Source: Brevibacterium sp. CCUG 69071 (GTDB lineage: Bacteria; Actinomycetota; Actinomycetes; Actinomycetales; Brevibacteriaceae). From it: a stretch of 64,000 bases of DNA. The translations under genes were made by a program, and so were the position numbers. The stretch is from NCBI RefSeq assembly GCF_021023135.1, contig NZ_PGFV01000001.1, positions 186,001 to 250,000 of the forward strand, in the 5' to 3' direction. This document shows, piece after piece, positions 1 to 64,000 of the stretch (the first letter of the stretch is position 1; every line of letters starts with the position of its first letter). The notes beneath the pieces were generated by a model that saw only the letters and a list, made by a program, of their open reading frames with translations, searched no databases and was not told the origin of the DNA.

Positions 1-1
1 A

Positions 2-208
2 ATGGCAGAGCTCGCGAACTCGATCGTCGACCGGTGCCAGGTCCCGGTCGTCGACGGAGTCACGGCCGCAGTCAGACTCGCCGAATCACTTGTCGGCCTC
101 GGCCTGTCGACCTCGAAGGTGCGCACCTATGCGCCGGCCAGGCCGAAGCAGATGCGCGGCTGGCCTCTGGGTGAGAACGCAGCCGTCTCCGCGCATGAAG
201 CGGACTGA
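2..208 (+). CDS. Hydantoin/Asp-Glu racemase family protein, C-terminal end (cut by window edge)
   Basis: Only the last 68 residues are present; the gene starts before base 1, so the first ATG seen is internal. The text MAELANSI, PVVDGVTAAVRLAE, GLGLSTSK and YAPARPK matches the C-terminal part of hydantoin racemases (HyuE type), where the second catalytic cysteine lies just before the MA-LA stretch and so is outside the window. These enzymes interconvert D- and L-5-substituted hydantoins before hydantoinase action. The convergent GntR gene downstream is a plausible local regulator of a hydantoin or ureide pathway lying to the left; that link is inference. Confidence 0.75.
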   Translation: MAELANSIVDRCQVPVVDGVTAAVRLAESLVGLGLSTSKVRTYAPARPKQMRGWPLGENAAVSAHEAD

Positions 209-253
209 AGTACCCGCAGCGCAAGAGCTCTGAGTTTGCCGCGGCCCCGGAAC

Positions 254-946
254 TCAGTTCGAGCCGGGTGATTCCTCAGCCTCGTCGCCGCCAGGCGAAT
301 TCGCCAGACGCTCCTTGTGCTTGTCGTGCTGCTCCTGGCTGGTGCCCAGGTGCCGAATCGCCAACTCGCGGGCCCTGCTCTGGTCCCGGCGGGCGATGGC
401 TTCGTAGAGTTCGGCGTGCTCGGTGGCGACGAAATCGAGGTCGTCATGCTGACTCAGCTGCCAGCGCATGCGGGAATCGAGCAGCTCGCCGATTTCGACG
501 AGGAGCTGATTGCCCGAGAGCTCGGTGACGATCGCATGGAACTCGGCGGCACAGCGGTGAGCGCCGACGGCGTCCCCGGCCCGAGACAGCTCCTGCCCCT
601 TCTGCATCGTCGACTCCAGGCGGGCGAGTCCGTCGCGGGTGTGGCGCTGCGCGGCGAGTTCGAAGGACAGTGTGTCGAAGACCGTGCGCACCTCGTTGAG
701 ATCGGCGATGTCGCTGGGGGAGAAGTCGCGGACCGTCGACCAGGTGTTGGGTCTGTTCGTCACCAGCCCCTCGGCGGCCAGCTGTTTGAGCGCTTCGCGC
801 ACCGGGACGCGGGAGACTCCGAGATCGGCCGCGAGGTTCCTCTCGACGAGTCGGTCTCCGGGATTCCTGACTCCGTCGATGATCTCATTGCGCAGGGCAT
901 CGGTGACCCGCACTGTCTCTGAGCGAGGAGTGTCATTGTTCTTCAC
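254..946 (-). CDS. GntR-family transcriptional regulator, FadR/FCD subfamily
   Basis: 230 residues, the usual size. An N-terminal winged helix-turn-helix (about 15-75; LAADLGVSRVPVREALKQLAAEG is the recognition region) is followed by an all-helical FCD ligand-binding domain (about 90-215) with the His and Asp/Glu positions expected of a metal- or carboxylate-binding pocket. FCD regulators usually bind small organic acids and repress neighbouring catabolic genes. The start is GTG at 944-946: a GAGAAT hexamer lies 6 bases upstream with no Shine-Dalgarno, so a leaderless transcript is likely. It is convergent with the racemase gene and divergent from the riboswitch operon, so either could be its target. 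Confidence 0.85.
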   Translation of the reverse strand: MKNNDTPRSETVRVTDALRNEIIDGVRNPGDRLVERNLAADLGVSRVPVREALKQLAAEGLVTNRPNTWSTVRDFSPSDIADLNEVRTVFDTLSFELAAQRHTRDGLARLESTMQKGQELSRAGDAVGAHRCAAEFHAIVTELSGNQLLVEIGELLDSRMRWQLSQHDDLDFVATEHAELYEAIARRDQSRARELAIRHLGTSQEQHDKHKERLANSPGGDEAEESPGSN

Positions 947-952
947 CTGGTC

Positions 953-958
953 ATTCTC
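953..958 (-). promoter_or_regulatory. -10-like box of the gntR gene (leaderless start)
   Basis: On the minus strand the hexamer GAGAAT is followed by six bases (GACCAG) and the GTG start. This spacing puts the transcription start at or next to the start codon. Confidence 0.5.
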
Positions 959-1068
959 TCATTGTCGGCCCTGCTTGGACGGGAACCGAAGGCGGCTGAT
1001 TCGGACAGGATCCGACCGCGAGATTGCGGTGCGCGGTGGTGCAGGCTCGTGCTAGGGTCGCAGGCAGT

Positions 1069-1146
1069 GACACGGGGTGCCCCCAAGCGAGGGCTGAGAG
1101 AACACCCGTCGAACCTGATCCGGTTAGTACCGGCGAAGGGATTGTC
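1069..1146 (+). ncRNA. TPP (thiamine pyrophosphate) riboswitch, THI element
   Basis: All conserved blocks of the THI box are present in order: CGGGGTGC, GGGCTGAGAG, ACCC, GAACCTGATCCGG and TAGTACCGGCGAAGGGA. The outer helix closes with GACA (1069-1072) against TGTC (1143-1146). TPP aptamers bind thiamine diphosphate and normally switch off thiamine synthesis or uptake genes. Here the next genes on the same strand are an SDR and a luciferase-like monooxygenase, neither a known thiamine gene. Confidence 0.95.
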
Positions 1147-1216
1147 CGCAGGATCGACTGCGCACCGTCACCGAGGTGACCCCTCGGCGGCTGTCCGAGG
1201 CTCGACCCGTTCGGTG

Positions 1217-1240
1217 TTCCTTCGCCATGGGCAGAAGGAG
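1217..1240 (+). promoter_or_regulatory. Hairpin able to hide the SDR ribosome-binding site
   Basis: TCCTTC (1218-1223) is complementary to GAAGGA (1234-1239), with a further T-G wobble at the base and a 10-base loop. The right arm is the Shine-Dalgarno sequence (AGAAGGAG, 1233-1240) of the SDR gene, whose ATG is at 1247. It could serve as the off state of a translational riboswitch. Two competing small helices, GTCACC/GGTGAC (1167-1180) and CCGAG/CTCGG (1171-1187), lie between the aptamer and this hairpin. Confidence 0.5.
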
Positions 1241-1246
1241 ACGCAC

Positions 1247-2041
1247 ATGAGCGAGACCACCGACCAGACCACGAGCAACCCGCCGATTGCTGAGCAGATC
1301 GTCCTCATCACCGGGGGCGCCCGCGGGCTCGGACTCAGCCTTACAAGGGCTTTCCTCCGCGAGGGCGCCAAGGTCGTCATCAACTATCTCACCAGCGAAG
1401 ATTCCGCCAGACAGCTCGCCGCCGCACATCCCGACCGGGCCGTCGCAATCCGTGCCGATGTCCGTGACCGGTCGCAGGTCGAGGCCCTCTTCGCCGAGGC
1501 GGCCCAGCATTTCGGGGCCCCGATCACCACCGTGGTCAACAACGCCCTCATCGACTTCTCCTTCAATGGTGATGCCAGACCCCATGCCGAGGAAATCACC
1601 GTCGAAGCGCTGACGGCACAGTTTCAGGGAGCCGTCGGTGCGGCGACGAATACCTCCCAGATCGCATTGGCCGGGTTCGCGCAAGCCGGGTCGGGGCGGA
1701 TCATCAACATCGGCACCAATCTGTTCCAGAACCCGGTCGTGCCCTACCACGACTACACTGCGGCGAAGGCGGCGCTGCTGTCGCTGACGAGAACCTTCGC
1801 CGCCGATCTCGGACCCCGCCAGGTGCGGGTGAACATGCTCAGCGGCGGACTGCTGCGAACCACGGACGCCAGCGCCGCGACACCCGCAGAGGTCTTCGAC
1901 GGCATCGCCGCCGGCACCCCGCTGCAGCGGGTGACCACCCCGGAGGAATTCGCCGACTCCGCACTCATCTTCGCCTCACCCTGGTCGCGGGGGATCACCG
2001 GTCAGAATCTCGTCGTCGACGGAGGACTGGTGAAGAACTGA
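1247..2041 (+). CDS. SDR-family oxidoreductase (3-oxoacyl-ACP reductase-like)
   Basis: 264 residues, a classical short-chain dehydrogenase/reductase. It has the nucleotide-binding TGGARGLG (22-29), NNAL (98-101) in place of NNAG, and the catalytic pair Tyr170-x3-Lys174 (YTAAK). The usual catalytic serine region reads GTNLF (156-160), so threonine may replace serine. The C-terminal NLVVDGGLVKN is typical of FabG-like enzymes. The start at 1247 is set by a strong Shine-Dalgarno at 1233-1240. It is the first gene behind the TPP riboswitch, and its TGA overlaps the ATG of the monooxygenase gene by one base, so the two are coupled. The substrate is unknown. Confidence 0.88.
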   Translation: MSETTDQTTSNPPIAEQIVLITGGARGLGLSLTRAFLREGAKVVINYLTSEDSARQLAAAHPDRAVAIRADVRDRSQVEALFAEAAQHFGAPITTVVNNALIDFSFNGDARPHAEEITVEALTAQFQGAVGAATNTSQIALAGFAQAGSGRIINIGTNLFQNPVVPYHDYTAAKAALLSLTRTFAADLGPRQVRVNMLSGGLLRTTDASAATPAEVFDGIAAGTPLQRVTTPEEFADSALIFASPWSRGITGQNLVVDGGLVKN

Positions 2042-3364
2042 TGTCTCACGACCAGACGCCCCACGACCCGACGCCGCATCGTCCGGTCCATCTCAATCTT
2101 TTCGCCCACGGCTGCGGACACCATTCGGCGGCCTGGCGGGCCGAGGATTCGACGGTCGAGCGCCTCGGCGACATCACCTACTGGGAGGAACTGGCTCGGA
2201 TCGCCGAACGCGGACGGTTCGACGCCTTCTTCCTCGCCGACGGACAGTCGGCCGGAGTCCCGGGCCTGGCGAACGGCCCGCGGTGGCTTCTCGAACCGCT
2301 GACCACCCTGACCGCACTGTCCCGAGCGACGGCGCATATCGGACTGGTGAGCACGATCTCGGCGAGCTTCTGGGATTCGTTCCACGCGGCGCGGATCCTC
2401 GCCGGCCTCGACCACATCTCCGGTGGCCGGGCCGGGGTCAACATCGTGACCTCGACGACCGACGCCGAGGCACGCAACCACGGCATGGACGGACTGCCCG
2501 CGCATGCGCAGCGCTACGCTCGGGCCGAGGAATTCACCTCGGTGATGCTCAGGCTCTGGGACTCGTGGCCGGCCGAGGCGATCCTCGCCGATCGCGACGG
2601 TGACTATGTCGACGAATCTCGACTGCAGTCGATCGACCACTCAGGCGATCACTTCTGCGTGGCAGGTCCCGCTCAACATCCCCTCGACCCCGCAGGGCCG
2701 ACCGGTGATCTTCCAAGCCGGCGCCTCCGCGCCGGGCCGGGACCTGGCGGCCCGGTTCGCCGACGGCATCTACGCGGTCGCCTGGGACTTCGAACAGGCA
2801 CTCGAATACAGGCAGGACGTCCTCGCCCGTGCCGCGACCGCCGGACGCGACCCCGACTCGGTCACGGTCATGCCCGGGCTCGTCACCTATGTGGCACCGA
2901 GCGAGGCAGGGGCCAGGGAGCTCCAGGCCGAACTCAACGACCTGCTGCCCGTCGCGGACTCGTTGCGCCAGCTGGCCTACTTCACCGGGCAGGACACCTC
3001 CGACTGGGACCTCGACGGTCCCGTCCCGGAACTGCCCCCACTCGAGGAGTTCACCGGTCCGCAGGGACGCTACGCCACGGTGCTGCGGATCATCGAGACC
3101 ACCCGGCCGACGGTGCGCGAACTTCTCGGCTACCTCGCCACCGGTGGGGGACACGCCACCTTCATCGGCACTCCGGAGCACATCGCCGATGAGATTCTGC
3201 GGTGGATCGACCGGGGAGCGGCCGACGGCTTCAACCTCATGCCGCCGGCACTGCCGGGCAGCCTCGAGGACTTGGTCGATCTCGTCGTCCCGATCCTCCA
3301 GGACCGTGGCCGCTTCCGGCGCGACTACACCGGGTCGACGCTACGCGACCACCTCGGCGAGTGA
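2041..3364 (+). pseudogene. Luciferase-like FMN-dependent monooxygenase (NtaA/SnaA/DszA type), frameshifted
   Basis: The N-terminal half (frame of 2041) reads as an NtaA-type flavin monooxygenase: HLNLFAHGCGHH, WEELARIAERGRFDAFFLAD, HAARILAGLDHISGGRAGVNIVTS. Near 2668-2671 the reading passes into the next frame, which continues the family text (PLNIPSTPQGRPVIFQAG, then AARFADGIYAV) to the stop at 3364. Removing one C from the CCC run at 2668-2670 gives GPLNIP and an intact protein of about 440 residues, the normal family length. As written the gene is broken into two frames; this is a real mutation or a sequencing error. Family members oxidise small organic substrates using FMNH2 from a partner reductase; none is encoded nearby. 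Confidence 0.8.
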
Positions 3365-3385
3365 CCCGGCACCGACTGTGCCGGG
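3365..3385. terminator. Hairpin between convergent monooxygenase and DUF885 genes
   Basis: CCCGGCAC (3365-3372) and GTGCCGGG (3378-3385) form an 8-bp GC-rich stem with a 5-base loop directly after the stop codon. There is no T-run. Confidence 0.5.
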
Positions 3386-3442
3386 CCCCGGGGTCACCTC
3401 GGTAATTGCCGGGCTCGGCGGTGACTGCCAGGCTCCTCGGGC

Positions 3443-5113
3443 TCAGCGCCTGATCGCCCGACCGAGCGTGTCGAGGCCGACCGAGCCGAGGTTAAGGGCC
3501 TTCGTGTGGAAGGCCTTGAGATCGAAGTCGGCACCGGCTTCGGCCTTCGCCTCATCGCGGAACTGCTCCCACAGGCGCTGACCGATCTTGTAGCTCGGGG
3601 CCTGGCCCGGCCACCCGAGGTAGCGGTCGAGTTCGAAGGCGAGGAAGGAACGGTCCATGGCGACGTTGTCGGTGAGGAACTGCCAGGCCTTCTCCCGGTT
3701 CCAGATCCCACCGCCGAGGCTGGCCGGAGCCTCGAGGCCGAGGTGGAAGCCGATGTCGAGGACGACCCTGGCCGCCCGCAGCCGCTGCGAGTCGAGCATG
3801 CCGAGGTAGTCGCCGGGTTCGTCCATGAATCCGAGATCGGCCATGAGCTTCTCCGCATACAGCGCCCAGCCCTCGCCGTGCCCGGACACCCAGCACATCA
3901 GCCGCCGCCAACGATTGAGGGTGTCGGAGACATAGGTGGCCTGACCGACCTGCAGGTGATGGCCGGGCACCCCCTCGTGGTAGACCGTCGTCTTCTCCTG
4001 CCAGGTGGCGAACTCGGTGACGCCCTCGGGCACCGACCACCACATCCGGCCCGGACGGGAGAAGTCATCGGTCGGGCCCGTGTAGTAGATGCCGCCGGTC
4101 GCCGACGGGGCGATCATGCATTCGATCGTGCGCACCGGTTCGGGGATGTCGAAGTGGGACTTGCCGAGCTCGGTGATCGCCTCGTCGGCGACCGTCTGCA
4201 TCCAGTCCCGCAGCGCTTCCGAACCGTGCAGGGTCCGTTCCGGGTCCTTATTGAGAAGGGCCATGACCTCGAACAGGTCCTTGCCCGGAGCGATCTTCTC
4301 GGCCACCTGGCGCTGCTGCGCATCGATGCGGGCGAGCTCCTCGAGTCCCCAGGCATAGGTCTCGTCGAAATCCACCTCGGCGCCGAGGAAGTCCCGCGAA
4401 TACAGGGCATAGGCCTCACGACCGCAGGCTTCGTTCTCCGGAGCGGCCGGGAGCAGCTCGCTTGCGAGGAAGTCGGCGAGTTCGGCGAAGGAGGCGCGGG
4501 CCGCTTCGGCGTGGCCGCCCAGCTGGTCGCGCAGAGACGCGGGCACCTCGGCGGCACCGGCGATCAGGGTGTCGAAGTTGCTGCCCGCTTCGGCCAGCGC
4601 ACGGGCCTGTTCGATGACCTTCTCGACCTGGATCCGGGCGGAGACCCGGCCGCGTTCCTTGGCCAGGCTCAGCGACTCCCGGTACCCGGAGACCGAGTTC
4701 GGAACCGCGGCGAGCGTCGTGTCGATGGACTCCCAATGCTCCGTGGTCTCTGTGGGCATGAGGTCGAAGGCATCGCGGATGTCCTGCAGCGGTGAGGCGA
4801 TGACGTTGAGGCTGGCATGTTTGATTCCGGCCTCGAAGTAGTCGCGGTCGACGCCGAGGCGGTCGCGCATCGCGTCGACGGTGACGCGATCGATGTCGTC
4901 GAGCTCGGCAGTCTTCTCCGCCTCGGCGAGCTTTTCGAGGGTGTCGACGGTCAGCTCGTTGATCGCGGCGAGTCCGGCGGGGGAGTAGTCGTCGAAGCCC
5001 TTCGCACCGTCGAGGCCGAGGTAGAGGGCCAGGGACGGGGAGAGGGCGAGTGAGCGGTCGACGTAGTCTTCGGCGACGGCGTCGATGGCTGAGGGAGTTC
5101 TCTTCTGAGTCAT
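3443..5113 (-). CDS. DUF885 family protein, putative metallopeptidase
   Basis: 556 residues. The family hallmark HEGVPGHH is present at about 378-385, the zincin-like HExx(P)GHH motif of DUF885 proteins, with downstream family text (GWALYAEKLM, LRAARVVLDIG). DUF885 proteins are probable zinc-dependent peptidases of unknown substrate, and no signal peptide is visible, so it is probably cytosolic. The start is set at ATG 5111-5113: TAAGAT lies 7 bases upstream on the minus strand, consistent with leaderless translation, and the protein then begins MTQKRTP. Starts further upstream (5122, 5293) add only low-complexity residues. It is divergent from the MFS gene. Confidence 0.85.
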   Translation of the reverse strand: MTQKRTPSAIDAVAEDYVDRSLALSPSLALYLGLDGAKGFDDYSPAGLAAINELTVDTLEKLAEAEKTAELDDIDRVTVDAMRDRLGVDRDYFEAGIKHASLNVIASPLQDIRDAFDLMPTETTEHWESIDTTLAAVPNSVSGYRESLSLAKERGRVSARIQVEKVIEQARALAEAGSNFDTLIAGAAEVPASLRDQLGGHAEAARASFAELADFLASELLPAAPENEACGREAYALYSRDFLGAEVDFDETYAWGLEELARIDAQQRQVAEKIAPGKDLFEVMALLNKDPERTLHGSEALRDWMQTVADEAITELGKSHFDIPEPVRTIECMIAPSATGGIYYTGPTDDFSRPGRMWWSVPEGVTEFATWQEKTTVYHEGVPGHHLQVGQATYVSDTLNRWRRLMCWVSGHGEGWALYAEKLMADLGFMDEPGDYLGMLDSQRLRAARVVLDIGFHLGLEAPASLGGGIWNREKAWQFLTDNVAMDRSFLAFELDRYLGWPGQAPSYKIGQRLWEQFRDEAKAEAGADFDLKAFHTKALNLGSVGLDTLGRAIRR

Positions 5114-5120
5114 GGAACCC

Positions 5121-5126
5121 ATCTTA
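5121..5126 (-). promoter_or_regulatory. -10-like box of the DUF885 gene
   Basis: TAAGAT on the minus strand, seven bases before ATG 5113. This favours that ATG over the in-frame ATG at 5122, which overlaps the box. Confidence 0.45.
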
Positions 5127-5231
5127 TCGCGAGCTGAGTCACATCGATCGTGGACAGGAGATCGTCGTCTCCGCGGAGCCGATAGCATGAGTGGGTTCCT
5201 CGGAGTCAACGGAGAGAGAGTCTGATCGTCG

Positions 5232-6428
5232 GTGTCACGCGCACAGCTGTGGACGAAGGATTTCATCGTCGGAATCTGCCTGAATCTGGCCATGTCGATG
5301 GTGTTTTACCTGCTCATGACGTCCATGGCCGGTTACGCCGTGGCACGCTTCTCCGCCGGCGAGGCGGCAGCCGGCTTCGCCTCCTCGGCGTTCGTCGTCG
5401 GTGCGGTCGCCGCCCGTGTGCTCACCGGGAAGTACCTCGACTTCATCGGCCGTCGGAAGCTGCTCGTCATCACCATGGCGGTCTCGATTCTCGCTTCGCT
5501 GGCCTACCTCGCCGCCGACAGCCTCGTCCTGCTCCTCGTCGTCCGCATCGTCCACGGCATCGCCTTCGGTGCGGGCAACACGGCGATCATGACCGCGATC
5601 CAGAGCGTCATCCCGGCCTCCCGGCGAGGTGAGGGCACCGGCTACTTCGGCACCGCCACGACCCTGTCCACGGCATTGGGCCCCTACCTCGGCGTGGTCA
5701 TTCCCCGTCATTACGACTATCCGATGCTCTTCGTCGCCTCGGCGATCATGTCGCTCATCGCCTTCGTCCTCTGCATCATCATCAGCCTGCCCAAGCAGGA
5801 GCTCAGCGACTACCAGCGGCGCACGAAATGGCACCTCAAACCCTCGACGCTCGTCGACCGCGACGGACTGCGCATCGGCTTCATCATGCTCATCGCCGGC
5901 ATCGCCTATGCCGCCGCGCTCGTGTTCCTCGCCGGTTATGCCGCCGACAACGGGGTCGCTGCGGCCGCCTCCCTGTTCTTCGTCGCCTTCGCCGTGGCCT
6001 CCCTCTTCGCCAGGCTCTTCGTCGGCCGACTGCAGGACACCCTCGGGGACAATTTCGTCGTCTACCCGGTCTTCGTCTTCAACGTCATCGGCAATCTCCT
6101 CCTCGCGCTGTGGCCGACGACCCCGGGGATCGTCCTCGCCGGCGTCTTCGTCGGACTCGGCTTCGGTTCGCTCATGCCGTGCATGCAGGCGATCACCGTG
6201 AAGTCGGTGACCATGGCCCGGGTGCCCGTGGCCACCTCGTCGTTCTTCCTCCTCCTCGACGCGGGATCCGGGGTCGGGCCGATCGTCCTCGGCGCGCTCA
6301 TGCCCCTGACCGGAGGCAGCGGAATGTTCCTGCTCTGCGCCGGACTGGTCGTCCTGGCCATGGTCGTCTACTTCATCACCCACGGCCGGCGCCGAGGTGG
6401 TCGCCCCGGAACCGAGTACCTCGGCTGA
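5232..6428 (+). CDS. MFS transporter (drug or metabolite efflux, 12 TM)
   Basis: 398 residues with about 12 hydrophobic segments and the MFS loop signature between TM2 and TM3 (GKYLDFIGRRKLL, about 72-84). TM4-TM5 carry VRIVHGIAFGAGN and the antiporter-like stretch LSTALGPYLGVV. It starts at GTG 5232 with a GGAGAGAG ribosome-binding site at 5211-5218. The C-terminus is short and basic. Family knowledge suggests proton-driven export of small hydrophobic molecules; the substrate cannot be read from the sequence. It stands alone, divergent from the DUF885 gene and 41 bases before the hydrolase gene. Confidence 0.85.
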   Translation: MSRAQLWTKDFIVGICLNLAMSMVFYLLMTSMAGYAVARFSAGEAAAGFASSAFVVGAVAARVLTGKYLDFIGRRKLLVITMAVSILASLAYLAADSLVLLLVVRIVHGIAFGAGNTAIMTAIQSVIPASRRGEGTGYFGTATTLSTALGPYLGVVIPRHYDYPMLFVASAIMSLIAFVLCIIISLPKQELSDYQRRTKWHLKPSTLVDRDGLRIGFIMLIAGIAYAAALVFLAGYAADNGVAAAASLFFVAFAVASLFARLFVGRLQDTLGDNFVVYPVFVFNVIGNLLLALWPTTPGIVLAGVFVGLGFGSLMPCMQAITVKSVTMARVPVATSSFFLLLDAGSGVGPIVLGALMPLTGGSGMFLLCAGLVVLAMVVYFITHGRRRGGRPGTEYLG

Positions 6429-6457
6429 GCAGGGTTCCGCCTGGATCACCGGGACGA

Positions 6458-6463
6458 TAGCCT
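6458..6463 (+). promoter_or_regulatory. -10-like box of the nitrilase-family gene
   Basis: TAGCCT is followed by six bases and ATG 6470; there is no Shine-Dalgarno. Leaderless start predicted. Confidence 0.5.
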
Positions 6464-6469
6464 GAAGCC

Positions 6470-7267
6470 ATGAAGTTCGCACTCGCGCAGATCAATTCGA
6501 CGACCACCGTTTCGGACAACCTCGCCAAGCTGCGGTCCTATACCCGCAGGGCCGCCGAGGCGGGTGCTCGCTTCGTCGTCTTCCCCGAGGCCACGATGTC
6601 GGCCTTCGGCTCCGGGCTGCGCGGCATCGCCGCCGAGCACACCGAAGACTGGCAGGCGGCGGTATCCAAAACGGCCGCGGCCGCGGACATCACCGTCATC
6701 GTCGGGGAGTTCGCGGTCGTCGGGGACAAGGTGGTCAACCTTCTCGCCGTCTACTCGCCCGAGGGCACTCGGACCGAGTACGCGAAGATCCACCTCTACG
6801 ACGCCTTCGGGTTCAAGGAATCCGACACCGTCGAACCGGGCGACGAACCCGCGGTCATCGACGTCGACGGGGAACCGATCGGCCTGGCGATCTGCTACGA
6901 CATCCGATTCCCCAAGCTCTTCGCCGAGCTGAGTCGCCGCGGCGCCCGACTTGCTGTGGTCTCGGCGTCCTGGGGAGCCGGAGCCGGGAAGGTCGAACAG
7001 TGGCAGATCCTGGCCCGGGCACGGGCTCTGGACTCGAATATGTTTCTTGCCGCCCTCGGTCAGGCCGATCCGGAGGTCTCCGGGGTGGAGGTGCCGAAGA
7101 ACGGACCGACAGGAGTCGGCCACAGCCTCGTCTCCGACCCCTTCGGGCGCGTGCTCGCGCAGCTCGAAGGCGACGAGACGCTCGAGGTCGTCGACCTCGA
7201 CCTCGCCGGAGCCGACAAGGCCGCCGAGGCGATTCCGGTCCTCGCGAACGCGAAACTCGGGTACTGA
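6470..7267 (+). CDS. Carbon-nitrogen hydrolase (nitrilase superfamily amidase)
   Basis: 265 residues, a single nitrilase-fold domain. The catalytic triad is visible: Glu40 (FPEA), Lys106 (YAKIHLYD) and Cys142 (AICYDIRFP). The DIRFP text after the cysteine is typical of the NIT/omega-amidase branch, which hydrolyses small amides such as 2-oxoglutaramate or deaminated glutathione rather than nitriles. It is probably cytosolic and monocistronic. The last codons are tandemly duplicated past the stop: CTCGGGTACTG occurs at 7256-7266 and again at 7269-7279. Confidence 0.9.
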   Translation: MKFALAQINSTTTVSDNLAKLRSYTRRAAEAGARFVVFPEATMSAFGSGLRGIAAEHTEDWQAAVSKTAAAADITVIVGEFAVVGDKVVNLLAVYSPEGTRTEYAKIHLYDAFGFKESDTVEPGDEPAVIDVDGEPIGLAICYDIRFPKLFAELSRRGARLAVVSASWGAGAGKVEQWQILARARALDSNMFLAALGQADPEVSGVEVPKNGPTGVGHSLVSDPFGRVLAQLEGDETLEVVDLDLAGADKAAEAIPVLANAKLGY

Positions 7268-7344
7268 GCTCGGGTACTGGCCCGGGGGCTGAGTCCGGGC
7301 GCTGAGCAAGGCCGACTTCCGGGTTGAGTGTGCCTGAGAACACA

Positions 7345-7384
7345 ATTATTGCACTTGAGGCAAAAATGCACCGAGTGCAATAAT
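7345..7384 (+). promoter_or_regulatory. Operator/promoter of the TetR-DHA2 operon
   Basis: An 11-bp perfect inverted repeat, ATTATTGCACT (7345-7355) and AGTGCAATAAT (7374-7384), spans a promoter with -35 TTGAGG (7355-7360), an 18-base spacer and -10 AATAAT (7379-7384). ATG 7391 follows six bases later. A further TGCA occurs in the middle. A repressor bound here would block its own promoter, so TetR autoregulation of the operon is likely. Confidence 0.7.
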
Positions 7385-7386
7385 GA

Positions 7387-10005
<2,619 letters not shown>

Positions 10006-10075
10006 GCCGTCGGAATGCGAGGCGGGTGCTGGTTCGAACACAGGACCGGCGCCCGCTTCTGAGCGTCGGCGTCGC

Positions 10076-10126
10076 CTCGATCATCGCGACGGCCGGTCCG
10101 CCTCATCTCGATCATCGCGGCGGCCG
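10076..10126 (+). repeat. 20-bp direct repeat, two copies
   Basis: CTCGATCATCGCG(A/G)CGGCCG occurs at 10076-10095 and 10107-10126, with one mismatch and a 31-bp period. Confidence 0.8.
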
Positions 10127-10157
10127 AAAATCGACGGTCCGATGGGCCACCTGCCTG

Positions 10158-10223
10158 TCAGTCCACGCGAAGCTCGAAAAAGTCGTCGCACGAGACGACT
10201 TTTTCGAGCTTCGCGTGGACTGA
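10158..10223. repeat. 30-bp perfect inverted repeat (long hairpin)
   Basis: The arms 10158-10187 and 10194-10223 are exact reverse complements, separated by six bases. The outer part is GC-rich; near the loop the descending arm reads GACTTTTTCGAG, so a T5 run sits inside the stem. The position between two convergent stop codons suits a bidirectional terminator, but the T-run is not in the usual place after the stem. A mobile repeat or structured RNA is also possible. Confidence 0.9.
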
Positions 10224-10306
10224 GGCGTCCTGGCCTGTGCAGAGTGGGGCAGGTGCCCGTGGCTCGAGGCATCCGGACGCGCACAGGAGTGCGGCGAATC
10301 GGACAC

Positions 10307-10710
10307 CTACCTGCCCAGGGGCTGATCCCAGGTCTGCGGAAGTTTCCTGCGGACGTTGCGCCGAGGGGCGTTGAAGCCGGCGCGACCGTGCTTATTCGTC
10401 TCCATCTGGTCGAGCGCGGCTGCCTGATTGGCGGCGTAGGCGCGGGCCACCTGGCGGATCGCGACCACGGCGGCCACAGCAGCAGCACTTGCCATGTCGT
10501 CGCTGACGGGTTCGCCGTCGTGAGCGAGGACCTGCGAACGGCTGCTCACCGTCTCGCCGACCGAGGCGGCGCCGGCTTCGTCCCCGTCCACCGAGGTGGT
10601 GCCGAGGTCGGCATCGTCCCTACCCGCCGAGGCGGCACCGAGGTCGACATCGCCGGCCTCGGATGTGCCGCCGTCGGGCTCGGGCTCGTGGACGTTCTGC
10701 TGTGCCTGAC

Positions 10711-10714
<4 letters not shown>
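10307..10714 (-). CDS. Acyl-CoA carboxylase epsilon subunit-like protein
   Basis: 135 residues. The N-terminal 75 residues are low-complexity Asp/Gly/Ala/Ser. The C-terminal part has the epsilon pattern: an Ala/Val helix ending in [12 protein letters not shown], then a basic segment [12 protein letters not shown] and a tryptophan (TWDQP). Epsilon subunits are small proteins that bridge the biotin-carrier alpha and carboxyltransferase beta subunits in actinobacterial acyl-CoA carboxylases. The start overlaps the accD stop by four bases (ATGA at 10711-10714), the usual arrangement. The acidic N-terminal extension is longer than in many homologues. Confidence 0.72.
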
Positions 10715-12291
<1,577 letters not shown>

Positions 12292-12297
12292 ACCTCC

Positions 12298-12352
12298 ACA
12301 ATAACGACGCGACGGTCCATCATTGTGCACTCTCGCCAAAAGAATCTAGAGT
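12298..12352. promoter_or_regulatory. Divergent accD/birA promoter region, both leaderless
   Basis: On the minus strand TATTGT (12298-12303) lies six bases before the accD ATG. On the plus strand TAGAGT (12347-12352) lies six bases before the birA GTG. The two -10 boxes are only 43 bp apart, so the two promoters overlap and could share one regulator. Confidence 0.6.
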
Positions 12353-12358
12353 GGACTG

Positions 12359-13246
12359 GTGAACAGCCAACACAATTCTCTGCTCGTCGACGCCGCCTCC
12401 GTTCGCGTGGCCGCGGCCGAACGCGGAATCGATCTCCCACCCCTGATCTGGGACGATGCCTGCACGTCGACGAATGACGAATTGGCCGGGCTGGTCCGAG
12501 AGTCATCTGACGGCGACGAGCCCATCGCCGAGTTCACCATCCGCGGCACCGACTTCCAGAACGCCGGACACGGTCGTCTGGGCCGGACCTGGACCGTTCC
12601 GCCCCGCCGATCGCTGACCTTCTCGATCCTGCTGAAACCGAGTGCGGTCTTCGACGCCTGGGGATGGATCCCGCTGTTGGCGGGGGAGGCCGTGCGCTCC
12701 GCCCTCGCCGAGGTGGGGGTGCCCGCCGTGATCAAGTGGCCCAACGATGTGCTCACAGCAGACGGCAAGAAGCTGTGCGGAATCCTCGCCCGCGTCGAGG
12801 CGCTGCCGAGCGGCCCGCACATCGTGCTGGGGATGGGCATCAACACTCGCCTGCAGTCTGCCGATCTGCCCCGTGAAGACGCGAGTTCGATCGCGCTGGA
12901 AACTGGGATGGACGTTTCAGAAATTGATCATGAACGCTTGTTAATCTCGATCCTGAGCACACTGATTCCTGCTTATGGGGAGCTTGTCGAGAATGACGCT
13001 GACGACTTCAGCACCAGTGCCGCGGCCGAGAAGGTGCGTGCGAACATGGTGACACTCGGAACCCGAGTGAGGGTCGAGCTGCCCGACGGTTCCGACCTCC
13101 TCGGCCTCGCCACCGGACTCAACCCCGGAGGCGACCTGATCATCGATGACAAGACCGCCGTCAGCGCCGGCGACGTCCACCACCTGCGCCCGGCGGCCCC
13201 GGCCGACCGTAGTGTCGCCGGCGACCGCAGCGGGGGGCGTCGATGA
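12359..13246 (+). CDS. birA: Biotin--[acetyl-CoA-carboxylase] ligase
   Basis: 295 residues, a monofunctional (group I) biotin protein ligase without the N-terminal DNA-binding domain of E. coli BirA. Motifs: STND (37-40), GHGRLGRTW (70-78, the biotinyl-AMP loop), KWPND (126-130) and KKLCGIL (137-143). The C-terminal SH3-like domain ends with TGLNPGGDLIID and VSAGDVHHLR. It makes biotinyl-AMP and attaches biotin to the carboxylase carrier lysine. The start is GTG 12359, six bases after TAGAGT and without Shine-Dalgarno. The stop overlaps the cyclase ATG by four bases. Confidence 0.95.
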   Translation: MNSQHNSLLVDAASVRVAAAERGIDLPPLIWDDACTSTNDELAGLVRESSDGDEPIAEFTIRGTDFQNAGHGRLGRTWTVPPRRSLTFSILLKPSAVFDAWGWIPLLAGEAVRSALAEVGVPAVIKWPNDVLTADGKKLCGILARVEALPSGPHIVLGMGINTRLQSADLPREDASSIALETGMDVSEIDHERLLISILSTLIPAYGELVENDADDFSTSAAAEKVRANMVTLGTRVRVELPDGSDLLGLATGLNPGGDLIIDDKTAVSAGDVHHLRPAAPADRSVAGDRSGGRR

Positions 13247-15063
13247 CGAGGGTCTCCGACTTCACCTCCGGGTTCGACACCGTGCCCGACGAAGCACTCG
13301 GCACCGCCGAGGTGGGCTCGTATGGAGAGCACGCGCGCAGCGGCCACAGCGCCGAACCTCCGGAGACTGCGACCCGAGCGATGCCCGTCATCACCCACCA
13401 GCTCGCGGCCGACCATGCGTCCGGTGCCCCCGAACCGAGTCCGGATGAGCCGAGTCCCGGCGAGCCGACGTCGACCCCGAGCTCACCGGAACCGACCCCG
13501 ACGGCGGTGAGCACAACTGCCCCGGAGCCGAGCCCGACTTCTTCGGCGGATGTCTCGCCCCCGACCAACGCGGGGCCGCCCCCGACCAACGCGGGGCCGC
13601 CCCCGACACCTACTGATCCGCCCCCGACCAACGCGGGGCCGCCCCCGACACCTACTGATCCGTCCCCGACCAACCCGGAGCCGTCCTCGGCCACCACTGA
13701 GCCGAACCAGACTCGCTCTGAACCGGCCCCGACGAACTCTGCCTCGACCCCACCGACTTCTGCTCCCGCACCGACGGCCACCTCGTCGAGTTCCTCGATC
13801 GCCGGGATCGAACACGGCGATGACGATCTGGCTCGAGTGCTCGAAGACTCGGATGGGAACACCGATGCCGAGTCGCCCGCCGAGCCCGACCTGGAGGAGC
13901 CCCAGGACCTGGCCTTCTCCGCAGGGCTGCGAGAAGACCCGCGGACCGCGGCACTCCAGATGGTCGACGATGCCGACGAGGACACCGACGACGAGGACGA
14001 GACGATCTACGAGACTCGCACCGCGGCCGAACGACTCGAGGAGATCCTGCTCGACGGCAAGCGCGTCCTCGACCGTCGTGAGGCGGCGAAACTCGGCGGA
14101 ATCTCCACCGTCTCGGCGCGGAAGATGTGGCGGGCGCTGGGCATGTCCCAGACCGACGGCAAGGAGAAGGCCTACACCGTCAGCGATGCCCACGCGTTGC
14201 GGATGTGGGCCAAACCGGTCGCCGACGGTCTCATCGATCAGGACACTGCGCTCTCACTGGCCCGGGCGATCGGGCAGACGACCGACCGCCTCGTCGTGTG
14301 GCAGATGGAGACCCTCGTCGAATTCCTCACCGAGGAGAAGGGCCTGACCGATCCGGAGGCCCGGCGGGACGCCCTGCAGGTCGTCGAGGACATGGTCGAC
14401 CCGCTGCAGAAGATGCTCACCTATTCGTGGCGCCGCAACCTCGCCGAGGTGATGGGCCGCCTCAACGTCAACGTCTCCGACGGTCTGGCCATGGACAACC
14501 GGCAAGGCTGGTACGACTCCTCGATGCCCCTGGCCCGAGCGGTCGGATTCATCGACCTGGTCTCCTACACCCGCCTGTCGCAGAAGATGGAGCCGCGACA
14601 GCTGGCGAACATGGTCCAAGAATTCCAAGGCATGGCCTACAACATCGTCGCCACCGGCGGCGGCCGCGTTATCAAGACGGTCGGCGATGAGGTGTTCTTC
14701 GCCGCGTCGACCCCGATGGCCGGCGCCGAAATCGCCATGACGCTGATGGAGCGGGTCAGCGCGGCTGAGGATCTGCCGCAGGCCCGCGTCGGATTCGTCT
14801 GGGGCCGAGTCCTCTCCCGCCTCGGAGACATCTTCGGATCGAGCGTCAACCTCGCCGCACGTCTGACCGCGGTCGCCGATCCGGGCACGATCTTCACCGA
14901 CGAGGACACGGCGCGAGTGCTCTCGGCCTCCGACGCCTATGTCTTCGAGCGGCGCGAATCGCTGTCGCTGCAGGGCCTCGGTGAGACCGGGATCGGAGAG
15001 ATGAAGCGCGGAACCGCCGCGAAGATGCAGCTCGATCTCGACGACGACGACAGCGACGGCTGA
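13243..15063 (+). CDS. Class III adenylate/guanylate cyclase with autoinhibitory-type N-domain
   Basis: 606 residues. Residues 1-200 are low-complexity Pro/Thr/Ser-rich, including tandem 7-residue units at 107-148. Residues about 255-420 resemble the regulatory domain of mycobacterial Rv1264-type cyclases (LLDGKRVLDRREAAKLGG, SDAHALRMWAKP). The catalytic domain (about 430-600) has metal ligands Asp438 (FIDLVSYT) and Asp482 (KTVGDEVFF), purine-reading Lys478, then the LGDIFG aspartate and the N and R of SSVNLAARL, so it looks active. No membrane segment is seen, so it is probably cytosolic. It overlaps birA by four bases, which links a cyclic nucleotide signal to biotin-enzyme genes by position only. 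Confidence 0.9.
   Translation: MTRVSDFTSGFDTVPDEALGTAEVGSYGEHARSGHSAEPPETATRAMPVITHQLAADHASGAPEPSPDEPSPGEPTSTPSSPEPTPTAVSTTAPEPSPTSSADVSPPTNAGPPPTNAGPPPTPTDPPPTNAGPPPTPTDPSPTNPEPSSATTEPNQTRSEPAPTNSASTPPTSAPAPTATSSSSSIAGIEHGDDDLARVLEDSDGNTDAESPAEPDLEEPQDLAFSAGLREDPRTAALQMVDDADEDTDDEDETIYETRTAAERLEEILLDGKRVLDRREAAKLGGISTVSARKMWRALGMSQTDGKEKAYTVSDAHALRMWAKPVADGLIDQDTALSLARAIGQTTDRLVVWQMETLVEFLTEEKGLTDPEARRDALQVVEDMVDPLQKMLTYSWRRNLAEVMGRLNVNVSDGLAMDNRQGWYDSSMPLARAVGFIDLVSYTRLSQKMEPRQLANMVQEFQGMAYNIVATGGGRVIKTVGDEVFFAASTPMAGAEIAMTLMERVSAAEDLPQARVGFVWGRVLSRLGDIFGSSVNLAARLTAVADPGTIFTDEDTARVLSASDAYVFERRESLSLQGLGETGIGEMKRGTAAKMQLDLDDDDSDG
13561..13686 (+). repeat. Six tandem 21-bp units in the cyclase gene
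   Basis: Units start at 13561, 13582, 13603, 13624, 13645 and 13666. They encode PTNAGPP, PTNAGPP, PTPTDPP, PTNAGPP, PTPTDPS and PTNPEPS. Units 3-4 and 5-6 suggest a secondary 42-bp duplication. This in-frame minisatellite lies in the disordered N-terminal linker. Confidence 0.9.
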
Positions 15064-15099
15064 GACAGGCACTCAGCACAGCGAAGCGCTCCTGCAAGC

Positions 15100-15121
15100 A
15101 CCCGCCCGGTCCTGGGCGGGT
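15100..15121. terminator. Hairpin between convergent cyclase and topoisomerase genes
   Basis: ACCCGCCC (15100-15107) pairs with GGGCGGGT (15114-15121) over a 6-base loop. No T-run follows; nearby repeats of CCCGCCC could form alternative pairings. Confidence 0.5.
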
Positions 15122-15149
15122 ACCCGCCCGCCCTCAAGCGCCCGCCCGA

Positions 15150-17924
15150 TCAGAACAGCGCGGAGTCGTCGTCCTCATCATCGTCATCGCGGGAGACGAT
15201 GACCGCATCATCGGTATCGAACTTCGCGCGTGCGATCTCGTCCTTGGCCTCCTGGAGATCTTGAGAATCATCGAGACCGAGCTCGAGTTCATCGAAGCTC
15301 GTCGCCAGACCCTGAGTCGAGCCACCGGACTGCCGCGGCTTCGACGCTGACGCGCGAGCGCCCTTGCGAGCCGATCCGTTCCCCGGTGATCCCTCGGCCG
15401 AGCCATCGGCCTCGGCGCTCTCACCGTCGGACTCAGCCGCCTCGGCGAACTGCTCGGACTTCGCACCGCCGAGGCGGGGGAGAGTCCCGATGACGTCGAT
15501 CTTCGACTCCAGGGGCGAACCGGAGCCGTCGCGCCGGGACATCTCGGTCGGCAGGGACCTCGCCCCACCGGCGGCCGCGGCGGCCTGCGGAGAATCGCCG
15601 ACCCAGGCCAGGGACAGCTCGGTCTCGCCCTTGAGGAATTTGTGGGCGCGCACCCCCGAGGTGGCTCGACCTTTGGTCGGGAACTCGGAGAAGTCGCTGA
15701 CCTTGATCGAGGACGACGGGGCACCGTAGAAGTTCTCACCGCTGGCGATTGTGACCACTGCGAAGTTGCCGAGCTCGGCATCGGCATCGCCGTCCTCATC
15801 GGTCTTCGCAGCCTTCGGCGTCATTCCGAAGAAGATCGCCGTCGCCTCTGCGGAGAGCTTGATGCCGGCGACGCCCGAGGCGTTCCATCCCTGCGCCCGC
15901 AGCCCGGAGGCGTCGAAGGCCAGGAGCTGGGCGGTGGAGGTGACGAACACGGCGAGGGAATCGTCGATGTCCTCCGGCTGAGCGAGACCGACCACGGAGT
16001 CCTTGCCCTTGAGGGTGATCGCCTCCCACTCGTTCTTGTTCGGTCGTGCCGACACCGACACGCGTTTGACGACGCCGCCGGCGGTGCCGAGGACGAACTC
16101 GCGGTCGAGATCGATGAGACCGAGGATCTTCTCGTTCTTCTCCAGTGCCGCGTACTCGGCGATCTTGACCCCGCCGGCGACGTTCGGACGCACCGCGGCT
16201 GGCGGCAGCGCCGGCAGGTCGACGACATCGACCATGTGGACCCGGCCGGTCGAGGTCACGGCTCCGACCTTGCCCTGGGTGGTGGTGACGATCTCCGATC
16301 GCAGGGCATCGTGGCTGGCCCGCTTCCCGCCGCGCTGCTGCACGGAGGCATCCGAGGTCCGAGCGACCCGACCGGAGGTCGAGAGCAGCACCCGGCACGG
16401 AGAATCGGCGATCTTGAGATCGGTCTGGGCCTTCTTGCCCTTCGCGCTCAGCTCCTTCATCGAGCCCTCGATGAGCACGGTCCGACGCGGGGTGCCGATG
16501 ATCTCGGCGGTGGCCTCGAGCTCGGCGGCGACGAGTTCGCGCAGCTTCGCCTCGTCAGCGAGGAGCGACTCGAGGTACTCGATGCGCTTGCGGAGCTCAT
16601 CGCGTTCGGCCTCGAGCTCGAGGCGGGAGAACTTCGTGAGCCGGCGCAGCTGCAGATCGAGGATGTAGGTCGCCTGCACCTCGGAGAGCTCGAAGACATC
16701 CATCAGCCGGGTCCGCGCGGTGGCGGCATCATCGGAGGAGCGGATGAGCTGGATGACCTCGTCGATGTCGAGGATCGCGATGAGCAGTCCCTCGACGAGG
16801 TGGAGCCTGTCCTTGGCCTTGCGCAGCTGGAAGACTGTGCGGCGACGGACCACATCGATGCGGTGGGAGAGGTAGACGGTGAGCAGCTCGCGCAGACCGA
16901 GGGTCCGCGGCTGGCCCTTGACGAGGCAGACGTTGTTGATGCCGAAGGACTCCTCGAGAGGAGTCTGCCGATAGAGCTCGGCGAGCACCGCTTCCGGGTT
17001 GAACCCGTTCTTGACGCCGATGACCAGGCGCATGCCGTTCTTGCGGTCGGAGTAGTCGTCGATCGAGGCGATGCCCGTCAGCTTCTTCGCGCCGACGGCA
17101 TCCTTGACCTTGGAGACGACCTTCTCCGGTCCCACGAGGTAGGGCAGCTCGGTGACGACGATGCCCTTGCGGCGGGCGTTGATATTCTCGATCGAGACCG
17201 TCGCCCTGGTGCGGAAGGTGCCGCGGCCGGTCTCATAGGCCTCGCGGACCCCGTCGAGGCCGATGATGCGCCCGCCGGTGGGCAGGTCGGGGCCGGGGAT
17301 GAAGCGCATGAGCTCGGCCAGGCCGGCCTCGGGATTGCGGATGAGGTGCGCGCAGGCGGCGATGACCTCACCCGGATTGTGCGGGGCCATATTCGTGGCC
17401 ATGCCCACGGCGATGCCGGAGGCGCCGTTGATGAGCAGATTCGGGAAGGCGCTGGGCAGCACCTCCGGCTGGGTCAGGGTGTTGTCGTAATTGCCGATGA
17501 AGTCGACGACATCCTCGTCGAGGCCCGCGATCATCTGCATCGATGCCGTGGTCAGCCTGGCCTCGGTGTAACGCGGAGCCGCCGGGCCGTCGTCGAGGGA
17601 ACCGAAGTTGCCGTGGCCGTCGACGAGGGGGACCCGCATGATGAAGTCCTGGCTCAGGCGCACCAGTGCGTCGTAGATCGCCGAATCGCCGTGCGGGTGC
17701 AGCTTGCCCATGACATCGCCGACGATGCGCGAGGACTTGACATGCCCGCGGTCGGGCCGCAGACCCATATCGCCCATCTGATAGACGATCCGGCGCTGCA
17801 CGGGCTTGAGGCCGTCGCGGGCATCGGGCAGGGCGCGGGAGTAGATGACCGAATACGCATACTCGAGGTACGAACTCTCCATCTCTGAGGAGACGTCGAC
17901 ATCGATGACTCTGCCTTCGGGCAT
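15150..17924 (-). CDS. DNA topoisomerase (ATP-hydrolysing) subunit A, GyrA/ParC type
   Basis: 924 residues. The breakage-reunion domain has catalytic Tyr119 (APRYTEAR) and the quinolone-pocket text [10 protein letters not shown], with Ser81 and Asp85 at the resistance positions in sensitive-type form. The tower and coiled-coil (about 330-480) is followed by a C-terminal beta-pinwheel and a long acidic tail (about 800-924, ending [12 protein letters not shown]). The signature GyrA-box (QRRGGKG) is present only in diverged form ([11 protein letters not shown]), which favours a ParC-like second type IIA enzyme over gyrase; I cannot settle this without seeing the gyrBA locus. The ATG at 17922-17924 is chosen over 17942 because AAAGGAG lies just upstream. 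No B subunit is adjacent. Confidence 0.9.
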
Positions 17925-18065
17925 GGAACTCCTTTGACGCACGAATTGTTCGATTCGGTTGTCGTCCGGCGCCGAGGCGGTCTGCCGCGGCGACGGATGA
18001 CACCTGACGATTCTAGCGTTCGATTTGAGTTCTACGGTTTAACCGAGCCCGAGCCGGTATTCGTG

Positions 18066-18089
18066 TCGTGCCGAGAATGCCCGGCACGA
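18066..18089 (-). terminator. Hairpin after the tetR gene
   Basis: TCGTGCCG (18066-18073) and CGGCACGA (18082-18089) form an 8-bp stem with an 8-base loop, seven bases past the end of the minus-strand TetR gene. Confidence 0.45.
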
Positions 18090-18095
18090 AAGGGA

Positions 18096-18650
18096 TCAGG
18101 GGGTGTAGGGAGTTCCGTTCTTCCAGGTCAGGAACTCTGCCATGTACGTGGCGACGTGGTCGCGATCGGCGGTGCCGGCGATCAGCTCGGTGACCATCAT
18201 GCCCAGCATCGAGCTGTTGATGCGACGGGCGAGATCGGCGTCGACCTCCGCGAAGCGCATGACGAAGTCCTGGATCCCGTGGATGTTCTTCTCTTTGGCC
18301 TCGACGGCCTCGGAGGGGAGGGCAGGATCGAGGCTGAGCATGACCATGGTGTAGAACCGGTTGCGGTCCGTGGTCAGCCAATTCATGCAGAAGTCAACAG
18401 CGATCTCCTGCGAGGTCTTGCCCGAGGTACGGAGGAGATCGGGCATGCGCTCGAGCTGCTGACTGTTGAGCTCACCGATGCGCTCCATGATTCCGGTGAT
18501 CAGGGCGTCGCGGGTGCGATAGACGTTGGAGGTCGAACCCACTGGGAGTTCGGCCAGGGCGTCGACGGCCCTGTGGGTGAGACCACGGACGCCCTGCTCG
18601 GCGACCACGGCGATCGCGGAATCCGTGACGACATCTCTTCGCGAAATCAT
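18096..18650 (-). CDS. TetR/AcrR-family transcriptional regulator
   Basis: 184 residues. The N-terminal helix-turn-helix (about 10-50: AIAVVAEQGVRGLTHRAVDALAELPVGSTSNVYRTRDALI) is of the BetI-like TetR type. The C-terminal ligand domain gives no ligand clue. It reads in the same direction as, and about 330 bp downstream of, the acetyltransferase gene, with its own upstream region that carries an inverted repeat able to bind a dimer (18758-18783). Target genes are unknown; autoregulation is likely. Confidence 0.85.
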   Translation of the reverse strand: MISRRDVVTDSAIAVVAEQGVRGLTHRAVDALAELPVGSTSNVYRTRDALITGIMERIGELNSQQLERMPDLLRTSGKTSQEIAVDFCMNWLTTDRNRFYTMVMLSLDPALPSEAVEAKEKNIHGIQDFVMRFAEVDADLARRINSSMLGMMVTELIAGTADRDHVATYMAEFLTWKNGTPYTP

Positions 18651-18978
18651 GACTTTGAGGCCTCGCTCTCATGGGACACCTGCGGTCGAGGTGCCTTCGG
18701 ACTGTGGATGGCCAGAAGCTGGCCACAGACGATGGCCGCTGCGCGACCATACACTGGAGCACGAATTCATAACGTTTCGTGCTGAACGGATACAGACACT
18801 ACCTGGATTGGGGAGGAATTGGTATAAGACTCGCCAAACTGCCAGTCGGTTCCCACTGAATGGGTTGCACCTTCGTCCCCCGAACACTCTTCTCCTTCAC
18901 CTTCTCATGGTCAGACGACGATTGCCGTCGGACACGCTCCGGATTCCACGCTTCGGCGAAACCTCCGCAACCCGCGCT
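18651..18978. other. 328-bp intergenic region upstream of tetR
   Basis: It contains a candidate TetR operator and promoter (18746-18783) and a short GGCCA/TGGCC repeat (18709-18723). The rest, from about 18790 to the end of the acetyltransferase gene, shows nothing I can name. I looked for a tRNA cloverleaf and did not find one. Confidence 0.6.
18746..18783 (-). promoter_or_regulatory. Candidate promoter and operator of the tetR gene
   Basis: AGCACGAA (18758-18765) and TTCGTGCT (18776-18783) form an inverted repeat with a 10-base spacer. On the minus strand the repeat covers the -35 region of a possible -10, TATGGT (18746-18751). The layout fits a self-repressing TetR promoter about 100 bases upstream of the start codon. 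Confidence 0.45.
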
Positions 18979-21651
18979 TCAGCTGAGCAGTCGACGCGTC
19001 GAATCGATCCGGGTGGTGTGGGCGAGCAGGTCGATCCGCGCGCTGAGCACATGCCCTTCGTCCTCCGTGGCGACCATCGGGTGGATGACGAGTTCGAGGA
19101 TCTGCGGGTGCCGCTCGACGAGGATCGACAGTCGCTCGAGCACCCTGGCCAGAGGGGCGATGTTCATCTGCGGCAGACCGCGATAGCCGAAGAGCCGGGG
19201 GGAGGCCTTGATGGATCTGATCATCTCCCCGGCGTCCCGGTCGGTCAGCGGGGCCACCCGATGGGCCACATCCCCGAGCAGCTCGGTCGTGTCGCCGGCC
19301 AATGAGAAGGACAGGAGCGGTCCCAACAGGGTGTCCTCGCCGGCGCGAATCACGCAGGGCACCCCGTGGGGCGCCATCGCCTGCACGTCGACGAGCGCCT
19401 CGGATTCGCCGATCACCTGTGTGATGATCCGCTGGACCGCGGTGAAGTCCTCGATCAGCTCCTCGGGAGTGTCGATGTTCAGGCGCACTCCGCCGAGCTC
19501 CATGCGGTGGCGAAGCACATTCGTCACAGCCTTGAGCGCCACGGGATAGCCGATCTCCTCCGCCGCGTCCAGTCCCTCGTCGACCGTGGAGGCCGTGATG
19601 TAGGGCAGGACCTCGATCCCATAGCACGAGAGCAGCGCACGCGTATCGGAGCGATCGAGGCGCAGCGGCACACCCGGACGAGCCTCGGCGAGGGCCGAGT
19701 CGATGATCGCCCGCACGCCTTTGTCATCGAGGTCGTCGAGTTCGAGGTAGTTGCCGTGATCGGCGGCCCGCCAGCGGGCATAGTCGGTGGTCCTGGCCAG
19801 CGCCCACACCGCGTCCTCCGGGCCCACATAGCTGGGCACGGTGTGGGAGACCCGGGAGCCGCCGTCGTCGGTGAGGTGGGTCGTCAGTTCGTCCTTGACA
19901 CCCTGGATGCCGAGGAAGCAGGCGACCGTGGTCTTCTTCGACTGCGCCGCCGTCTCGGCGAGGTGGGCGGCGATCTCCGACTCCTCGGCGCCGGCGGAAG
20001 GAGTGAAGGTGACGACGACGGAGTCGATGTCGTATCTGGCATACATCGCGGTCAGCTCCGTCCGGAAGGTCTCCGCATCGACCTCCGGGTGCAGGGACAC
20101 CGGTTCGGATTCGACGTGCAGGCCTTCCGAGCGCGAACGCTGGATGACCAGAGTCGCCAGCGCCGCCGAGTTCCCGATCACCCCGACTCGGCGGCCCGCG
20201 GGAAGCGGCTGGGTGGAGAAGACCTGAGCGAGGTCGAAGAGCTGATGGATGGTGTCGGCGCGGATGACTCCCGCCTGCTCGAGGACCTGATCGAGCGTAT
20301 TCGGGGCCAAGGAGGAGGTGCGCACGATGTGTCCAGGCGGCAGCTCCCGACCGGTGAGATCGGACTTGATGACGATGACCGGTTTGACCCGGGAGACGCG
20401 GCGGGCGATGCGGGAGAACTTGCGGGGATTGCCGATCGATTCGAGGTAGAGCCCGATCGTCTCCGTGTCCGGATCCTCCTCCCAGTACTGGAGGACGTCA
20501 TTGCCCGAGAGATCGGCACGGTTGCCCGCCGAGACGAAGGTCGAGATCCCCAGCCCCCGGCTCTTCGCCGCCGCCAGCAGCGCGGTTCCCAGGGCCCCGG
20601 ACTGGCTGAACAGACCGAGGGTCCCCGAGGCCGGCAGGAAGGGGGCGAGGGAGGCGTTGAGAGAGACGTCGGCCGAGTCGTTGACGAGGCCGAAGGAGTT
20701 CGGGCCGACCACCCGCATGCCGTAGGCGCGGGCCGTGGACACCATCTGCCGTTGCAGCTCGGCACCCTCGGCGCCGGTCTCGGCGAATCCCGAGGAGATG
20801 ACGAGGACGGCCTTGACCCCGTGCGCGGCGCACTCCTGGACCACCTCGGTGGCCGATTCTGCGGGCACCGCGATGACGGCGAGATCGGCCTTCCCTGGCA
20901 GATCACCGAGCGTCCGATAGGCCCTGACTCCGGCGATCTGGTCCGCCTCGGGGTGGACCACCCACAGATCCCCGGTGAATTTCGCGCCGGTGATGTTGCG
21001 GATGAGGAGGTTGCCCGTGGAGTTGCGTTTGCGGCTGGCGCCGATGACCACCACCGAGGTGGGGTGGAGGACCGTGCGCACACTCAGGGCCTCGGCCCTG
21101 TGCTCCCGTGAGGCCTGGACCGCGATCGAGCGCGCGGTGGGATCGATGTCGAAGTTCACGGCCACCACGCCGTCGTCGAAGCCGCGGTCCACCTCGTAGC
21201 CGGCGGCCTGGAAGACCTGGAGCATCGAACGATTCTGGGGGAGCACCTCGGCGGTGAATCTGCGGATGCCCGCCTCACGGGCCGCCGCGGCGAGATGCTC
21301 GAGGAGGATGGAGCCGATGCCGCGCCCCTGGTGGGCATCGGCGATGTTGAAGGCCACCTCGGCGGACGTGGCCGAGATCTTGTCGAAGCGACCGACGCCG
21401 ATGATGTCGTCGCCGATGAGCATGATCAGGGCGACCCGATCATGGTGATCGACGTTGACGAAGCGGTCGAGGTCGCGCTTGGGCAGCCGAGGCAGGGGAG
21501 CGAAGAAGCGCAGGTAGACGGACTCCGGGGACTGCGCCTCATGCATCCGGGCCAGGGCCTCGGCGTCGGCGGGAACGATCGGGCGAAGATGGGCGGTGCC
21601 GCCGTCGCGAAGGACGACATCGGCTTCCCACTCGGCAGGATAGTCTTCCAT
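18979..21651 (-). CDS. GNAT / NDP-forming acyl-CoA synthetase-like protein lysine acetyltransferase (PatA type)
   Basis: 890 residues. The N-terminal GNAT domain (about 10-170) has the acetyl-CoA loop QGRGIG (108-113). Residues about 200-890 match ADP-forming acyl-CoA synthetases: CoA-binding GASRKRNSTGNLL, GPNSFGLVN and a C-terminal ATP-grasp part. GNAT-first order is that of type II bacterial acetyltransferases such as Streptomyces PatA, which acetylate and inactivate acyl-CoA synthetases. The catalytic phosphohistidine of active synthetases (SHTGSLA) is replaced: the text is VRTSSLA with Arg444 at the His position, so this half probably senses ligand. The ATG at 21651 has TATGCT six bases upstream, so leaderless. 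Confidence 0.88.
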   Translation of the reverse strand: MEDYPAEWEADVVLRDGGTAHLRPIVPADAEALARMHEAQSPESVYLRFFAPLPRLPKRDLDRFVNVDHHDRVALIMLIGDDIIGVGRFDKISATSAEVAFNIADAHQGRGIGSILLEHLAAAAREAGIRRFTAEVLPQNRSMLQVFQAAGYEVDRGFDDGVVAVNFDIDPTARSIAVQASREHRAEALSVRTVLHPTSVVVIGASRKRNSTGNLLIRNITGAKFTGDLWVVHPEADQIAGVRAYRTLGDLPGKADLAVIAVPAESATEVVQECAAHGVKAVLVISSGFAETGAEGAELQRQMVSTARAYGMRVVGPNSFGLVNDSADVSLNASLAPFLPASGTLGLFSQSGALGTALLAAAKSRGLGISTFVSAGNRADLSGNDVLQYWEEDPDTETIGLYLESIGNPRKFSRIARRVSRVKPVIVIKSDLTGRELPPGHIVRTSSLAPNTLDQVLEQAGVIRADTIHQLFDLAQVFSTQPLPAGRRVGVIGNSAALATLVIQRSRSEGLHVESEPVSLHPEVDAETFRTELTAMYARYDIDSVVVTFTPSAGAEESEIAAHLAETAAQSKKTTVACFLGIQGVKDELTTHLTDDGGSRVSHTVPSYVGPEDAVWALARTTDYARWRAADHGNYLELDDLDDKGVRAIIDSALAEARPGVPLRLDRSDTRALLSCYGIEVLPYITASTVDEGLDAAEEIGYPVALKAVTNVLRHRMELGGVRLNIDTPEELIEDFTAVQRIITQVIGESEALVDVQAMAPHGVPCVIRAGEDTLLGPLLSFSLAGDTTELLGDVAHRVAPLTDRDAGEMIRSIKASPRLFGYRGLPQMNIAPLARVLERLSILVERHPQILELVIHPMVATEDEGHVLSARIDLLAHTTRIDSTRRLLS

Positions 21652-21657
21652 GTCACC

Positions 21658-21663
21658 AGCATA
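21658..21663 (-). promoter_or_regulatory. -10-like box of the acetyltransferase gene
   Basis: TATGCT on the minus strand, six bases before ATG 21651. A divergent -10-like box for the DUF5998 gene lies at 21739-21744. Confidence 0.5.
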
Positions 21664-21738
21664 GGCGGACGAGCCCGGATGTGTCCGGCCGGAGCCCCTG
21701 AGTCACGGGCCGCAGTGGGAAGACGCGGAGGAGTACGG

Positions 21739-21744
21739 CACAAT
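21739..21744 (+). promoter_or_regulatory. -10-like box of the DUF5998 gene
   Basis: CACAAT is followed by seven bases and ATG 21752. The ATG at 21743 overlaps this box, so the later start is preferred. Confidence 0.4.
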
Positions 21745-21751
21745 GGTGGGC

Positions 21752-22339
21752 ATGGCATTACCCGAAGTACTCGTTCACGATCTGCAGTCCGCCGGCTACT
21801 ACCCGCAGCTCACGCAGGGGATTCTGGCCGACTCCCTCTTCGACGAACCGGTGCTCGCCCATTTCGTCCACATCGACACGCACGTCGACATCGAATCGAT
21901 CCACCGACACGTCACGGCCTTCGTCCTTACGGAGACCAGGCTGCTGCTGGCCCACGTCGACGACGACCCGAACGCAGCTCCCGGCTCGAAGCCGCGGGCG
22001 GTCACGAGCAGCGAGGACATCGAGCTCGAGCGCCTCGGCACCGTGATGGTCGGGCGCACCTTCGCCGACCCTGCCGCCTACCGGCCCGGCGACAAGCCCG
22101 TCGAGGTCTCCCTCACCCTCTCCTGGGGAGCTTCGCGGAGGGTCGAGGCCTTCCCGGAGACCTGCGGGGATCCCGACTGCATGGGCGATCACGGCTACGG
22201 CGGCTCGATCTTCGCCGAAGACGTCATGCTCCGCGTCTCGGCTGAGGCCGAGGGCCAGCCGGCGGTCGACAGGATGGCCGAATTCGCCGGCCGGCTCCGC
22301 TCCGCGGTGTTCCAGGCCCGGCTGCGGTCGCGACGCTGA
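21752..22339 (+). CDS. DUF5998 family protein (function unknown)
   Basis: 195 residues, soluble, without signal peptide or membrane segment. I recognise the actinobacterial DUF5998 type from the order of its text (LVHDLQSAGYYP, HVTAFVLTETRLL, RVEAFPETCGDPDCMGDHGYGGS). The CGDPDCMGDHGY segment (about 135-146) has two Cys and a His and could bind metal. In relatives it sits beside the alkaline-phosphatase-like gene, as here, where its TGA overlaps the next ATG by one base. This coupling suggests the two act together, but no role is known to me. Confidence 0.7.
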   Translation: MALPEVLVHDLQSAGYYPQLTQGILADSLFDEPVLAHFVHIDTHVDIESIHRHVTAFVLTETRLLLAHVDDDPNAAPGSKPRAVTSSEDIELERLGTVMVGRTFADPAAYRPGDKPVEVSLTLSWGASRRVEAFPETCGDPDCMGDHGYGGSIFAEDVMLRVSAEAEGQPAVDRMAEFAGRLRSAVFQARLRSRR

Positions 22340-23526
22340 TGGGGGATTCGGGCCCCTCGTCCGCTCCGCGTCCGTCGACATCGAGTCTGCTCGGTCCGCC
22401 GGACTATGCGGGACCGATCCTCTCCGATGTGGTGCCGGCGGCGGCAGTCGGCCTCGGAGCCGGAGCCATCTTCGACGACACTGCCCGGGCCAGAGCCGAG
22501 AGCCTCGGTCTTGACCGGGAGACGCGGACGGCGATCGTCGTCCTCATCGACGGACTCGGCGAGCAGCAGCTGCGTCAGTACAGCGGCTACACGCCCTTCT
22601 TCCGGTCGCTGGCCGCGACCCGTCGGACCCTGTCGACAGGGTTTCCCTCGACGACGGCGAACTCTCTGTCCTCCCTGGCCACCGGTCGCCTGCCCGGCGC
22701 CCACGGCGTCGTCGGCTATCGGGTCCTCGACCCGTCCAAGGACGCCGTGTTCAACCAGCTGACCTGGGATCTCGATGTGGATCCGGTGGCGTGGGTGCCC
22801 GATGCGACCCTGTTCGAACGTCTGTCCGAGACCGGCGTGGACGTCGTCAGTCTGGGGGAGTCGAAGTTCGCCGGGAGGGGACTGAACCGGGCCTCGCTGC
22901 GCGGCGGTCGCTTCCGGGCCTCGAAGACGCTCGAGGAGCGCTGTGCCCAGGCCGTCGCCGAGGCGAAGTCTCCGGGCCGCAGACTCGTCTACCTCTACTG
23001 GGGCAATCTCGACAAGACCGGTCACGTGCACGGCTCGAACTCGGCGGCCTGGACCGAGGAGCTCGAACACGTCGACCTCGCACTCTCACGTCTGGCCGGT
23101 GACCTGCCGTCCGATGCGACGATGATCGTCACCGCCGACCACGGAATGGTCGACATCGATCACGAGCTGCGCCTCGACGTCGCCGAGGAGCCGAGACTTC
23201 GCGCGGGCGTGCGGCACATCGGCGGGGAGCCCCGCGCACTCCATGTCTATGCCGAATCCGGGGCCGCCGCCGATGTCGGCGCCGCCTGGTCCGAGATCAT
23301 CGGCCGAAGGGCACTCGTGCTCTCCCGCGCCGAGGCGATCGGCCGCGGCTACTTCGGCCCGGTGGCCGAGCACGTGCGCGAGCGCATCGGTGACTTCCTC
23401 GTCATCTGCCAGGACGAATTCGCGATCGTCGACTCGCAGAACGAATCGGCCTCGGCGCTCGCGCTCATCGGCCACCACGGCTCGACGACGGCCCGCGAAC
23501 TGGAGATCCCTCTCCTCGCGGTCTGA
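22339..23526 (+). CDS. Alkaline phosphatase superfamily protein (nucleotide pyrophosphatase/phosphodiesterase type)
   Basis: 395 residues, a single type-I phosphodiesterase fold. Two-metal ligands and the nucleophile are visible: Asp in VVLIDGLG, Thr in FPSTTANSLSSLATG, NLDKTGHVHG, TADHGM and GHHGS. Family members cleave phosphodiester or pyrophosphate bonds of nucleotides or release phosphate groups; the substrate is not known. There is no clear signal peptide, so it is probably intracellular. It is translationally coupled to DUF5998 by a one-base stop/start overlap. Confidence 0.85.
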   Translation: MGDSGPSSAPRPSTSSLLGPPDYAGPILSDVVPAAAVGLGAGAIFDDTARARAESLGLDRETRTAIVVLIDGLGEQQLRQYSGYTPFFRSLAATRRTLSTGFPSTTANSLSSLATGRLPGAHGVVGYRVLDPSKDAVFNQLTWDLDVDPVAWVPDATLFERLSETGVDVVSLGESKFAGRGLNRASLRGGRFRASKTLEERCAQAVAEAKSPGRRLVYLYWGNLDKTGHVHGSNSAAWTEELEHVDLALSRLAGDLPSDATMIVTADHGMVDIDHELRLDVAEEPRLRAGVRHIGGEPRALHVYAESGAAADVGAAWSEIIGRRALVLSRAEAIGRGYFGPVAEHVRERIGDFLVICQDEFAIVDSQNESASALALIGHHGSTTARELEIPLLAV

Positions 23527-23566
23527 CACTCTGCGGACGCTGTCAGGCCGTGTCCGCAGTGGCGGA

Positions 23567-23572
23567 TAGTAT
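23567..23572 (+). promoter_or_regulatory. -10-like box of purK
   Basis: TAGTAT is followed by GGTGGGC and GTG 23580. The same GGTGGGC spacer occurs between the box and start of the DUF5998 gene. Confidence 0.5.
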
Positions 23573-23579
23573 GGTGGGC

Positions 23580-24803
23580 GTGACTTTTCCACGTATCGGT
23601 GTCATTGGCGGAGGTCAATTGGCACGCATGCTCGCCCCCGCCGCAGAGGCCCTGGGCGTTCGGTTCTCTGTCCTCGCCGAAACCGCGGACGCTCCGGCCA
23701 CTCAGGTCATCAGCGAGGTGACGGTCGGTGACTACACCGACTATCCGACGCTCAAGGCGTTCGCCGAGACCGTCGACGTCATCACCTTCGACCATGAGCA
23801 CGTCCCGCCGGAGCACCTCGAGGCGCTCGCCGCGGCGGGTCACGCCGTGCGTCCTGGACCGCAGGCGCTGATCTTCGCTCAGGACAAGATCCGCATGCGC
23901 GCCAAGATGGACGAGCTGGGACTGCCGAACCCGGCCTGGGCCGAGATCACGTCGGCCGCCGATGCCGAGGCCTTCGGCCGTCGCGTCGGCTACCCCTACA
24001 TCCTCAAGACCCCGCGCGGCGGCTACGACGGCAAGGGCGTGCGCGTGATCGAGAGCCTCGAGCAGGCGACCACCTGGCTCGACGAGGTCGGCCAGCTCCT
24101 CGCCGAGGAGAAGGTCGACTTCACCCGTGAGCTCGCCGTCATGGTCGGGCGGTCCCCGATGGGCCAGACCGCCGTCTGGCCGGTCGTCGAGACCTGGCAG
24201 CAGAACGGCGTCTGCAAGGAGGCTGTCGCCCCGGCCCCCGGACTCGCCGACGAGAAGGCACAGGAGATCACCGAGGCGATCCTCAAGGTCGCCGGCGCCC
24301 TCGAGGTGACCGGGGTGATGGCGATGGAGATGTTCGAGACCGCCGAGGGCTTCCTCATCAACGAATTCGCCATGCGTCCTCACAACACCGGGCACTGGAC
24401 CCAGGACGGGTCGGTGACCAGTCAGTTCGAACAGCACCTGCGTGCCGTCCTCGACCTGCCGCTCGGCAGCCCCGCGGCCCGGGACAAGGTGTCCGTGATG
24501 GTCAACATCCTCGGCGCCGACCATAAGGACCTCTACCAGCCCTACCTGCACGTGATGGCCCACGATCCGGCGATCAAGGTCCACCTCTACGGCAAGGGCG
24601 TGCGCCCCGGCCGGAAGGTCGGTCACGTCAACGCCTACGGCCGGGATCGGGACCTCGTCCTTGCCCGGGCCCGTCACGCCGCTGACTTCATTGCCGGGGT
24701 CGATCCGGATCCGCACCCGCAGATGCCGCGTCCGGGCGACCTCGATGCCGAGGGCGGCGAGCGACACGATCCCGACACCGACGTTTCCGAGGAAAGGGCC
24801 TGA
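23580..24803 (+). CDS. purK: 5-(carboxyamino)imidazole ribonucleotide synthase
   Basis: 407 residues, ATP-grasp enzyme. The N-terminal [26 protein letters not shown] in the ATP-binding part, and [14 protein letters not shown] near the C-terminus are diagnostic PurK motifs. It converts AIR, ATP and bicarbonate to N5-CAIR in de novo purine synthesis. Start at GTG 23580, judged from homology (VTFPRIG) and the -10 box seven bases upstream. The stop is one base before the purE start, so it is co-transcribed. The last 35 residues are hydrophilic and variable. Confidence 0.96.
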
Positions 24804-24804
24804 G

Positions 24805-25332
24805 ATGACCGCTGCAGAAGAGACTGCCACCACCGCCTCGGCGCCGGTCGGCATCGTCATGGGATCGGACTCGGACTGGCCGACCATGCAGGCCGCCGCC
24901 GAGGCGCTCACGGACCTAGGCATCGACTCCACCGCGGAGGTCGTCTCCGCTCACCGGATGCCAGAGGACATGGTCGAGTGGGCGAAGACCGCGGCCGACC
25001 GCGGACTGCGCGTGATCATCGCCGGAGCCGGGGGAGCGGCGCACCTGCCGGGAATGATCGCCTCGATGACCTCGCTGCCCGTCATCGGTGTGCCGGTTGC
25101 GCTCAAGCACCTCGAGGGAATGGACTCGCTGCTCTCGATCGTGCAGATGCCCGGCGGCGTTCCCGTCGCCACGGTCTCGATCGGCGGGGCGAAGAACGCC
25201 GGTCTGCTCGCGGCTCGGATCCTCGGGGCCGGGACGGACGCCGAGGCGGCCGGAATCCGAGGACGTCTCGACGAGTATCGGAGCGAGCTTCGGCAAGTCG
25301 CTCTCGACAAAGGGCGCGCCTTGCGGCGATAA
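24805..25332 (+). CDS. purE: N5-carboxyaminoimidazole ribonucleotide mutase
   Basis: 175 residues, class I Pur[10 protein letters not shown] (about 19-27), SAHRMP (about 48-53) and GGAAHLPGM carry the active-site Ser, Asp and His. It moves the carboxylate of N5-CAIR, the PurK product, to carbon 4 to give CAIR. ATG 24805 follows the purK stop by one base. The gene is complete and standard. Confidence 0.96.
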
Positions 25333-25338
25333 TAGAGC

Positions 25339-25358
25339 AACTTATCGATCGATCAGTT
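25339..25358. promoter_or_regulatory. 20-bp near-perfect palindrome before the acyl-CoA dehydrogenase gene
   Basis: AACTTATCGA and TCGATCAGTT match as reverse complements at 9 of 10 positions and meet at a central ATCGATCGAT (25344-25353). It lies between the purE stop and the ribosome-binding site AGGAG (25361-25365). The size and symmetry suit a dimeric repressor of the TetR or GntR type for fatty-acid genes; the protein is not identified. Confidence 0.55.
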
Positions 25359-25369
25359 ATAGGAGAATG

Positions 25370-26518
25370 ATGTTCGACCTCTACCAGCCCAGCGAAGAGC
25401 ACGAAGAGATCCGCGCCGCCGTGCGCAACGTCGTCGAGAAGAAGATCACCCCCTTCGCCGCTGAGGTCGACGCCGACGCCCGCTATCCGCAGGAGGCCCA
25501 CGACGCTCTGATCGAGACGGACTTCTTCGCCGCGCACATCCCCGAGGAGCACGGCGGCATGGGAGCCGACGCCCTGGCGGTGGCCATCATCATCGAAGAG
25601 GTCGCACGCGGATGCGCCTCGTCCTCGCTCATCCCCGCTGTCAACAAGCTCGGCAGTCTGCCGGTCCAGCTCGGCGGCAGCGAAGAGATCAAGGCCAAAT
25701 ACTTCCCGCAGGTGGCCCGCGGTGAGGCTGCGTTCTCCTACGGCCTCTCCGAGCGCGAGGCCGGATCCGATACCGCGTCGATGAAGACCCGAGCGGTCCG
25801 CGACGGAGACGATTGGATCCTCAACGGGGTCAAGACCTGGATCACGAACGCCGGCGTCTCCGAGTACTACACGGTCATGGCCGTCACCGACCCCGAGGGC
25901 GCACGCGGGCGCAACATCTCGGCCTTCGTCGTCGAGAAGTCCGATGAGGGCTTCACCTTCGGAGAGAAGGAGCGCAAGCTCGGAATCAAGGGCTCGCCCA
26001 CCCGCGAACTCCTCTTCGACAATGTCCGGCTGCCCGGGGACCGGATCGTGGGAGACCCCGGAGAGGGGCTCAAGATCGCCCTGCGGACGCTTGACCACAC
26101 GCGTGTGACCATCGCCGCCCAGGCCGTCGGCATCGCCCAGGGCGCACTCGACTACGCGCTCGGCTATGTCAAGGAACGTCAGCAGTTCGGCAAGTCCATC
26201 GCCGAGAACCAGGCGATCCAGTTCATGCTCGCCGACATGGGAATGAAGCTCGAGGCCGCCCGCCAGCTGACCTACACCGCTGCGGCCAAGAGCGAACGCG
26301 GAGACGACGACCTGACCTACTTCGGCGCCGCGGCGAAGGCCTTCGCCTCCGATGCAGCCATGGAGATCACCACCGACGCGGTGCAGCTGCTCGGCGGTGC
26401 CGGCTACGTCTCCGACCACCCGGTCGAGCGGATGATGCGCGATGCCAAGATCACCCAGATCTACGAGGGCACGAACCAGATCCAGCGCATGGTGATGGGC
26501 CGCAAGCTCATCGCCTGA
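25370..26518 (+). CDS. Acyl-CoA dehydrogenase (FadE25-like)
   Basis: 382 residues, full-length ACAD. Family text: YGLSEREAGSDTASMKT (FAD and substrate loop), NGVKTWITNAG, GIKGSPTRELLF, and the catalytic base Glu366 in IYEGTNQIQR. It oxidises an acyl-CoA to the trans-2-enoyl-CoA with FAD; the short or branched chain type is likely but not provable. Two adjacent ATGs exist (25367, 25370); the second is chosen because AGGAG ends four bases before it, against one base for the first. In M. tuberculosis fadE25 also follows purE. Confidence 0.93.
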   Translation: MFDLYQPSEEHEEIRAAVRNVVEKKITPFAAEVDADARYPQEAHDALIETDFFAAHIPEEHGGMGADALAVAIIIEEVARGCASSSLIPAVNKLGSLPVQLGGSEEIKAKYFPQVARGEAAFSYGLSEREAGSDTASMKTRAVRDGDDWILNGVKTWITNAGVSEYYTVMAVTDPEGARGRNISAFVVEKSDEGFTFGEKERKLGIKGSPTRELLFDNVRLPGDRIVGDPGEGLKIALRTLDHTRVTIAAQAVGIAQGALDYALGYVKERQQFGKSIAENQAIQFMLADMGMKLEAARQLTYTAAAKSERGDDDLTYFGAAAKAFASDAAMEITTDAVQLLGGAGYVSDHPVERMMRDAKITQIYEGTNQIQRMVMGRKLIA

Positions 26519-26881
26519 ATCGCACAGGCGCAGACTACGGCGGCCCGGACGCTTCTCTCGAAGCGGCCGGGCCGCCGCTCTGCGCTGCGTCTGCGGCCGG
26601 TGCCGGTCGACTCCGGCGCCGACTCACTCCGCTTCGGCGCGGTCGCGGCGGCGGACTCAGGCTCGGCGCGACTGCAGATTCTGTCTCGGTCGGGTGTGGG
26701 AAGGAACACAGGCACTCATGCGACATGCGCGGTGCGGATGTGCCGCAATCGGGGACTCGCACGCGACACAATGGATGAACACAGTGGACTCTGACGAAGA
26801 TTTGGCACAGTGGTCTCTGTGACCGTGGTTCCGGGAGTCCCGCGTGACCGGATCAGCAGTGAGAGAGACAGAGGAGAGTCG
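26519..26881. other. 363-bp intergenic region before the LCP gene
   Basis: A strong hairpin occurs at its start (26539-26576). The remainder up to the LCP start at 26882 contains no convincing gene. An upstream in-frame GTG at 26810 would extend the LCP protein by 24 residues but lacks a ribosome-binding site. Confidence 0.6.
26539..26576 (+). terminator. Hairpin after the acyl-CoA dehydrogenase gene
   Basis: A 17-bp stem with a single mismatch (26539-26555 against 26560-26576) and a 4-base TCTC loop, 20 bases after the stop. There is no T-run. Confidence 0.6.
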
Positions 26882-28402
26882 GTGGCCGAAACGAGATATG
26901 TCGACCCCATTCGGCATCCGTCGTACGCGTCACAGCCGACTCGCGATGTGCGAGCCTGGCTGCTCCTCGTCGTCACCGTCCTCATCCCCGGCGGAGTGCA
27001 GCTGCTGTTCCGCCGGCGGCGCTGGGCGCAGATCTCACTGTCGATCACCGCGATCAGCTGGGCCCTTGCGATCATCGCCATCGTCGCGGTTCTCATCAAC
27101 CGCAGCTTCGCCTTCACGATCGGCACGAATCCCTTCATCCTCACATTCCTCACGATCTGGATCCCGGTCGTCGCGATCAACTGGGTCGTGTGCCTCTTCG
27201 ATTCGCTGCGCCGAATCAGGCTCGTCACCATCTCGCAGAAGGTCCGCAGACGCTTCGTCGCCGCCTTCTGCGCCCTGCTGCTCATCGTCGTCGGCCCCCT
27301 CGCATGGGGAACGACGATGCTCAATTCCCAGCGCGGTCTGATGAGCGACCTCTTCGCCTCCGGAAAGGCGGCGAAACCCGTCGACGGTCGCTACAACATC
27401 CTGCTGCTCGGCTCCGACGCCGGCAAGGGACGCACGGGCATCCGGCCGGACTCGATGTCCCTGGTCTCGATCGATGCGAAGACCGGCAAGTCGGTGATCG
27501 TCGGCCTCCCACGCAATATGCAGAACGTGCCCTTCCCCGAGGACTCGCCGCTGCACAAGCACTACCCACAGGGCTACAACTGCGGCAACGAGTGCCTGCT
27601 CAACGCCGTGTTCCAGCAGGGCGAACAGCACAAGGACGAATTCGAGGACCCGAAGACCGCGGGGGAGCAGGCGACGATGGATGCCGCCTCGGCGATCACC
27701 GGCCTCGAGGTCCAGTACTACGCGATGGTCAACCTCAAAGGCTTCGAGAAGCTCATCGACGCCCTCGGCGGGATCAACCTGGTCTCGGGCAAGCGAGTGC
27801 CGATCTCATCGAAGGTCGACCCCACCACCGGCCAGCACGGCCCGGTCAAGGGCTGGATCGAACCGGGTGAGCAGAAGCTCGACGGGTTCCATGCCCTGTG
27901 GTTCGCCCGCTCGCGCGAGTTCTCCAGCGACTACGAGCGGATGGTCCGGCAGCGCTGTGTGCAGACGGCGATGGTCAAACAGCTCGACCCCGCCACCGTG
28001 CTGACGAAGTACCAGGCGATCGCCAAGGCGACCCCGGGTGCCGTGTCGACGGACATTCCCTCGTCCGAGGTCGACTCGTTCGTCGATCTGGCACTCAAGA
28101 CCAAATCACAGAAGATCGAGTCACTCGATCTGACTCCGCCGGAGGTGACCCCGTCGAACCCCGACTTCGATGTGGCACATCAGCTGGTTGCGGATAAGAT
28201 CGAAGAAGCATCCCAGGACTCTGAGAAGGACAAGGATGCTCTGTCGGCTCCCGGCGGAACGCTTTCGGTTTCTGCCGGAGTCGATGCGGGGATCGGTTCG
28301 GCCTCCGAATCCGAGCCGCAGCTGTTGGCGCAGGGCGCCGGCGACGGCGGTGCTGACAAGGGCGAAGACTCCGATGACAAGTCGATCTGCTACGTCCCCT
28401 GA
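26882..28402 (+). CDS. LytR-CpsA-Psr (LCP) family cell-wall glycopolymer transferase
   Basis: 506 residues. The N-terminal cytosolic part is followed by about four hydrophobic segments (about 20-165) and an extracellular LCP domain (about 180-400) with the pyrophosphate-binding text YNILLLGSDAGKGRTGIRPDSM, GLPRNMQN, and the later ALWFARSREFSSDYERM. LCP enzymes move glycopolymers from undecaprenyl-phosphate carriers to peptidoglycan. The C-terminal 100 residues are hydrophilic. GTG 26882 is chosen because of the AGAGGAGAG just upstream. The neighbouring hydrolase and mannose genes support a cell-wall role. Confidence 0.92.
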   Translation: MAETRYVDPIRHPSYASQPTRDVRAWLLLVVTVLIPGGVQLLFRRRRWAQISLSITAISWALAIIAIVAVLINRSFAFTIGTNPFILTFLTIWIPVVAINWVVCLFDSLRRIRLVTISQKVRRRFVAAFCALLLIVVGPLAWGTTMLNSQRGLMSDLFASGKAAKPVDGRYNILLLGSDAGKGRTGIRPDSMSLVSIDAKTGKSVIVGLPRNMQNVPFPEDSPLHKHYPQGYNCGNECLLNAVFQQGEQHKDEFEDPKTAGEQATMDAASAITGLEVQYYAMVNLKGFEKLIDALGGINLVSGKRVPISSKVDPTTGQHGPVKGWIEPGEQKLDGFHALWFARSREFSSDYERMVRQRCVQTAMVKQLDPATVLTKYQAIAKATPGAVSTDIPSSEVDSFVDLALKTKSQKIESLDLTPPEVTPSNPDFDVAHQLVADKIEEASQDSEKDKDALSAPGGTLSVSAGVDAGIGSASESEPQLLAQGAGDGGADKGEDSDDKSICYVP

Positions 28403-28419
28403 GGCGTGAGCCACACGCC
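28403..28419 (+). terminator. Small hairpin directly after the LCP stop
   Basis: GGCGTG (28403-28408) and CACGCC (28414-28419) with a 5-base loop begin at the base after the stop codon. A weak candidate. Confidence 0.35.
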
Positions 28420-28534
28420 CTGACGGGCGCGATTATGTCCCTCGATGGGCGGATGAGCGGAACCGAAGAAAAACTTTCGTTCGGTGTGTCCCCTGCCATT
28501 GCTGGGAACCACACCGGTGTAATTAGATTCTTTT

Positions 28535-28665
28535 GTTATTTGGCTAGTCTGACACGCCGAAAATGTGTAACAATTTTGAGATGTTGGGGTTGCCCACCGT
28601 TCTGCCAACGGTGAAGCCGACCTCGAGGCCTGAACTTCCCTGTCTTCCTCGAAAAGGCTGTAACG
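28535..28665 (+). promoter_or_regulatory. Upstream region of the peptidoglycan hydrolase gene with GTAAC motifs
   Basis: GTAAC occurs at 28567-28571 and 28660-28664, and its reverse GTTA at 28535-28538. GTAAC-type repeats are recognised by MtrA in related bacteria, and mtrA lies in this window. A hairpin CACCGTT/AACGGTG (28595-28613) would lie in the leader. The ribosome-binding site is AAAAGG at 28652-28657. I looked for a c-di-AMP (ydaO) riboswitch, common before such genes, and did not find its conserved core. Confidence 0.35.
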
Positions 28666-31482
28666 ATGAAACACATATTGCCCACTGTCGCGGGCTGCGC
28701 AGCTGTCGCACTCGTCGGCACCTTAGCGGTCACGACGCCGACTGCCTTCGCGGCATCCTCGACGCCTGATGTGTCCAAAGAGGCGCTGAGCGTCAGCAAG
28801 GAGGGACTCAACGTCCCCGGCGCACGCGATTCCAGTGATTCCACTGCCACCGCCGCCAACCAGAGCGCGACGAGCAACCTGCCGAACATCTTCAAGTCGC
28901 AGACCGCTCTCGCCTCGACCCAAGTGCCCTCCACCGTCAATGTCAGCGCGGACGCTTCGGCCGCAGCCGGCACGGTCAATCCCGTGTCTGCGAGCCTGTC
29001 CGGCACCGACGACGAGGACGAAGCGGTTCCCTCCGAAGGCTCCGCGCCTGCCGAATCTCCGGCCGGCGAGAGCGAGAAGAAGGACACCGAATCCAAGGAT
29101 TCCGAGGACTCGAAGTCGGATGACTCCGAATCCGGTGATGACGAGTCGAAGGATGAGAAGTCCGACGACTCCGATGACATCTCCGGCTCCGTGCGTCAGA
29201 AGACCGAAGACGGCGTAAATATCGCGCTGATCTCCGATGTGCTCGACGTCCCTTCGAAGAACCCGAGCCTGATCGGCTTCACCTTCTCCGAGTCGAAGTC
29301 CAACATCCGCATCCAGGTCCGTATCAAGCAGGACTCCGGATGGGGAAGCTGGGACACCCTCGACGAGGAGCAGCAGGAGGAAGCCACCAACGAGGGCTCC
29401 GAGCCGATGACGGTCAACAACGCCACCAGCGTCCAGATGCGCATCCTCGGTGACAAGGCGCCCAGCGACGCCGAGCTCGTGCTCGTCGATCCGAAGCGCG
29501 ATGCCGGCGATGCTCAAGCCGTGGCCGAGAACGCCCCCGTCGACCTCAGTCAGCAGACCGCAGGCGACGGCGCTGAGACCGGTGAGACCGAAGAGCAGTC
29601 GACCGGCACCGAGGCGGCAACCGCGGAGAACGTGGATGCCACCGGTGCGGCGACCGTGAGCAGCCAGAACTACGTCCCCGGCTCGGCAGATGTGTCGACC
29701 GTGGCGAAGAGCAAGAAGGTGCCGAAGCCGAAGATCGGTTCGCGCAAGTCCTGGGGTGCGAAGTCCTACAAGGGCAGCCCCGACTACGCGAGCGGAATCA
29801 AGCAGGCCGTCGTCCACCACACCTCGGGCTCCAACAGCTACTCCGCCGAAGACGTGCCCTCGATCATCCGCGGCATCCAGTCCTACCACCAGTCCGGTCG
29901 CGGCTGGTCGGACATCGGATACAACGTCGTCGCCGACAAGTACGGCCGCCTCTGGCAGGCCCGTGCCGGCGACCTCGAGAAGGCCGTGATCGGTGCACAC
30001 GTGCAGGGACACAACACCGGCACCTTCGGCATCTCGGTGCTGGGAACCTACAACAGCTCCGCACCGCCGAAGAAGACCCGCGACGCTGTGGCAGCAGCCA
30101 TAGCCTGGAAGTTCTCGCTCAACGGCATCAGCTCGGCCACGAAGTCGACCCTGGTCGGCCACCGCGACCTGGGCAACACAGACTGCCCCGGCGACGCATT
30201 CTATGCGAAGCTCGGCGAGGTCCGTTCGACCGTCAACTCGATCCTGAAGTCGGGCAACCTGCCCGATGACAAGTCGGATGACGGCAAGGGTGCTGAGAAG
30301 CCCAAGCCGAAGACCGCCATCGAGAAGTACGCCGAGAAGAACAAGCTCGGCAAGGCGACCGGCAAGGAATTCGATGTCAAAGGCATCTCGGGCGCCAAAG
30401 GTCAGAAGTTCGAAAAGGGTGTCGTGTACTGGTCCAAGAAGACCGGTGCCTACCACCTGGCCGGAGCCATCGGCTCCTCGTACAAGGGTGACGTCGTCAC
30501 CCAGTTGGGGCTGCCCACCTCTCAGGAGAAGGGCGGCCTCAAGGGAGGTGGCGCGTACCAGAAGTTCGCCAAGGGAGAGATCCACTGGTCGAAGGCGACG
30601 GGCGCGCACCTCACCACGGGGACGCTGAAGAAGTACTGGTCCGACAAGGGCAAGGAGAAGGGCCACCTCGGCTATCCCAAGTCCAACCCCGTCTACAAGG
30701 ACGGTCGAGGCGAGCAGCTCTTCCAGGGCGCTCGACTCGTCTGGGCCGAAGGCTACGGAACCACCGAGTTCTCGCCCACGGGCAAGATCACCGGCGGAGT
30801 CGTCGACAACAACCCGGGTGGCTCGGACGATTCCGTGACTCCGCCAGGAGACAGCGCCTCGGATGGCGGATCGGCTGCAGACTCCGGGGAAGGTGCTGCA
30901 GACGACAAGAACTCCGATGGTGATGACAAGTCGAAAGACGAAGACAAGTCCAAGGACGACGATAAGTCTAAGGACGACGACAAGTCGAAGGACGAGGACA
31001 AGTCCAAGGACGAGGACAAGTCCAAGGACGAGGACAAGAAGGACGACAAGTCCAAAGACGATAAGTCCAAGGACGATAAGTCCAAAGACGACAAGAAGGA
31101 CAAGCCGAGCAAGGAAGAGAAGATCCAGGCTCAGCGCAACGCCATCGTCAAGGAGGCGAAGTCCCACCTCGGCGTGAAGTACGTCTGGGGCGGCACCTCT
31201 CCGACGAAGGGCTGGGACTGCTCGGGCTACACGCAGTACGTCTACGGCAATAACGGCATCAAGCTGCCCCGCACGACCAGCCAGCAGCGTTATGCGGGCA
31301 AGGAGATCTCGATCAAGGATGCCAAGCCCGGCGACATGATCTGGATCCCCGGTCACATCGGAATCATCTCCGAGACCAAGGGCCAGATGTACGATGCGGG
31401 TTCGACCCGGACGAACACGTCGAAGCGCAGCTACAGCTGGATGCTCAGCCGCGGCGCCAAGGTCATCCGCGTCGTCGGCTGA
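28666..31482 (+). CDS. Secreted peptidoglycan hydrolase: PGRP/amidase-2, LGFP repeats and NlpC/P60
   Basis: 938 residues. A signal peptide ends near residue 29 (TAFAASS). An acidic Ser/Asp region (about 30-180) and a beta-rich domain (about 185-270) come first. A PGRP/amidase-2 domain follows (about 352-525; VVHHTSGSN, DIGYNVV, VGHRDLGNTDCPG), with the His/His/Cys zinc ligands. LGFP repeats (about 545-705) bind the wall, and a Lys/Asp-rich repeat linker (754-813) leads to an NlpC/P60 endopeptidase (about 825-938) with Cys852 (DCSGY) and His897 (GHIGI). Two catalytic domains could cut both the amide at the glycan and the stem peptide. It is monocistronic. Confidence 0.93.
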   Translation: MKHILPTVAGCAAVALVGTLAVTTPTAFAASSTPDVSKEALSVSKEGLNVPGARDSSDSTATAANQSATSNLPNIFKSQTALASTQVPSTVNVSADASAAAGTVNPVSASLSGTDDEDEAVPSEGSAPAESPAGESEKKDTESKDSEDSKSDDSESGDDESKDEKSDDSDDISGSVRQKTEDGVNIALISDVLDVPSKNPSLIGFTFSESKSNIRIQVRIKQDSGWGSWDTLDEEQQEEATNEGSEPMTVNNATSVQMRILGDKAPSDAELVLVDPKRDAGDAQAVAENAPVDLSQQTAGDGAETGETEEQSTGTEAATAENVDATGAATVSSQNYVPGSADVSTVAKSKKVPKPKIGSRKSWGAKSYKGSPDYASGIKQAVVHHTSGSNSYSAEDVPSIIRGIQSYHQSGRGWSDIGYNVVADKYGRLWQARAGDLEKAVIGAHVQGHNTGTFGISVLGTYNSSAPPKKTRDAVAAAIAWKFSLNGISSATKSTLVGHRDLGNTDCPGDAFYAKLGEVRSTVNSILKSGNLPDDKSDDGKGAEKPKPKTAIEKYAEKNKLGKATGKEFDVKGISGAKGQKFEKGVVYWSKKTGAYHLAGAIGSSYKGDVVTQLGLPTSQEKGGLKGGGAYQKFAKGEIHWSKATGAHLTTGTLKKYWSDKGKEKGHLGYPKSNPVYKDGRGEQLFQGARLVWAEGYGTTEFSPTGKITGGVVDNNPGGSDDSVTPPGDSASDGGSAADSGEGAADDKNSDGDDKSKDEDKSKDDDKSKDDDKSKDEDKSKDEDKSKDEDKKDDKSKDDKSKDDKSKDDKKDKPSKEEKIQAQRNAIVKEAKSHLGVKYVWGGTSPTKGWDCSGYTQYVYGNNGIKLPRTTSQQRYAGKEISIKDAKPGDMIWIPGHIGIISETKGQMYDAGSTRTNTSKRSYSWMLSRGAKVIRVVG
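30925..31104 (+). repeat. 18-bp tandem repeats coding a KSKDED linker
   Basis: About ten degenerate copies encode KSKDED/KSKDDD and shorter KSKDD units (residues 754-813). The DNA copies are close but not identical. The highly charged linker probably spans the wall between the LGFP and NlpC/P60 domains. Confidence 0.85.
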
Positions 31483-31549
31483 CACGACAGTCGGCTGAGA
31501 CCAGCCGAACGAGATCAGCAGCACCGGTCTCACTGAGGAAGTCACGCAG

Positions 31550-31591
31550 TGCCCCGAGGGCGGTCCCGCAGCAGGGACTCACCTCGGGGCA
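31550..31591 (+). terminator. Terminator-like hairpin after the hydrolase gene
   Basis: TGCCCCGAGG (31550-31559) and CCTCGGGGCA (31582-31591) form a 10-bp stem; the loop holds a smaller GTCCC/GGGAC helix. It is followed by TTGTCGTGTTT, so some T-richness is present. Confidence 0.65.
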
Positions 31592-31726
31592 TTGTCGTGT
31601 TTCCCCTCGACCTTTCCTCCGGACAACCTCAAGGTCTGCATATCTGTCCAGGTGACAAGCGGTGAACACTCTGTGACTTGGTCTGAACAGTTGGTGAAGA
31701 CGGCACCAGCGGCGCTGCAGACGCGC

Positions 31727-31756
31727 TACCGTTGAACAGCACACGAAATCGTGTGC
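31727..31756 (+). promoter_or_regulatory. Possible manA -10 box and 5' leader hairpin
   Basis: TACCGT (31727-31732) could be a -10 box. The transcript would then begin with the perfect hairpin GCACACG-AAAT-CGTGTGC (31739-31756), 35 bases before the start codon. Confidence 0.35.
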
Positions 31757-31790
31757 CGATCCGTCAAGTCCAACCGAGGGGGTCTGCCCA

Positions 31791-33110
31791 GTGCGCCGAT
31801 TGCAGAACACGGTCAAGAACTTCGACTGGGGCAGCCCGGACGCCATTCCTGCGATTCTGGGAACTGTGCCCGACGGCACTCCCTGCGCGGAACTGTGGTT
31901 GGGCGCGCACCCTCTCAGCCCCTCACGTCTTGATCTCGGTGAGGCACAGGCTCAGTCGGAGAACCGAGCGTACGGCCACGCCGAGGGATCCTCCGGTGCC
32001 GTGAAGACGAAATCCGAGACCGGCAGCCGCCGCGGCCCCAACCTCATCGAATTCCTCGCCGGCGACCCTGAGGGTCTCCTCGGCCACGACTCCGTGCGCG
32101 CCTTCGGTGCGCGCCTGCCGTTCCTGCTCAAGGTGCTTTCGGCGCAGAAGGCCCTGTCGATCCAGGTGCACCCGAATTCCGAACAGGCCGCCGCCGGATT
32201 CGCCCGTGAAGAGTCTGCGGGCCCCGACCTCGATGCGCCGAACCGCAACTACAAGGACCCCTCGGCCAAACCGGAGCTCATCTACGCGCTCACCGACTTC
32301 CACGCACTCACCGGCTTCCGCCCCCGCAAGGCGGTGCGAGCGACCTTCGAGCGGATGCTGTCCCAGCCGCTGACGCCCGGTTCGCTCGATTTCCTCGGAG
32401 AGTTGATCGCGGCGCTGAAGTCGCTGAGCGAGACCAAGGCGCTCTCCCGTGTGGTCGAACTCGTCCTCGGCGATCCCCGTGCGATCGGACTCCTCGACGA
32501 GGTCGCCGAACACGGCATCGATGAGCTGCCCGAAGGCCACATCAGCCGTCTCGGCTCGACGGTCGACCCGGCCCAGACCTTCTGCGAACTCCACGAGGAC
32601 TATCCGGGGGATCCCGGCGTGCTGGTCGGCCTCATGCTCAATCGCGTCCATCTGCAGCCGGGGGAGGCCCTGGCGATGGAGGCGGGCGTGATGCACGCCT
32701 ACCTCTTCGGCACCGGCATCGAGGTCATGGCCTCGAGCGACAACGTCCTCCGCGGCGGGCTGACCGGCAAGCACGTCGACATCCCCGAACTCCGCCGGAT
32801 CGCGAAGTTCACCTCGAGCTCACCGCGGATGGTCGAACCCGACCGTGACGGCGTTTTGGTCGGTTCCACCGAGGACTTCGCCCTGCAGGCACTGCGGTGC
32901 CCGCGTCTGAAGACACTCGAGCGCCGAGGGGCGAGCATCGTGCTGTGCACCTCGGGGACCATCACCCTGACCTCGCTCGGCTCCTCGGTCACGCTCGAGC
33001 GCGGTGAGAGCGTGTTCATCGCCGCCAACGAGCCGACGGTGACCGCCGACGGTCACGGCGACCTGTTCCTGGCCACGACCGGACTGGACCAGGCCCTGGC
33101 CTTCGCCTGA
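31791..33110 (+). CDS. manA: Mannose-6-phosphate isomerase, class I
   Basis: 439 residues. Zinc-site text of type I enzymes: SIQVHPN (Gln and His), KPELIYAL (Glu) and GVMHAYLFGTGIEVMASSDNVLRGGLT (His and active-site Arg). It interconverts fructose-6-phosphate and mannose-6-phosphate, supplying ManB downstream in this window for GDP-mannose and mannosylated envelope polymers. The start is GTG 31791 with a GAGGGGG ribosome-binding site about eight bases before. It is about 30 residues longer than the shortest homologues because of an insert near residues 50-85. Confidence 0.95.
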   Translation: MRRLQNTVKNFDWGSPDAIPAILGTVPDGTPCAELWLGAHPLSPSRLDLGEAQAQSENRAYGHAEGSSGAVKTKSETGSRRGPNLIEFLAGDPEGLLGHDSVRAFGARLPFLLKVLSAQKALSIQVHPNSEQAAAGFAREESAGPDLDAPNRNYKDPSAKPELIYALTDFHALTGFRPRKAVRATFERMLSQPLTPGSLDFLGELIAALKSLSETKALSRVVELVLGDPRAIGLLDEVAEHGIDELPEGHISRLGSTVDPAQTFCELHEDYPGDPGVLVGLMLNRVHLQPGEALAMEAGVMHAYLFGTGIEVMASSDNVLRGGLTGKHVDIPELRRIAKFTSSSPRMVEPDRDGVLVGSTEDFALQALRCPRLKTLERRGASIVLCTSGTITLTSLGSSVTLERGESVFIAANEPTVTADGHGDLFLATTGLDQALAFA

Positions 33111-33285
33111 AGAGAGTCGTCACCGAGGTCGTCGTCACCTCTCCGGCCGGTCCGCCCACCGCGGAGCGATCAGCTCATTTCGTCCGCCCATGTCTCGTGC
33201 GCGGGCCACACCCAGGTACCGTATTGAAGCCGCGGGCCGCACACGGGTTCGCGCGTCCCGTGATGGCCTCGACGGCATGAGAAGA

Positions 33286-33325
33286 CCCGCGGGGCGCCGC
33301 GCAGTGATGCGCAGCGCCCCGCGGG
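33286..33325. terminator. Strong hairpin between convergent manA and CoA-transferase genes
   Basis: CCCGCGGGGCGC (33286-33297) and GCGCCCCGCGGG (33314-33325) give a 12-bp stem; inside, GCGCA and TGCGC (33299-33312) pair again over GTGA. It serves both strands; no T-run. Confidence 0.65.
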
Positions 33326-33334
33326 CGTGTGAAC

Positions 33335-33997
33335 TCAGGCGGCGACGTCGATGGTCGGCACTTCGGAGGGGACGACCACCTCGGCGCCGGTCTTCTCCTT
33401 GACCTCGTCGACGGTGACGCCGGGGGCGAGCTCCACGAGGGTGAAGGAGTCTCCGGTGACGTCGAGGACCGCGATGTCGGTGATGATGCGGCTGACCACG
33501 CGCTCTCCGGTCAGGGGCAGGTCGCAGCTGTTCAGCAGCTTGTGCGAGCCGTCCTTGGCGACGTGGTCCATGATGACGATGACGCGCTTGGCGCCGTGGA
33601 CGAGATCCATCGCCCCGCCCATGCCCTTGACCATCTTGCCGGGGATCATCCAGTTCGCGATGTCGCCGTTCGTGGCGACCTGCATCGCGCCGAGGATCGC
33701 TGCATCGACCTTGCCGCCGCGGATCATGCCGAAGCTCGCGGCCGAATCGAAGTAGGAGGCACCGGGGAGCATCGTGACGATCTCCTTGCCAGCGTTGATG
33801 AGATCGGGGTCGATCTCGTCCTCGGTCGGGTAGGGTCCGACTCCGAGCAGGCCGTTCTCGGACTGGAGCACGAGGTCGACACCTTCGGGCAGGAAGTTCG
33901 GCACCAGGGTGGGCATGCCGATGCCGAGGTTGACGTAGCTGCCGTCTTCGAGCTCCTGGGCAGCGCGAGCGGCCATCTGATTTCTTGTCAATGACAT
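33335..33997 (-). CDS. scoB: 3-oxoacid CoA-transferase subunit B
   Basis: 220 residues, family I CoA-transferase beta subunit. The catalytic glutamate Glu47 is in SENGLLG, and the family text [23 protein letters not shown] and [10 protein letters not shown] is clear. With subunit A it transfers CoA from succinyl-CoA to acetoacetate or a similar 3-oxoacid. Start at ATG 33997 with GGAGAG upstream. It is 12 bases downstream of subunit A in one operon. Whether the acid is acetoacetate or 3-oxoadipate cannot be read directly. Confidence 0.92.
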
Positions 33998-34009
33998 AAC
34001 TGGCTCTCC

Positions 34010-34789
34010 TCAGGCGTTCGTGGATTCGCGGACGGTGCGCTTCTCGATGGGCTTGTCGGCCACCTGCTCCGCCGTCAGCGGGACGACACGGTGGACGAAG
34101 ATGCCCGGGACGTGGACGTCGTCGGGATCGATCTCACCGGGTTCGACGAGCTTCTCGACCTCAGCGATGGTGATCCGCGCCGACTGCGCCGCGGGAGGGT
34201 TGAAGTTCCTGGCCGAGGAATGGAACACGAGGTTGCCGTGGCGGTCGCCGACGGCGGCGCGGACCAGCGCATAGTCGGGAGCCAGGGACTTCTCGAGGAC
34301 GTATTCCCTCTCTTCACCGAAGGTGTCGAAGACCTTCGTCTCCTTCGCCGGGGATTCCTTGACGACATTGCCGTTTGAGTCGTACTTCCACGGCATGCCG
34401 CCCTCGGCGACCTGGGTGCCCGCACCGGTGATCGTGTAGAAGGCCGGGATTCCGGCGCCGCCGGCCCGCAGCTTCTCCGCCAGCGTTCCCTGCGGGGTCA
34501 GCTCGACCTCGAGCTCACCGGAGAGGTACTGGCGGGCGAATTCCTTGTTCTCACCGACATAGGAGGCGATGATGCGGCGCAGCCGATGATCGGCGAGCAG
34601 GATCCCGAGGCCGCGTCCGTCGACGCCGGCATTGTTCGAGATGACCTCGAGCTCCTTGGCTCCCTGGTCCTGGATCGCTCTGATCAGGAACTCGGGAACT
34701 CCGACCACACCGAATCCGCCCACGGCGATCGATGAACCATCTGCAATATCGGCGACCGCCTCGGCGGGGGTTTCAACTACTTTGTCCAT
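34010..34789 (-). CDS. scoA: 3-oxoacid CoA-transferase subunit A
   Basis: 259 residues, alpha subunit of the family I CoA-transferase. It has GGFGVVGVPEFLIRAI with the glycine-rich CoA-binding turn, SNNAGVDGRGLGILL, and GAGIPAFYTITGAGTQVAEGG. It pairs with the downstream beta subunit. Its ATG (34789) lies inside the end of the TIGR03089 gene, overlapping it by 13 bases, so the three genes form one coupled minus-strand unit. Confidence 0.92.
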   Translation of the reverse strand: MDKVVETPAEAVADIADGSSIAVGGFGVVGVPEFLIRAIQDQGAKELEVISNNAGVDGRGLGILLADHRLRRIIASYVGENKEFARQYLSGELEVELTPQGTLAEKLRAGGAGIPAFYTITGAGTQVAEGGMPWKYDSNGNVVKESPAKETKVFDTFGEEREYVLEKSLAPDYALVRAAVGDRHGNLVFHSSARNFNPPAAQSARITIAEVEKLVEPGEIDPDDVHVPGIFVHRVVPLTAEQVADKPIEKRTVRESTNA

Positions 34790-35475
34790 GCGCCCAGTCT
34801 GCCATGGACGTCTCCGAGCTGATCGGAGAGGTCCGCTATTCGGCCCTCGTCGATGCCTGTGGCCAGGAGGATCTCACCCCCGCCGAGGAGGTGGCGCAGG
34901 AATCGCGGCCACTCGTCCGCACGTGGGGTCGAGTTCGACACCAGCAGGCCCTCCGGCCTGCCCGAGCCGGTGCCGGGATCGGTGGGGTCCCCGGCCCAGT
35001 CGATCGTCCTGCCGTCGACGATGAGGCTGCCGGTGGCCGCCAGGCGACGCGGAGTCTGATCGGGATAGGCGCGGATGGCCGAGTTGACGTCGATGTAGTC
35101 GTCGTCGACGGGCGTGCTCAGGGACAGTGCCGGAGGGTTGTAGACGAAGATCTCCTCGGCATCGGACAGAGACTCATCAGACTCGGTGCCGAAGGGAACG
35201 AGGGCGTGATGGTCCTCCTCGGGCCGATCGCCGAGAACGACGCGGCCCTCGGCGAGGAGAACGCTGAGTATGCCGACGACCTCGCGCCAATGCAGCCCGT
35301 TCGGCGTCGGTACCCAGAGGGTGAAGTCGGGGCCGAGGTCGTAGTCGCCGAAGAGGCCCACGCCCTTGTTCACCCAGTTCGCGACCACCGGGCCGGTGAG
35401 GTCGAGGCTGTCATAGTCGGGTCCGCGCCACAGCAGGACGGGTCCGCCGGTGCGGGAGATGGTGCTCAGGTCCAA
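34777..35475 (-). CDS. TIGR03089 family protein (AMP-ligase-like fragment, unknown function)
   Basis: 232 residues. The pattern VANWVNKGVGLFGDYDLGPDFTLWVPTPNGLHWREVVGILSVLLAEGRVV follows the N-terminal part of AMP-dependent acyl-CoA ligases, but the protein lacks the rest of the ligase (no phosphate-binding P-loop, no catalytic lysine domain). This is the TIGR03089 family of actinobacteria. The start is TTG 35475, the first codon of a frame without any ATG or GTG in the conserved N-terminal region; a weak GGAAG is about ten bases upstream. It overlaps the CoA-transferase by 13 bases. A CoA-related binding role is a guess. Confidence 0.72.
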   Translation of the reverse strand: MDLSTISRTGGPVLLWRGPDYDSLDLTGPVVANWVNKGVGLFGDYDLGPDFTLWVPTPNGLHWREVVGILSVLLAEGRVVLGDRPEEDHHALVPFGTESDESLSDAEEIFVYNPPALSLSTPVDDDYIDVNSAIRAYPDQTPRRLAATGSLIVDGRTIDWAGDPTDPGTGSGRPEGLLVSNSTPRADEWPRFLRHLLGGGEILLATGIDEGRIADLSDQLGDVHGRLGAWTK

Positions 35476-35570
35476 GGTGGGTCTTCTTCCGTGGTGGTCG
35501 GGTCACCGGTCAGCGAAGTTCTCCGGTGCCGGTCAGCGAGAGGTGGTCAGGATGACGGTCGGAGTGCCGG

Positions 35571-36698
35571 TCAGGGAACGATGAGGGTGATATCGAGGGT
35601 GACTCCTCGGGGGAAGGCTCCGAGCTCGCCGTCGACCCACTGGTAGTTCGTCGTGGCGCTGAGGTCTTCGGCGAAGAGTGCTGTGTGGAGGCGTTCGACG
35701 AGCGAACCGAGTCCGACCATCGCCTCCAGCAGCGGGGGACCGCCGGACTGCGCAGTGGCGGGGGAGTCCGACGGGCTCATCGTGATCCGTGAACCCGAGC
35801 CTTCGATGCGCATCCGCCAGGCGGCATGGCCGGGAGTGCGGGACTGGCCGGCCCGGACGACGCGGATCGCCCGCGACACCTTCTCGAGGATGTCGTCGCC
35901 GTTGTCACCGGCGGCGGCCCGACCGGGCAGCTCGGGAACCCCGAGCCCGCGATGGATGGCCTCGACATGGCCGTAGCGGAACCAATCCTCGCCGAGCTCA
36001 CGGGAGAGCGCCTTCGCCCCGTCCCCGCCGTTGTCGAGATATCCGCCGGCACCGCGGACCAGGGCCATCGGCAGACCGCGGGAGGAGCCCTTGACGATGT
36101 CGGCGGCCGAGGCGATCTCATCGGCGATCGCGCGAACGGTCACCGACTGCACCCGGCCGTCGTCATCGGGTCTGCCACGCTGATCGTCGAGCCCGGAGAA
36201 TCCGGACAGGCCGAGAGCGATGTCGGAGACCCCGATCCGCCAGGGGCGGGAGCTGGTGTCGGAGATGATGAGGCCGATGCGCACCGAGAACGAGGCCTCG
36301 ACGCGCTGGCGCAGCACGGCGGCCGAATGATCGCAGTCATGGGGGTGGAGGACGACGGCGCCGCCCGAATTCGACTGATCGAGGCCGGCCGCGGCCTGGA
36401 CCGTGCCGGCCTGGGTCCGCACGATCTGGACCGTGGTGCCCGAGCCGTAGGTCCGCTCTGCGACGAGATGCGTCGACGAGTTCGCCACGAGCTCCTCGAA
36501 CTCGGCACGATCGTCGACGGTGCGCAGCCGACCGTCGGCCTTGGACACGACCTTCGAGGCGATGACGAGGATGTCGCCGTCCTTGAGGTCGATGCGATTG
36601 CGTCGCAGTGAGTTGATGAGGATCGCCGCGAGGTCGCTGCCGGGTTCGATGTCTTCGTCGACCGGGGGAGCGTAGACGGTGAGCAGGCGGTCATTCAT
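35571..36698 (-). CDS. Coenzyme F420-0:L-glutamate ligase-like protein (CofE domain) with extra C-terminus
   Basis: 375 residues. Residues 1-222 match CofE: ASKVVSKADG (47-56), GLDQSN (105-110), SDTSSRPWRIG (146-156) and LPMALVRG (209-216). CofE adds glutamates to F420-0 using GTP. The C-terminal 150 residues are not the FMN nitroreductase domain of mycobacterial FbiB, and I cannot name them. No other F420 gene lies in the window. ATG 36698 has no clear ribosome-binding site, so the start is uncertain. It is 95 bases upstream of the TIGR03089 gene, same strand. Confidence 0.82.
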   Translation of the reverse strand: MNDRLLTVYAPPVDEDIEPGSDLAAILINSLRRNRIDLKDGDILVIASKVVSKADGRLRTVDDRAEFEELVANSSTHLVAERTYGSGTTVQIVRTQAGTVQAAAGLDQSNSGGAVVLHPHDCDHSAAVLRQRVEASFSVRIGLIISDTSSRPWRIGVSDIALGLSGFSGLDDQRGRPDDDGRVQSVTVRAIADEIASAADIVKGSSRGLPMALVRGAGGYLDNGGDGAKALSRELGEDWFRYGHVEAIHRGLGVPELPGRAAAGDNGDDILEKVSRAIRVVRAGQSRTPGHAAWRMRIEGSGSRITMSPSDSPATAQSGGPPLLEAMVGLGSLVERLHTALFAEDLSATTNYQWVDGELGAFPRGVTLDITLIVP

Positions 36699-37045
36699 GG
36701 GCGGCCCGCGGTGATTCGACTCTCATGTCTCCATAATCCCATCGACGGGGAATCTTTTCGAAATTCTTCGGATCTGGTCAGGGAAACACCATAGGTTGTG
36801 GCGGCACTCCAGGGCGGTCGCTATATATGGGGTTACCGGCGCGTGTGTATGTGAAAGTGTGTTCTATTAGCCTGTCCGGCGGTCCTCCAATACTCCATCA
36901 GGGCTTGACGGAGCGGTAATGACACACGTGTAATTTATACCTAAAGGGGAACGCGCCGGGCACGAATCCTCGGATTCGACCGTACACCACGCCGATCTCG
37001 TCGGCAGGGCGTCGGAGCCGCTCAAGCGTGAGAAAGGGGAACACC
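36699..37045. other. 347-bp divergent region between cofE-like gene and whiB
   Basis: It contains an AT-richer island (36740-36940) unlike its surroundings, the whiB promoter (36905-36934), and a long leader with a hairpin CGAATCC/GGATTCG (36963-36978). The word AAAGGGGAAC occurs twice, at 36943-36952 and 37033-37042, the second copy acting as the whiB ribosome-binding site. I see no small protein after the first copy. Confidence 0.6.
36905..36934 (+). promoter_or_regulatory. whiB promoter
   Basis: -35 TTGACG (36905-36910), 18-base spacer, -10 TGTAAT (36929-36934). This is the best sigma-70-like promoter in the window. The palindrome ACACGTGT (36924-36931) overlaps the -10 box. The leader to GTG 37046 is about 105 bases, unlike the leaderless genes nearby. 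Confidence 0.65.
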
Positions 37046-37486
37046 GTGCAAAGCGCACAGAGAAAATGGCAGGAGCGAGACGATCTCTCCTCCGCGCCGG
37101 GAGTGACAGCCCGTAGCGCCGAAGACTGGTTCATCGAACCAGGTGCTCGCACACCGGACACACTGCCCGATCCATTGGCGGTCGATCCGAACGATCTGAC
37201 CCCGCTGCCCACGGACAACTCCGCGGTCTCGCCGCTCTCGCTTCTGCTGGGAGCCTCCGAGGACGGAGAGCTGTCGTGGCAGGACCAGGCGCTCTGCGCA
37301 CAGACCGACCCGGAGGCGTTCTTCCCCGAGAAGGGCGGATCGACCCGCGAGGCCAAGCGTGTCTGCGCCTCCTGCGATGTGCGCTCGGAATGCCTCGAAT
37401 ACGCACTCGCCAATGACGAGCGCTTCGGCATCTGGGGTGGGATGTCCGAACGCGAACGTCGACGACTCAAGAAAAGGGTCGTGTGA
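37046..37486 (+). CDS. WhiB-family iron-sulfur transcriptional regulator
   Basis: 146 residues. Four cluster-binding cysteines occur in WhiB spacing: Cys84, Cys107, Cys110 and Cys116 (C-x22-C-x2-C-x5-C). Then GIWGG (128-132) and a basic tail RERRRLKKRVV that contacts DNA or sigma factor. The position next to DUF3499, manB and sahH matches WhiB2/WhmD, which controls septation in mycobacteria. An 80-residue N-terminal extension precedes the core. GTG 37046 is preferred to GTG 37028 because AAAGGGG lies just before it. The stop overlaps the next start by four bases. Confidence 0.93.
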   Translation: MQSAQRKWQERDDLSSAPGVTARSAEDWFIEPGARTPDTLPDPLAVDPNDLTPLPTDNSAVSPLSLLLGASEDGELSWQDQALCAQTDPEAFFPEKGGSTREAKRVCASCDVRSECLEYALANDERFGIWGGMSERERRRLKKRVV

Positions 37487-40400
37487 GACCTGCCGTCACC
37501 GCCGTCGTCATCTCAGGTGACGACAGCAGCACGACAGAGCTGGAAGCGGCTCTGAGCGCAACATACCCCGAGATCCCCGTCGTGGATCTCGGGGGTCTTG
37601 CCGTCAGGGACGCGCTCGAGCTCTCGGCCGTCTCCGAATCCGAGTTCCTCTGGTTCCTCACTCCCGATTCGGATCCGGCAGCGGACTGCCTCGACGAACT
37701 CCTCGACGCCATCGGCTCCACCGCCTCAGTTGCCGCGGTCGGCCCGAAGATCATGCACGCCTCACGCATCGTCTCGGCCGGGGTCACCACCACCTCGGCG
37801 GGAGCCAGGGTCAACCCCGTCGGACGCGGAGAGATCGACCAGGGCCAGCGTGACGGACAGACGGAGACGCTCGGCCTCGACATGCCCGGCATGCTCATCG
37901 CCACCGCCGAACTCGAGCGGATCGGGGCCCCGTCCCGAGTCCTCGGCCCCGCCTACCGTGGGATCGAATTCTCGCGGCGCCTGCGCGACCTCGGCAAACG
38001 AGTCGTCCTGGCCCCGCGAGCCGAACTCAGCGTCTCCGAGTCCACAGCCGCCCAGCTGGGATCGTCTCCGCTGCCCCCGATCTCGAAATTCCAGATCCGC
38101 ACCGAACAGCGCTACCGGCTCAGCCTCGCCCGGCCCGGATTCCTCGGACTGTTCTGCCTCCTCGCCCTCACCCAGCTGAAGAACACGCTGGCCGGCCTGC
38201 TGGGCAACAACGTCCGCTCCGCCGGTTGGTACCTCTCGGCCTTCTTCGGCCTGGCCGCAGATGCTTCCACGACCGCGCCGCTGCGCCGCGCGAACTCCCG
38301 GCGCAATCGCCTGGCCAAACGCAGCAGCACCTCCCATGTGGCCGCCCTCTACGCGGACCCTGACGAACTCGCCGTGCAGCGGCGAAGCATGAACGCCGAC
38401 GAATCGGCCGCAGCCGCCGAGGTGCCCACCGGCGGACCGAACGACGAAGCCGAACTCAACCCCGTCGGCGACACCGAGGAGGCGATCGACTCCTTCTCCC
38501 GGCTCGAGGTCACCGGCGGTGCGAGCCTCGTCCGCCACCCCCTGACCTACCTCGTGATCCTGGCCGCGGCACTGAGCGGATTCGTCTCCTTCCGCCTCTT
38601 CGGCCCCGGCCACCTCACCGGCGGCGGGCTCGGCTCCACCGATGTCGGTCTCGGCGAACTCTTCGCCCGACTGCTCGGCCAGCACCTCGACATCTCCACG
38701 GGCGCGGCGGTACCGGCCGACCCCTACCAGCTCGTCCTCGGGATCCTCGCCCTGCCGTTCTTCGGCCATGTCGACATCATGGCCAGATGCCTCATCCTCC
38801 TCGCCCCGCTCCTCGCGGTCATCGCCGCCTATCTCGCGGCCGGCGCAATCGCCCGGCGCCGATGGGTGCGCGGCTTCGCCGCCCTGCTGTGGATCGCGGC
38901 ACCCACCTTCATCACCGCGCTCAGTGGCGGCCGCCTCGGCGTGGTCTTCGTCTGGATCGGCGCACCACTGCTGGTCATCGCCCTGCGCAGGAGCCTGCGC
39001 ACCGGCTCGATCGCCGCCTCCGCCGCCGCAGGGCTGCTGCTGTTCCTGCTCATCGCCGGTGTGCCGATGATGCTCGTCATCGCGGTCCTCGGCACCGCGG
39101 CCCTGCTCATCACGGCTCGGGGGCTTCGCCACCTGTGGCTGCTCGCACCCACGCTGTTCCTGTCCTGGCCATGGCTGTGGGCGCTGCTCTTCCACCCGGG
39201 TGCCCTGTTCACGATGCCCGGGCAGACTCTCGCACCGGCCCAGGCCCCGAGTTATCTGCTCGCCGTCGGATTCCCCGAACCGCTCGATCTGACGTGGTTG
39301 GCGAAGCTGCTGGCGGCGCTCGGCGTCGACGGAGTCGCCCCCGGCGTCCTCGGCCTCTGGGCCCCGCTCATCGTCCTGCCGATGCTCATCCTCGCGTTCT
39401 TCACCCTCATCGAGGCGCGCCTGGATCTCACCCGGCTGATGTGGGCCGTGGGACTCTACCTCGGCGGTCTGATCCTCGCCGTCGTCCAGGTCCACGTCCC
39501 CGCCCAGACCGGACCCTTCCAGCTCATCGGCTCCTATCCTGCGGCGGGCCTGACCCTGGTCAGCCTCGGCTCGATCATGCTGCTGACCCTCGGCGCCGAG
39601 CGCACCGCCGCGAGCACCTCGACCGCCGGCAGGCTGCCGATGCGCGGCCTCGCCGGACTCGTCGCCCTCGCCGCGATCGGACTCATCGTCCTCGGCGCGG
39701 GACGGAGCACCACCTCGGCGGACATCGTCGAACCGCAGGAGCACGGCATCGTCCCCGCCCTCGCCGCCGACCGGGCCGCCGGAGACACGCAGGCACGCAC
39801 CCTGCGCCTGGACAACGTCGACGGCGAGGTGCTGGCCACGCTCATCTCCTCCGCCGACGGCACGGTCATCGGCAATTCGACGATCGACTCCGCCGAGGCG
39901 GTCGGAGGCTGGCCGTGGGAGCGGCGTCCGCTGCCGATCGGACCGGACCAGACCCTCGTCGCACAGGCCGCCTCGGCGCTGTCGGCCGACGATGCCGGGG
40001 ACGTGCGCGAGCTCCTCGGCCGCCTCGGGGTCGACTTCGTCCTCGTTGATTCTTCCGCCGGTGATCTGCAGAATTCCGTCTCCGCCGCCGAAGGCCTCGT
40101 CCAGGTGGGACCCACCGAGTCCGGCGGCCTGTGGCAGGTCGACACCGACTACAGCGGACGGTTCCTCGTCCGCGAACCCGACGGCACGCTGAGCACCGCA
40201 CCGAAGCACGGCAGCACCGTCGAGGTGGCGCCCGGCGAAGACGGTCGCACCCTCATCGTCGCCGACGCCTCGGACGCGATCACCGCACGCATCGGCGGAG
40301 CCGAACTGCCGTCACCCTCGGAGCCCAGCGAAGAGTGGACCTCCGAGTTCACCCTGCCGAGTTCCGGTGGCGAGGTCGAACTGACCTCCGGTTCGCCCCT

Positions 40401-40530
40401 GTACGCACCCGGGGTGATCCTCGGCTGGATGCTCGGACTGCTCACCGTGATCGTGGCCATCCCGTTCGGCTCCCAACGCCGAAGCGTCAGGAAGCCGACG
40501 GCGAAACTCTCCGCGGAGGCGAAAGCATGA
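37483..40530 (+). CDS. Large membrane glycosyltransferase, GT2 domain plus polytopic C-terminus
   Basis: 1015 residues. The N-terminal 200 resemble a family 2 glycosyltransferase (AVVISGDDSSTTELEAAL at the nucleotide site, FLWFLTPDSDPAADCLDELL, then GPAYRGIEFSRRLRDLGKRVVLAP). A linker and more than ten membrane segments (about 345-720), an extracellular domain (about 730-960) and a final helix follow. This architecture is known from actinobacterial proteins always next to WhiB and DUF5719. It likely acts in cell-envelope polysaccharide assembly; the sugar is unknown. GTG 37483 overlaps the whiB stop by four bases; its own stop overlaps the DUF5719 start. Confidence 0.82.
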   Translation: MRPAVTAVVISGDDSSTTELEAALSATYPEIPVVDLGGLAVRDALELSAVSESEFLWFLTPDSDPAADCLDELLDAIGSTASVAAVGPKIMHASRIVSAGVTTTSAGARVNPVGRGEIDQGQRDGQTETLGLDMPGMLIATAELERIGAPSRVLGPAYRGIEFSRRLRDLGKRVVLAPRAELSVSESTAAQLGSSPLPPISKFQIRTEQRYRLSLARPGFLGLFCLLALTQLKNTLAGLLGNNVRSAGWYLSAFFGLAADASTTAPLRRANSRRNRLAKRSSTSHVAALYADPDELAVQRRSMNADESAAAAEVPTGGPNDEAELNPVGDTEEAIDSFSRLEVTGGASLVRHPLTYLVILAAALSGFVSFRLFGPGHLTGGGLGSTDVGLGELFARLLGQHLDISTGAAVPADPYQLVLGILALPFFGHVDIMARCLILLAPLLAVIAAYLAAGAIARRRWVRGFAALLWIAAPTFITALSGGRLGVVFVWIGAPLLVIALRRSLRTGSIAASAAAGLLLFLLIAGVPMMLVIAVLGTAALLITARGLRHLWLLAPTLFLSWPWLWALLFHPGALFTMPGQTLAPAQAPSYLLAVGFPEPLDLTWLAKLLAALGVDGVAPGVLGLWAPLIVLPMLILAFFTLIEARLDLTRLMWAVGLYLGGLILAVVQVHVPAQTGPFQLIGSYPAAGLTLVSLGSIMLLTLGAERTAASTSTAGRLPMRGLAGLVALAAIGLIVLGAGRSTTSADIVEPQEHGIVPALAADRAAGDTQARTLRLDNVDGEVLATLISSADGTVIGNSTIDSAEAVGGWPWERRPLPIGPDQTLVAQAASALSADDAGDVRELLGRLGVDFVLVDSSAGDLQNSVSAAEGLVQVGPTESGGLWQVDTDYSGRFLVREPDGTLSTAPKHGSTVEVAPGEDGRTLIVADASDAITARIGGAELPSPSEPSEEWTSEFTLPSSGGEVELTSGSPLYAPGVILGWMLGLLTVIVAIPFGSQRRSVRKPTAKLSAEAKA

Positions 40531-41984
40531 GACATCTGCGCAGCATCGTGACCTTCGCGGCGATCGCCGTCCCCGGCGTGCTCGTGGCCACCACCTCGTT
40601 CCTCACCCCGCTCACGCCCGGCACACTCGACCGCAGCCCGGAACAGGTGCGGATGCCCACGGCCGACACCCGGGTGATCTGCCCCGGCCCCCTGCTCACC
40701 GACGAGGAGGCCGAAGGCACCGACGCGGAGTTCGTCGACGACTCGAACGTGTCGACCCGAGTGGTCTCGGCCTCGGCCCCGATCAGCGCCGCCGACGGTT
40801 CCTTCTCCGCCGCGCGACTGCAGGTCGCCGACCTCGGCGGAGACGCGAACTTCGACAACCCCAGTTCTCCGGGCTTCGTCTCCGGCGACGACACGATCGA
40901 TGCGACGAAGCTGATCACCGGCTTCGCCCGGCCCGGCGCCCCGGCGCTGACCACGGGACTCGAGACCGTCGAGGGCACCTCCGGAGACCTCACGGGACTG
41001 GCGACGCTGACCTGCGCCGAGGCGGCGAGCAGCTTCCGGATCCTGGCCGGATCCGGGGCGACGGGTTCGAACTCCCAGCTGCTGCTGAGCAACCCGGGCG
41101 ACGCGCCCGTGCAGGCCGAGGTGGCCGTGATGACCCCGCGGGGTCAGGAATCCGAGCCGACCGAGCTGAGCATCAAACCCGGTGCGCAGCGCGCTGTGCG
41201 TTTGGCCGGTCTGGCCGCCGGTGCCGAAGCCCTGGCCGTCGACGTCACCGTCGATGGGGGAGTCGTTGCAGGGTCGGTGCAGGAGAGCGTCCTCGACGGA
41301 CTGACTCCGCAGGGCATCGACCTCGCCGCCGCCGGAGCCGATGCGAATCGTCAGCAGGTCGTCACCGGACTCGACGGCAAGGACGCGAAGCTGCGCGTGG
41401 CCAATCCCGGCGACGACCTCGCCGAGGTGTCGCTCAAGGCCTATGGTCCCGACGGTGAGATCGACATCCCCCGCTCCTCCATGACCGTCGTTGCCCGCGG
41501 TGTCGCCGAGGCCGACCTCGGCGATCTCGACGCGACCAGCGTCGTCCTCGACTCCCCGAGCCCGATCCAGGCCAGTGCCACGGTCGGCAAGGACGGACAG
41601 AAGGGTGCGGGCGACTTCGGCCGCATCTCCGCCACCGACACACTCGCCGAGTCCCAGATCATGGCGCTGCCGAGAACCGGCACGGGAACGCTCTACCTCT
41701 CACCGGGTCAGGGGCAGGTGCAGATCCAGGGAATGCTCGACGACGGTTCGCTGACGGACCCGCAGTCATTCGATCTCAACCCGACCGGCACCACCGAACT
41801 CAGCCCCGCAGAGATCTCTCCCGAGGCAGTGCGGGCACTGGTCATCAAGGGCCAGAACGCCTCGGGCTCGCAGGCCGACGGCGTCCACGCGAGCCTGCTC
41901 GTGACCACCGAGGACGGCATCTCCGCCGTCGAACCCGCTCCGGCACCGGCCGGTGTGGCCTACCGGGACGTCCGACTGGGCTGA
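40527..41984 (+). CDS. DUF5719 family protein (membrane-anchored, extracellular)
   Basis: 485 residues. An N-terminal hydrophobic segment (about 5-25, IVTFAAIAVPGVLVATT) anchors or exports it. The rest is beta-rich and repetitive (SQLLLSNPGDAPVQAEVAVM, KLRVANPGDDLAEVSLKAYG), like tandem immunoglobulin-like folds, with no catalytic motif seen. It always follows the large glycosyltransferase in related genomes, so it is probably its extracellular partner. ATG 40527 overlaps the preceding TGA. Its function is not known. Confidence 0.75.
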   Translation: MRHLRSIVTFAAIAVPGVLVATTSFLTPLTPGTLDRSPEQVRMPTADTRVICPGPLLTDEEAEGTDAEFVDDSNVSTRVVSASAPISAADGSFSAARLQVADLGGDANFDNPSSPGFVSGDDTIDATKLITGFARPGAPALTTGLETVEGTSGDLTGLATLTCAEAASSFRILAGSGATGSNSQLLLSNPGDAPVQAEVAVMTPRGQESEPTELSIKPGAQRAVRLAGLAAGAEALAVDVTVDGGVVAGSVQESVLDGLTPQGIDLAAAGADANRQQVVTGLDGKDAKLRVANPGDDLAEVSLKAYGPDGEIDIPRSSMTVVARGVAEADLGDLDATSVVLDSPSPIQASATVGKDGQKGAGDFGRISATDTLAESQIMALPRTGTGTLYLSPGQGQVQIQGMLDDGSLTDPQSFDLNPTGTTELSPAEISPEAVRALVIKGQNASGSQADGVHASLLVTTEDGISAVEPAPAPAGVAYRDVRLG

Positions 41985-42000
41985 GCGTCCTCGGGTCGGG

Positions 42001-42363
42001 TCAGGTCCGACGGAGGATGTCGACCTGGTCGGAGACCACCTCGGCGATGAGCGAATCCCGCTGATCGGGGGTGCTGTGAGACTCGATCACGCGCCGATAG
42101 AGGACGATATGGGTCTGCCGCCCGGCGGTCGCCGGGAACACCCGACCGAAGGCCGGTTCCACGGAACTCGGCGGTGGGACGGCATCGATGGCCAGCACCA
42201 CCTCGGCGAGGAGGGAGGGTTCTCGAGAGCGGAGAGCGGCGAATTCCTCCGCCGCGACCTTGGCGAAGCTGTCGGATCGCCGCATCCGTGCGGGCACATC
42301 GGCCATGAACAGCGGGGAGCGCAGACCACGGCCGTGCCGGTCCCGATGGCGCCTGGTTCTCAT
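42001..42363 (-). CDS. Metallopeptidase-family protein with lost HExxH motif
   Basis: 120 residues. Text such as SFAKVAAEEFAAL, LAEVVLAIDAVPPPSSVE and THIVLYRRVIESHS follows the small metallopeptidase family (DUF1025, Rv3259-like). The usual zinc helix reads LIAEVVSDQVDIL, without the HExxH histidines, so it is probably not a peptidase. ATG 42363 has TAGAAT eight bases upstream on the minus strand. It diverges from DUF3499; the pair is conserved in actinobacteria. Confidence 0.72.
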   Translation of the reverse strand: MRTRRHRDRHGRGLRSPLFMADVPARMRRSDSFAKVAAEEFAALRSREPSLLAEVVLAIDAVPPPSSVEPAFGRVFPATAGRQTHIVLYRRVIESHSTPDQRDSLIAEVVSDQVDILRRT

Positions 42364-42371
42364 GGGACATC

Positions 42372-42430
42372 ATTCTAGACTCAGACCGGCCGGGGCTGGC
42401 CGGATCGAGCGGGTTCGGCGTGTAGAGTAT
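42372..42430. promoter_or_regulatory. Divergent promoters of the metallopeptidase-like and DUF3499 genes
   Basis: Minus strand TAGAAT (42372-42377) lies eight bases before ATG 42363. Plus strand TAGAGT (42423-42428), or GAGTAT (42425-42430), lies eight or six bases before GTG 42437. Neither gene has a Shine-Dalgarno. Confidence 0.5.
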
Positions 42431-42436
42431 TGGACT

Positions 42437-42841
42437 GTGTCAGCCGTGAGAATGTGTTCGAAAGTAAGCTGCTCGCGCAGTGCCGCCGCCACCATGACGT
42501 ACGTGCACGCTGATGCGACCGTCGTCATCGGGCCACTGGCCAGGCGAGCCGAGCCCGGGGCCCATGATCTATGTGCCGAGCATGCGACGAAGCTCACCCC
42601 TCCCGTCGACTGGCAGCTGATCCGCATCGACTCGGGCCAGGCTCCGCCGGAGCGCACCCGCGATGATCTGCTGGCCATCGCCGACGCCGTCAGGGAAGCC
42701 GCAGGTCGCGGCACAGGGGGCGCCGACGACAATGCCCCCTCCCGGTCCTCAGGCACCTCAGGCGAACGCGGCCCCACCAGCGGTGACGGATCCGTGCCCG
42801 GACGCAAGCACGGCCACCTGCGCATCATCGGCGACTCATGA
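42437..42841 (+). CDS. DUF3499 family protein, putative zinc-binding
   Basis: 134 residues. The conserved N-terminal half has CSKVSC, then TYVHADATVVIGPL, AEPGAHDLCAEHATKL and PPVDWQLIRI. The Cys pairs and CAEH could form a zinc ribbon. The C-terminal 60 residues are low-complexity Ser/Gly/Asp. The start at GTG 42437 is supported by homology (first Cys at residue 7) and the -10 box. Its stop overlaps manB by four bases, and the pair is conserved in M. tuberculosis (Rv3258c-Rv3257c from memory). Function unknown. Confidence 0.85.
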   Translation: MSAVRMCSKVSCSRSAAATMTYVHADATVVIGPLARRAEPGAHDLCAEHATKLTPPVDWQLIRIDSGQAPPERTRDDLLAIADAVREAAGRGTGGADDNAPSRSSGTSGERGPTSGDGSVPGRKHGHLRIIGDS

Positions 42842-44298
42842 GCGCATCCGAGGCGGCGACGCCGAGCCGGGACCTGCGAGCCCGGCGGACGGAGGCACTG
42901 GAGGCCGCCGTGGGCGCCTACGACATCCGCGGGCGGATCCCCGACCAGCTCGATGAGGACATTCTGTTCTGCCTCGGCTGGGCGAGTGCGCAGGCGATGT
43001 CGGAGATCCATTCGAACACCGAGGTGGTCATCGGCCACGATATGCGCCCGAGCTCGGCCGCCTTCGCCGATTCCTTCGCCCGCGGGGTCGAAGCAGCCGG
43101 ATCCCAGGCGATCGCCCTCGGACTGTGCTCGACCGACCAGCTCTACTTCGCCTCCGGCATCTTCGAGATCCCCGGCGCGATGATCACCGCTAGCCACAAC
43201 CCCGCCGACTACAACGGCATCAAGATCTGCGGGCCGCGCGCCGGGGGAGTCAGCCTCGCTTCGGGGCTCGGGCGGATCCGGGACCTGGCGCCCGAGGCTC
43301 CCGAATCCTCGGGCGACCCGGTCGCGAACGACGACGAAGCCGCCGCTCAGATGCGTCGGCGCTATGTCGAACGGATCCGCGAGCTCACCCATGTCGACAC
43401 CGTGCGCGAGCTGAAGATCGTCGTCGACTGCGGCAACGGGATGGCCGGCAGACTCCTCGGCGAGGTCTTCGGCACCGATGCCGGCTTCGCCGCGGTGCCC
43501 TTCGAAGTCATCGGCCTGTTCACCGAACTCGACGGCACCTTCCCCAATCATGAGGCGAACCCGCTCAAGCCCGAGAACCTCCTCGACGTCTCCCGCGCCG
43601 TCGTCGACCACGGCGCCGACCTGGGGTTGGCCTTCGACGGAGATGCCGATCGCTGCTTCTTCATCGACGAGACCGGGGCGACCATGTCCGCCTCGGCGGT
43701 CGGAGCACTCGTGGCAGAGCGCGAGATCGCCCGGGCGAAGCGGGCCGGTGACGAATCGCCCGCGGTCATCCACAACCTCATCACCTCACGCAGTGTGGCC
43801 GCCACGATCGCTGCGGCGGGCGGCCGTGCCCTGCGCTCGAAGGTCGGGCACTCGGGAATCAAGACGATGATGGTCGAAACGGGTGCGGTCTTCGCCTGTG
43901 AGCACTCCGCGCACTTCTACTTCGACGAGTTCTACTGTGCGGATTCGGGAATGCTCGCCGCCTGCCACCTCATCGCTGCACTCTCGGGAACCGGATCTCC
44001 GGCCTCGCGCCTCGTCGCCGACTACGACCTCTACGTCCAATCCGGAGAGATCAACTTCACCGTGGCCGACCCCGACCGCGTGCTGGCCGAATTCGCCGCT
44101 CATGCCGGTGACTTTCCGGAGAACACCGTCGAGGATCTCGACGGCATCGGACTCCAAGGCGCGGACTGGTGGATCAACCTGCGCAAGTCGAACACCGAAC
44201 CCCTGGTGCGGCTGAATATCGAGGCCGCCGATGCCGAACAGGTGAAGTCGATGACGGCGCAGGTCAGCGAGTTCGTCCAGTCCCGGGCGAACAAATAG
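42838..44298 (+). CDS. manB: Phosphomannomutase/phosphoglucomutase
   Basis: 486 residues, alpha-D-phosphohexomutase. Catalytic Ser119 in TASHNPADYNGIK, metal loop DGDADR, sugar-binding CEHSAHFY and phosphate-binding KSNTEPLVRLN are all present. It converts mannose-6-phosphate to mannose-1-phosphate for GDP-mannose, following ManA. The CEHS text (instead of GEHS or GGEMS) fits the actinobacterial ManB branch. ATG 42838 overlaps the DUF3499 stop. Confidence 0.95.
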   Translation: MSASEAATPSRDLRARRTEALEAAVGAYDIRGRIPDQLDEDILFCLGWASAQAMSEIHSNTEVVIGHDMRPSSAAFADSFARGVEAAGSQAIALGLCSTDQLYFASGIFEIPGAMITASHNPADYNGIKICGPRAGGVSLASGLGRIRDLAPEAPESSGDPVANDDEAAAQMRRRYVERIRELTHVDTVRELKIVVDCGNGMAGRLLGEVFGTDAGFAAVPFEVIGLFTELDGTFPNHEANPLKPENLLDVSRAVVDHGADLGLAFDGDADRCFFIDETGATMSASAVGALVAEREIARAKRAGDESPAVIHNLITSRSVAATIAAAGGRALRSKVGHSGIKTMMVETGAVFACEHSAHFYFDEFYCADSGMLAACHLIAALSGTGSPASRLVADYDLYVQSGEINFTVADPDRVLAEFAAHAGDFPENTVEDLDGIGLQGADWWINLRKSNTEPLVRLNIEAADAEQVKSMTAQVSEFVQSRANK

Positions 44299-44340
44299 AC
44301 TCGAATCAGTTCCGACGATTTCCGTTCTCATGGAGGTACC

Positions 44341-45801
44341 GTGCCAGTTTTCACCGATTTCAAGGTCGCCGATCTGAGCCTGGCCGAAGCCGGACGACAT
44401 CAGATCCGATTGGCCGAGCGGGAGATGCCCGGCCTCATGGCCCTGCGTGAGGAATATGCGGGCCTGCGTCCTCTGGCCGGTGCCAGGATCGCCGGCAGCC
44501 TGCACATGACGGTGCAGACGGCGGTGCTCATCGAAACGCTCACTGCGCTTGGCGCCGAGGTCCGCTGGGCCAGCTGCAACATCTTCTCGACCCAGGATGA
44601 AGCCGCGGCCGCCGTCGTCGTCGGTTCCGGCACTCCCGATGCTCCCGCCGGAGTTCCCGTCTTCGCTTGGAAGGGCGAGACGCTCGAGGAGTACTGGTGG
44701 GCCGCGGACAAGATCTTCGACTTCGCCGAGGGCGCCAACCTCATCCTCGATGACGGCGGCGACGCCACGATGTACGTGCTCGAAGGAGCGCGGGCCGAGG
44801 CCGCCGGGGGAGCACCGGTAGCGGGGGAGGACGATCCCGAGGAGTACAAGGTCTTCCTCACCCAGGTGCAGAAGGCGATCGATTCCTCACCCGGTCGCTT
44901 CGCCCGGCTGGCCGAGAGCATCAGGGGAGTCAGCGAGGAGACGACGACCGGAGTCAACCGGCTCTACCGTCTCGCCGCCGAGGGCAATTTGCCCTTCCCC
45001 GCCATCAACGTCAACGATTCGGTGACGAAGTCGAAGTTCGACAACCGCTACGGCATCCGCCATTCCCTGCCCGACGGACTCAACCGCGCCACCGATGTGC
45101 TCATCGGCGGCAAGATCGCCGTGGTGATCGGCTACGGCGACGTGGGCAAGGGTGCGGCCGAGGCGCTGCGCGGACAGGGCGCACGCGTCATCGTCACCGA
45201 GATCGACCCGATCTGCGCGCTGCAGGCGACGATGGACGGCTACCAGGTCGAGCTCCTCGAGACCGTCGCCCCGCAGGCCGACATCATCATCACCACGACC
45301 GGGAACACCCGAGTCGTCGGCGTCGACGTGCTCACCAGCCTCAAACCCGGAGCGATCATCGGCAACGTCGGACACTTCGACGATGAGATCGACCTCGCCG
45401 GTCTGGCGAAGCTGCCCGGTGTGGATAAGATCGAGATCAAGCCGCAGGTCCACGAATGGTCAGTGCCCGTTCCCGCCGAGCGCGGACTCGGCCGGGAGAC
45501 CACGGACTTCCTCGTCCTCTCCGAGGGGCGCCTGCTCAACCTCGGCAATGCGACGGGCCATCCCTCGTTCGTGATGAGTGCGTCGTTCAGCAACCAGGTG
45601 CTTGCGCAGATCGAACTCTGGACCCACCACGACGACTACGACAACGGTGTGCACCGCCTGGCCAAGGAACTCGACGAGAAGGTCGCCCGGCTCCATCTGC
45701 CCGCCCTCGGCGCGAAGCTCTCGGAGCTGTCGAAGGACCAGGCCGAGTACATCGGCGTCGACGTGGCCGGACCGTACAAGCCCGAGCACTACCGGTACTG
45801 A
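44341..45801 (+). CDS. sahH: Adenosylhomocysteinase
   Basis: 486 residues, full length for the actinobacterial enzyme. NAD-binding [21 protein letters not shown] starts near 260; substrate text [16 protein letters not shown] near the N-terminus, [13 protein letters not shown], and the C-terminal KPEHYRY that closes the NAD site of the partner subunit. It splits S-adenosylhomocysteine into adenosine and homocysteine, restoring methylation capacity. GTG 44341 follows GGAGG (44332-44336). The 42-base gap upstream is too short for an SAH riboswitch. Confidence 0.97.
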
Positions 45802-45827
45802 TCGCCGGATGGCGCTCAGCACTGACC

Positions 45828-46649
45828 TCAGCGGCTGAGGCTGAGTCCGTGGGGGAGGGCGTCGACTCCCTCACGGAAGGCCCGTGACTGGGCGCTGCGA
45901 CGCTGCTGCTTGTCGAATTCCGCGGCACGCAGACGGTGGATGATCGCAGACAGGAACTGCTCGGGCAGGGTGCCCTCCGGGGGTGCAGGCGCCACATAGG
46001 GGTTGAGTTCGGTCGCCAGCTCTTTGGCTCGGTCCCAGCGTGACTCGGGCCCGAGGTTCTCCGACATGGCGAGGAACTGGACGATGCGACGGTGCAGGCC
46101 CGCGGGGAGACCGGCCACGTCGGTCTGGGCCAGCCAGTTCTGCAGCTGCGGCGCCACATGCGTGCGCACCGGCAGCGGTGGGGCGCTGCGTTCGCTCACG
46201 GCCATGGTTCCGGCCAGATAGTCGCCGAGGCGCTTCGACTGTGCCGAGACGAGCCCGGAGAGAGCGGCGATGCCGCCGCCGGTGCTCAGTATCTCGAAGG
46301 GCCACAGGATCGCCCGGATGAACGAATGACGGATCCGCACGGCGCCTCCGTCGTCGCGGACCACGCGCAGTCCGAGGATGAGCTTGCCGAGCGAACGCCC
46401 GTGGGTGAGGACCTCGATGATCATCGGCAGAAATACGAACACCGAGAGGCTCATGATCGTCATCACCGAGCCCAGGAGCAGCTCATTGAGTTCGAGGACC
46501 CGCAGCAGGAGCCAGAACATGGCGATGAGCAGACCGACATTGACGATCGTATACACGATGTAGTCGATCAGACAGCTCAGCGCCCGGGCTGCCAGGGCTG
46601 CGGGCTGGATGCTCAGTTCGACGGCTTCGCCTGTCACCAATGTGCTCAC
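45828..46649 (-). CDS. RDD-family membrane protein
   Basis: 273 residues. The RDD domain (about 15-150) has the Arg of AARALSCLIDYIVY, the Asp of CLIDYIV and the GRSLGKLILGLRVV motif between membrane helices. A cytosolic tail of 120 residues follows, rich in Arg and Ala. RDD proteins are integral membrane proteins of debated function (ion transport in some). It starts at GTG 46649, where CAGGAT lies six bases upstream. It is divergent from spoIIM and belongs to the DUF58/MoxR neighbourhood. Confidence 0.87.
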   Translation of the reverse strand: MSTLVTGEAVELSIQPAALAARALSCLIDYIVYTIVNVGLLIAMFWLLLRVLELNELLLGSVMTIMSLSVFVFLPMIIEVLTHGRSLGKLILGLRVVRDDGGAVRIRHSFIRAILWPFEILSTGGGIAALSGLVSAQSKRLGDYLAGTMAVSERSAPPLPVRTHVAPQLQNWLAQTDVAGLPAGLHRRIVQFLAMSENLGPESRWDRAKELATELNPYVAPAPPEGTLPEQFLSAIIHRLRAAEFDKQQRRSAQSRAFREGVDALPHGLSLSR

Positions 46650-46655
46650 CCATCC

Positions 46656-46727
46656 ATCCTGTCACACCACCCGATTCTCGTCTCGAGCCCGCACGTCTCC
46701 GATAGGGTTCCGGTCTCCGATAGGGTT
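46656..46727. promoter_or_regulatory. Divergent RDD/SpoIIM promoter region with duplicated -10 boxes
   Basis: Minus strand CAGGAT (46656-46661) serves the RDD gene. On the plus strand the 15-mer GTCTCCGATAGGGTT is directly repeated at 46695-46709 and 46713-46727 with an 18-bp period, duplicating the -10 box TAGGGT. Only the second copy (46721-46726) is seven bases before ATG 46734. Confidence 0.55.
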
Positions 46728-46733
46728 GGGGGC

Positions 46734-47732
46734 ATGGACCCGAACCTTCTGGCCGAACTGCATGGTGACGACTGGCGAGAGCTGTCCATGCTGGCGAAGA
46801 AGAACACGCTCAGTCCCTCCCAGACCCAGCGCTTCCTCGACCTCTACCGCAGCGCCTCGAAGGATCTCTCCCGGATCATGACGACGGCCCCCGACTCTCT
46901 TGAGGCCGCCCGCCTGTCCGCGATCGTCCACCGCTCCCGCAACCATCTCTCCGCGGTTCCCTCCGGCGGCCTGTCGGGCCTGTCGCGGTTCTTCGTCGTC
47001 AGCCTGCCGCTGTCGATCTACCGGCTGCGCTGGGACTTCGCCATCGTCGCCGCGAGCTTTCTCGCTCTCGCCGTACTGTCGGGACTCTGGGCGGGAATGC
47101 ACCCAGAGGTGCTCGAGACCTTCGGCGACCGGGCCTACCGTCAGCAGTTCGCCGAACACGATTTCGTCAACTACTACAAGGAGAACCCGAACGGATTCTT
47201 CGCCGTGGGGGTGTGGACGAACAACGCCTGGATCGCCGTGCAGTTCGTGCTGCTCGGCATCACCGGAGTCTTCGTCGTGCAGGGCATCTTCGTCAATGCG
47301 GTCAATGTCGGCTTCTCGGCGGCCATGATGTTCGAGTTCGACAAGGGCGCCGACTTCTTCCTCTACATCCTGCCCCACGGCATCCCGGAGATCAGCTGCA
47401 TCATCCTGGCGGCCGCGGCGGGCCTGCGCCTGTTCTTCGCCTGGGTCATCCCCGGCCCGCAGCTGCGCCGGAACAAGCTGGCCTCCGAGGCCAGGTCCCT
47501 GCTCACCGTGGCCGGCGGTCTGGTCCTTCTGCTCTTCGGCTCGGGACTGATCGAGGGCTTCGTCACCCCGAACCCGATCCCGCCCGTGCTCAAGATCGTC
47601 ATCGGCGTGCTCTACACGGCGGCCGTCATCGTCTACGCCCGGCACTTCGGCCGGCGTGCGGCGCGGGCCGGACTCACCGCCGATCTCGATGAGCACCAGG
47701 CCGGGTACTCCATCCTGGCCACCGACCGCTGA
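46734..47732 (+). CDS. Stage II sporulation protein M (SpoIIM/DUF95) family membrane protein
   Basis: 332 residues. The N-terminal cytosolic helical part (about 1-100) is followed by six or so membrane segments with the family text FVNYYKENPNGFFAVGVWTNNAWIAVQFVLLGITGV and LPHGIPEISCIILAAAAGL. SpoIIM in Bacillus drives peptidoglycan degradation during engulfment, but actinobacteria outside sporulators keep this family next to MoxR/DUF58 and RDD genes. ATG 46734 with the -10 box seven bases before. Confidence 0.88.
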   Translation: MDPNLLAELHGDDWRELSMLAKKNTLSPSQTQRFLDLYRSASKDLSRIMTTAPDSLEAARLSAIVHRSRNHLSAVPSGGLSGLSRFFVVSLPLSIYRLRWDFAIVAASFLALAVLSGLWAGMHPEVLETFGDRAYRQQFAEHDFVNYYKENPNGFFAVGVWTNNAWIAVQFVLLGITGVFVVQGIFVNAVNVGFSAAMMFEFDKGADFFLYILPHGIPEISCIILAAAAGLRLFFAWVIPGPQLRRNKLASEARSLLTVAGGLVLLLFGSGLIEGFVTPNPIPPVLKIVIGVLYTAAVIVYARHFGRRAARAGLTADLDEHQAGYSILATDR

Positions 47733-47765
47733 CCCACTGACCGCTGACCCGCTGACCGCTGACCC
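47724..47765 (+). repeat. Short direct repeats after spoIIM
   Basis: ACCGCTGACCC is repeated at about 16-bp intervals around the stop codon. They lie between convergent genes; function unclear. Confidence 0.7.
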
Positions 47766-47774
47766 TTCGTCCGC

Positions 47775-49061
47775 TCAGAGCCTGCCGGTGGCCTTGAGGT
47801 TGATGTAGAGATCCGCGAGAGCCCCCGGCAGATCCTCGGGGGAGTCGGTGACCGACTGGACGCCGATGCCGCGCAGTCGGGTCTGCAGCGACCTGCTCCT
47901 CAGCAGCTCGGCCTCTGCGGCGGCCGCGGTGAAGATCTCCTCGGCGTCCTCGCGGTGTCCGGCGAGCTCGTGCAGATCCGGATCGTCGACGGCGGCGAGG
48001 ACCAGCCGATGCCGCGCGAGCAGTGTCGGCAGCACCGGCAGGATCTCCTCGGAGACGCTGCCTTCGTCGAGGGCGGTGACGAGGACGACGAGGGCGTGCT
48101 GGCGTGAGGTCGACACCACCGCCGAGGCGATCTGCTCCCAGTCGGCATCGTAGAGTTCGGGATGGACCGGGGTCAGCGCCACGGAGAGATCGTGGACCGG
48201 GTCCTTTGACCGATGGCTCGAGGCGATCGCCCGGACCCGTGCATCGGCGACGATCACGTCGACCCTGTCGCCGGCACCTGCGGCCAGTGCGGTCAGGAGC
48301 AGCGAGGCCTCCAAGGCGGCATCGAAGACCGTCCCGTCCCCGCAGCGGCGAGCCGAGAGCCGCGAGGAGTCGACGACGATGACGACGCGGCGGTCACGCT
48401 CGGGCCGCCAGGTCTTGACCACCAGATCCTGGGAGCGTGCACTGGCCCGCCAGTCGATGGAGCGCACATCATCGCCGTCGACATAGTCGCGTAGGGAGTC
48501 GAATTCCGTGCCCATGCCGCGGATCATCACCGCCGACCTGCCGTCGAGTTCGCGCAGCTTCTGCGTCTTCGAGGGCAGTTCGCGGCGGGACACGAACGGC
48601 GGCAGCACGCGCACGATCGCCGGCACATCGAAGCTCTTCTGCCTCTCGACGAGACCGAGCAGGCTGCGGGAGCGGATCGTCACCTTGTCCGCGTGCAGGG
48701 CACCGCGTCGGGTGGGACGCAGGACGGTGCGCACCTGCACCTGCTCGCCGGGGGCAAGATCATGGCGTGAGCGCGTGTCCACCGCGCCGGCGCTCGGCGC
48801 CCAGGCATCGCGGACGCGCACGCGCAGGCGTCGCGGCGAATCGTTGACCAGCGAGAGAATGCAGTGGGTGGAGTCGCCGAGCCTGACCATCGGTCCCGGG
48901 GTGCGCTGGAGTCCGGGCAGCCTCGGCGGGGGAACCAAGAAGAAGTCGACCACGGCGGCGATGACGATGACCGCGGCCACGACGACCGCGGAAACCCACC
49001 CCGGCATGAGCATGACGGGGATCAGCCCGATGAGGGCGAGCAGGAGCAGGCGGGTCGTCAT
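47775..49061 (-). CDS. DUF58 domain protein (vWA-like, MoxR partner)
   Basis: 428 residues. Two N-terminal membrane segments (about 3-42), a beta-rich middle and the DUF58 core: GTEFDSLRDYVDGDDVRSIDWRASARSQDLVVKTW (about 185-220), then a vWA-like fold starting VVIVVDSSRLSARRC (MIDAS-like DxSxS) and TALDEGSVSEEIL. These proteins work with MoxR AAA ATPases as chaperone-like complexes. The ATG directly abuts the moxR stop (no gap). Last gene of the five-gene minus-strand operon. Confidence 0.88.
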   Translation of the reverse strand: MTTRLLLLALIGLIPVMLMPGWVSAVVVAAVIVIAAVVDFFLVPPPRLPGLQRTPGPMVRLGDSTHCILSLVNDSPRRLRVRVRDAWAPSAGAVDTRSRHDLAPGEQVQVRTVLRPTRRGALHADKVTIRSRSLLGLVERQKSFDVPAIVRVLPPFVSRRELPSKTQKLRELDGRSAVMIRGMGTEFDSLRDYVDGDDVRSIDWRASARSQDLVVKTWRPERDRRVVIVVDSSRLSARRCGDGTVFDAALEASLLLTALAAGAGDRVDVIVADARVRAIASSHRSKDPVHDLSVALTPVHPELYDADWEQIASAVVSTSRQHALVVLVTALDEGSVSEEILPVLPTLLARHRLVLAAVDDPDLHELAGHREDAEEIFTAAAAEAELLRSRSLQTRLRGIGVQSVTDSPEDLPGALADLYINLKATGRL

Positions 49062-50159
49062 TCAGCGGGGGACTTCGGTCGTCGCGACGATCGAATCGAG
49101 CACCTGGCCGACGCTGAGACCGTCCATCTGCGCCTCGGGCCGCAGAATCACGCGATGCCCCAATGTCATGTGGATCAGGGCCTTGACGTCATCGGGGGTG
49201 ACGTAGCTGCGGCCGGCCAACCAAGCGTAGGCGCGGGCGGCGCTGAGCATGCGGGTGGCGCCGCGCGGTGAGACTCCCAGCGCCAGGGACGGGGCCTGTC
49301 GGGTGGCTCGCGCGAGATCGACGATGTAGGTGATCACCTGCGGTGCGATGTAGATCCCGGCGATGCGCTCCCGGGCCTGGTGGACCATCGCCGCATCCGC
49401 GACCGGGGACAGGCCCGCCTCGGCGAGGTGGGAGGCGTCGAAGCCGCGGGCGTGTCGGTCGAGGATCTCGAGCTCACGTTCGCGTTCGGGCAGACCGAGG
49501 ACGAGTTTGAACAGGAAGCGGTCGAGCTGAGCCTCGGGCAGGGGATAGGTGCCTTCGTACTCGAGCGGGTTCTGCGTGGCCGCGACCATGAAGGGCTCCG
49601 GCAGGCTGCGGGGGCTGCCGCCGACGGAAACCTGGTGTTCCTCCATCGCCTCGAGCAGAGCGGACTGGGTCTTCGGCGGGGTGCGGTTGATCTCATCGGC
49701 GATGAGGATGTTCGTGAACACGGGACCCGAGCGGAACTTGAAGTCCGAGGCCGAGGCATCGTAGACCAGGGAGCCGGTGACATCGCTGGGCATGAGGTCG
49801 GGGGTGAACTGGATGCGGGAGCTGTCGAGGCTGACCGAGGTGGCGAAGCTGCGCACGAGCAGGGTCTTCGCCACACCGGGCACGCCCTCGAGGAGGACGT
49901 GGCCCTGGCACAGCAGCGCGATGAGCATGCCGGTCACGGCCTCGTCCTGACCGACCACGGCCTTCGCAATCTGGGTGCGCACCCCGGCGAACGCCTCCCG
50001 CAGCGGGTCCGCCTCCTGCACCTGCTGCGTCTCCTGCACCTGCTGCGGCTGCTGCACCTGCTGAGAGGGCTGGGGTTCTGCGGTCGGAGACCGGACAGCG
50101 TCGGCTCGGACGTCCTGTGGCTGCGCGGGGGTGGGGTTCTCGTTGGGCGTCTGGGTCAT
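49062..50159 (-). CDS. MoxR-family AAA+ ATPase
   Basis: 365 residues. Walker A GVPGVAKT (92-99), Walker B ILIADEINR, sensor 1 ATQNPLEYEGTYPLPEAQLDRF, and sensor 2 SPRGATRML are all intact. MoxR ATPases help assemble or activate protein complexes together with vWA proteins such as the DUF58 neighbour. Residues 1-50 are a Gln/Val-rich low-complexity tail (VQQPQQVQETQQVQE) from short DNA repeats at 50016-50066, absent from typical MoxR. The stop abuts the DUF58 gene and the start overlaps DUF4350 by four bases. Confidence 0.93.
   Translation of the reverse strand: MTQTPNENPTPAQPQDVRADAVRSPTAEPQPSQQVQQPQQVQETQQVQEADPLREAFAGVRTQIAKAVVGQDEAVTGMLIALLCQGHVLLEGVPGVAKTLLVRSFATSVSLDSSRIQFTPDLMPSDVTGSLVYDASASDFKFRSGPVFTNILIADEINRTPPKTQSALLEAMEEHQVSVGGSPRSLPEPFMVAATQNPLEYEGTYPLPEAQLDRFLFKLVLGLPERERELEILDRHARGFDASHLAEAGLSPVADAAMVHQARERIAGIYIAPQVITYIVDLARATRQAPSLALGVSPRGATRMLSAARAYAWLAGRSYVTPDDVKALIHMTLGHRVILRPEAQMDGLSVGQVLDSIVATTEVPR
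50016..50066 (-). repeat. Short tandem repeats coding a Gln-rich MoxR N-terminus
   Basis: Repeats of CTGCACCTGCTG and variants, 9-18 bp period, coding CAG-CAG-GTG type codons on the minus strand. In-frame and likely variable between strains. Confidence 0.75.
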
Positions 50160-51409
50160 GGGATCTCACTTTCGATGCGGGTGAGCAGGTGGACGAGGTC
50201 GGTCAGTTCGGCGTCCGTTCTCGGCGCCGCCGAGACGAAGACCGATTCGATCTGGGCCGGGTCCCGGCCGGTCTTGTACGCGATCTGCGACAGGATGTCC
50301 GGCGCCCGGGTCTCGGGGCCCAGGGCCAGCCGCTTGGCGATCCGGAGCAGGGCCGCCGTGCGCAGAGTGTGGAGAGCGCCGAGGCGGTCATGGCTGCGTG
50401 CCGACAGGGCGGCCCGACCGTGCACGGTCTCGACCGCGGGAACGACGGCGGGCAGACGTTCGAGCGCCAGCGGTCCGAATCTGCGCCCGAGGACGAGCAG
50501 CACGATGAGCACGCAGGGCAGAAGCCAGACGGCACCGGCGATGAACCAGCTGGGCACATAGTCCAGCGTCGACGGCGGCGTGTCCTCGGCCCCGCTCTGC
50601 TGCGGATAGTAGACGACGAGGTGGGAGCTGCCGGACAGCTCGGAGAGCACCAGCGAGGCGTTGCCCTCCTCGTCGATGGTCTGGTTCATCGCCCATTCCG
50701 GGTTGCCGATGACGGTCAGGGGAACGTCCCCGCCCTCATCGACGATGAGCTGTCCGCGAGCTGAGCCGGGTGCCACCTCGGTGCCGTCGACCTCTTCGAC
50801 TCCAGGACCGGTCAGCGGATAGCAGGCGCTCAGCCCCGAGGTGCCCTTCTCTGCCTCGGCATATTCGACCTCTCCGGTGCTCACCGCTCCGGCGGCCTGG
50901 GCGCTGGGCACCGGGCAGTTCGGCTGAGAGACGGCATCGGGGCTGCCCAGGGGGCGGAGGTTGTCGTTGACGGTGATCCGGTCGGTGAAGCTCTCGACCG
51001 TCGAACCGGGGTCGATGAGCACGAGGCCGTTGCCGTTCTCGGCCAGCGTCGATTCGAGGCCGGCGATGTCGCCGGGAGAGAGGACCTCGGAGTTCGCGGG
51101 AATCAGCAGCGTGGTGTCGGAGCGGCCGGCGGACTGCTTCGCCTCCTCGCCGTCCTCGGTGGTGGTCACCTCGACGCCGTGTTCGCGCAGGGTCTCGACC
51201 ATGGCCTTGCCGCCGCCGCGGGACGTCGAATCGTAGTGCAGCGGATCGTCCTCCCCCCGGTCGGAGGTCATGAGCATCGTCACGATGACGGTGATGAGGA
51301 TGACGACCGCGGCGGCGATCCAGACCCCGGCTGAACGCAGCCGAGCGCTCAGCGGCACCGCTGCCGTGGTCCGTGCGCCGCGGAGCGCGACGTCGAGTCC
51401 GGCGCTCAT
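50156..51409 (-). CDS. DUF4350 domain protein (membrane)
   Basis: 417 residues. One N-terminal membrane helix (about 28-46), an extracellular domain (about 50-280) with DUF4350 text (YDSTSRGGGKAMVETLREHGVEVTTT, LLIPANSEVLSPGDIAGLE, GLVLIDPGS), a second helix (about 287-310), and a cytosolic part. It sits between MoxR and DUF4129 genes with four-base overlaps on both sides, the standard order in actinobacteria. Function unknown; it is probably the membrane component served by MoxR/DUF58. Confidence 0.85.
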   Translation of the reverse strand: MSAGLDVALRGARTTAAVPLSARLRSAGVWIAAAVVILITVIVTMLMTSDRGEDDPLHYDSTSRGGGKAMVETLREHGVEVTTTEDGEEAKQSAGRSDTTLLIPANSEVLSPGDIAGLESTLAENGNGLVLIDPGSTVESFTDRITVNDNLRPLGSPDAVSQPNCPVPSAQAAGAVSTGEVEYAEAEKGTSGLSACYPLTGPGVEEVDGTEVAPGSARGQLIVDEGGDVPLTVIGNPEWAMNQTIDEEGNASLVLSELSGSSHLVVYYPQQSGAEDTPPSTLDYVPSWFIAGAVWLLPCVLIVLLVLGRRFGPLALERLPAVVPAVETVHGRAALSARSHDRLGALHTLRTAALLRIAKRLALGPETRAPDILSQIAYKTGRDPAQIESVFVSAAPRTDAELTDLVHLLTRIESEIP

Positions 51410-52167
51410 GAGACGCTCGCCTCGCGGTGGCGGGAGCTCGGATCGTCGGCGTGACGGTGCGCCGCGGGCAGAGCGCTCAGTGACCGGTCGAGGTCGAGGA
51501 GCCGCGAATAGCTTGTGTTGCTCGCCGGGTCAGGGCGGTGCTGCGTCGTGGTCGCGTCTCCGGAGCCGGCGTCGTCGGAGGCCTCGCCGAAGAGGAGCTC
51601 ATTGAACACCTCGGCGACCCACCGCAGTTCGGACGCGTGCTCGGGCAGGTCCGCCCCCGCCGTGCGGGAGAGTTCGCTGGCGGTCGAGGAGGAGTCGAGA
51701 GACACGATCTGTTTGAGGGACAGGAGAGCGAAGATCGCCCGCGCCTGATCGACAACCGCGGTGCGGAAGTCTCCGGCCGCTGCCGCGGCTGCGGCGCTGC
51801 GCCTCCACGGCTCGGGTTCGGGCACCGCCACCACCGGGTCGAAGGCGGCGAGGGGAAAGCGGGTGCGGCGCAGGCCGACGCGGCGGACCCGCCACACGAT
51901 GAGAGCGATGATCCCGGCCACGACGATGACGACGAGGAGCAGCAGCCAGGGGGAGTTCCCGCGCAGGGCCGCGCCGAGCAGCGACTCCCATACCCCTTCG
52001 AGCCAGCGTCCGATCTGCTCGAGCGGGGTGAGGTCGTTCTCGGAATACTCGCTTTTCGAGAGTTCCCGTTCGACCCATTCGCGCCCCGTGTCACGGTCGA
52101 TCACGGCTCCCTGGTCAGGCAGTGCGGACAGGGCGGCGCCGAGGTGGCTGAGCGTGGGCAGGCTCAT
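51406..52167 (-). CDS. DUF4129 domain protein (membrane)
   Basis: 253 residues. A single membrane helix (about 72-92, LLLLVVIVVAGIIALIVW). The DUF4129 signature near the C-terminus is AELSRTAG-like text (TASELSRTAGADLPEHASELRWVAEVFNELLFGEA). The start at ATG 52167 is chosen because it overlaps the upstream gene's stop by four bases; extending further upstream would run into that gene. Function unknown. Confidence 0.82.
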   Translation of the reverse strand: MSLPTLSHLGAALSALPDQGAVIDRDTGREWVERELSKSEYSENDLTPLEQIGRWLEGVWESLLGAALRGNSPWLLLLVVIVVAGIIALIVWRVRRVGLRRTRFPLAAFDPVVAVPEPEPWRRSAAAAAAAGDFRTAVVDQARAIFALLSLKQIVSLDSSSTASELSRTAGADLPEHASELRWVAEVFNELLFGEASDDAGSGDATTTQHRPDPASNTSYSRLLDLDRSLSALPAAHRHADDPSSRHREASVS

Positions 52168-53219
52168 GCGCGGGATCCCTCCTCGGCACGGATGAGTTCG
52201 AGGTCGTAGCCTTCCGTGCGCATCCTCTGATCGAAGGTGCAGACGCAGACGAGGCAGGCGAAGTAGGCGAAGAGGACGGCCGAGGAGATCAGCGTCAGTC
52301 CCAGGACCACGGCACTGATGCCGATCCCGACCGCCAGGATCGTGGTGGAATCGCTGAGCAGCGCCGTGGCCCCTCCCAGCACCGCCATGAGGATGAAGAC
52401 GAAGGGTCCGATGATCAGCTGCACGAGCTGATTGGACAGGAAGTAGCCGAGTGCGAGCTGGCCGAAGGTCCGCCAGAAGCCGCGTCCCGTCAGACGCCAG
52501 GAGCGGGAGAGCGCGGCACGGATGCCGAGGCGTTCGACCGCGATCGTCGTCCCGAGGAACGCGGAGCGCAGATTGAGCCAGATGAGCGCGCACAGCCACA
52601 GCAGCACCGCGATGACCGCGCAGACGACGGCGAGGATCGGATTGTCGAAGATCGCCAGCAGCATCGCGGGCAGGCTCAGCAGAATGAGCAGGCCGAGGTT
52701 GATGCCGCTCATCAGCAGCGTCGCAAGGATCAGCGACCAGCGTCTTCCGCGCAGCCCTGCCCAGGCCTGTGTCAGCGTCGTCTTACGGGCGCCGAAGGAA
52801 TTCTGCGCCCCGGCCGCACTCAGCCCGGCAAGCAGATGGACGATGCCGAGGCTGAGCAGGCTGATCGCGAAGGATCCCAACTGCGCGAGCATGAGGAATC
52901 CTGACATGGCCTCGTCATTGCCCATGACATCCGTAAGGAAGGGCAGGAACCTGAGCGCGGCGAATGTGCCGACGGCCGTGAGCAGGAGAGTCCAGAGCGT
53001 GAACACGATGAGGGCGGCGCCGATGGTCAGCCCGGGAATGAAGCGCAGCAGCCGGAACCCGGAATCGAGGACTTCGAAGAACGTCAGCGGTCGCTTGGCG
53101 AGGACTCCGCGCGGGGCGGGCGGTCGCCACTCGTGATGCCCTGCCTCCTGCTGACGCTCCTGCCACCGGCCGGTCTGCCAGTTCACCTCGGAGGTCCATG
53201 CGTTCGCTCGTCCCATCAC
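52164..53219 (-). CDS. Polytopic membrane protein (glycerophosphodiester phosphodiesterase membrane-domain-like)
   Basis: 351 residues. A 45-residue hydrophilic N-terminus is followed by six hydrophobic segments, with text resembling the membrane domain of GlpQ-like proteins (PLTFFEVLDSGFRLLRFIPGL, RLGIRAALSRSWRLTGRGFWRTFG). No catalytic phosphodiesterase domain is present. First gene of the DUF4129-DUF4350-MoxR-DUF58 operon. GTG 53219 is preferred over ATG 53216 because CAGGAT lies six bases before it, the same arrangement as the RDD gene. Role unknown. Confidence 0.72.
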   Translation of the reverse strand: MMGRANAWTSEVNWQTGRWQERQQEAGHHEWRPPAPRGVLAKRPLTFFEVLDSGFRLLRFIPGLTIGAALIVFTLWTLLLTAVGTFAALRFLPFLTDVMGNDEAMSGFLMLAQLGSFAISLLSLGIVHLLAGLSAAGAQNSFGARKTTLTQAWAGLRGRRWSLILATLLMSGINLGLLILLSLPAMLLAIFDNPILAVVCAVIAVLLWLCALIWLNLRSAFLGTTIAVERLGIRAALSRSWRLTGRGFWRTFGQLALGYFLSNQLVQLIIGPFVFILMAVLGGATALLSDSTTILAVGIGISAVVLGLTLISSAVLFAYFACLVCVCTFDQRMRTEGYDLELIRAEEGSRA

Positions 53220-53225
53220 CTGTCA

Positions 53226-53345
53226 ATCCTGCCATGATTTCGAGGTTCGTGCCGAGCGCGGATGACGCCGTCGCGTCCTCGACGACGTCTGCCATATAGG
53301 GTAGGAGTGTCGAGAACGGAAGAACAGACGAGTGTAAGGGACAAT
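53226..53345. promoter_or_regulatory. Divergent promoter region of the membrane operon and mtrA
   Basis: Minus strand CAGGAT (53226-53231) lies six bases before GTG 53219. Plus strand GACAAT (53340-53345) lies six bases before the mtrA ATG; a second possible -10, TAGGGT (53297-53302), would give a leader of about 48 bases. Confidence 0.5.
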
Positions 53346-53351
53346 GGGAGC

Positions 53352-54032
53352 ATGAACGCTCGTATCCTGGTAGTTGATGATGACACGGCTTTGGCCGAAA
53401 TGATCGGAATTGTGCTCAAAAGCGAGGGCTTCGAACCTTTCTTCTGCGCCACCGGCGATCAGGCCTTCGACGAATTCCAGAAGGTCGGCCCGGACCTCGT
53501 GCTCCTCGATCTCATGCTGCCCGGCAAGGACGGTCTCGAGGTGTGCCGCGAGATCCGCGAGGTGTCCTCGGTCCCGATCATCATGCTCACCGCGAAGTCG
53601 GACACCGTCGATGTCGTCCTCGGCCTCGAGTCCGGGGCCGACGACTATGTGCCCAAGCCGTTCAAACCCAAGGAGCTCATCGCCCGGGTGCGGGCCCGTC
53701 TGCGTATCTCCGAACCGCAGGCCCCTGAGCTGCTCACCGTCGGCGACGTCGTCGTCGATGTGGCCGGTCACACCGTGACCAAGGGCGGATCGCCGATCTC
53801 CCTGACCCCGCTCGAATTCGACCTGCTCGTGGCCCTGGCCCGCAAACCCTGGCAGGTGTTCTCCCGGGAGACCCTCCTCGAAGAGGTCTGGGGCTACCGG
53901 CACGCGGCCGACACCCGACTCGTCAACGTCCACGTGCAGCGGCTGCGCTCGAAGATCGAACGCGACCCCGAGAAGCCCGACATCATCGTCACGGTCCGTG
54001 GAGTCGGATATAAGGCAGGCAGAGCCGCGTGA
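53352..54032 (+). CDS. mtrA: Two-component response regulator MtrA
   Basis: 226 residues, OmpR family. The receiver has acidic residues 9-11 (VVDDDT), phospho-acceptor Asp53 (LLDLMLPGKDG) and Lys102 (VPKPF); the winged-helix domain ends RTVRGVGYKAG-like (VRGVGYKAGRAA). The operon mtrA-mtrB-lpqB is unique to actinobacteria. MtrA controls cell-wall hydrolases, division and osmotic responses in mycobacteria and corynebacteria. The start is ATG 53352; the stop overlaps mtrB by four bases. Confidence 0.96.
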   Translation: MNARILVVDDDTALAEMIGIVLKSEGFEPFFCATGDQAFDEFQKVGPDLVLLDLMLPGKDGLEVCREIREVSSVPIIMLTAKSDTVDVVLGLESGADDYVPKPFKPKELIARVRARLRISEPQAPELLTVGDVVVDVAGHTVTKGGSPISLTPLEFDLLVALARKPWQVFSRETLLEEVWGYRHAADTRLVNVHVQRLRSKIERDPEKPDIIVTVRGVGYKAGRAA

Positions 54033-55897
54033 GCCGCGGGTCGGCTGCCGGCGGCGCCGTCCGCACCGCAGCCTCGGCGATCCGGACGTTCTGGAACTTC
54101 CTTCTCAGATCGTTCAGCCATTCTCTGCAGATCCGGATCGTCGTCCTCACCATCGTCCTCACCTCGGTGGCCATCTTCGGGGTGGGGACGTACATGTCCC
54201 AGCAGATCTCCCGCGGACTCTTCGACACGCGACTGAAGTCGCTGTCGTCCCAAGCCGATTCGATCGTGTCCGAGCTGCGGTCGCTGGCGCCCGTCGACGG
54301 CCAGGCGGTGACCCAGGAGACCCTGAGCTCGCAGCTGTCCTCGATCTACAACCGCTCGACCGGCTCCGTCTACTCGCTCACGCTCGAACCCAGCGATCCG
54401 AATTCCTCGTTCTCGACCATCAGCGCCGGACGCTCGAACTCGGAGGGGGCGAATGCGGACGTCCCGGTCAGCGACGAGCTCGAGGATGCGATCCGTCAAG
54501 CCCCCACTGACGACATGCTCTACCAGTCGGTGAATCTGCCCGACGGCACCGGCCCGGGACTGCTCATCTCCCAGGAGGTGCAGATTCCCAATGCCGGACA
54601 GTTCCAGCTCTACTATCTCGGCGATCTGACCGAACAGCAGAACACATTGGACTTCGTCCAGAAGTCGATGCTCGTGGCCGCCCTCGTCCTCGTCGTCCTC
54701 GTCGGCGCCGTGGCGTGGATCGTCACCCGTCTCGTCGTGACCCCGGTGAGAACCGGCGCCGAGGTGGCCCGGCTGATCGCCGACGGCGATCTCGATGAGA
54801 GGATGCCCGTCCACGGCAACGACGAAATCGCGGTGCTCGGCGAGAGCTTCAACGACATGGCCGATACGCTCCAGCACCAGATCCAGCAGATGGAGCGGCT
54901 CTCCGTGCTGCAGCGGCAGTTCGTCTCCGACGTCTCCCACGAGCTGCGCACGCCGCTGACGACGATCCGTGCCGCCGCCGACCTCATCTACGACTCGAGG
55001 GACGAGCTCGACCCGGTCACCGCCCGCAGCGCCGAGCTGCTCAACTCCCAGGCCGAGCGCTTCGACTCCCTGCTCTCCGACCTGCTGGAGATCTCCCGCT
55101 ACGACGCCGGCGCCGCCGCCCTCGTCGCCAAGCCCGTCGACGTCGGGGCGATCGTCACCGCCGTCATCGAAACCGTGTCCATGGTCGCCGACCAGATGTC
55201 GACGAACATCGTCGTCCATGCCCCCTCCTCACCGGTGATGGCCGAGGTCGATCGGGTGCGGATCACGCGGATCGTGCGCAACCTCGTGGTCAATGCGATC
55301 GAGCACGGAGAGGGCAACCCGATCGACATCTACGTCGCCTCCAACGCCGAGGCGGTAGCGGTCAGCGTCCGCGACCACGGTGTGGGGATGAACGAAGAGC
55401 AGGTCGAGCACGTCTTCGACCGGTTCTGGCGCGCGGATCCGGCCCGCAAGCGCACCCTGGGCGGTTCCGGCCTGGGATTGGCGATCTCGCTCGAGGACGC
55501 CCACCTGCACAACGGCTGGCTCCAGGTCTGGGGCAAGATCGGGGAGGGTTCGTGCTTCCGGCTGACGATCCCGCGACGACCCGACCAGGAGATCACCTCC
55601 TCCCCGCTGCCGCTGCCTCCACGTGATGCGCAGATCCAGGGGGCCGCGCTCGTGGCCGGACCTCTGTCCTCCGACGGATCCGTGCGCATCCAGACCGGGT
55701 CGATCCCGATCGTCGTCGAAGCCGATCAGGTGACTCCCACCGAGGGCGGGTACATTGACGAACCCGACACTCCCGCGGCCGCTAGGTCCCTGCCGATGGT
55801 TCCCGAAGCCTCGGAGGCGAGCCCCTCGGAATCCACGTCGAACGACAACAACGGGGACGAGCACGGTGAGAAGACCGACGAAGGAGGAACACGATGA
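54029..55897 (+). CDS. mtrB: Sensor histidine kinase MtrB
   Basis: 622 residues. TM1 (about 36-56), extracellular sensor (about 57-210), TM2 (about 212-232), HAMP, HisKA with His304 (DVSHELRTPL), and HATPase with N (RNLVVNAIEHG), G1 (DHGVGM) and G2 (GGSGLGLAI) boxes. The C-terminal 110 residues are hydrophilic and variable, longer than in some relatives. It phosphorylates MtrA in response to envelope or osmotic state. GTG 54029 overlaps the mtrA stop; ATG of lpqB overlaps its stop. Confidence 0.96.
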   Translation: MSRGSAAGGAVRTAASAIRTFWNFLLRSFSHSLQIRIVVLTIVLTSVAIFGVGTYMSQQISRGLFDTRLKSLSSQADSIVSELRSLAPVDGQAVTQETLSSQLSSIYNRSTGSVYSLTLEPSDPNSSFSTISAGRSNSEGANADVPVSDELEDAIRQAPTDDMLYQSVNLPDGTGPGLLISQEVQIPNAGQFQLYYLGDLTEQQNTLDFVQKSMLVAALVLVVLVGAVAWIVTRLVVTPVRTGAEVARLIADGDLDERMPVHGNDEIAVLGESFNDMADTLQHQIQQMERLSVLQRQFVSDVSHELRTPLTTIRAAADLIYDSRDELDPVTARSAELLNSQAERFDSLLSDLLEISRYDAGAAALVAKPVDVGAIVTAVIETVSMVADQMSTNIVVHAPSSPVMAEVDRVRITRIVRNLVVNAIEHGEGNPIDIYVASNAEAVAVSVRDHGVGMNEEQVEHVFDRFWRADPARKRTLGGSGLGLAISLEDAHLHNGWLQVWGKIGEGSCFRLTIPRRPDQEITSSPLPLPPRDAQIQGAALVAGPLSSDGSVRIQTGSIPIVVEADQVTPTEGGYIDEPDTPAAARSLPMVPEASEASPSESTSNDNNGDEHGEKTDEGGTR

Positions 55898-57615
55898 GTG
55901 CGAATCGCAGGCGCAGACGCCTGAGCCTGCTCGTCCTCGCCCTCTGCTCCTCCGTTCTGCTCGCCGCCTGCTCCTCGATTCCCACGTCGTCGCCGGTCGG
56001 CCACATCGAAGCCGACTCCGGCGATGACGGAGCCAGCAACGCCAGGATCCCCGATGGTCCCGCGCCCGGTGACAGCATCGGCGAGATCGTCCGCGGGTTC
56101 CTCGCGGCAGGATCCGGGACCGGCAACAACTTCTCGGTCGCGAAGTCCTTCCTCACCGACGCCGAGGCGCAGGAATGGAACCCGCAGGAGTCGGTGTCCC
56201 TGCTGTCGAACGACACAGACCTCGACTCCCTCAACATCGGGGTCACCTCGGATCAGAAGACGCTGACGATCTCACCGCCGGTCGTCGGACTCGTCGACTC
56301 CTCGGGGGTGTACACCTCCACCAAGCCTGGAACTCAGTCGACCCTCGAGTTCTCCCTGCGGCAGGAGAACGGGGAGTGGAGAATCTCCTCGGCGCCCGAC
56401 GGCCTGCTCATCTCCCAGGCGGAGTTCCAGACGATCTTCCTCAACTACTCTCTGGAGTTCTTCACCTCCGACTATTCCTATCTCGTGCCCGATTCCCGGT
56501 GGTTCCTGCGCTCGTCATCGACTCCGACGGCCATCATCAACGAACTGCTCAGCGGCCCGGCCTCCTATCTCTCCGGGGCGGTCATCACCGCGATTCCGGA
56601 TGGGGCCAAACTCAGCGACTCCAATGTCGTGAGGATCGAGAACGGCATCGCCCACATCTCCCTGGAGGCCCAGGACCCGGCTCCGACCGATCGGGAGAAG
56701 GGGCTCATCCGACAGCAGATCGCCTCGACGCTCAAGGTCATTCCCTCGATCTCCGACGTCGAACTCACGATCGGCGGTCAGGTCGTCTCGGCGAGTCTGC
56801 AGCCGAAGACCGATTCCTCCGTGCAGGTCGACGGACCCCCGGTGGTGCTCGCGAACAACAGTCTTTCGCGCGTCTCCGGCACGACGGTGGCGAAGGTCGA
56901 GAACAGCCCGGATCTCAAGGGTGCCGGAGCCAGCGACCCGGCCGTATCCTTCGACGACTCCCTCTACGTCTATCTCCAGGACGACGGCAAGAAGCTCATG
57001 CGCTTCAAGACGGACACCGGGGCCGCCACCGCGATCTACGAAGGCAAGAGGCTCGTGCGGCCCAGTCTCGACAGGTTCAACACGGCCTGGACGGGTGAGA
57101 AGGAGAACAAGGGCGCACTGACGGCCATCGGCAGAGACGGACAGGACTACACCGTGGCCGCTGACTTCCTCTCCGGTCGCGAGCTCGTCGATCTCGATGT
57201 CTCCCGAGACGGCACACGTATCGCCGTGCTGAGCAGCCAGAAGAGCGAACCCGACCGCATCGATGTCGTCGGTGTGCCACGGGACAAGGCGGGAAATCCC
57301 TCCAGCGGAGTCTCGGATGCCCCGATCGAAGTCGGCTCGAACTTCGACGAGATCAAGGACATCTCCTGGGCGGGGTCGACTTCCCTCGTGGCTCTGGCGG
57401 CGATGGAGGGCGATGGGACCCAGCCGTTCCGCATCGGCGTCACCGGACCGTCCGAGCAGCTCGGCGAGGTCCCCGACGGAGATCGCATCGCCGCGGGCGA
57501 GGACGGTCGGTCGATTCTCGTCACGAACTCCTCGGGCGGGCTCTACTCCTACAATTCGAATGCGTGGCAGAAGCTCGTCGACGTCGCGGCCAAGGATCCC
57601 TCCTACCCTGGCTGA
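55894..57615 (+). CDS. lpqB: Lipoprotein LpqB, MtrAB accessory protein
   Basis: 573 residues. Lipoprotein signal with lipobox LLAAC, lipidated Cys26. A GerMN-type domain (about 200-300; IINELLSGPASYLSGAVITAIPDG) and a C-terminal beta-propeller-like domain (about 330-573) follow. In mycobacteria LpqB binds the MtrB sensor domain and tunes MtrA phosphorylation. The gene has the standard third place in the operon, overlapping mtrB by four bases. Confidence 0.95.
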   Translation: MSANRRRRRLSLLVLALCSSVLLAACSSIPTSSPVGHIEADSGDDGASNARIPDGPAPGDSIGEIVRGFLAAGSGTGNNFSVAKSFLTDAEAQEWNPQESVSLLSNDTDLDSLNIGVTSDQKTLTISPPVVGLVDSSGVYTSTKPGTQSTLEFSLRQENGEWRISSAPDGLLISQAEFQTIFLNYSLEFFTSDYSYLVPDSRWFLRSSSTPTAIINELLSGPASYLSGAVITAIPDGAKLSDSNVVRIENGIAHISLEAQDPAPTDREKGLIRQQIASTLKVIPSISDVELTIGGQVVSASLQPKTDSSVQVDGPPVVLANNSLSRVSGTTVAKVENSPDLKGAGASDPAVSFDDSLYVYLQDDGKKLMRFKTDTGAATAIYEGKRLVRPSLDRFNTAWTGEKENKGALTAIGRDGQDYTVAADFLSGRELVDLDVSRDGTRIAVLSSQKSEPDRIDVVGVPRDKAGNPSSGVSDAPIEVGSNFDEIKDISWAGSTSLVALAAMEGDGTQPFRIGVTGPSEQLGEVPDGDRIAAGEDGRSILVTNSSGGLYSYNSNAWQKLVDVAAKDPSYPG

Positions 57616-57643
57616 GGCTGATCGGAGACCGCGCGGGACGGAG

Positions 57644-57649
57644 TAGATT
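57644..57649 (+). promoter_or_regulatory. -10-like box of the comF-family gene
   Basis: TAGATT is followed by TCTCCC and ATG 57656. It suggests comF has its own leaderless transcript although lpqB ends 40 bases before. Confidence 0.5.
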
Positions 57650-57655
57650 TCTCCC

Positions 57656-58378
57656 ATGGGACTGTTCGGCGAATTCAGTGAGCTCTTCCTGCCGCGGCGC
57701 TGCGCCGGCTGCGGCCGGGAGGGCGTCTCACTGTGCACGGCCTGCCTGCAGCTGCTCGGCGGCATCCCGCGGGCGATGGAGCCGCGCTACGGCCAGCTGC
57801 CGGTCGTCGGCATCGCAGAATACAATGCTCGGCTGTCCCATATGGTCGTCGATTTCAAGGACAACGGCCGCCGCGACATCCTCGACCCTTTGGCCTTGGC
57901 GCTGGTGCGCTCGGTCACTGCCGCCCTCGACCTTGCAGGCTACCTCGGCGGGCCGATTCGCCTGTTCCCCGCACCCAGCGCTCCGCGGGCTCGACGGCGC
58001 CGCGGAGGTTCGCACACCGCGGCACTGGCCAGGCGTGCCGCCGAACTGGCGCCCGAACTGTCCCTGCAGGTCGTCGATGTCCTGCTGACGAGTCGTCACC
58101 GCGACCAGGTCGGACTCGGCGCCCACGCTCGGCAGGCCAACGTCACCGGAACCCAGCACCTCGATCCTGCGCAGCTGTCGGCGATCGCACCGAGCAGGTC
58201 CGGGGCGGCGGGTGGGAAAGTCGGTGCCGATCTGCTCATCGACGATTTCGCAACTACCGGAGCGACCCTGGCAGAAAGCGCACGTTTATTGACATCGGTG
58301 CAGATCAGACCCGCTGCAGGAGCCGTTCTCGGTCTCGGCCGCGGGGGCACTCGATTTGTCTCTCCCTTTACTGTATAA
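57656..58378 (+). CDS. ComF-family phosphoribosyltransferase-like protein
   Basis: 240 residues. The N-terminal zinc-finger-like CAGCGREGVSLCTAC (Cys16, 19, 27, 30) and a PRTase domain with the PRPP loop LLIDDFATTGATL (about 196-208) define the family. In competent bacteria ComF aids DNA uptake; in actinobacteria its role is unclear. It always lies between lpqB and hpf in this clade (Rv3242c-like). Confidence 0.88.
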   Translation: MGLFGEFSELFLPRRCAGCGREGVSLCTACLQLLGGIPRAMEPRYGQLPVVGIAEYNARLSHMVVDFKDNGRRDILDPLALALVRSVTAALDLAGYLGGPIRLFPAPSAPRARRRRGGSHTAALARRAAELAPELSLQVVDVLLTSRHRDQVGLGAHARQANVTGTQHLDPAQLSAIAPSRSGAAGGKVGADLLIDDFATTGATLAESARLLTSVQIRPAAGAVLGLGRGGTRFVSPFTV

Positions 58379-58444
58379 CGGTGTTTACCCATCCAAGGGA
58401 ATGGGATCGGATCAATCCGAAGAACGAGTCGCTAAGGAAGCATC

Positions 58445-59101
58445 ATGGACATCGTTGTCAACGGACGTCAACTGACCATCTCAGACAGCTTTCGAGCTCA
58501 TATCGAGGACAAGATCGCCAAGGTCGAGCAGCTTGCTCCCCGCGCCCAGCGGGTTGAGGTGCACGTCGCTCATGAGAAGAACTCCCGCCAACCGGAGACG
58601 AGCGAACGCGTCGAGCTGACAGTGGTGGCGAAGGGTCCCGCGATTCGCGCGGAAGCCATGGCCAGTGACAAGTATGCGGCCCTCGACCTCGCATGGGCGA
58701 AACTCGTCGAACGATTACGCCGCGCCCGGGATCGCCACAAGGTTCCGCGTTCCGGCCACCACCGCAAGGAATCCACCGCCGAGGTGCTCGCGAAGATGCC
58801 GGTCGACGATCCGATCATCCCCGCTGAGGACTCGGCAGGCACCGATCACGACGCCGCGGCCGATCAGACCAACGGCCGGATCAAGGCCGAAGGAGACTCG
58901 CCGGTGGTGCTGCGCGAGAAGAGCTTCGCCGCCGCCCCGATCGGCATCGAAGAGGCGCTCAATCGGATGGAGCTCGTCGGTCACGACTTCTATCTGTTCA
59001 TCGACGAGGAGTCGAGCAAACCCTCCGTCGTCTACCGCCGGAAGGGCTGGAGCTACGGCGTCATCGCCCTCGACCACGAACTTCAGGAAGCTGCCGACTG
59101 A
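58445..59101 (+). CDS. hpf: Ribosome hibernation promoting factor, long form
   Basis: 218 residues. The N-terminal S30AE domain (about 1-105; DIVVNGRQLTISDSFRAHIEDKIAKVEQ) binds the 30S decoding region; a charged linker (about 106-155) and the C-terminal dimerisation domain (about 160-215; EKSFAAAPIGIEEALNRMELVGHDFYLFIDEES) make 100S ribosome dimers. Ribosome-binding site AAGGAAG just before ATG 58445. In M. tuberculosis secA1 follows; here it does not. Confidence 0.95.
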   Translation: MDIVVNGRQLTISDSFRAHIEDKIAKVEQLAPRAQRVEVHVAHEKNSRQPETSERVELTVVAKGPAIRAEAMASDKYAALDLAWAKLVERLRRARDRHKVPRSGHHRKESTAEVLAKMPVDDPIIPAEDSAGTDHDAAADQTNGRIKAEGDSPVVLREKSFAAAPIGIEEALNRMELVGHDFYLFIDEESSKPSVVYRRKGWSYGVIALDHELQEAAD

Positions 59102-59177
59102 GCGGCGACTCCGAGGCGGAGCACGAACCGAGCGTGCCCGCAGCCGACTGAGCCGAACGACTGAGTAAAACAACTGA

Positions 59178-59216
59178 GCAGATCGCCGAGGTGGGACTCC
59201 CACCTCGGCGATCTGC
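59178..59216. terminator. Strong hairpin after hpf
   Basis: An 18-bp perfect stem (59178-59195 with 59199-59216) and a 3-base loop. The outer sequence is GCAGATCGCC and the inner part GAGGTGGG. It lies between convergent hpf and DUF418 genes. No T-run. Confidence 0.75.
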
Positions 59217-59284
59217 GTATGTCGGCCCGGCGCCGACGACGCGCGGCCCCGGTTCCGCCGTCCCGACGAGCCGGGTGCGGAGTG

Positions 59285-60331
59285 TCAGCTGCGCTGACCC
59301 GTGCGGCCCCAGGTGACCAGGCGCCAGAGCCGTTCCAGCGGCCCCTGCCCGAAGAAGCGCAGCCAGAGTGCAGAGATGATGACCTGGATGACGATGATGC
59401 CGGCGCAGATGACTAGGCCCGCGAGATAGCCGCCGTGGTCGTCGAACTGACCCAGATCGGGTTCGATGGCCTTGGCCGCGACGATGAGCAGCGTGGCTCC
59501 GAGGTAGTTGCTCAGCGCCATCCGTCCCAGGGGAGCGAAGACGGCCTGCAGGAGGACTCTGACCGGGGTGAGCATGAGCAGCATGACGATGGTGACCAAG
59601 CACAGGGCCATGGTGATGCCGAGGCCCGCGCTGAGCTCCATGTGCAGCTGCCGAGCATTGAAGTCGGTGAGGGCGAAGCCGAGCACCGAGATGCCGGCGC
59701 TGACGACGGCGGTGAGTGCCAACCAGACGGGATGACGGAGTGCACGGGGGACGAAGTCGGTGTGGCCGATCGCGAACCCGAGGAGGAAGAGGCCCGGGAT
59801 GACGGCGATTCCTCCTCCCTGCCAGACGCCGGCCGCCAACAGCAGGGCACCGAGACCAGATGTCGTCGCCGCCAGGGCCCGAGCGGGGATCCACGTCGAG
59901 GGCAGGAGGACGACGATAGCCACGATGGCGTAGGGCAGCAATGCCTCCCCGGGCTGGAGGAAGCTGTGCAGGACGCCGAGCACACCGAGGAAGGCAAAGC
60001 GACGCAGCAGCGCCAGACGGGGTCGGGCGCTGTGTGCCGCCGCGGAATTCCACATGATGCCGAAGCCGATGCCGAAGAGGAGGGAGAAGATGGGGAAGAA
60101 GCGGTTCTGGACGAAGTCCTGCTCGAAGGCATAGAAGGGCTCGACGGCCCCGCTCGCGTCGAGCGAGGAGAGCGAGAAGAGCGGTGGCAGGTTGACGATC
60201 ATGATGCCACACAGGGCGATGCCGCGGATGACGTCGAGGGTGGCGATGCGCTTGCGGGTTCGGCGGGGAGGCCGCCTCGATGTTTCGGTCGATGCGGACG
60301 TGTCTGCTGGGTCGTCGGTCTCTGTTCTCAT
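59285..60331 (-). CDS. DUF418 family membrane protein
   Basis: 348 residues with about nine membrane segments. It has the DUF418/DUF1624-type text RIATLDVIRGIALCGIMIVNLPPL (heparan-acetyltransferase-like N-terminus), FFPIFSLLFGIGFGI, and the C-terminal GRMALSNYLGATLLIVAA. The family may transfer acyl groups across the membrane or be transporters; function is not established. ATG 60331 is chosen (CAGACT seven bases before); an in-frame start at 60373 adds 14 residues. Confidence 0.82.
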   Translation of the reverse strand: MRTETDDPADTSASTETSRRPPRRTRKRIATLDVIRGIALCGIMIVNLPPLFSLSSLDASGAVEPFYAFEQDFVQNRFFPIFSLLFGIGFGIMWNSAAAHSARPRLALLRRFAFLGVLGVLHSFLQPGEALLPYAIVAIVVLLPSTWIPARALAATTSGLGALLLAAGVWQGGGIAVIPGLFLLGFAIGHTDFVPRALRHPVWLALTAVVSAGISVLGFALTDFNARQLHMELSAGLGITMALCLVTIVMLLMLTPVRVLLQAVFAPLGRMALSNYLGATLLIVAAKAIEPDLGQFDDHGGYLAGLVICAGIIVIQVIISALWLRFFGQGPLERLWRLVTWGRTGQRS

Positions 60332-60338
60332 GGCATCC

Positions 60339-60344
60339 AGTCTG
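60339..60344 (-). promoter_or_regulatory. -10-like box of the DUF418 gene
   Basis: CAGACT on the minus strand, seven bases before ATG 60331; weak match to TAnnnT. Confidence 0.35.
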
Positions 60345-60399
60345 GTCGAGACCCTACGGTGGCACATCGGCACAATGGCCGGAGCTCACAAGCAGGGGG

Positions 60400-61041
60400 T
60401 CAGCCGTTCGGCCGATTCATCACTCCCGACTCCCACATCCGGGCCGCGATCTCGACCCGGTTGCGGGCCCCGAGTCGGGTCTGGATATTGCCCAGATGGG
60501 TCTTCACGGTGCCGAGCGAGATGTAGAGCTCGGAGCAGATCTCCTGGTTGGTCCGTCCCCGCGCCACGAGGCGTGCGACGTCGTTCTCCCGTTCGCTCAG
60601 GCCGGAAACGCGATCGCTGCCCGGCGGGGTGGTCCGGGAGCGGCGACTGAGCAGATCGAGTGTGAGCGAGGGGGAGATGAGAGCGTCGCCGTCGTCCGCG
60701 GCCCGCACCGCCGCAATGAGCAGCTCGGGTCCCGCATCTTTGAGGAGGAACCCGCTCGCGCCGCCGTCGAGGGCCGCGTCGACGTAGTCGTGATCGTCGA
60801 AGGTGGTGACCATGATGACCTGGGAGATCGCGGTCAGTCGGGGCAGGGCCGCGAGTCCGTCGAGCTTGGGCATGCGAATGTCGAGGAGGATGACATCGGG
60901 TGCTTCGCGCTTGGCCAGTTCGATGGCTTCGACTCCGTCGGCGGCCTGTCCGACCACCTCGATGGACTCCTCCGCATCGAGGATGAGGGAGAAGCCCATC
61001 CGCACCATCTCCTGGTCGTCGACCAGTGCCACTCGAATCAC
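60400..61041 (-). CDS. NarL/LuxR-type response regulator
   Basis: 213 residues. Receiver (about 1-120) with Asp8/Asp9 (ALVDDQ) and phospho-acceptor Asp54 (LLDIRMPKLDG); C-terminal LuxR helix-turn-helix (about 150-205; LSERENDVARLVARGRTNQEICSELYISLGTVKTHLGNI). GTG 61041 is chosen because GGAGG lies seven bases before it and the protein begins MIRVALVDDQ like its relatives; the in-frame ATG at 61077 would add a 12-residue tail. Paired with the upstream kinase; the target may be the DUF418 gene or distant. Confidence 0.9.
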   Translation of the reverse strand: MIRVALVDDQEMVRMGFSLILDAEESIEVVGQAADGVEAIELAKREAPDVILLDIRMPKLDGLAALPRLTAISQVIMVTTFDDHDYVDAALDGGASGFLLKDAGPELLIAAVRAADDGDALISPSLTLDLLSRRSRTTPPGSDRVSGLSERENDVARLVARGRTNQEICSELYISLGTVKTHLGNIQTRLGARNRVEIAARMWESGVMNRPNG

Positions 61042-61088
61042 GTTCGTCCTCCATCGACCATCGTCGGGCTTGCTCATCGTGCCTGGGT

Positions 61089-62213
61089 TCAGTCTGCTGC
61101 CGGGTCCCACGGTATCCGAGACTCAAGCACCCAGCCGCCCTCCGGAGGGGGGCCGGCCTGCAGAGTCCCGCCGAGGGGGCCGAGCCGTTCGCGCAGACCG
61201 CTCAGACCCGTGCCCCCTCCGCTGCCGATCCCGCCAGGGCCCGGCGCGTTGGCCACCGTGAGGACGAGTTGCTGCGAATCGGCCGAACCCATCGGGGCGG
61301 TCGAAGACAGCCGGACCGCGACAGGGACCAGCGCTCCCGCATGTCTGCGGACGTTCGTCAGCGCCTCCGCCAGCACGCGGTCGAGGACGGGCCAGACCGG
61401 AGCGGGCACCGCCTCGGCGAGGGCCGGATCGAGGTCGAGGTCGAGGGAGGCGTGTCCGCCGAACTCGGAGACGCGGTCGCTCAGCGACTGCGGACCGGAG
61501 GCCAAAGGGGCCCTGGCACCGGGACCCTTCGCCGTGCTCGAGACCAGGGAGCGGATCTCGTCGAGGGCCCGGGTCCCGGACTCCTCGATCTTGCCGAGTG
61601 CGGAGCGGAGGATCTGCGCATCGTCGCTGCGAGCGGCCGCCTGGGAGAGGACGACGATTCCGGTCACCTCGTGGGCGACCAGGTCGTGGAGTTCGGTGGC
61701 CATCCGTCGACGCTCCGCCTCGGCGGCGGTGGCCTGACGCTCGCTCAGCGACCGGTCGATCATGCGCAGCAGCAGTCCCAGGGACAGACCAGCCACGATG
61801 ACGGTGGAGACGGCGAAGGCGAAGGTGAGTCCGTCCCCGGGCATCAGCAGGGGGACGGCGATGTTGCTCACGCACAGCAGAATGAGCAGCAGCAGGTGCC
61901 AGGGTGCGTCGAACGATCGGGCGAGCATCACCACGGCCACCAGGCTCAGCCACAGCACTGTCAGGCTCAGGGTCGTCGACAGCGCGACCGGGATGAGCGC
62001 GAGAAGCAATGCGAGAGCGGCCAGCGACAGCAGACCGAGCGGTCGGACCTGGCCGCGGGCGATCGTGGTCTGGGTGCGCAGGAGGATCGGGAGTGCGGTG
62101 CCCAGGGCGAACAGGTCGGCGACGACGAGCAGCCACCCCGACCCGGCCAGCACCTCGAAGGCGAAGGTCAGAGGCAGGGGGAGGAGCCACAGCCACGTGA
62201 TCACGGTCTTCAT
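61089..62213 (-). CDS. Sensor histidine kinase, HisKA_3 (NarX/DesK) type
   Basis: 374 residues. About six membrane helices (about 1-145) without an extracellular domain, then HisKA_3 with phospho-acceptor His176 (ATELHDLVAHEVTGIVVLSQ) and a HATPase (EALTNVRRHAG, GTGLSGLRERL). It phosphorylates the downstream NarL-type regulator, 47 bases away in the same unit. The ligand is unknown; membrane-only sensing suggests an envelope or lipid stimulus. ATG 62213 has TACACT eight bases upstream and GAGAGG just before. Confidence 0.9.
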   Translation of the reverse strand: MKTVITWLWLLPLPLTFAFEVLAGSGWLLVVADLFALGTALPILLRTQTTIARGQVRPLGLLSLAALALLLALIPVALSTTLSLTVLWLSLVAVVMLARSFDAPWHLLLLILLCVSNIAVPLLMPGDGLTFAFAVSTVIVAGLSLGLLLRMIDRSLSERQATAAEAERRRMATELHDLVAHEVTGIVVLSQAAARSDDAQILRSALGKIEESGTRALDEIRSLVSSTAKGPGARAPLASGPQSLSDRVSEFGGHASLDLDLDPALAEAVPAPVWPVLDRVLAEALTNVRRHAGALVPVAVRLSSTAPMGSADSQQLVLTVANAPGPGGIGSGGGTGLSGLRERLGPLGGTLQAGPPPEGGWVLESRIPWDPAAD

Positions 62214-62261
62214 CGCCTCTCAGTGTAGACGGGGAGGTGCGTCGCTCCGCTGTCGACGGGC

Positions 62262-62855
62262 TCAGGACTTCTCGGTCCGGCTTTCGGTCCGGCTTTCATC
62301 GCCGAAATCGGGGGAGTCATAGCCGAGCTCGACGACCACGCTGGTGTCCGTCACGGCCGCCCCCTCGGCCGTCACTCCCGGACCGACATCGATCGTGCCC
62401 GCCTCGGCGCCGTCGGCGAAGAGTTCGAGGCGGTCGTCGGTGACCTTCGCCGTAAAGGTGACCTTCGAACCGTCGACCATCGCGGAGTCGGTGAACGAGC
62501 CGTCGGCTCGCTCGATCGGGTCGACCTCACCCGAGGGGTGGTCGAAGGTGACGAACCGAGTGAGCCGTTCGGGTCTGCCGTTGCTGAGTCGGTGGAGGAG
62601 GAGCTGGTCCTTGTTCGTCCCGTCCTGGAGCGCGAGATCGACATAGGTGAGGTCGACGGAGTCCTGGAGCGCGAAGATGATGTAGGGGCGACCGTGGACA
62701 TCGATTCCGGTGGCGTCGATTCCGACGTCGTCGAGGTAGTCCTCCACCTCGGCTTCGAGTGAGATCTTCGACCGGTGCTCCCAGATGGCCAGGCCGCCGA
62801 CCACGGCGCCGATGATGCAGACGATCGAGGTGAGAGCGATGAGTACCTTCTTCAT
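62262..62855 (-). CDS. Small exported or membrane-anchored protein, possibly LmeA/DUF2993-like
   Basis: 197 residues. A hydrophobic N-terminus (KKVLIALTSIVCIIGAVVGGLAIW, about 2-25) anchors or exports it. The rest is beta-rich, with VEDYLDDVGIDATGIDVHGRPYIIFALQDSVDLTYVDLALQDG, the pattern of DUF2993/LmeA phospholipid-binding proteins (a conserved G-x-P-Y/F). I am not certain of the family. Ribosome-binding site AAGGA before ATG 62855. Downstream of it lies the two-component pair on the same strand. Confidence 0.55.
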   Translation of the reverse strand: MKKVLIALTSIVCIIGAVVGGLAIWEHRSKISLEAEVEDYLDDVGIDATGIDVHGRPYIIFALQDSVDLTYVDLALQDGTNKDQLLLHRLSNGRPERLTRFVTFDHPSGEVDPIERADGSFTDSAMVDGSKVTFTAKVTDDRLELFADGAEAGTIDVGPGVTAEGAAVTDTSVVVELGYDSPDFGDESRTESRTEKS

Positions 62856-62983
62856 GGTGTGTCCTTGGATTCCTTTGCCGGTTCGGTCATTGCCACTGAC
62901 GATCCTTCCGCTTCTCCGCCCCTGTCACTTCGGCCGAACGGCTGATCCGGGTCGGCCGAAAGGGCAGAGTCAGTGGGGTGATC

Positions 62984-62989
62984 TAGTGT
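62984..62989 (+). promoter_or_regulatory. -10-like box of the YcaQ-family gene
   Basis: TAGTGT is followed by GGGAGC and ATG 62996; no Shine-Dalgarno. Leaderless start predicted. Confidence 0.5.
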
Positions 62990-62995
62990 GGGAGC

Positions 62996-64000
62996 ATGCA
63001 GAAGATGACACTGTCGGCGGCGCGCAGGACGGCGATCGCTGCGACGGGGCTGGACAGACCGCGACCGGCACAGGTGACGGCACGGCATCTGAAATCCACG
63101 TTCGCCCGCATGGGGCTGACCCAGATCGACTCGGTCTCCCGGGTGGTGCGTTCGCACTACCTGCCCTTCTACTCGCGACTGGGCCCCTACCCGCGGGAGA
63201 CCCTCGACCGGCTCTTCTACCGCCACCCGAGGATGGGCGTAGAATACTGGGCCCATGCGGCTGCGTTCGTCCCACCGGAGACCTGGGGTCACTTCGGGCG
63301 GATGCAGGCCGAATGGTGGCGCAATGACTACGGACAGCGCCACGCCGAGACCGGCGCGGAGTTCCGTGCCCTGCAGAACGAAGTGCTGGAGGCGCTCGCG
63401 GCAGGCCCGATGACGGCGCGGGCGGTGTCCGAACTCGTCGACCATGAGATCCCCGAACGCCACCGAGGCCATTGGGGCTGGAATCCGAGCCAGGTCAAGA
63501 TGGCTCTCGAGGCCCTGTTCGCCGGCGGCGTCGTCAGCGCGTCCGGACGCAATGAGCACTTCGAACGGATCTACGCCCTGCCGCAGGATGTCAGCGCGAC
63601 CCTGCCCCAGCGGACTCTGGCCTACGGTCCGGGCGATCGCCCCGAGCTCGGCCTCGATCCGGAGGCCGAGCGACCACGGGGAGTGTCGGGGCAGACCGAC
63701 AACGTCCTCGAACTCACCCGCATTGCGGCCCGGGCACTGGGCATCGGTCGACCCGACTGTCTGGCCGACTACTTCCGCCAGCAGCGGGCACCCACCGACG
63801 CGGCGATCGCGACGCTGCTTGAGACCGGCGAGCTCAGCGAGGTCGACGTCGAGGGGCAGGCGGCGCTGAAGTGGCATGCTGCCCGCACACCGCGTCGCGT
63901 CGAGGCCAGGGCCCTGCTTGCGCCCTTCGACCCGCTGGTCTTCTACCGGCCGCGGATCGAGTGGCTCTTCGACTTCCACTATCGGATCGAGATCTACACC
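62996..64000 (+). CDS. YcaQ/AlkX-type DNA glycosylase (winged-helix), N-terminal part, cut by window edge
   Basis: 335 residues seen, running past base 64000. Winged-helix HTH_42 architecture with the catalytic QxD motif, Gln43 and Asp45 (LTQIDSV), then VVRSHYLPFYSRLGPY, and later ALLAPFDPLVFYRPRIEWLFDFHYRIEIYT. QxD members (E. coli YcaQ/AlkX) unhook interstrand crosslinks and remove bulky alkylated bases; QxQ members are AlkZ toxin-resistance enzymes, so this one is the YcaQ type. Divergent from the small exported-protein gene. Confidence 0.88.
   Translation, partial: MQKMTLSAARRTAIAATGLDRPRPAQVTARHLKSTFARMGLTQIDSVSRVVRSHYLPFYSRLGPYPRETLDRLFYRHPRMGVEYWAHAAAFVPPETWGHFGRMQAEWWRNDYGQRHAETGAEFRALQNEVLEALAAGPMTARAVSELVDHEIPERHRGHWGWNPSQVKMALEALFAGGVVSASGRNEHFERIYALPQDVSATLPQRTLAYGPGDRPELGLDPEAERPRGVSGQTDNVLELTRIAARALGIGRPDCLADYFRQQRAPTDAAIATLLETGELSEVDVEGQAALKWHAARTPRRVEARALLAPFDPLVFYRPRIEWLFDFHYRIEIYT

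Follow-up and report, generated by a model that had tools for sequence, protein, structure and literature searches.

The operons known for TPP-controlled thiamine salvage include thiM-thiE-thiD, ykoEDC, tenA and ylmB. In addition, oarX, a gene resembling those of 3-oxoacyl-ACP reductases, was reportedly proposed in older work on the thiamin regulon, and it is not known to have a luciferase-like monooxygenase (LLM) as partner. The LLM family considered here is known for cutting stable C-N and C-S bonds; oxygenolytic cleavage of either bond is the chemistry expected of the YtnJ/MoxC type, and ScmK is a further relative. ScmK hydroxylates an S-adduct, with release of the thiol (PMC12757645), and the riboflavin lyase RcaE oxidatively removes the ribityl side chain of riboflavin (PMC12746152). 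The bacimethrin pathway has been described, as have bcm operons of Paenibacillus that are putatively TPP-controlled (PMC12345177, PMC5627462); passages of PMC12637900 mention no bcm genes. Our literature search, the scope of which excluded older subscription papers and in which some papers were judged by title or by the opening of the abstract, found neither a TPP riboswitch associated with an LLM or a short-chain dehydrogenase/reductase (SDR) nor oarX in connection with thiamin. Here, we describe an SDR-LLM pair located behind a TPP riboswitch in a 64-kb stretch of DNA (hereafter, the window) and its relatives in other genomes.

Riboswitch and leader

The sole Rfam match at gathering in the window is a TPP riboswitch aptamer (THI element) at positions 1063..1159 of the forward strand (RF00059, 68.6 bits, gathering score 54.3, E 2.3e-11). 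All model positions (1-105) are covered, bearing out the preliminary description, in which the element was called complete. The 3' conserved part of the aptamer, GGCGAAGG (1132..1139, forward strand), can pair as a perfect 8-nt complement with CCTTCGCC (1219..1226, forward strand), a predicted switching strand, the partner of which would be either the aptamer (ON) or the ribosome-binding site (OFF). The latter is putatively AGAAGGAG (1233..1240, forward strand), located 7-14 bases 5' of the ATG of the SDR gene at 1247. When the 45 bases 5' of the start codon were shuffled, a complement of at least 8 nt appeared in none of the 500 shuffles; the 8-nt switch complement is present in 9 of 24 leaders. 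In the minimum-energy fold of the window leader (-79.9 kcal/mol), 1219-1226 is paired to the ribosome-binding site and 6 of the 8 bases of AGAAGGAG are paired, versus -74.9 and 4 of 8 when the pairing with the aptamer is forced (both energies without ligand). The fold of the whole leader is no better than those of shuffled sequences (z -0.83, 35 of 200 equally good). The window leader looks like an OFF switch, and the SDR-LLM pair is predicted to be under TPP riboswitch control.

The OFF-like leader argues against plain thiamine breakdown, given that such a switch would shut degradation when thiamine is plentiful. Catabolism of thiamine or of a hydantoin-like ring is accordingly a reading that we consider very improbable, even though riboflavin lyase, a relative of the LLM, acts in the degradation of a vitamin, and genes for a racemase and an NCS1-type permease precede the pair in the window strain. 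The 3' end of this Asp/Glu/hydantoin racemase gene occupies window positions 1-208 (from neighbour gene calls), and a GntR (FCD) regulator is encoded at 254-946 on the reverse strand. Both genes are thus present alongside the pair, as noted before, but neither was seen beside the other copies in the gene calls inspected by eye, leaving the ring-opening pathway that their presence had made conceivable unsupported; the hydantoin/GntR link was rejected on this ground.

The SDR and LLM genes

The first gene of the pair (1247..2041, forward strand) is an intact frame encoding a 264-aa SDR of the NF006393 (PRK08642) family (408 bits, above the equivalog cut-off of 292; Pfam PF13561, 160.7 bits), which belongs to a TPP-linked clade: a 100/100 branch separates 27 TPP-linked SDRs from 24 paralogues of the genus. 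It carries TGGARGLG, NNAL and YTAAK, matching the classical SDR motifs, TGxxxGxG, NNA and YxxxK. Across 11 aligned SDRs, Y170 and K174 are invariant, as is Thr157, which occupies the usual SDR Ser position, 13 before the Tyr. The protein matched 412 general SDR sequences at 1e-10 and no solved structure at E 1e-30, and no functional hint came from the genes around the non-TPP SDR paralogue, considered in 8 of the 24 loci fetched.

The SDR and LLM genes share one base (TGATG at 2039-2043). The second gene is an FMN monooxygenase of the NtaA/DmoA family, split between two frames of the forward strand. The N-terminal half (2041..2664) matches TIGR03860 positions 1-195 with 222.2 bits, and the C-terminal half (2666..3364) matches positions 198-422 in a different frame with 244.6 bits (match 2666-3361), against a cut-off of 279.7 bits and scores of 522.5 and 511.4 for two intact relatives. 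The halves are 58-59% and 65-68% identical to intact relatives, respectively; tblastn with two intact relatives reproduced the frame change near 2664, and none of 24 relatives has an internal stop. Thus, of the SDR and NtaA/SnaA-type monooxygenase genes reported to be joined by a one-base overlap, the overlap and the intact SDR stand, whereas the LLM is not one gene here, its reading as a single open frame having missed the frameshift.

The window LLM is either a broken gene or an assembly error, and with the assembly frameshifted, the second enzyme of the pair may be non-working in this strain. We give even chances to decay in the window strain, whereby the LLM would be a pseudogene and the SDR used alone, a reading compatible with any other. 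The frame change itself and four other loci in which the SDR persists alongside a truncated LLM speak for decay; on the other side, neither half contains a further stop, third-position GC is of the coding type (0.83 and 0.88, the latter in the C-terminal half), and an assembly error would have the same appearance. The solved relatives nearest to the LLM are YtnJ/MoxC, NtaA, DszA, the alkane, dimethyl sulfide and EDTA monooxygenases and riboflavin lyase, most of which cut C-S or C-N bonds. A structure prediction for the LLM from a 5-row alignment was too poor (mean pLDDT 43.5) and was left unused.

Conservation of the pair

The window LLM belongs to a single clade of 25 LLMs from Brevibacterium, Nesterenkonia and further genomes within their order and class. 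Intact versions of both enzymes occur, for instance, in Brevibacterium sp. CS2 and Nesterenkonia haasae. The TPP-linked LLMs group together at 98/94, with both window halves inside, and 24 conserved positions, among them W75, M132, Y244 and W322 in the CS2 numbering, are specific to them in comparison with 40 sisters. A TPP aptamer accompanies 21 of the 25 at the Rfam gathering score, 3 at 52.4-53.3 bits and 1 at 33.5 bits; by contrast, no TPP motif was found upstream of the sister LLMs in the 40 loci fetched out of 74 listed places. A sample of 168 genomes of the phylum contained no clade members and only two sister LLMs. The preliminary description named a lack of conservation behind TPP riboswitches elsewhere as grounds for refutation; the pair is conserved there, and, judged by this recurrence, the SDR-LLM arrangement exceeds chance. 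In two genomes (G181 and G111), a zinc alcohol dehydrogenase (MDR) takes the place of the SDR, a replacement suggestive of a step between alcohol and aldehyde. Inspection by eye revealed no gene for a flavin reductase next to the pair.

Thiamine gene context

The window pair has no Pfam or NCBIfam match to ThiC/D/E/F/G/M/O/S, TenA or transporters, yielding only SDR-type and LLM families (for the SDR, among the best 25 of 226 NCBIfam matches), in support of its earlier placement outside the usual thiamine families. That the system lacks thiamine genes is, however, true of the window alone. One genome (G219, L134) carries a TPP-thiM-thiE-SDR-LLM operon facing a thiD with a TPP-like motif, and another (G181, L135) carries a TPP-thiO-thiS-thiG-thiF-MDR-LLM operon, with the aptamer at 53.3 bits. 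In two more (G336 and G353), thiO-thiG-thiF adjoins the pair, with SDR-LLM divergent from TPP-thiO-thiG-thiF (L127, L131). The thiS, thiF and thiD genes and some of the thiO genes were identified by eye.

These operons bear on a role on the thiazole side, whereby hydroxyethylthiazole would be regenerated from a modified thiazole or sulfur freed by C-S cleavage for thiazole synthesis. Consistent with such a role are the operon with thiM, which encodes hydroxyethylthiazole kinase, the operon with thiO-thiG-thiF and the divergence from these genes, as well as the 10 class-level sister LLM loci inspected (L146-L155), which adjoin ABC ATPase or permease genes resembling those of sulfonate systems (by eye). 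However, ThiG is missing in 4 of 23 carriers, indicating that the pair is independent of thiazole synthesis, and the bcm loci described below place the pair with pyrimidine enzymes; we regard the thiazole role as rather improbable. The linkage of the pair to thiazole synthesis genes in one operon and their adjacency in two more nevertheless count against a pyrimidine reading.

In the window genome, thiG is present and thiC was not found, so the strain should need outside HMP; the genome also has TPP-led thiM-thiE-thiD, TPP-led thiO-thiG and two TenA-family genes. Similarly, 19 of the 23 carriers examined have no ThiC and should depend on pyrimidine scavenged from outside. Most genomes of the order likewise lack ThiC, 63 of 396 having it, so its presence in 4 of 23 carriers is no depletion. 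The pair as a ThiC replacement was rejected for lack of enrichment (19/23 carriers versus 333/396 order genomes without ThiC, with four carriers having ThiC), and as a TenA replacement, because TenA is found in 21 of 28 carriers.

Association with bacimethrin-type clusters

In five genomes, four of them Brevibacterium (G030, G004, G042 and G049) and one of another genus (G369), the TPP-SDR part lies directly behind a TPP-Nudix-ThiD-BcmB-BcmA-methyltransferase-Nudix cluster, in which BcmA has its best match in CMP 5-hydroxymethylase (E 3e-80), and BcmB in CMP/hydroxymethyl-CMP hydrolase (E 3e-45). In a further locus (G014, L185), a GntR-like gene adjoins a cut bcm cluster without SDR or LLM.

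This neighbourhood, together with the published bacimethrin pathway and the Paenibacillus bcm operons under putative TPP control (PMC12345177, PMC5627462), speaks for antivitamin handling: the pair would destroy or modify bacimethrin, methoxythiamin or similar pyrimidine antivitamins, either as self-protection of producers or as a defence in non-producers, which would sense the loss of TPP. However, a BcmA match was found in 6 of 396 genomes of the order and, among its 15 clade carriers, in G030 only (both searches used the same order setting and 396 genomes and are assumed to represent one draw), and the window genome (G000) has no BcmA-like CMP hydroxymethylase at E 1e-50, so most carriers are not producers. 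Furthermore, among the five bcm loci that carry the SDR, four have an LLM match that stops after 28-37 residues, suggesting that likely producers live without the LLM. We thus consider antivitamin handling unlikely. The same truncations weaken the candidate role of the LLM as essential to bacimethrin production or immunity.

Proposed function

Of the roles suggested earlier, the salvage or repair of some compound related to thiamine is kept as the best reading, and the pair is probably a thiamine-linked salvage or repair module. The accompanying chemistry is proposed tentatively. Scarcity of TPP would switch the module on; the LLM, with reduced FMN and O2, would add a hydroxyl group to the carbon adjoining a C-N or C-S bond in a thiamine pyrimidine that is substituted or damaged, with a thiaminase product, a sulfite product and a thiol adduct as candidates; cleavage would release 4-amino-5-formyl-2-methylpyrimidine; and the dehydrogenase would reduce this aldehyde to HMP, for use by ThiD and ThiE. 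Such pyrimidine-aldehyde chemistry is conceivable but doubtful, and the explanation taken as a whole, with the window carrying one copy of such a TPP-controlled module, has, in our estimate, somewhat less than an even chance.

The fullest version would be an oxygen-dependent, undescribed pyrimidine rescue, in which the LLM strips the group on the methylene of damaged, exchanged or antivitamin thiamine and the SDR or MDR converts the aldehyde to HMP, induced at low TPP, moving between actinobacteria and captured beside the mobile bcm cluster. We hold this version to be on the unlikely side. The salvage explanation in general has against it that, in four loci with bcm genes, the SDR is retained although the LLM is not intact. 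If the pair does feed HMP or repair thiamine, it would fill a gap in the actinobacterial supply of vitamin B1, provide a testable function for a branch of the monooxygenase family and link it to thiamine antivitamins.

Comparison with known systems

The pair shares with the TPP-controlled salvage operons the riboswitch family and the computed OFF logic, and in one genome (L134) it lies inside a TPP-thiM-thiE operon, but it consists of an SDR or MDR and an FMN monooxygenase rather than kinases, synthases, hydrolases or transporters. The oarX product would likewise be an SDR of comparable type, controlled by THI elements. As in the bcm operons of Clostridium and Paenibacillus, a TPP riboswitch and thymidylate-synthase-like, glycosidase-like, methyltransferase, Nudix and ThiD genes stand beside the unit in five genomes; unlike in those operons, the window genome has no BcmA match, and the cluster genes of L081 lack thiaminase I, with TPP-SDR(-LLM) coming next instead. 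RcaE belongs to the same family as the pair LLM but is catabolic, and its similarity is weaker (E 8e-54) than that of YtnJ, the best solved relative (E 1e-93). YtnJ/MoxC and the other NtaA/DmoA FMN monooxygenases are members of the same family (TIGR03860, 522.5 bits for an intact relative), from which the pair LLM differs in forming a separate TPP-linked clade, in its alcohol dehydrogenase partner and in its predicted control by a TPP riboswitch.

An intact SDR and a two-frame monooxygenase gene behind a TPP riboswitch

The TPP aptamer at 1063-1159 (+ strand) is the sole Rfam match at the gathering score in the 64-kb window, and its full length (68.6 bits versus a gathering score of 54.3) confirms the complete THI element of the preliminary description. 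Behind it lies an intact short-chain dehydrogenase/reductase gene (SDR; NF006393, PRK08642; 1247-2041, +), scoring 408 bits versus a cut-off of 292. The start codon of the FMN monooxygenase gene (LLM) shares one base with the SDR stop, as had been described. The assignment of the LLM to the NtaA/SnaA type also stood (TIGR03860, the NtaA/DmoA family), but the gene is not a single open one: its N-terminal half (2041-2664, +) covers TIGR03860 positions 1-195, and its C-terminal half (2666-3361, +) covers positions 198-422 in a different frame. Two intact LLM relatives align over the same frame change, and GC at the third codon position is of the coding type in both halves (0.83 and 0.88); the frame change reflects either breakage of the gene or a fault in the assembly.

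Part of the aptamer, GGCGAAGG (1132-1139, +), is a perfect complement of CCTTCGCC (1219-1226, +), which lies directly 5' of a putative ribosome-binding site (1233-1240, +). CCTTCGCC is paired with this site in the minimum-energy fold, where 2 of the site's 8 bases are free, versus 4 of 8 when the aptamer pairing is forced. By computation, the window leader has an OFF-switch layout, and TPP is predicted to shut the genes. As a whole, this leader folds no better than its shuffles (z -0.83). Across 24 related leaders scanned, the 8-nt complement is present in at least 9, a lower bound because start codons were misassigned in five of the leaders, and is absent from several, e.g. those of genomes G231, G336, G353 and G392.

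The racemase and GntR genes noted alongside the pair are present in the window (Asp/Glu/hydantoin racemase, 1-208, +; GntR/FCD regulator, 254-946, -), but were not seen beside other copies, as judged by eye from the first 70-130 residues of the gene calls. Also upstream of the window pair (locus L078, 5228-11303) are an NCS1-type permease gene (PF02133) and another luciferase-like monooxygenase gene; these four genes possibly form a separate uptake and breakdown cluster.

Recurrence and phylogeny of the module

TPP-linked LLMs form a clade (support 98/94) that includes both window halves and has 25 different members in all, the window counted. Clade LLMs were found in two further genomes among the 57 searched in the genus (G030 and G023), in three Nesterenkonia, in 15 of the 396 genomes searched in the order (one of these being G030) and in 5 of 394 genomes of the class, with none in a phylum sample of 168. 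A score gap sets the clade off from the rest in both the order search (590.9 versus 464.3 bits) and the class search (756.0 versus 575.4 bits). The weaker matches in the 57 genus genomes are 36-47% identical, and the two of these that were placed (G003 and G056) fall among the sisters, that is, related LLMs outside the clade.

The preliminary description called for a check of whether the pair is conserved behind TPP riboswitches elsewhere, and it is: the aptamer reaches the gathering score for 21 of the 25 members; three more score 52.4-53.3 bits versus 54.3, and the match in G111 is weak (33.5 bits, E 0.009). It lies directly 5' of the two-gene unit in 23 of 25 and atop a longer thiamine operon in G219 and G181. 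For the sisters, 40 loci were fetched from 74 listed places in the order and class (a few listed twice). A THI-box motif scan that recovers 24/25 positives found the motif upstream of none of the 40, and an Rfam scan of seven of them yielded no TPP match; one sister locus (L152) has the motif downstream, on the opposite strand. At loci L146-L155, sister LLMs adjoin ABC ATPase or permease genes resembling, by eye, those of sulfonate-type importers. In Brevibacterium sp. 68QC2CO, a glycine riboswitch (L093, 11401-11512) immediately follows the SDR-LLM pair and precedes apparent glycine cleavage genes.

An SDR of this family is found at E 1e-40 or better in 50 of the 57 genus genomes, the copies being mostly non-TPP and 58-68% identical; no clear operon was found among the neighbours of the non-TPP copy (8 loci). 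A 100/100 branch splits 27 TPP-linked SDRs from 24 other copies of the genus. The nearest companions of both window LLM halves in the tree are from other genera (G279, G298, G361, G310 and others; 100/99), not the other Brevibacterium copies; the SDR tree goes no further than to exclude the window from the group holding those other-genus copies (97/92). Taken together, these placements suggest that the window copy arrived horizontally, separately from the other Brevibacterium copies.

Ties to thiamine genes

Genome G219 (L134) has the order TPP-thiM-thiE-SDR-LLM, opposite a thiD gene, assigned by eye, whose TPP-like motif falls below gathering. In G181 (L135) the order is TPP (53.3 bits)-thiO-thiS-thiG-thiF-alcohol dehydrogenase-LLM (thiS and thiF by eye), and in G336 and G353 (L127, L131) SDR-LLM is divergent from TPP-thiO-thiG-thiF (thiO and thiF by eye). 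A zinc-type MDR alcohol dehydrogenase replaces the SDR in G181 and G111 (by eye in G111), which suggests an alcohol/aldehyde step as the job of the partner enzyme.

The window genome has ThiG, no ThiC and two TenA-family genes; the remaining TPP aptamers of this genome lie in front of thiM-thiE-thiD, thiO-thiG, a TenA-family gene and, judged by eye, an ECF-type transporter. With this gene set, it should make its own thiazole and scavenge pyrimidine. Of 23 carriers, 19 have ThiG and 4 have ThiC; this set counts the SDR-only genomes G004, G042 and G049 and leaves out the five class genomes. For TenA the count is 21 of 28 carriers. ThiC is scarce throughout the order (63/396 genomes), so its low frequency in carriers is background, not a correlation.

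Proposed function

We consider it probable that the module serves thiamine-linked salvage or repair. The closest solved LLM relatives are YtnJ/MoxC, the nitrilotriacetate, dibenzothiophene desulfurization, alkane, dimethyl sulfide and EDTA monooxygenases and riboflavin lyase, most of which cleave C-S or C-N bonds; ScmK is presumably a further relative. Hydroxylation of an S-adduct by ScmK releases a thiol (PMC12757645), and RcaE takes the ribityl chain off riboflavin (PMC12746152). The LLM would cleave at the pyrimidine methylene to give a formyl pyrimidine, which the reductase would convert to HMP for use by ThiD and ThiE. A gene pair predicted to be induced at low TPP, the SDR/MDR exchange and the thiM-thiE operon fit this route, and pyrimidine-aldehyde chemistry by the LLM and dehydrogenase is our tentative, rather less than even, suggestion. 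The route poorly accounts for the three copies travelling with thiazole genes; a role on the thiazole side, to which these copies would point, is a less likely alternative.

A bacimethrin-type cluster and comparison with known systems

In Brevibacterium sp. CS2 (G030, L081), the SDR-LLM unit lies downstream of a second TPP-led operon encoding a Nudix protein, HMP-P kinase, BcmB-like and BcmA-like proteins, a methyltransferase and a second Nudix protein. The closest matches of the BcmB-like and BcmA-like proteins are CMP/hydroxymethyl-CMP hydrolase (E 3e-45) and CMP 5-hydroxymethylase (E 3e-80). This bacimethrin-type cluster (L081, 4700-11404; also L079, L080, L083 and L183), which carries a pair each of TPP riboswitches and Nudix genes alongside HMP-P kinase, BcmB-, BcmA- and methyltransferase-like genes, is ~93% identical between genera and present in B. 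aurantiacum ATCC 9175 among others. The BcmA-like gene occurs in 6 of 396 order genomes plus G049 and is probably recently mobile, since it is ~93% identical to that of G030 across two genera. Genome G041 (L088, 3386-10916) has the order TPP motif-thiD-tenA-tenA, with tenA assigned by eye. It also has two TPP aptamers separated by ~500 bases and lying on opposite strands; behind the + strand one is a Nudix gene that shares 54-58% identity with those of the cluster.

An SDR with its own TPP aptamer adjoins the BcmA-like gene in 5 of the 7 loci (G030, G004, G042, G049, G369); of the other two, the contig ends in G099 and the cluster is cut in G014. This proximity would favour an antivitamin role for the SDR-LLM pair. 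The LLM is intact in G030 only, its match stopping after 28-37 residues in the other four, no match to BcmA was obtained in the window genome, and we regard this role as less likely; salvage or repair remains our preferred reading.

In the literature searched, a TPP riboswitch was not joined to a luciferase-like monooxygenase, nor to monooxygenase, thiamin and actinobacteria together, nor a THI element to a short-chain dehydrogenase; a looser search, judged by titles and abstract starts, gave nothing on a TPP riboswitch-monooxygenase pair. An SDR-like gene, 'oarX', was reportedly proposed as a member of thiamin regulons in an older comparative study, so the SDR half may have been noted previously. 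Within the reach of this literature, the SDR-LLM pair, its operons and the link to the bacimethrin-type cluster appear new. Thiaminase I is absent from the cluster genes of L081, which otherwise resemble the bacimethrin operon gene set known in Clostridium and Paenibacillus, including the TPP riboswitch proposed for the Paenibacillus operon (PMC12345177, PMC5627462).
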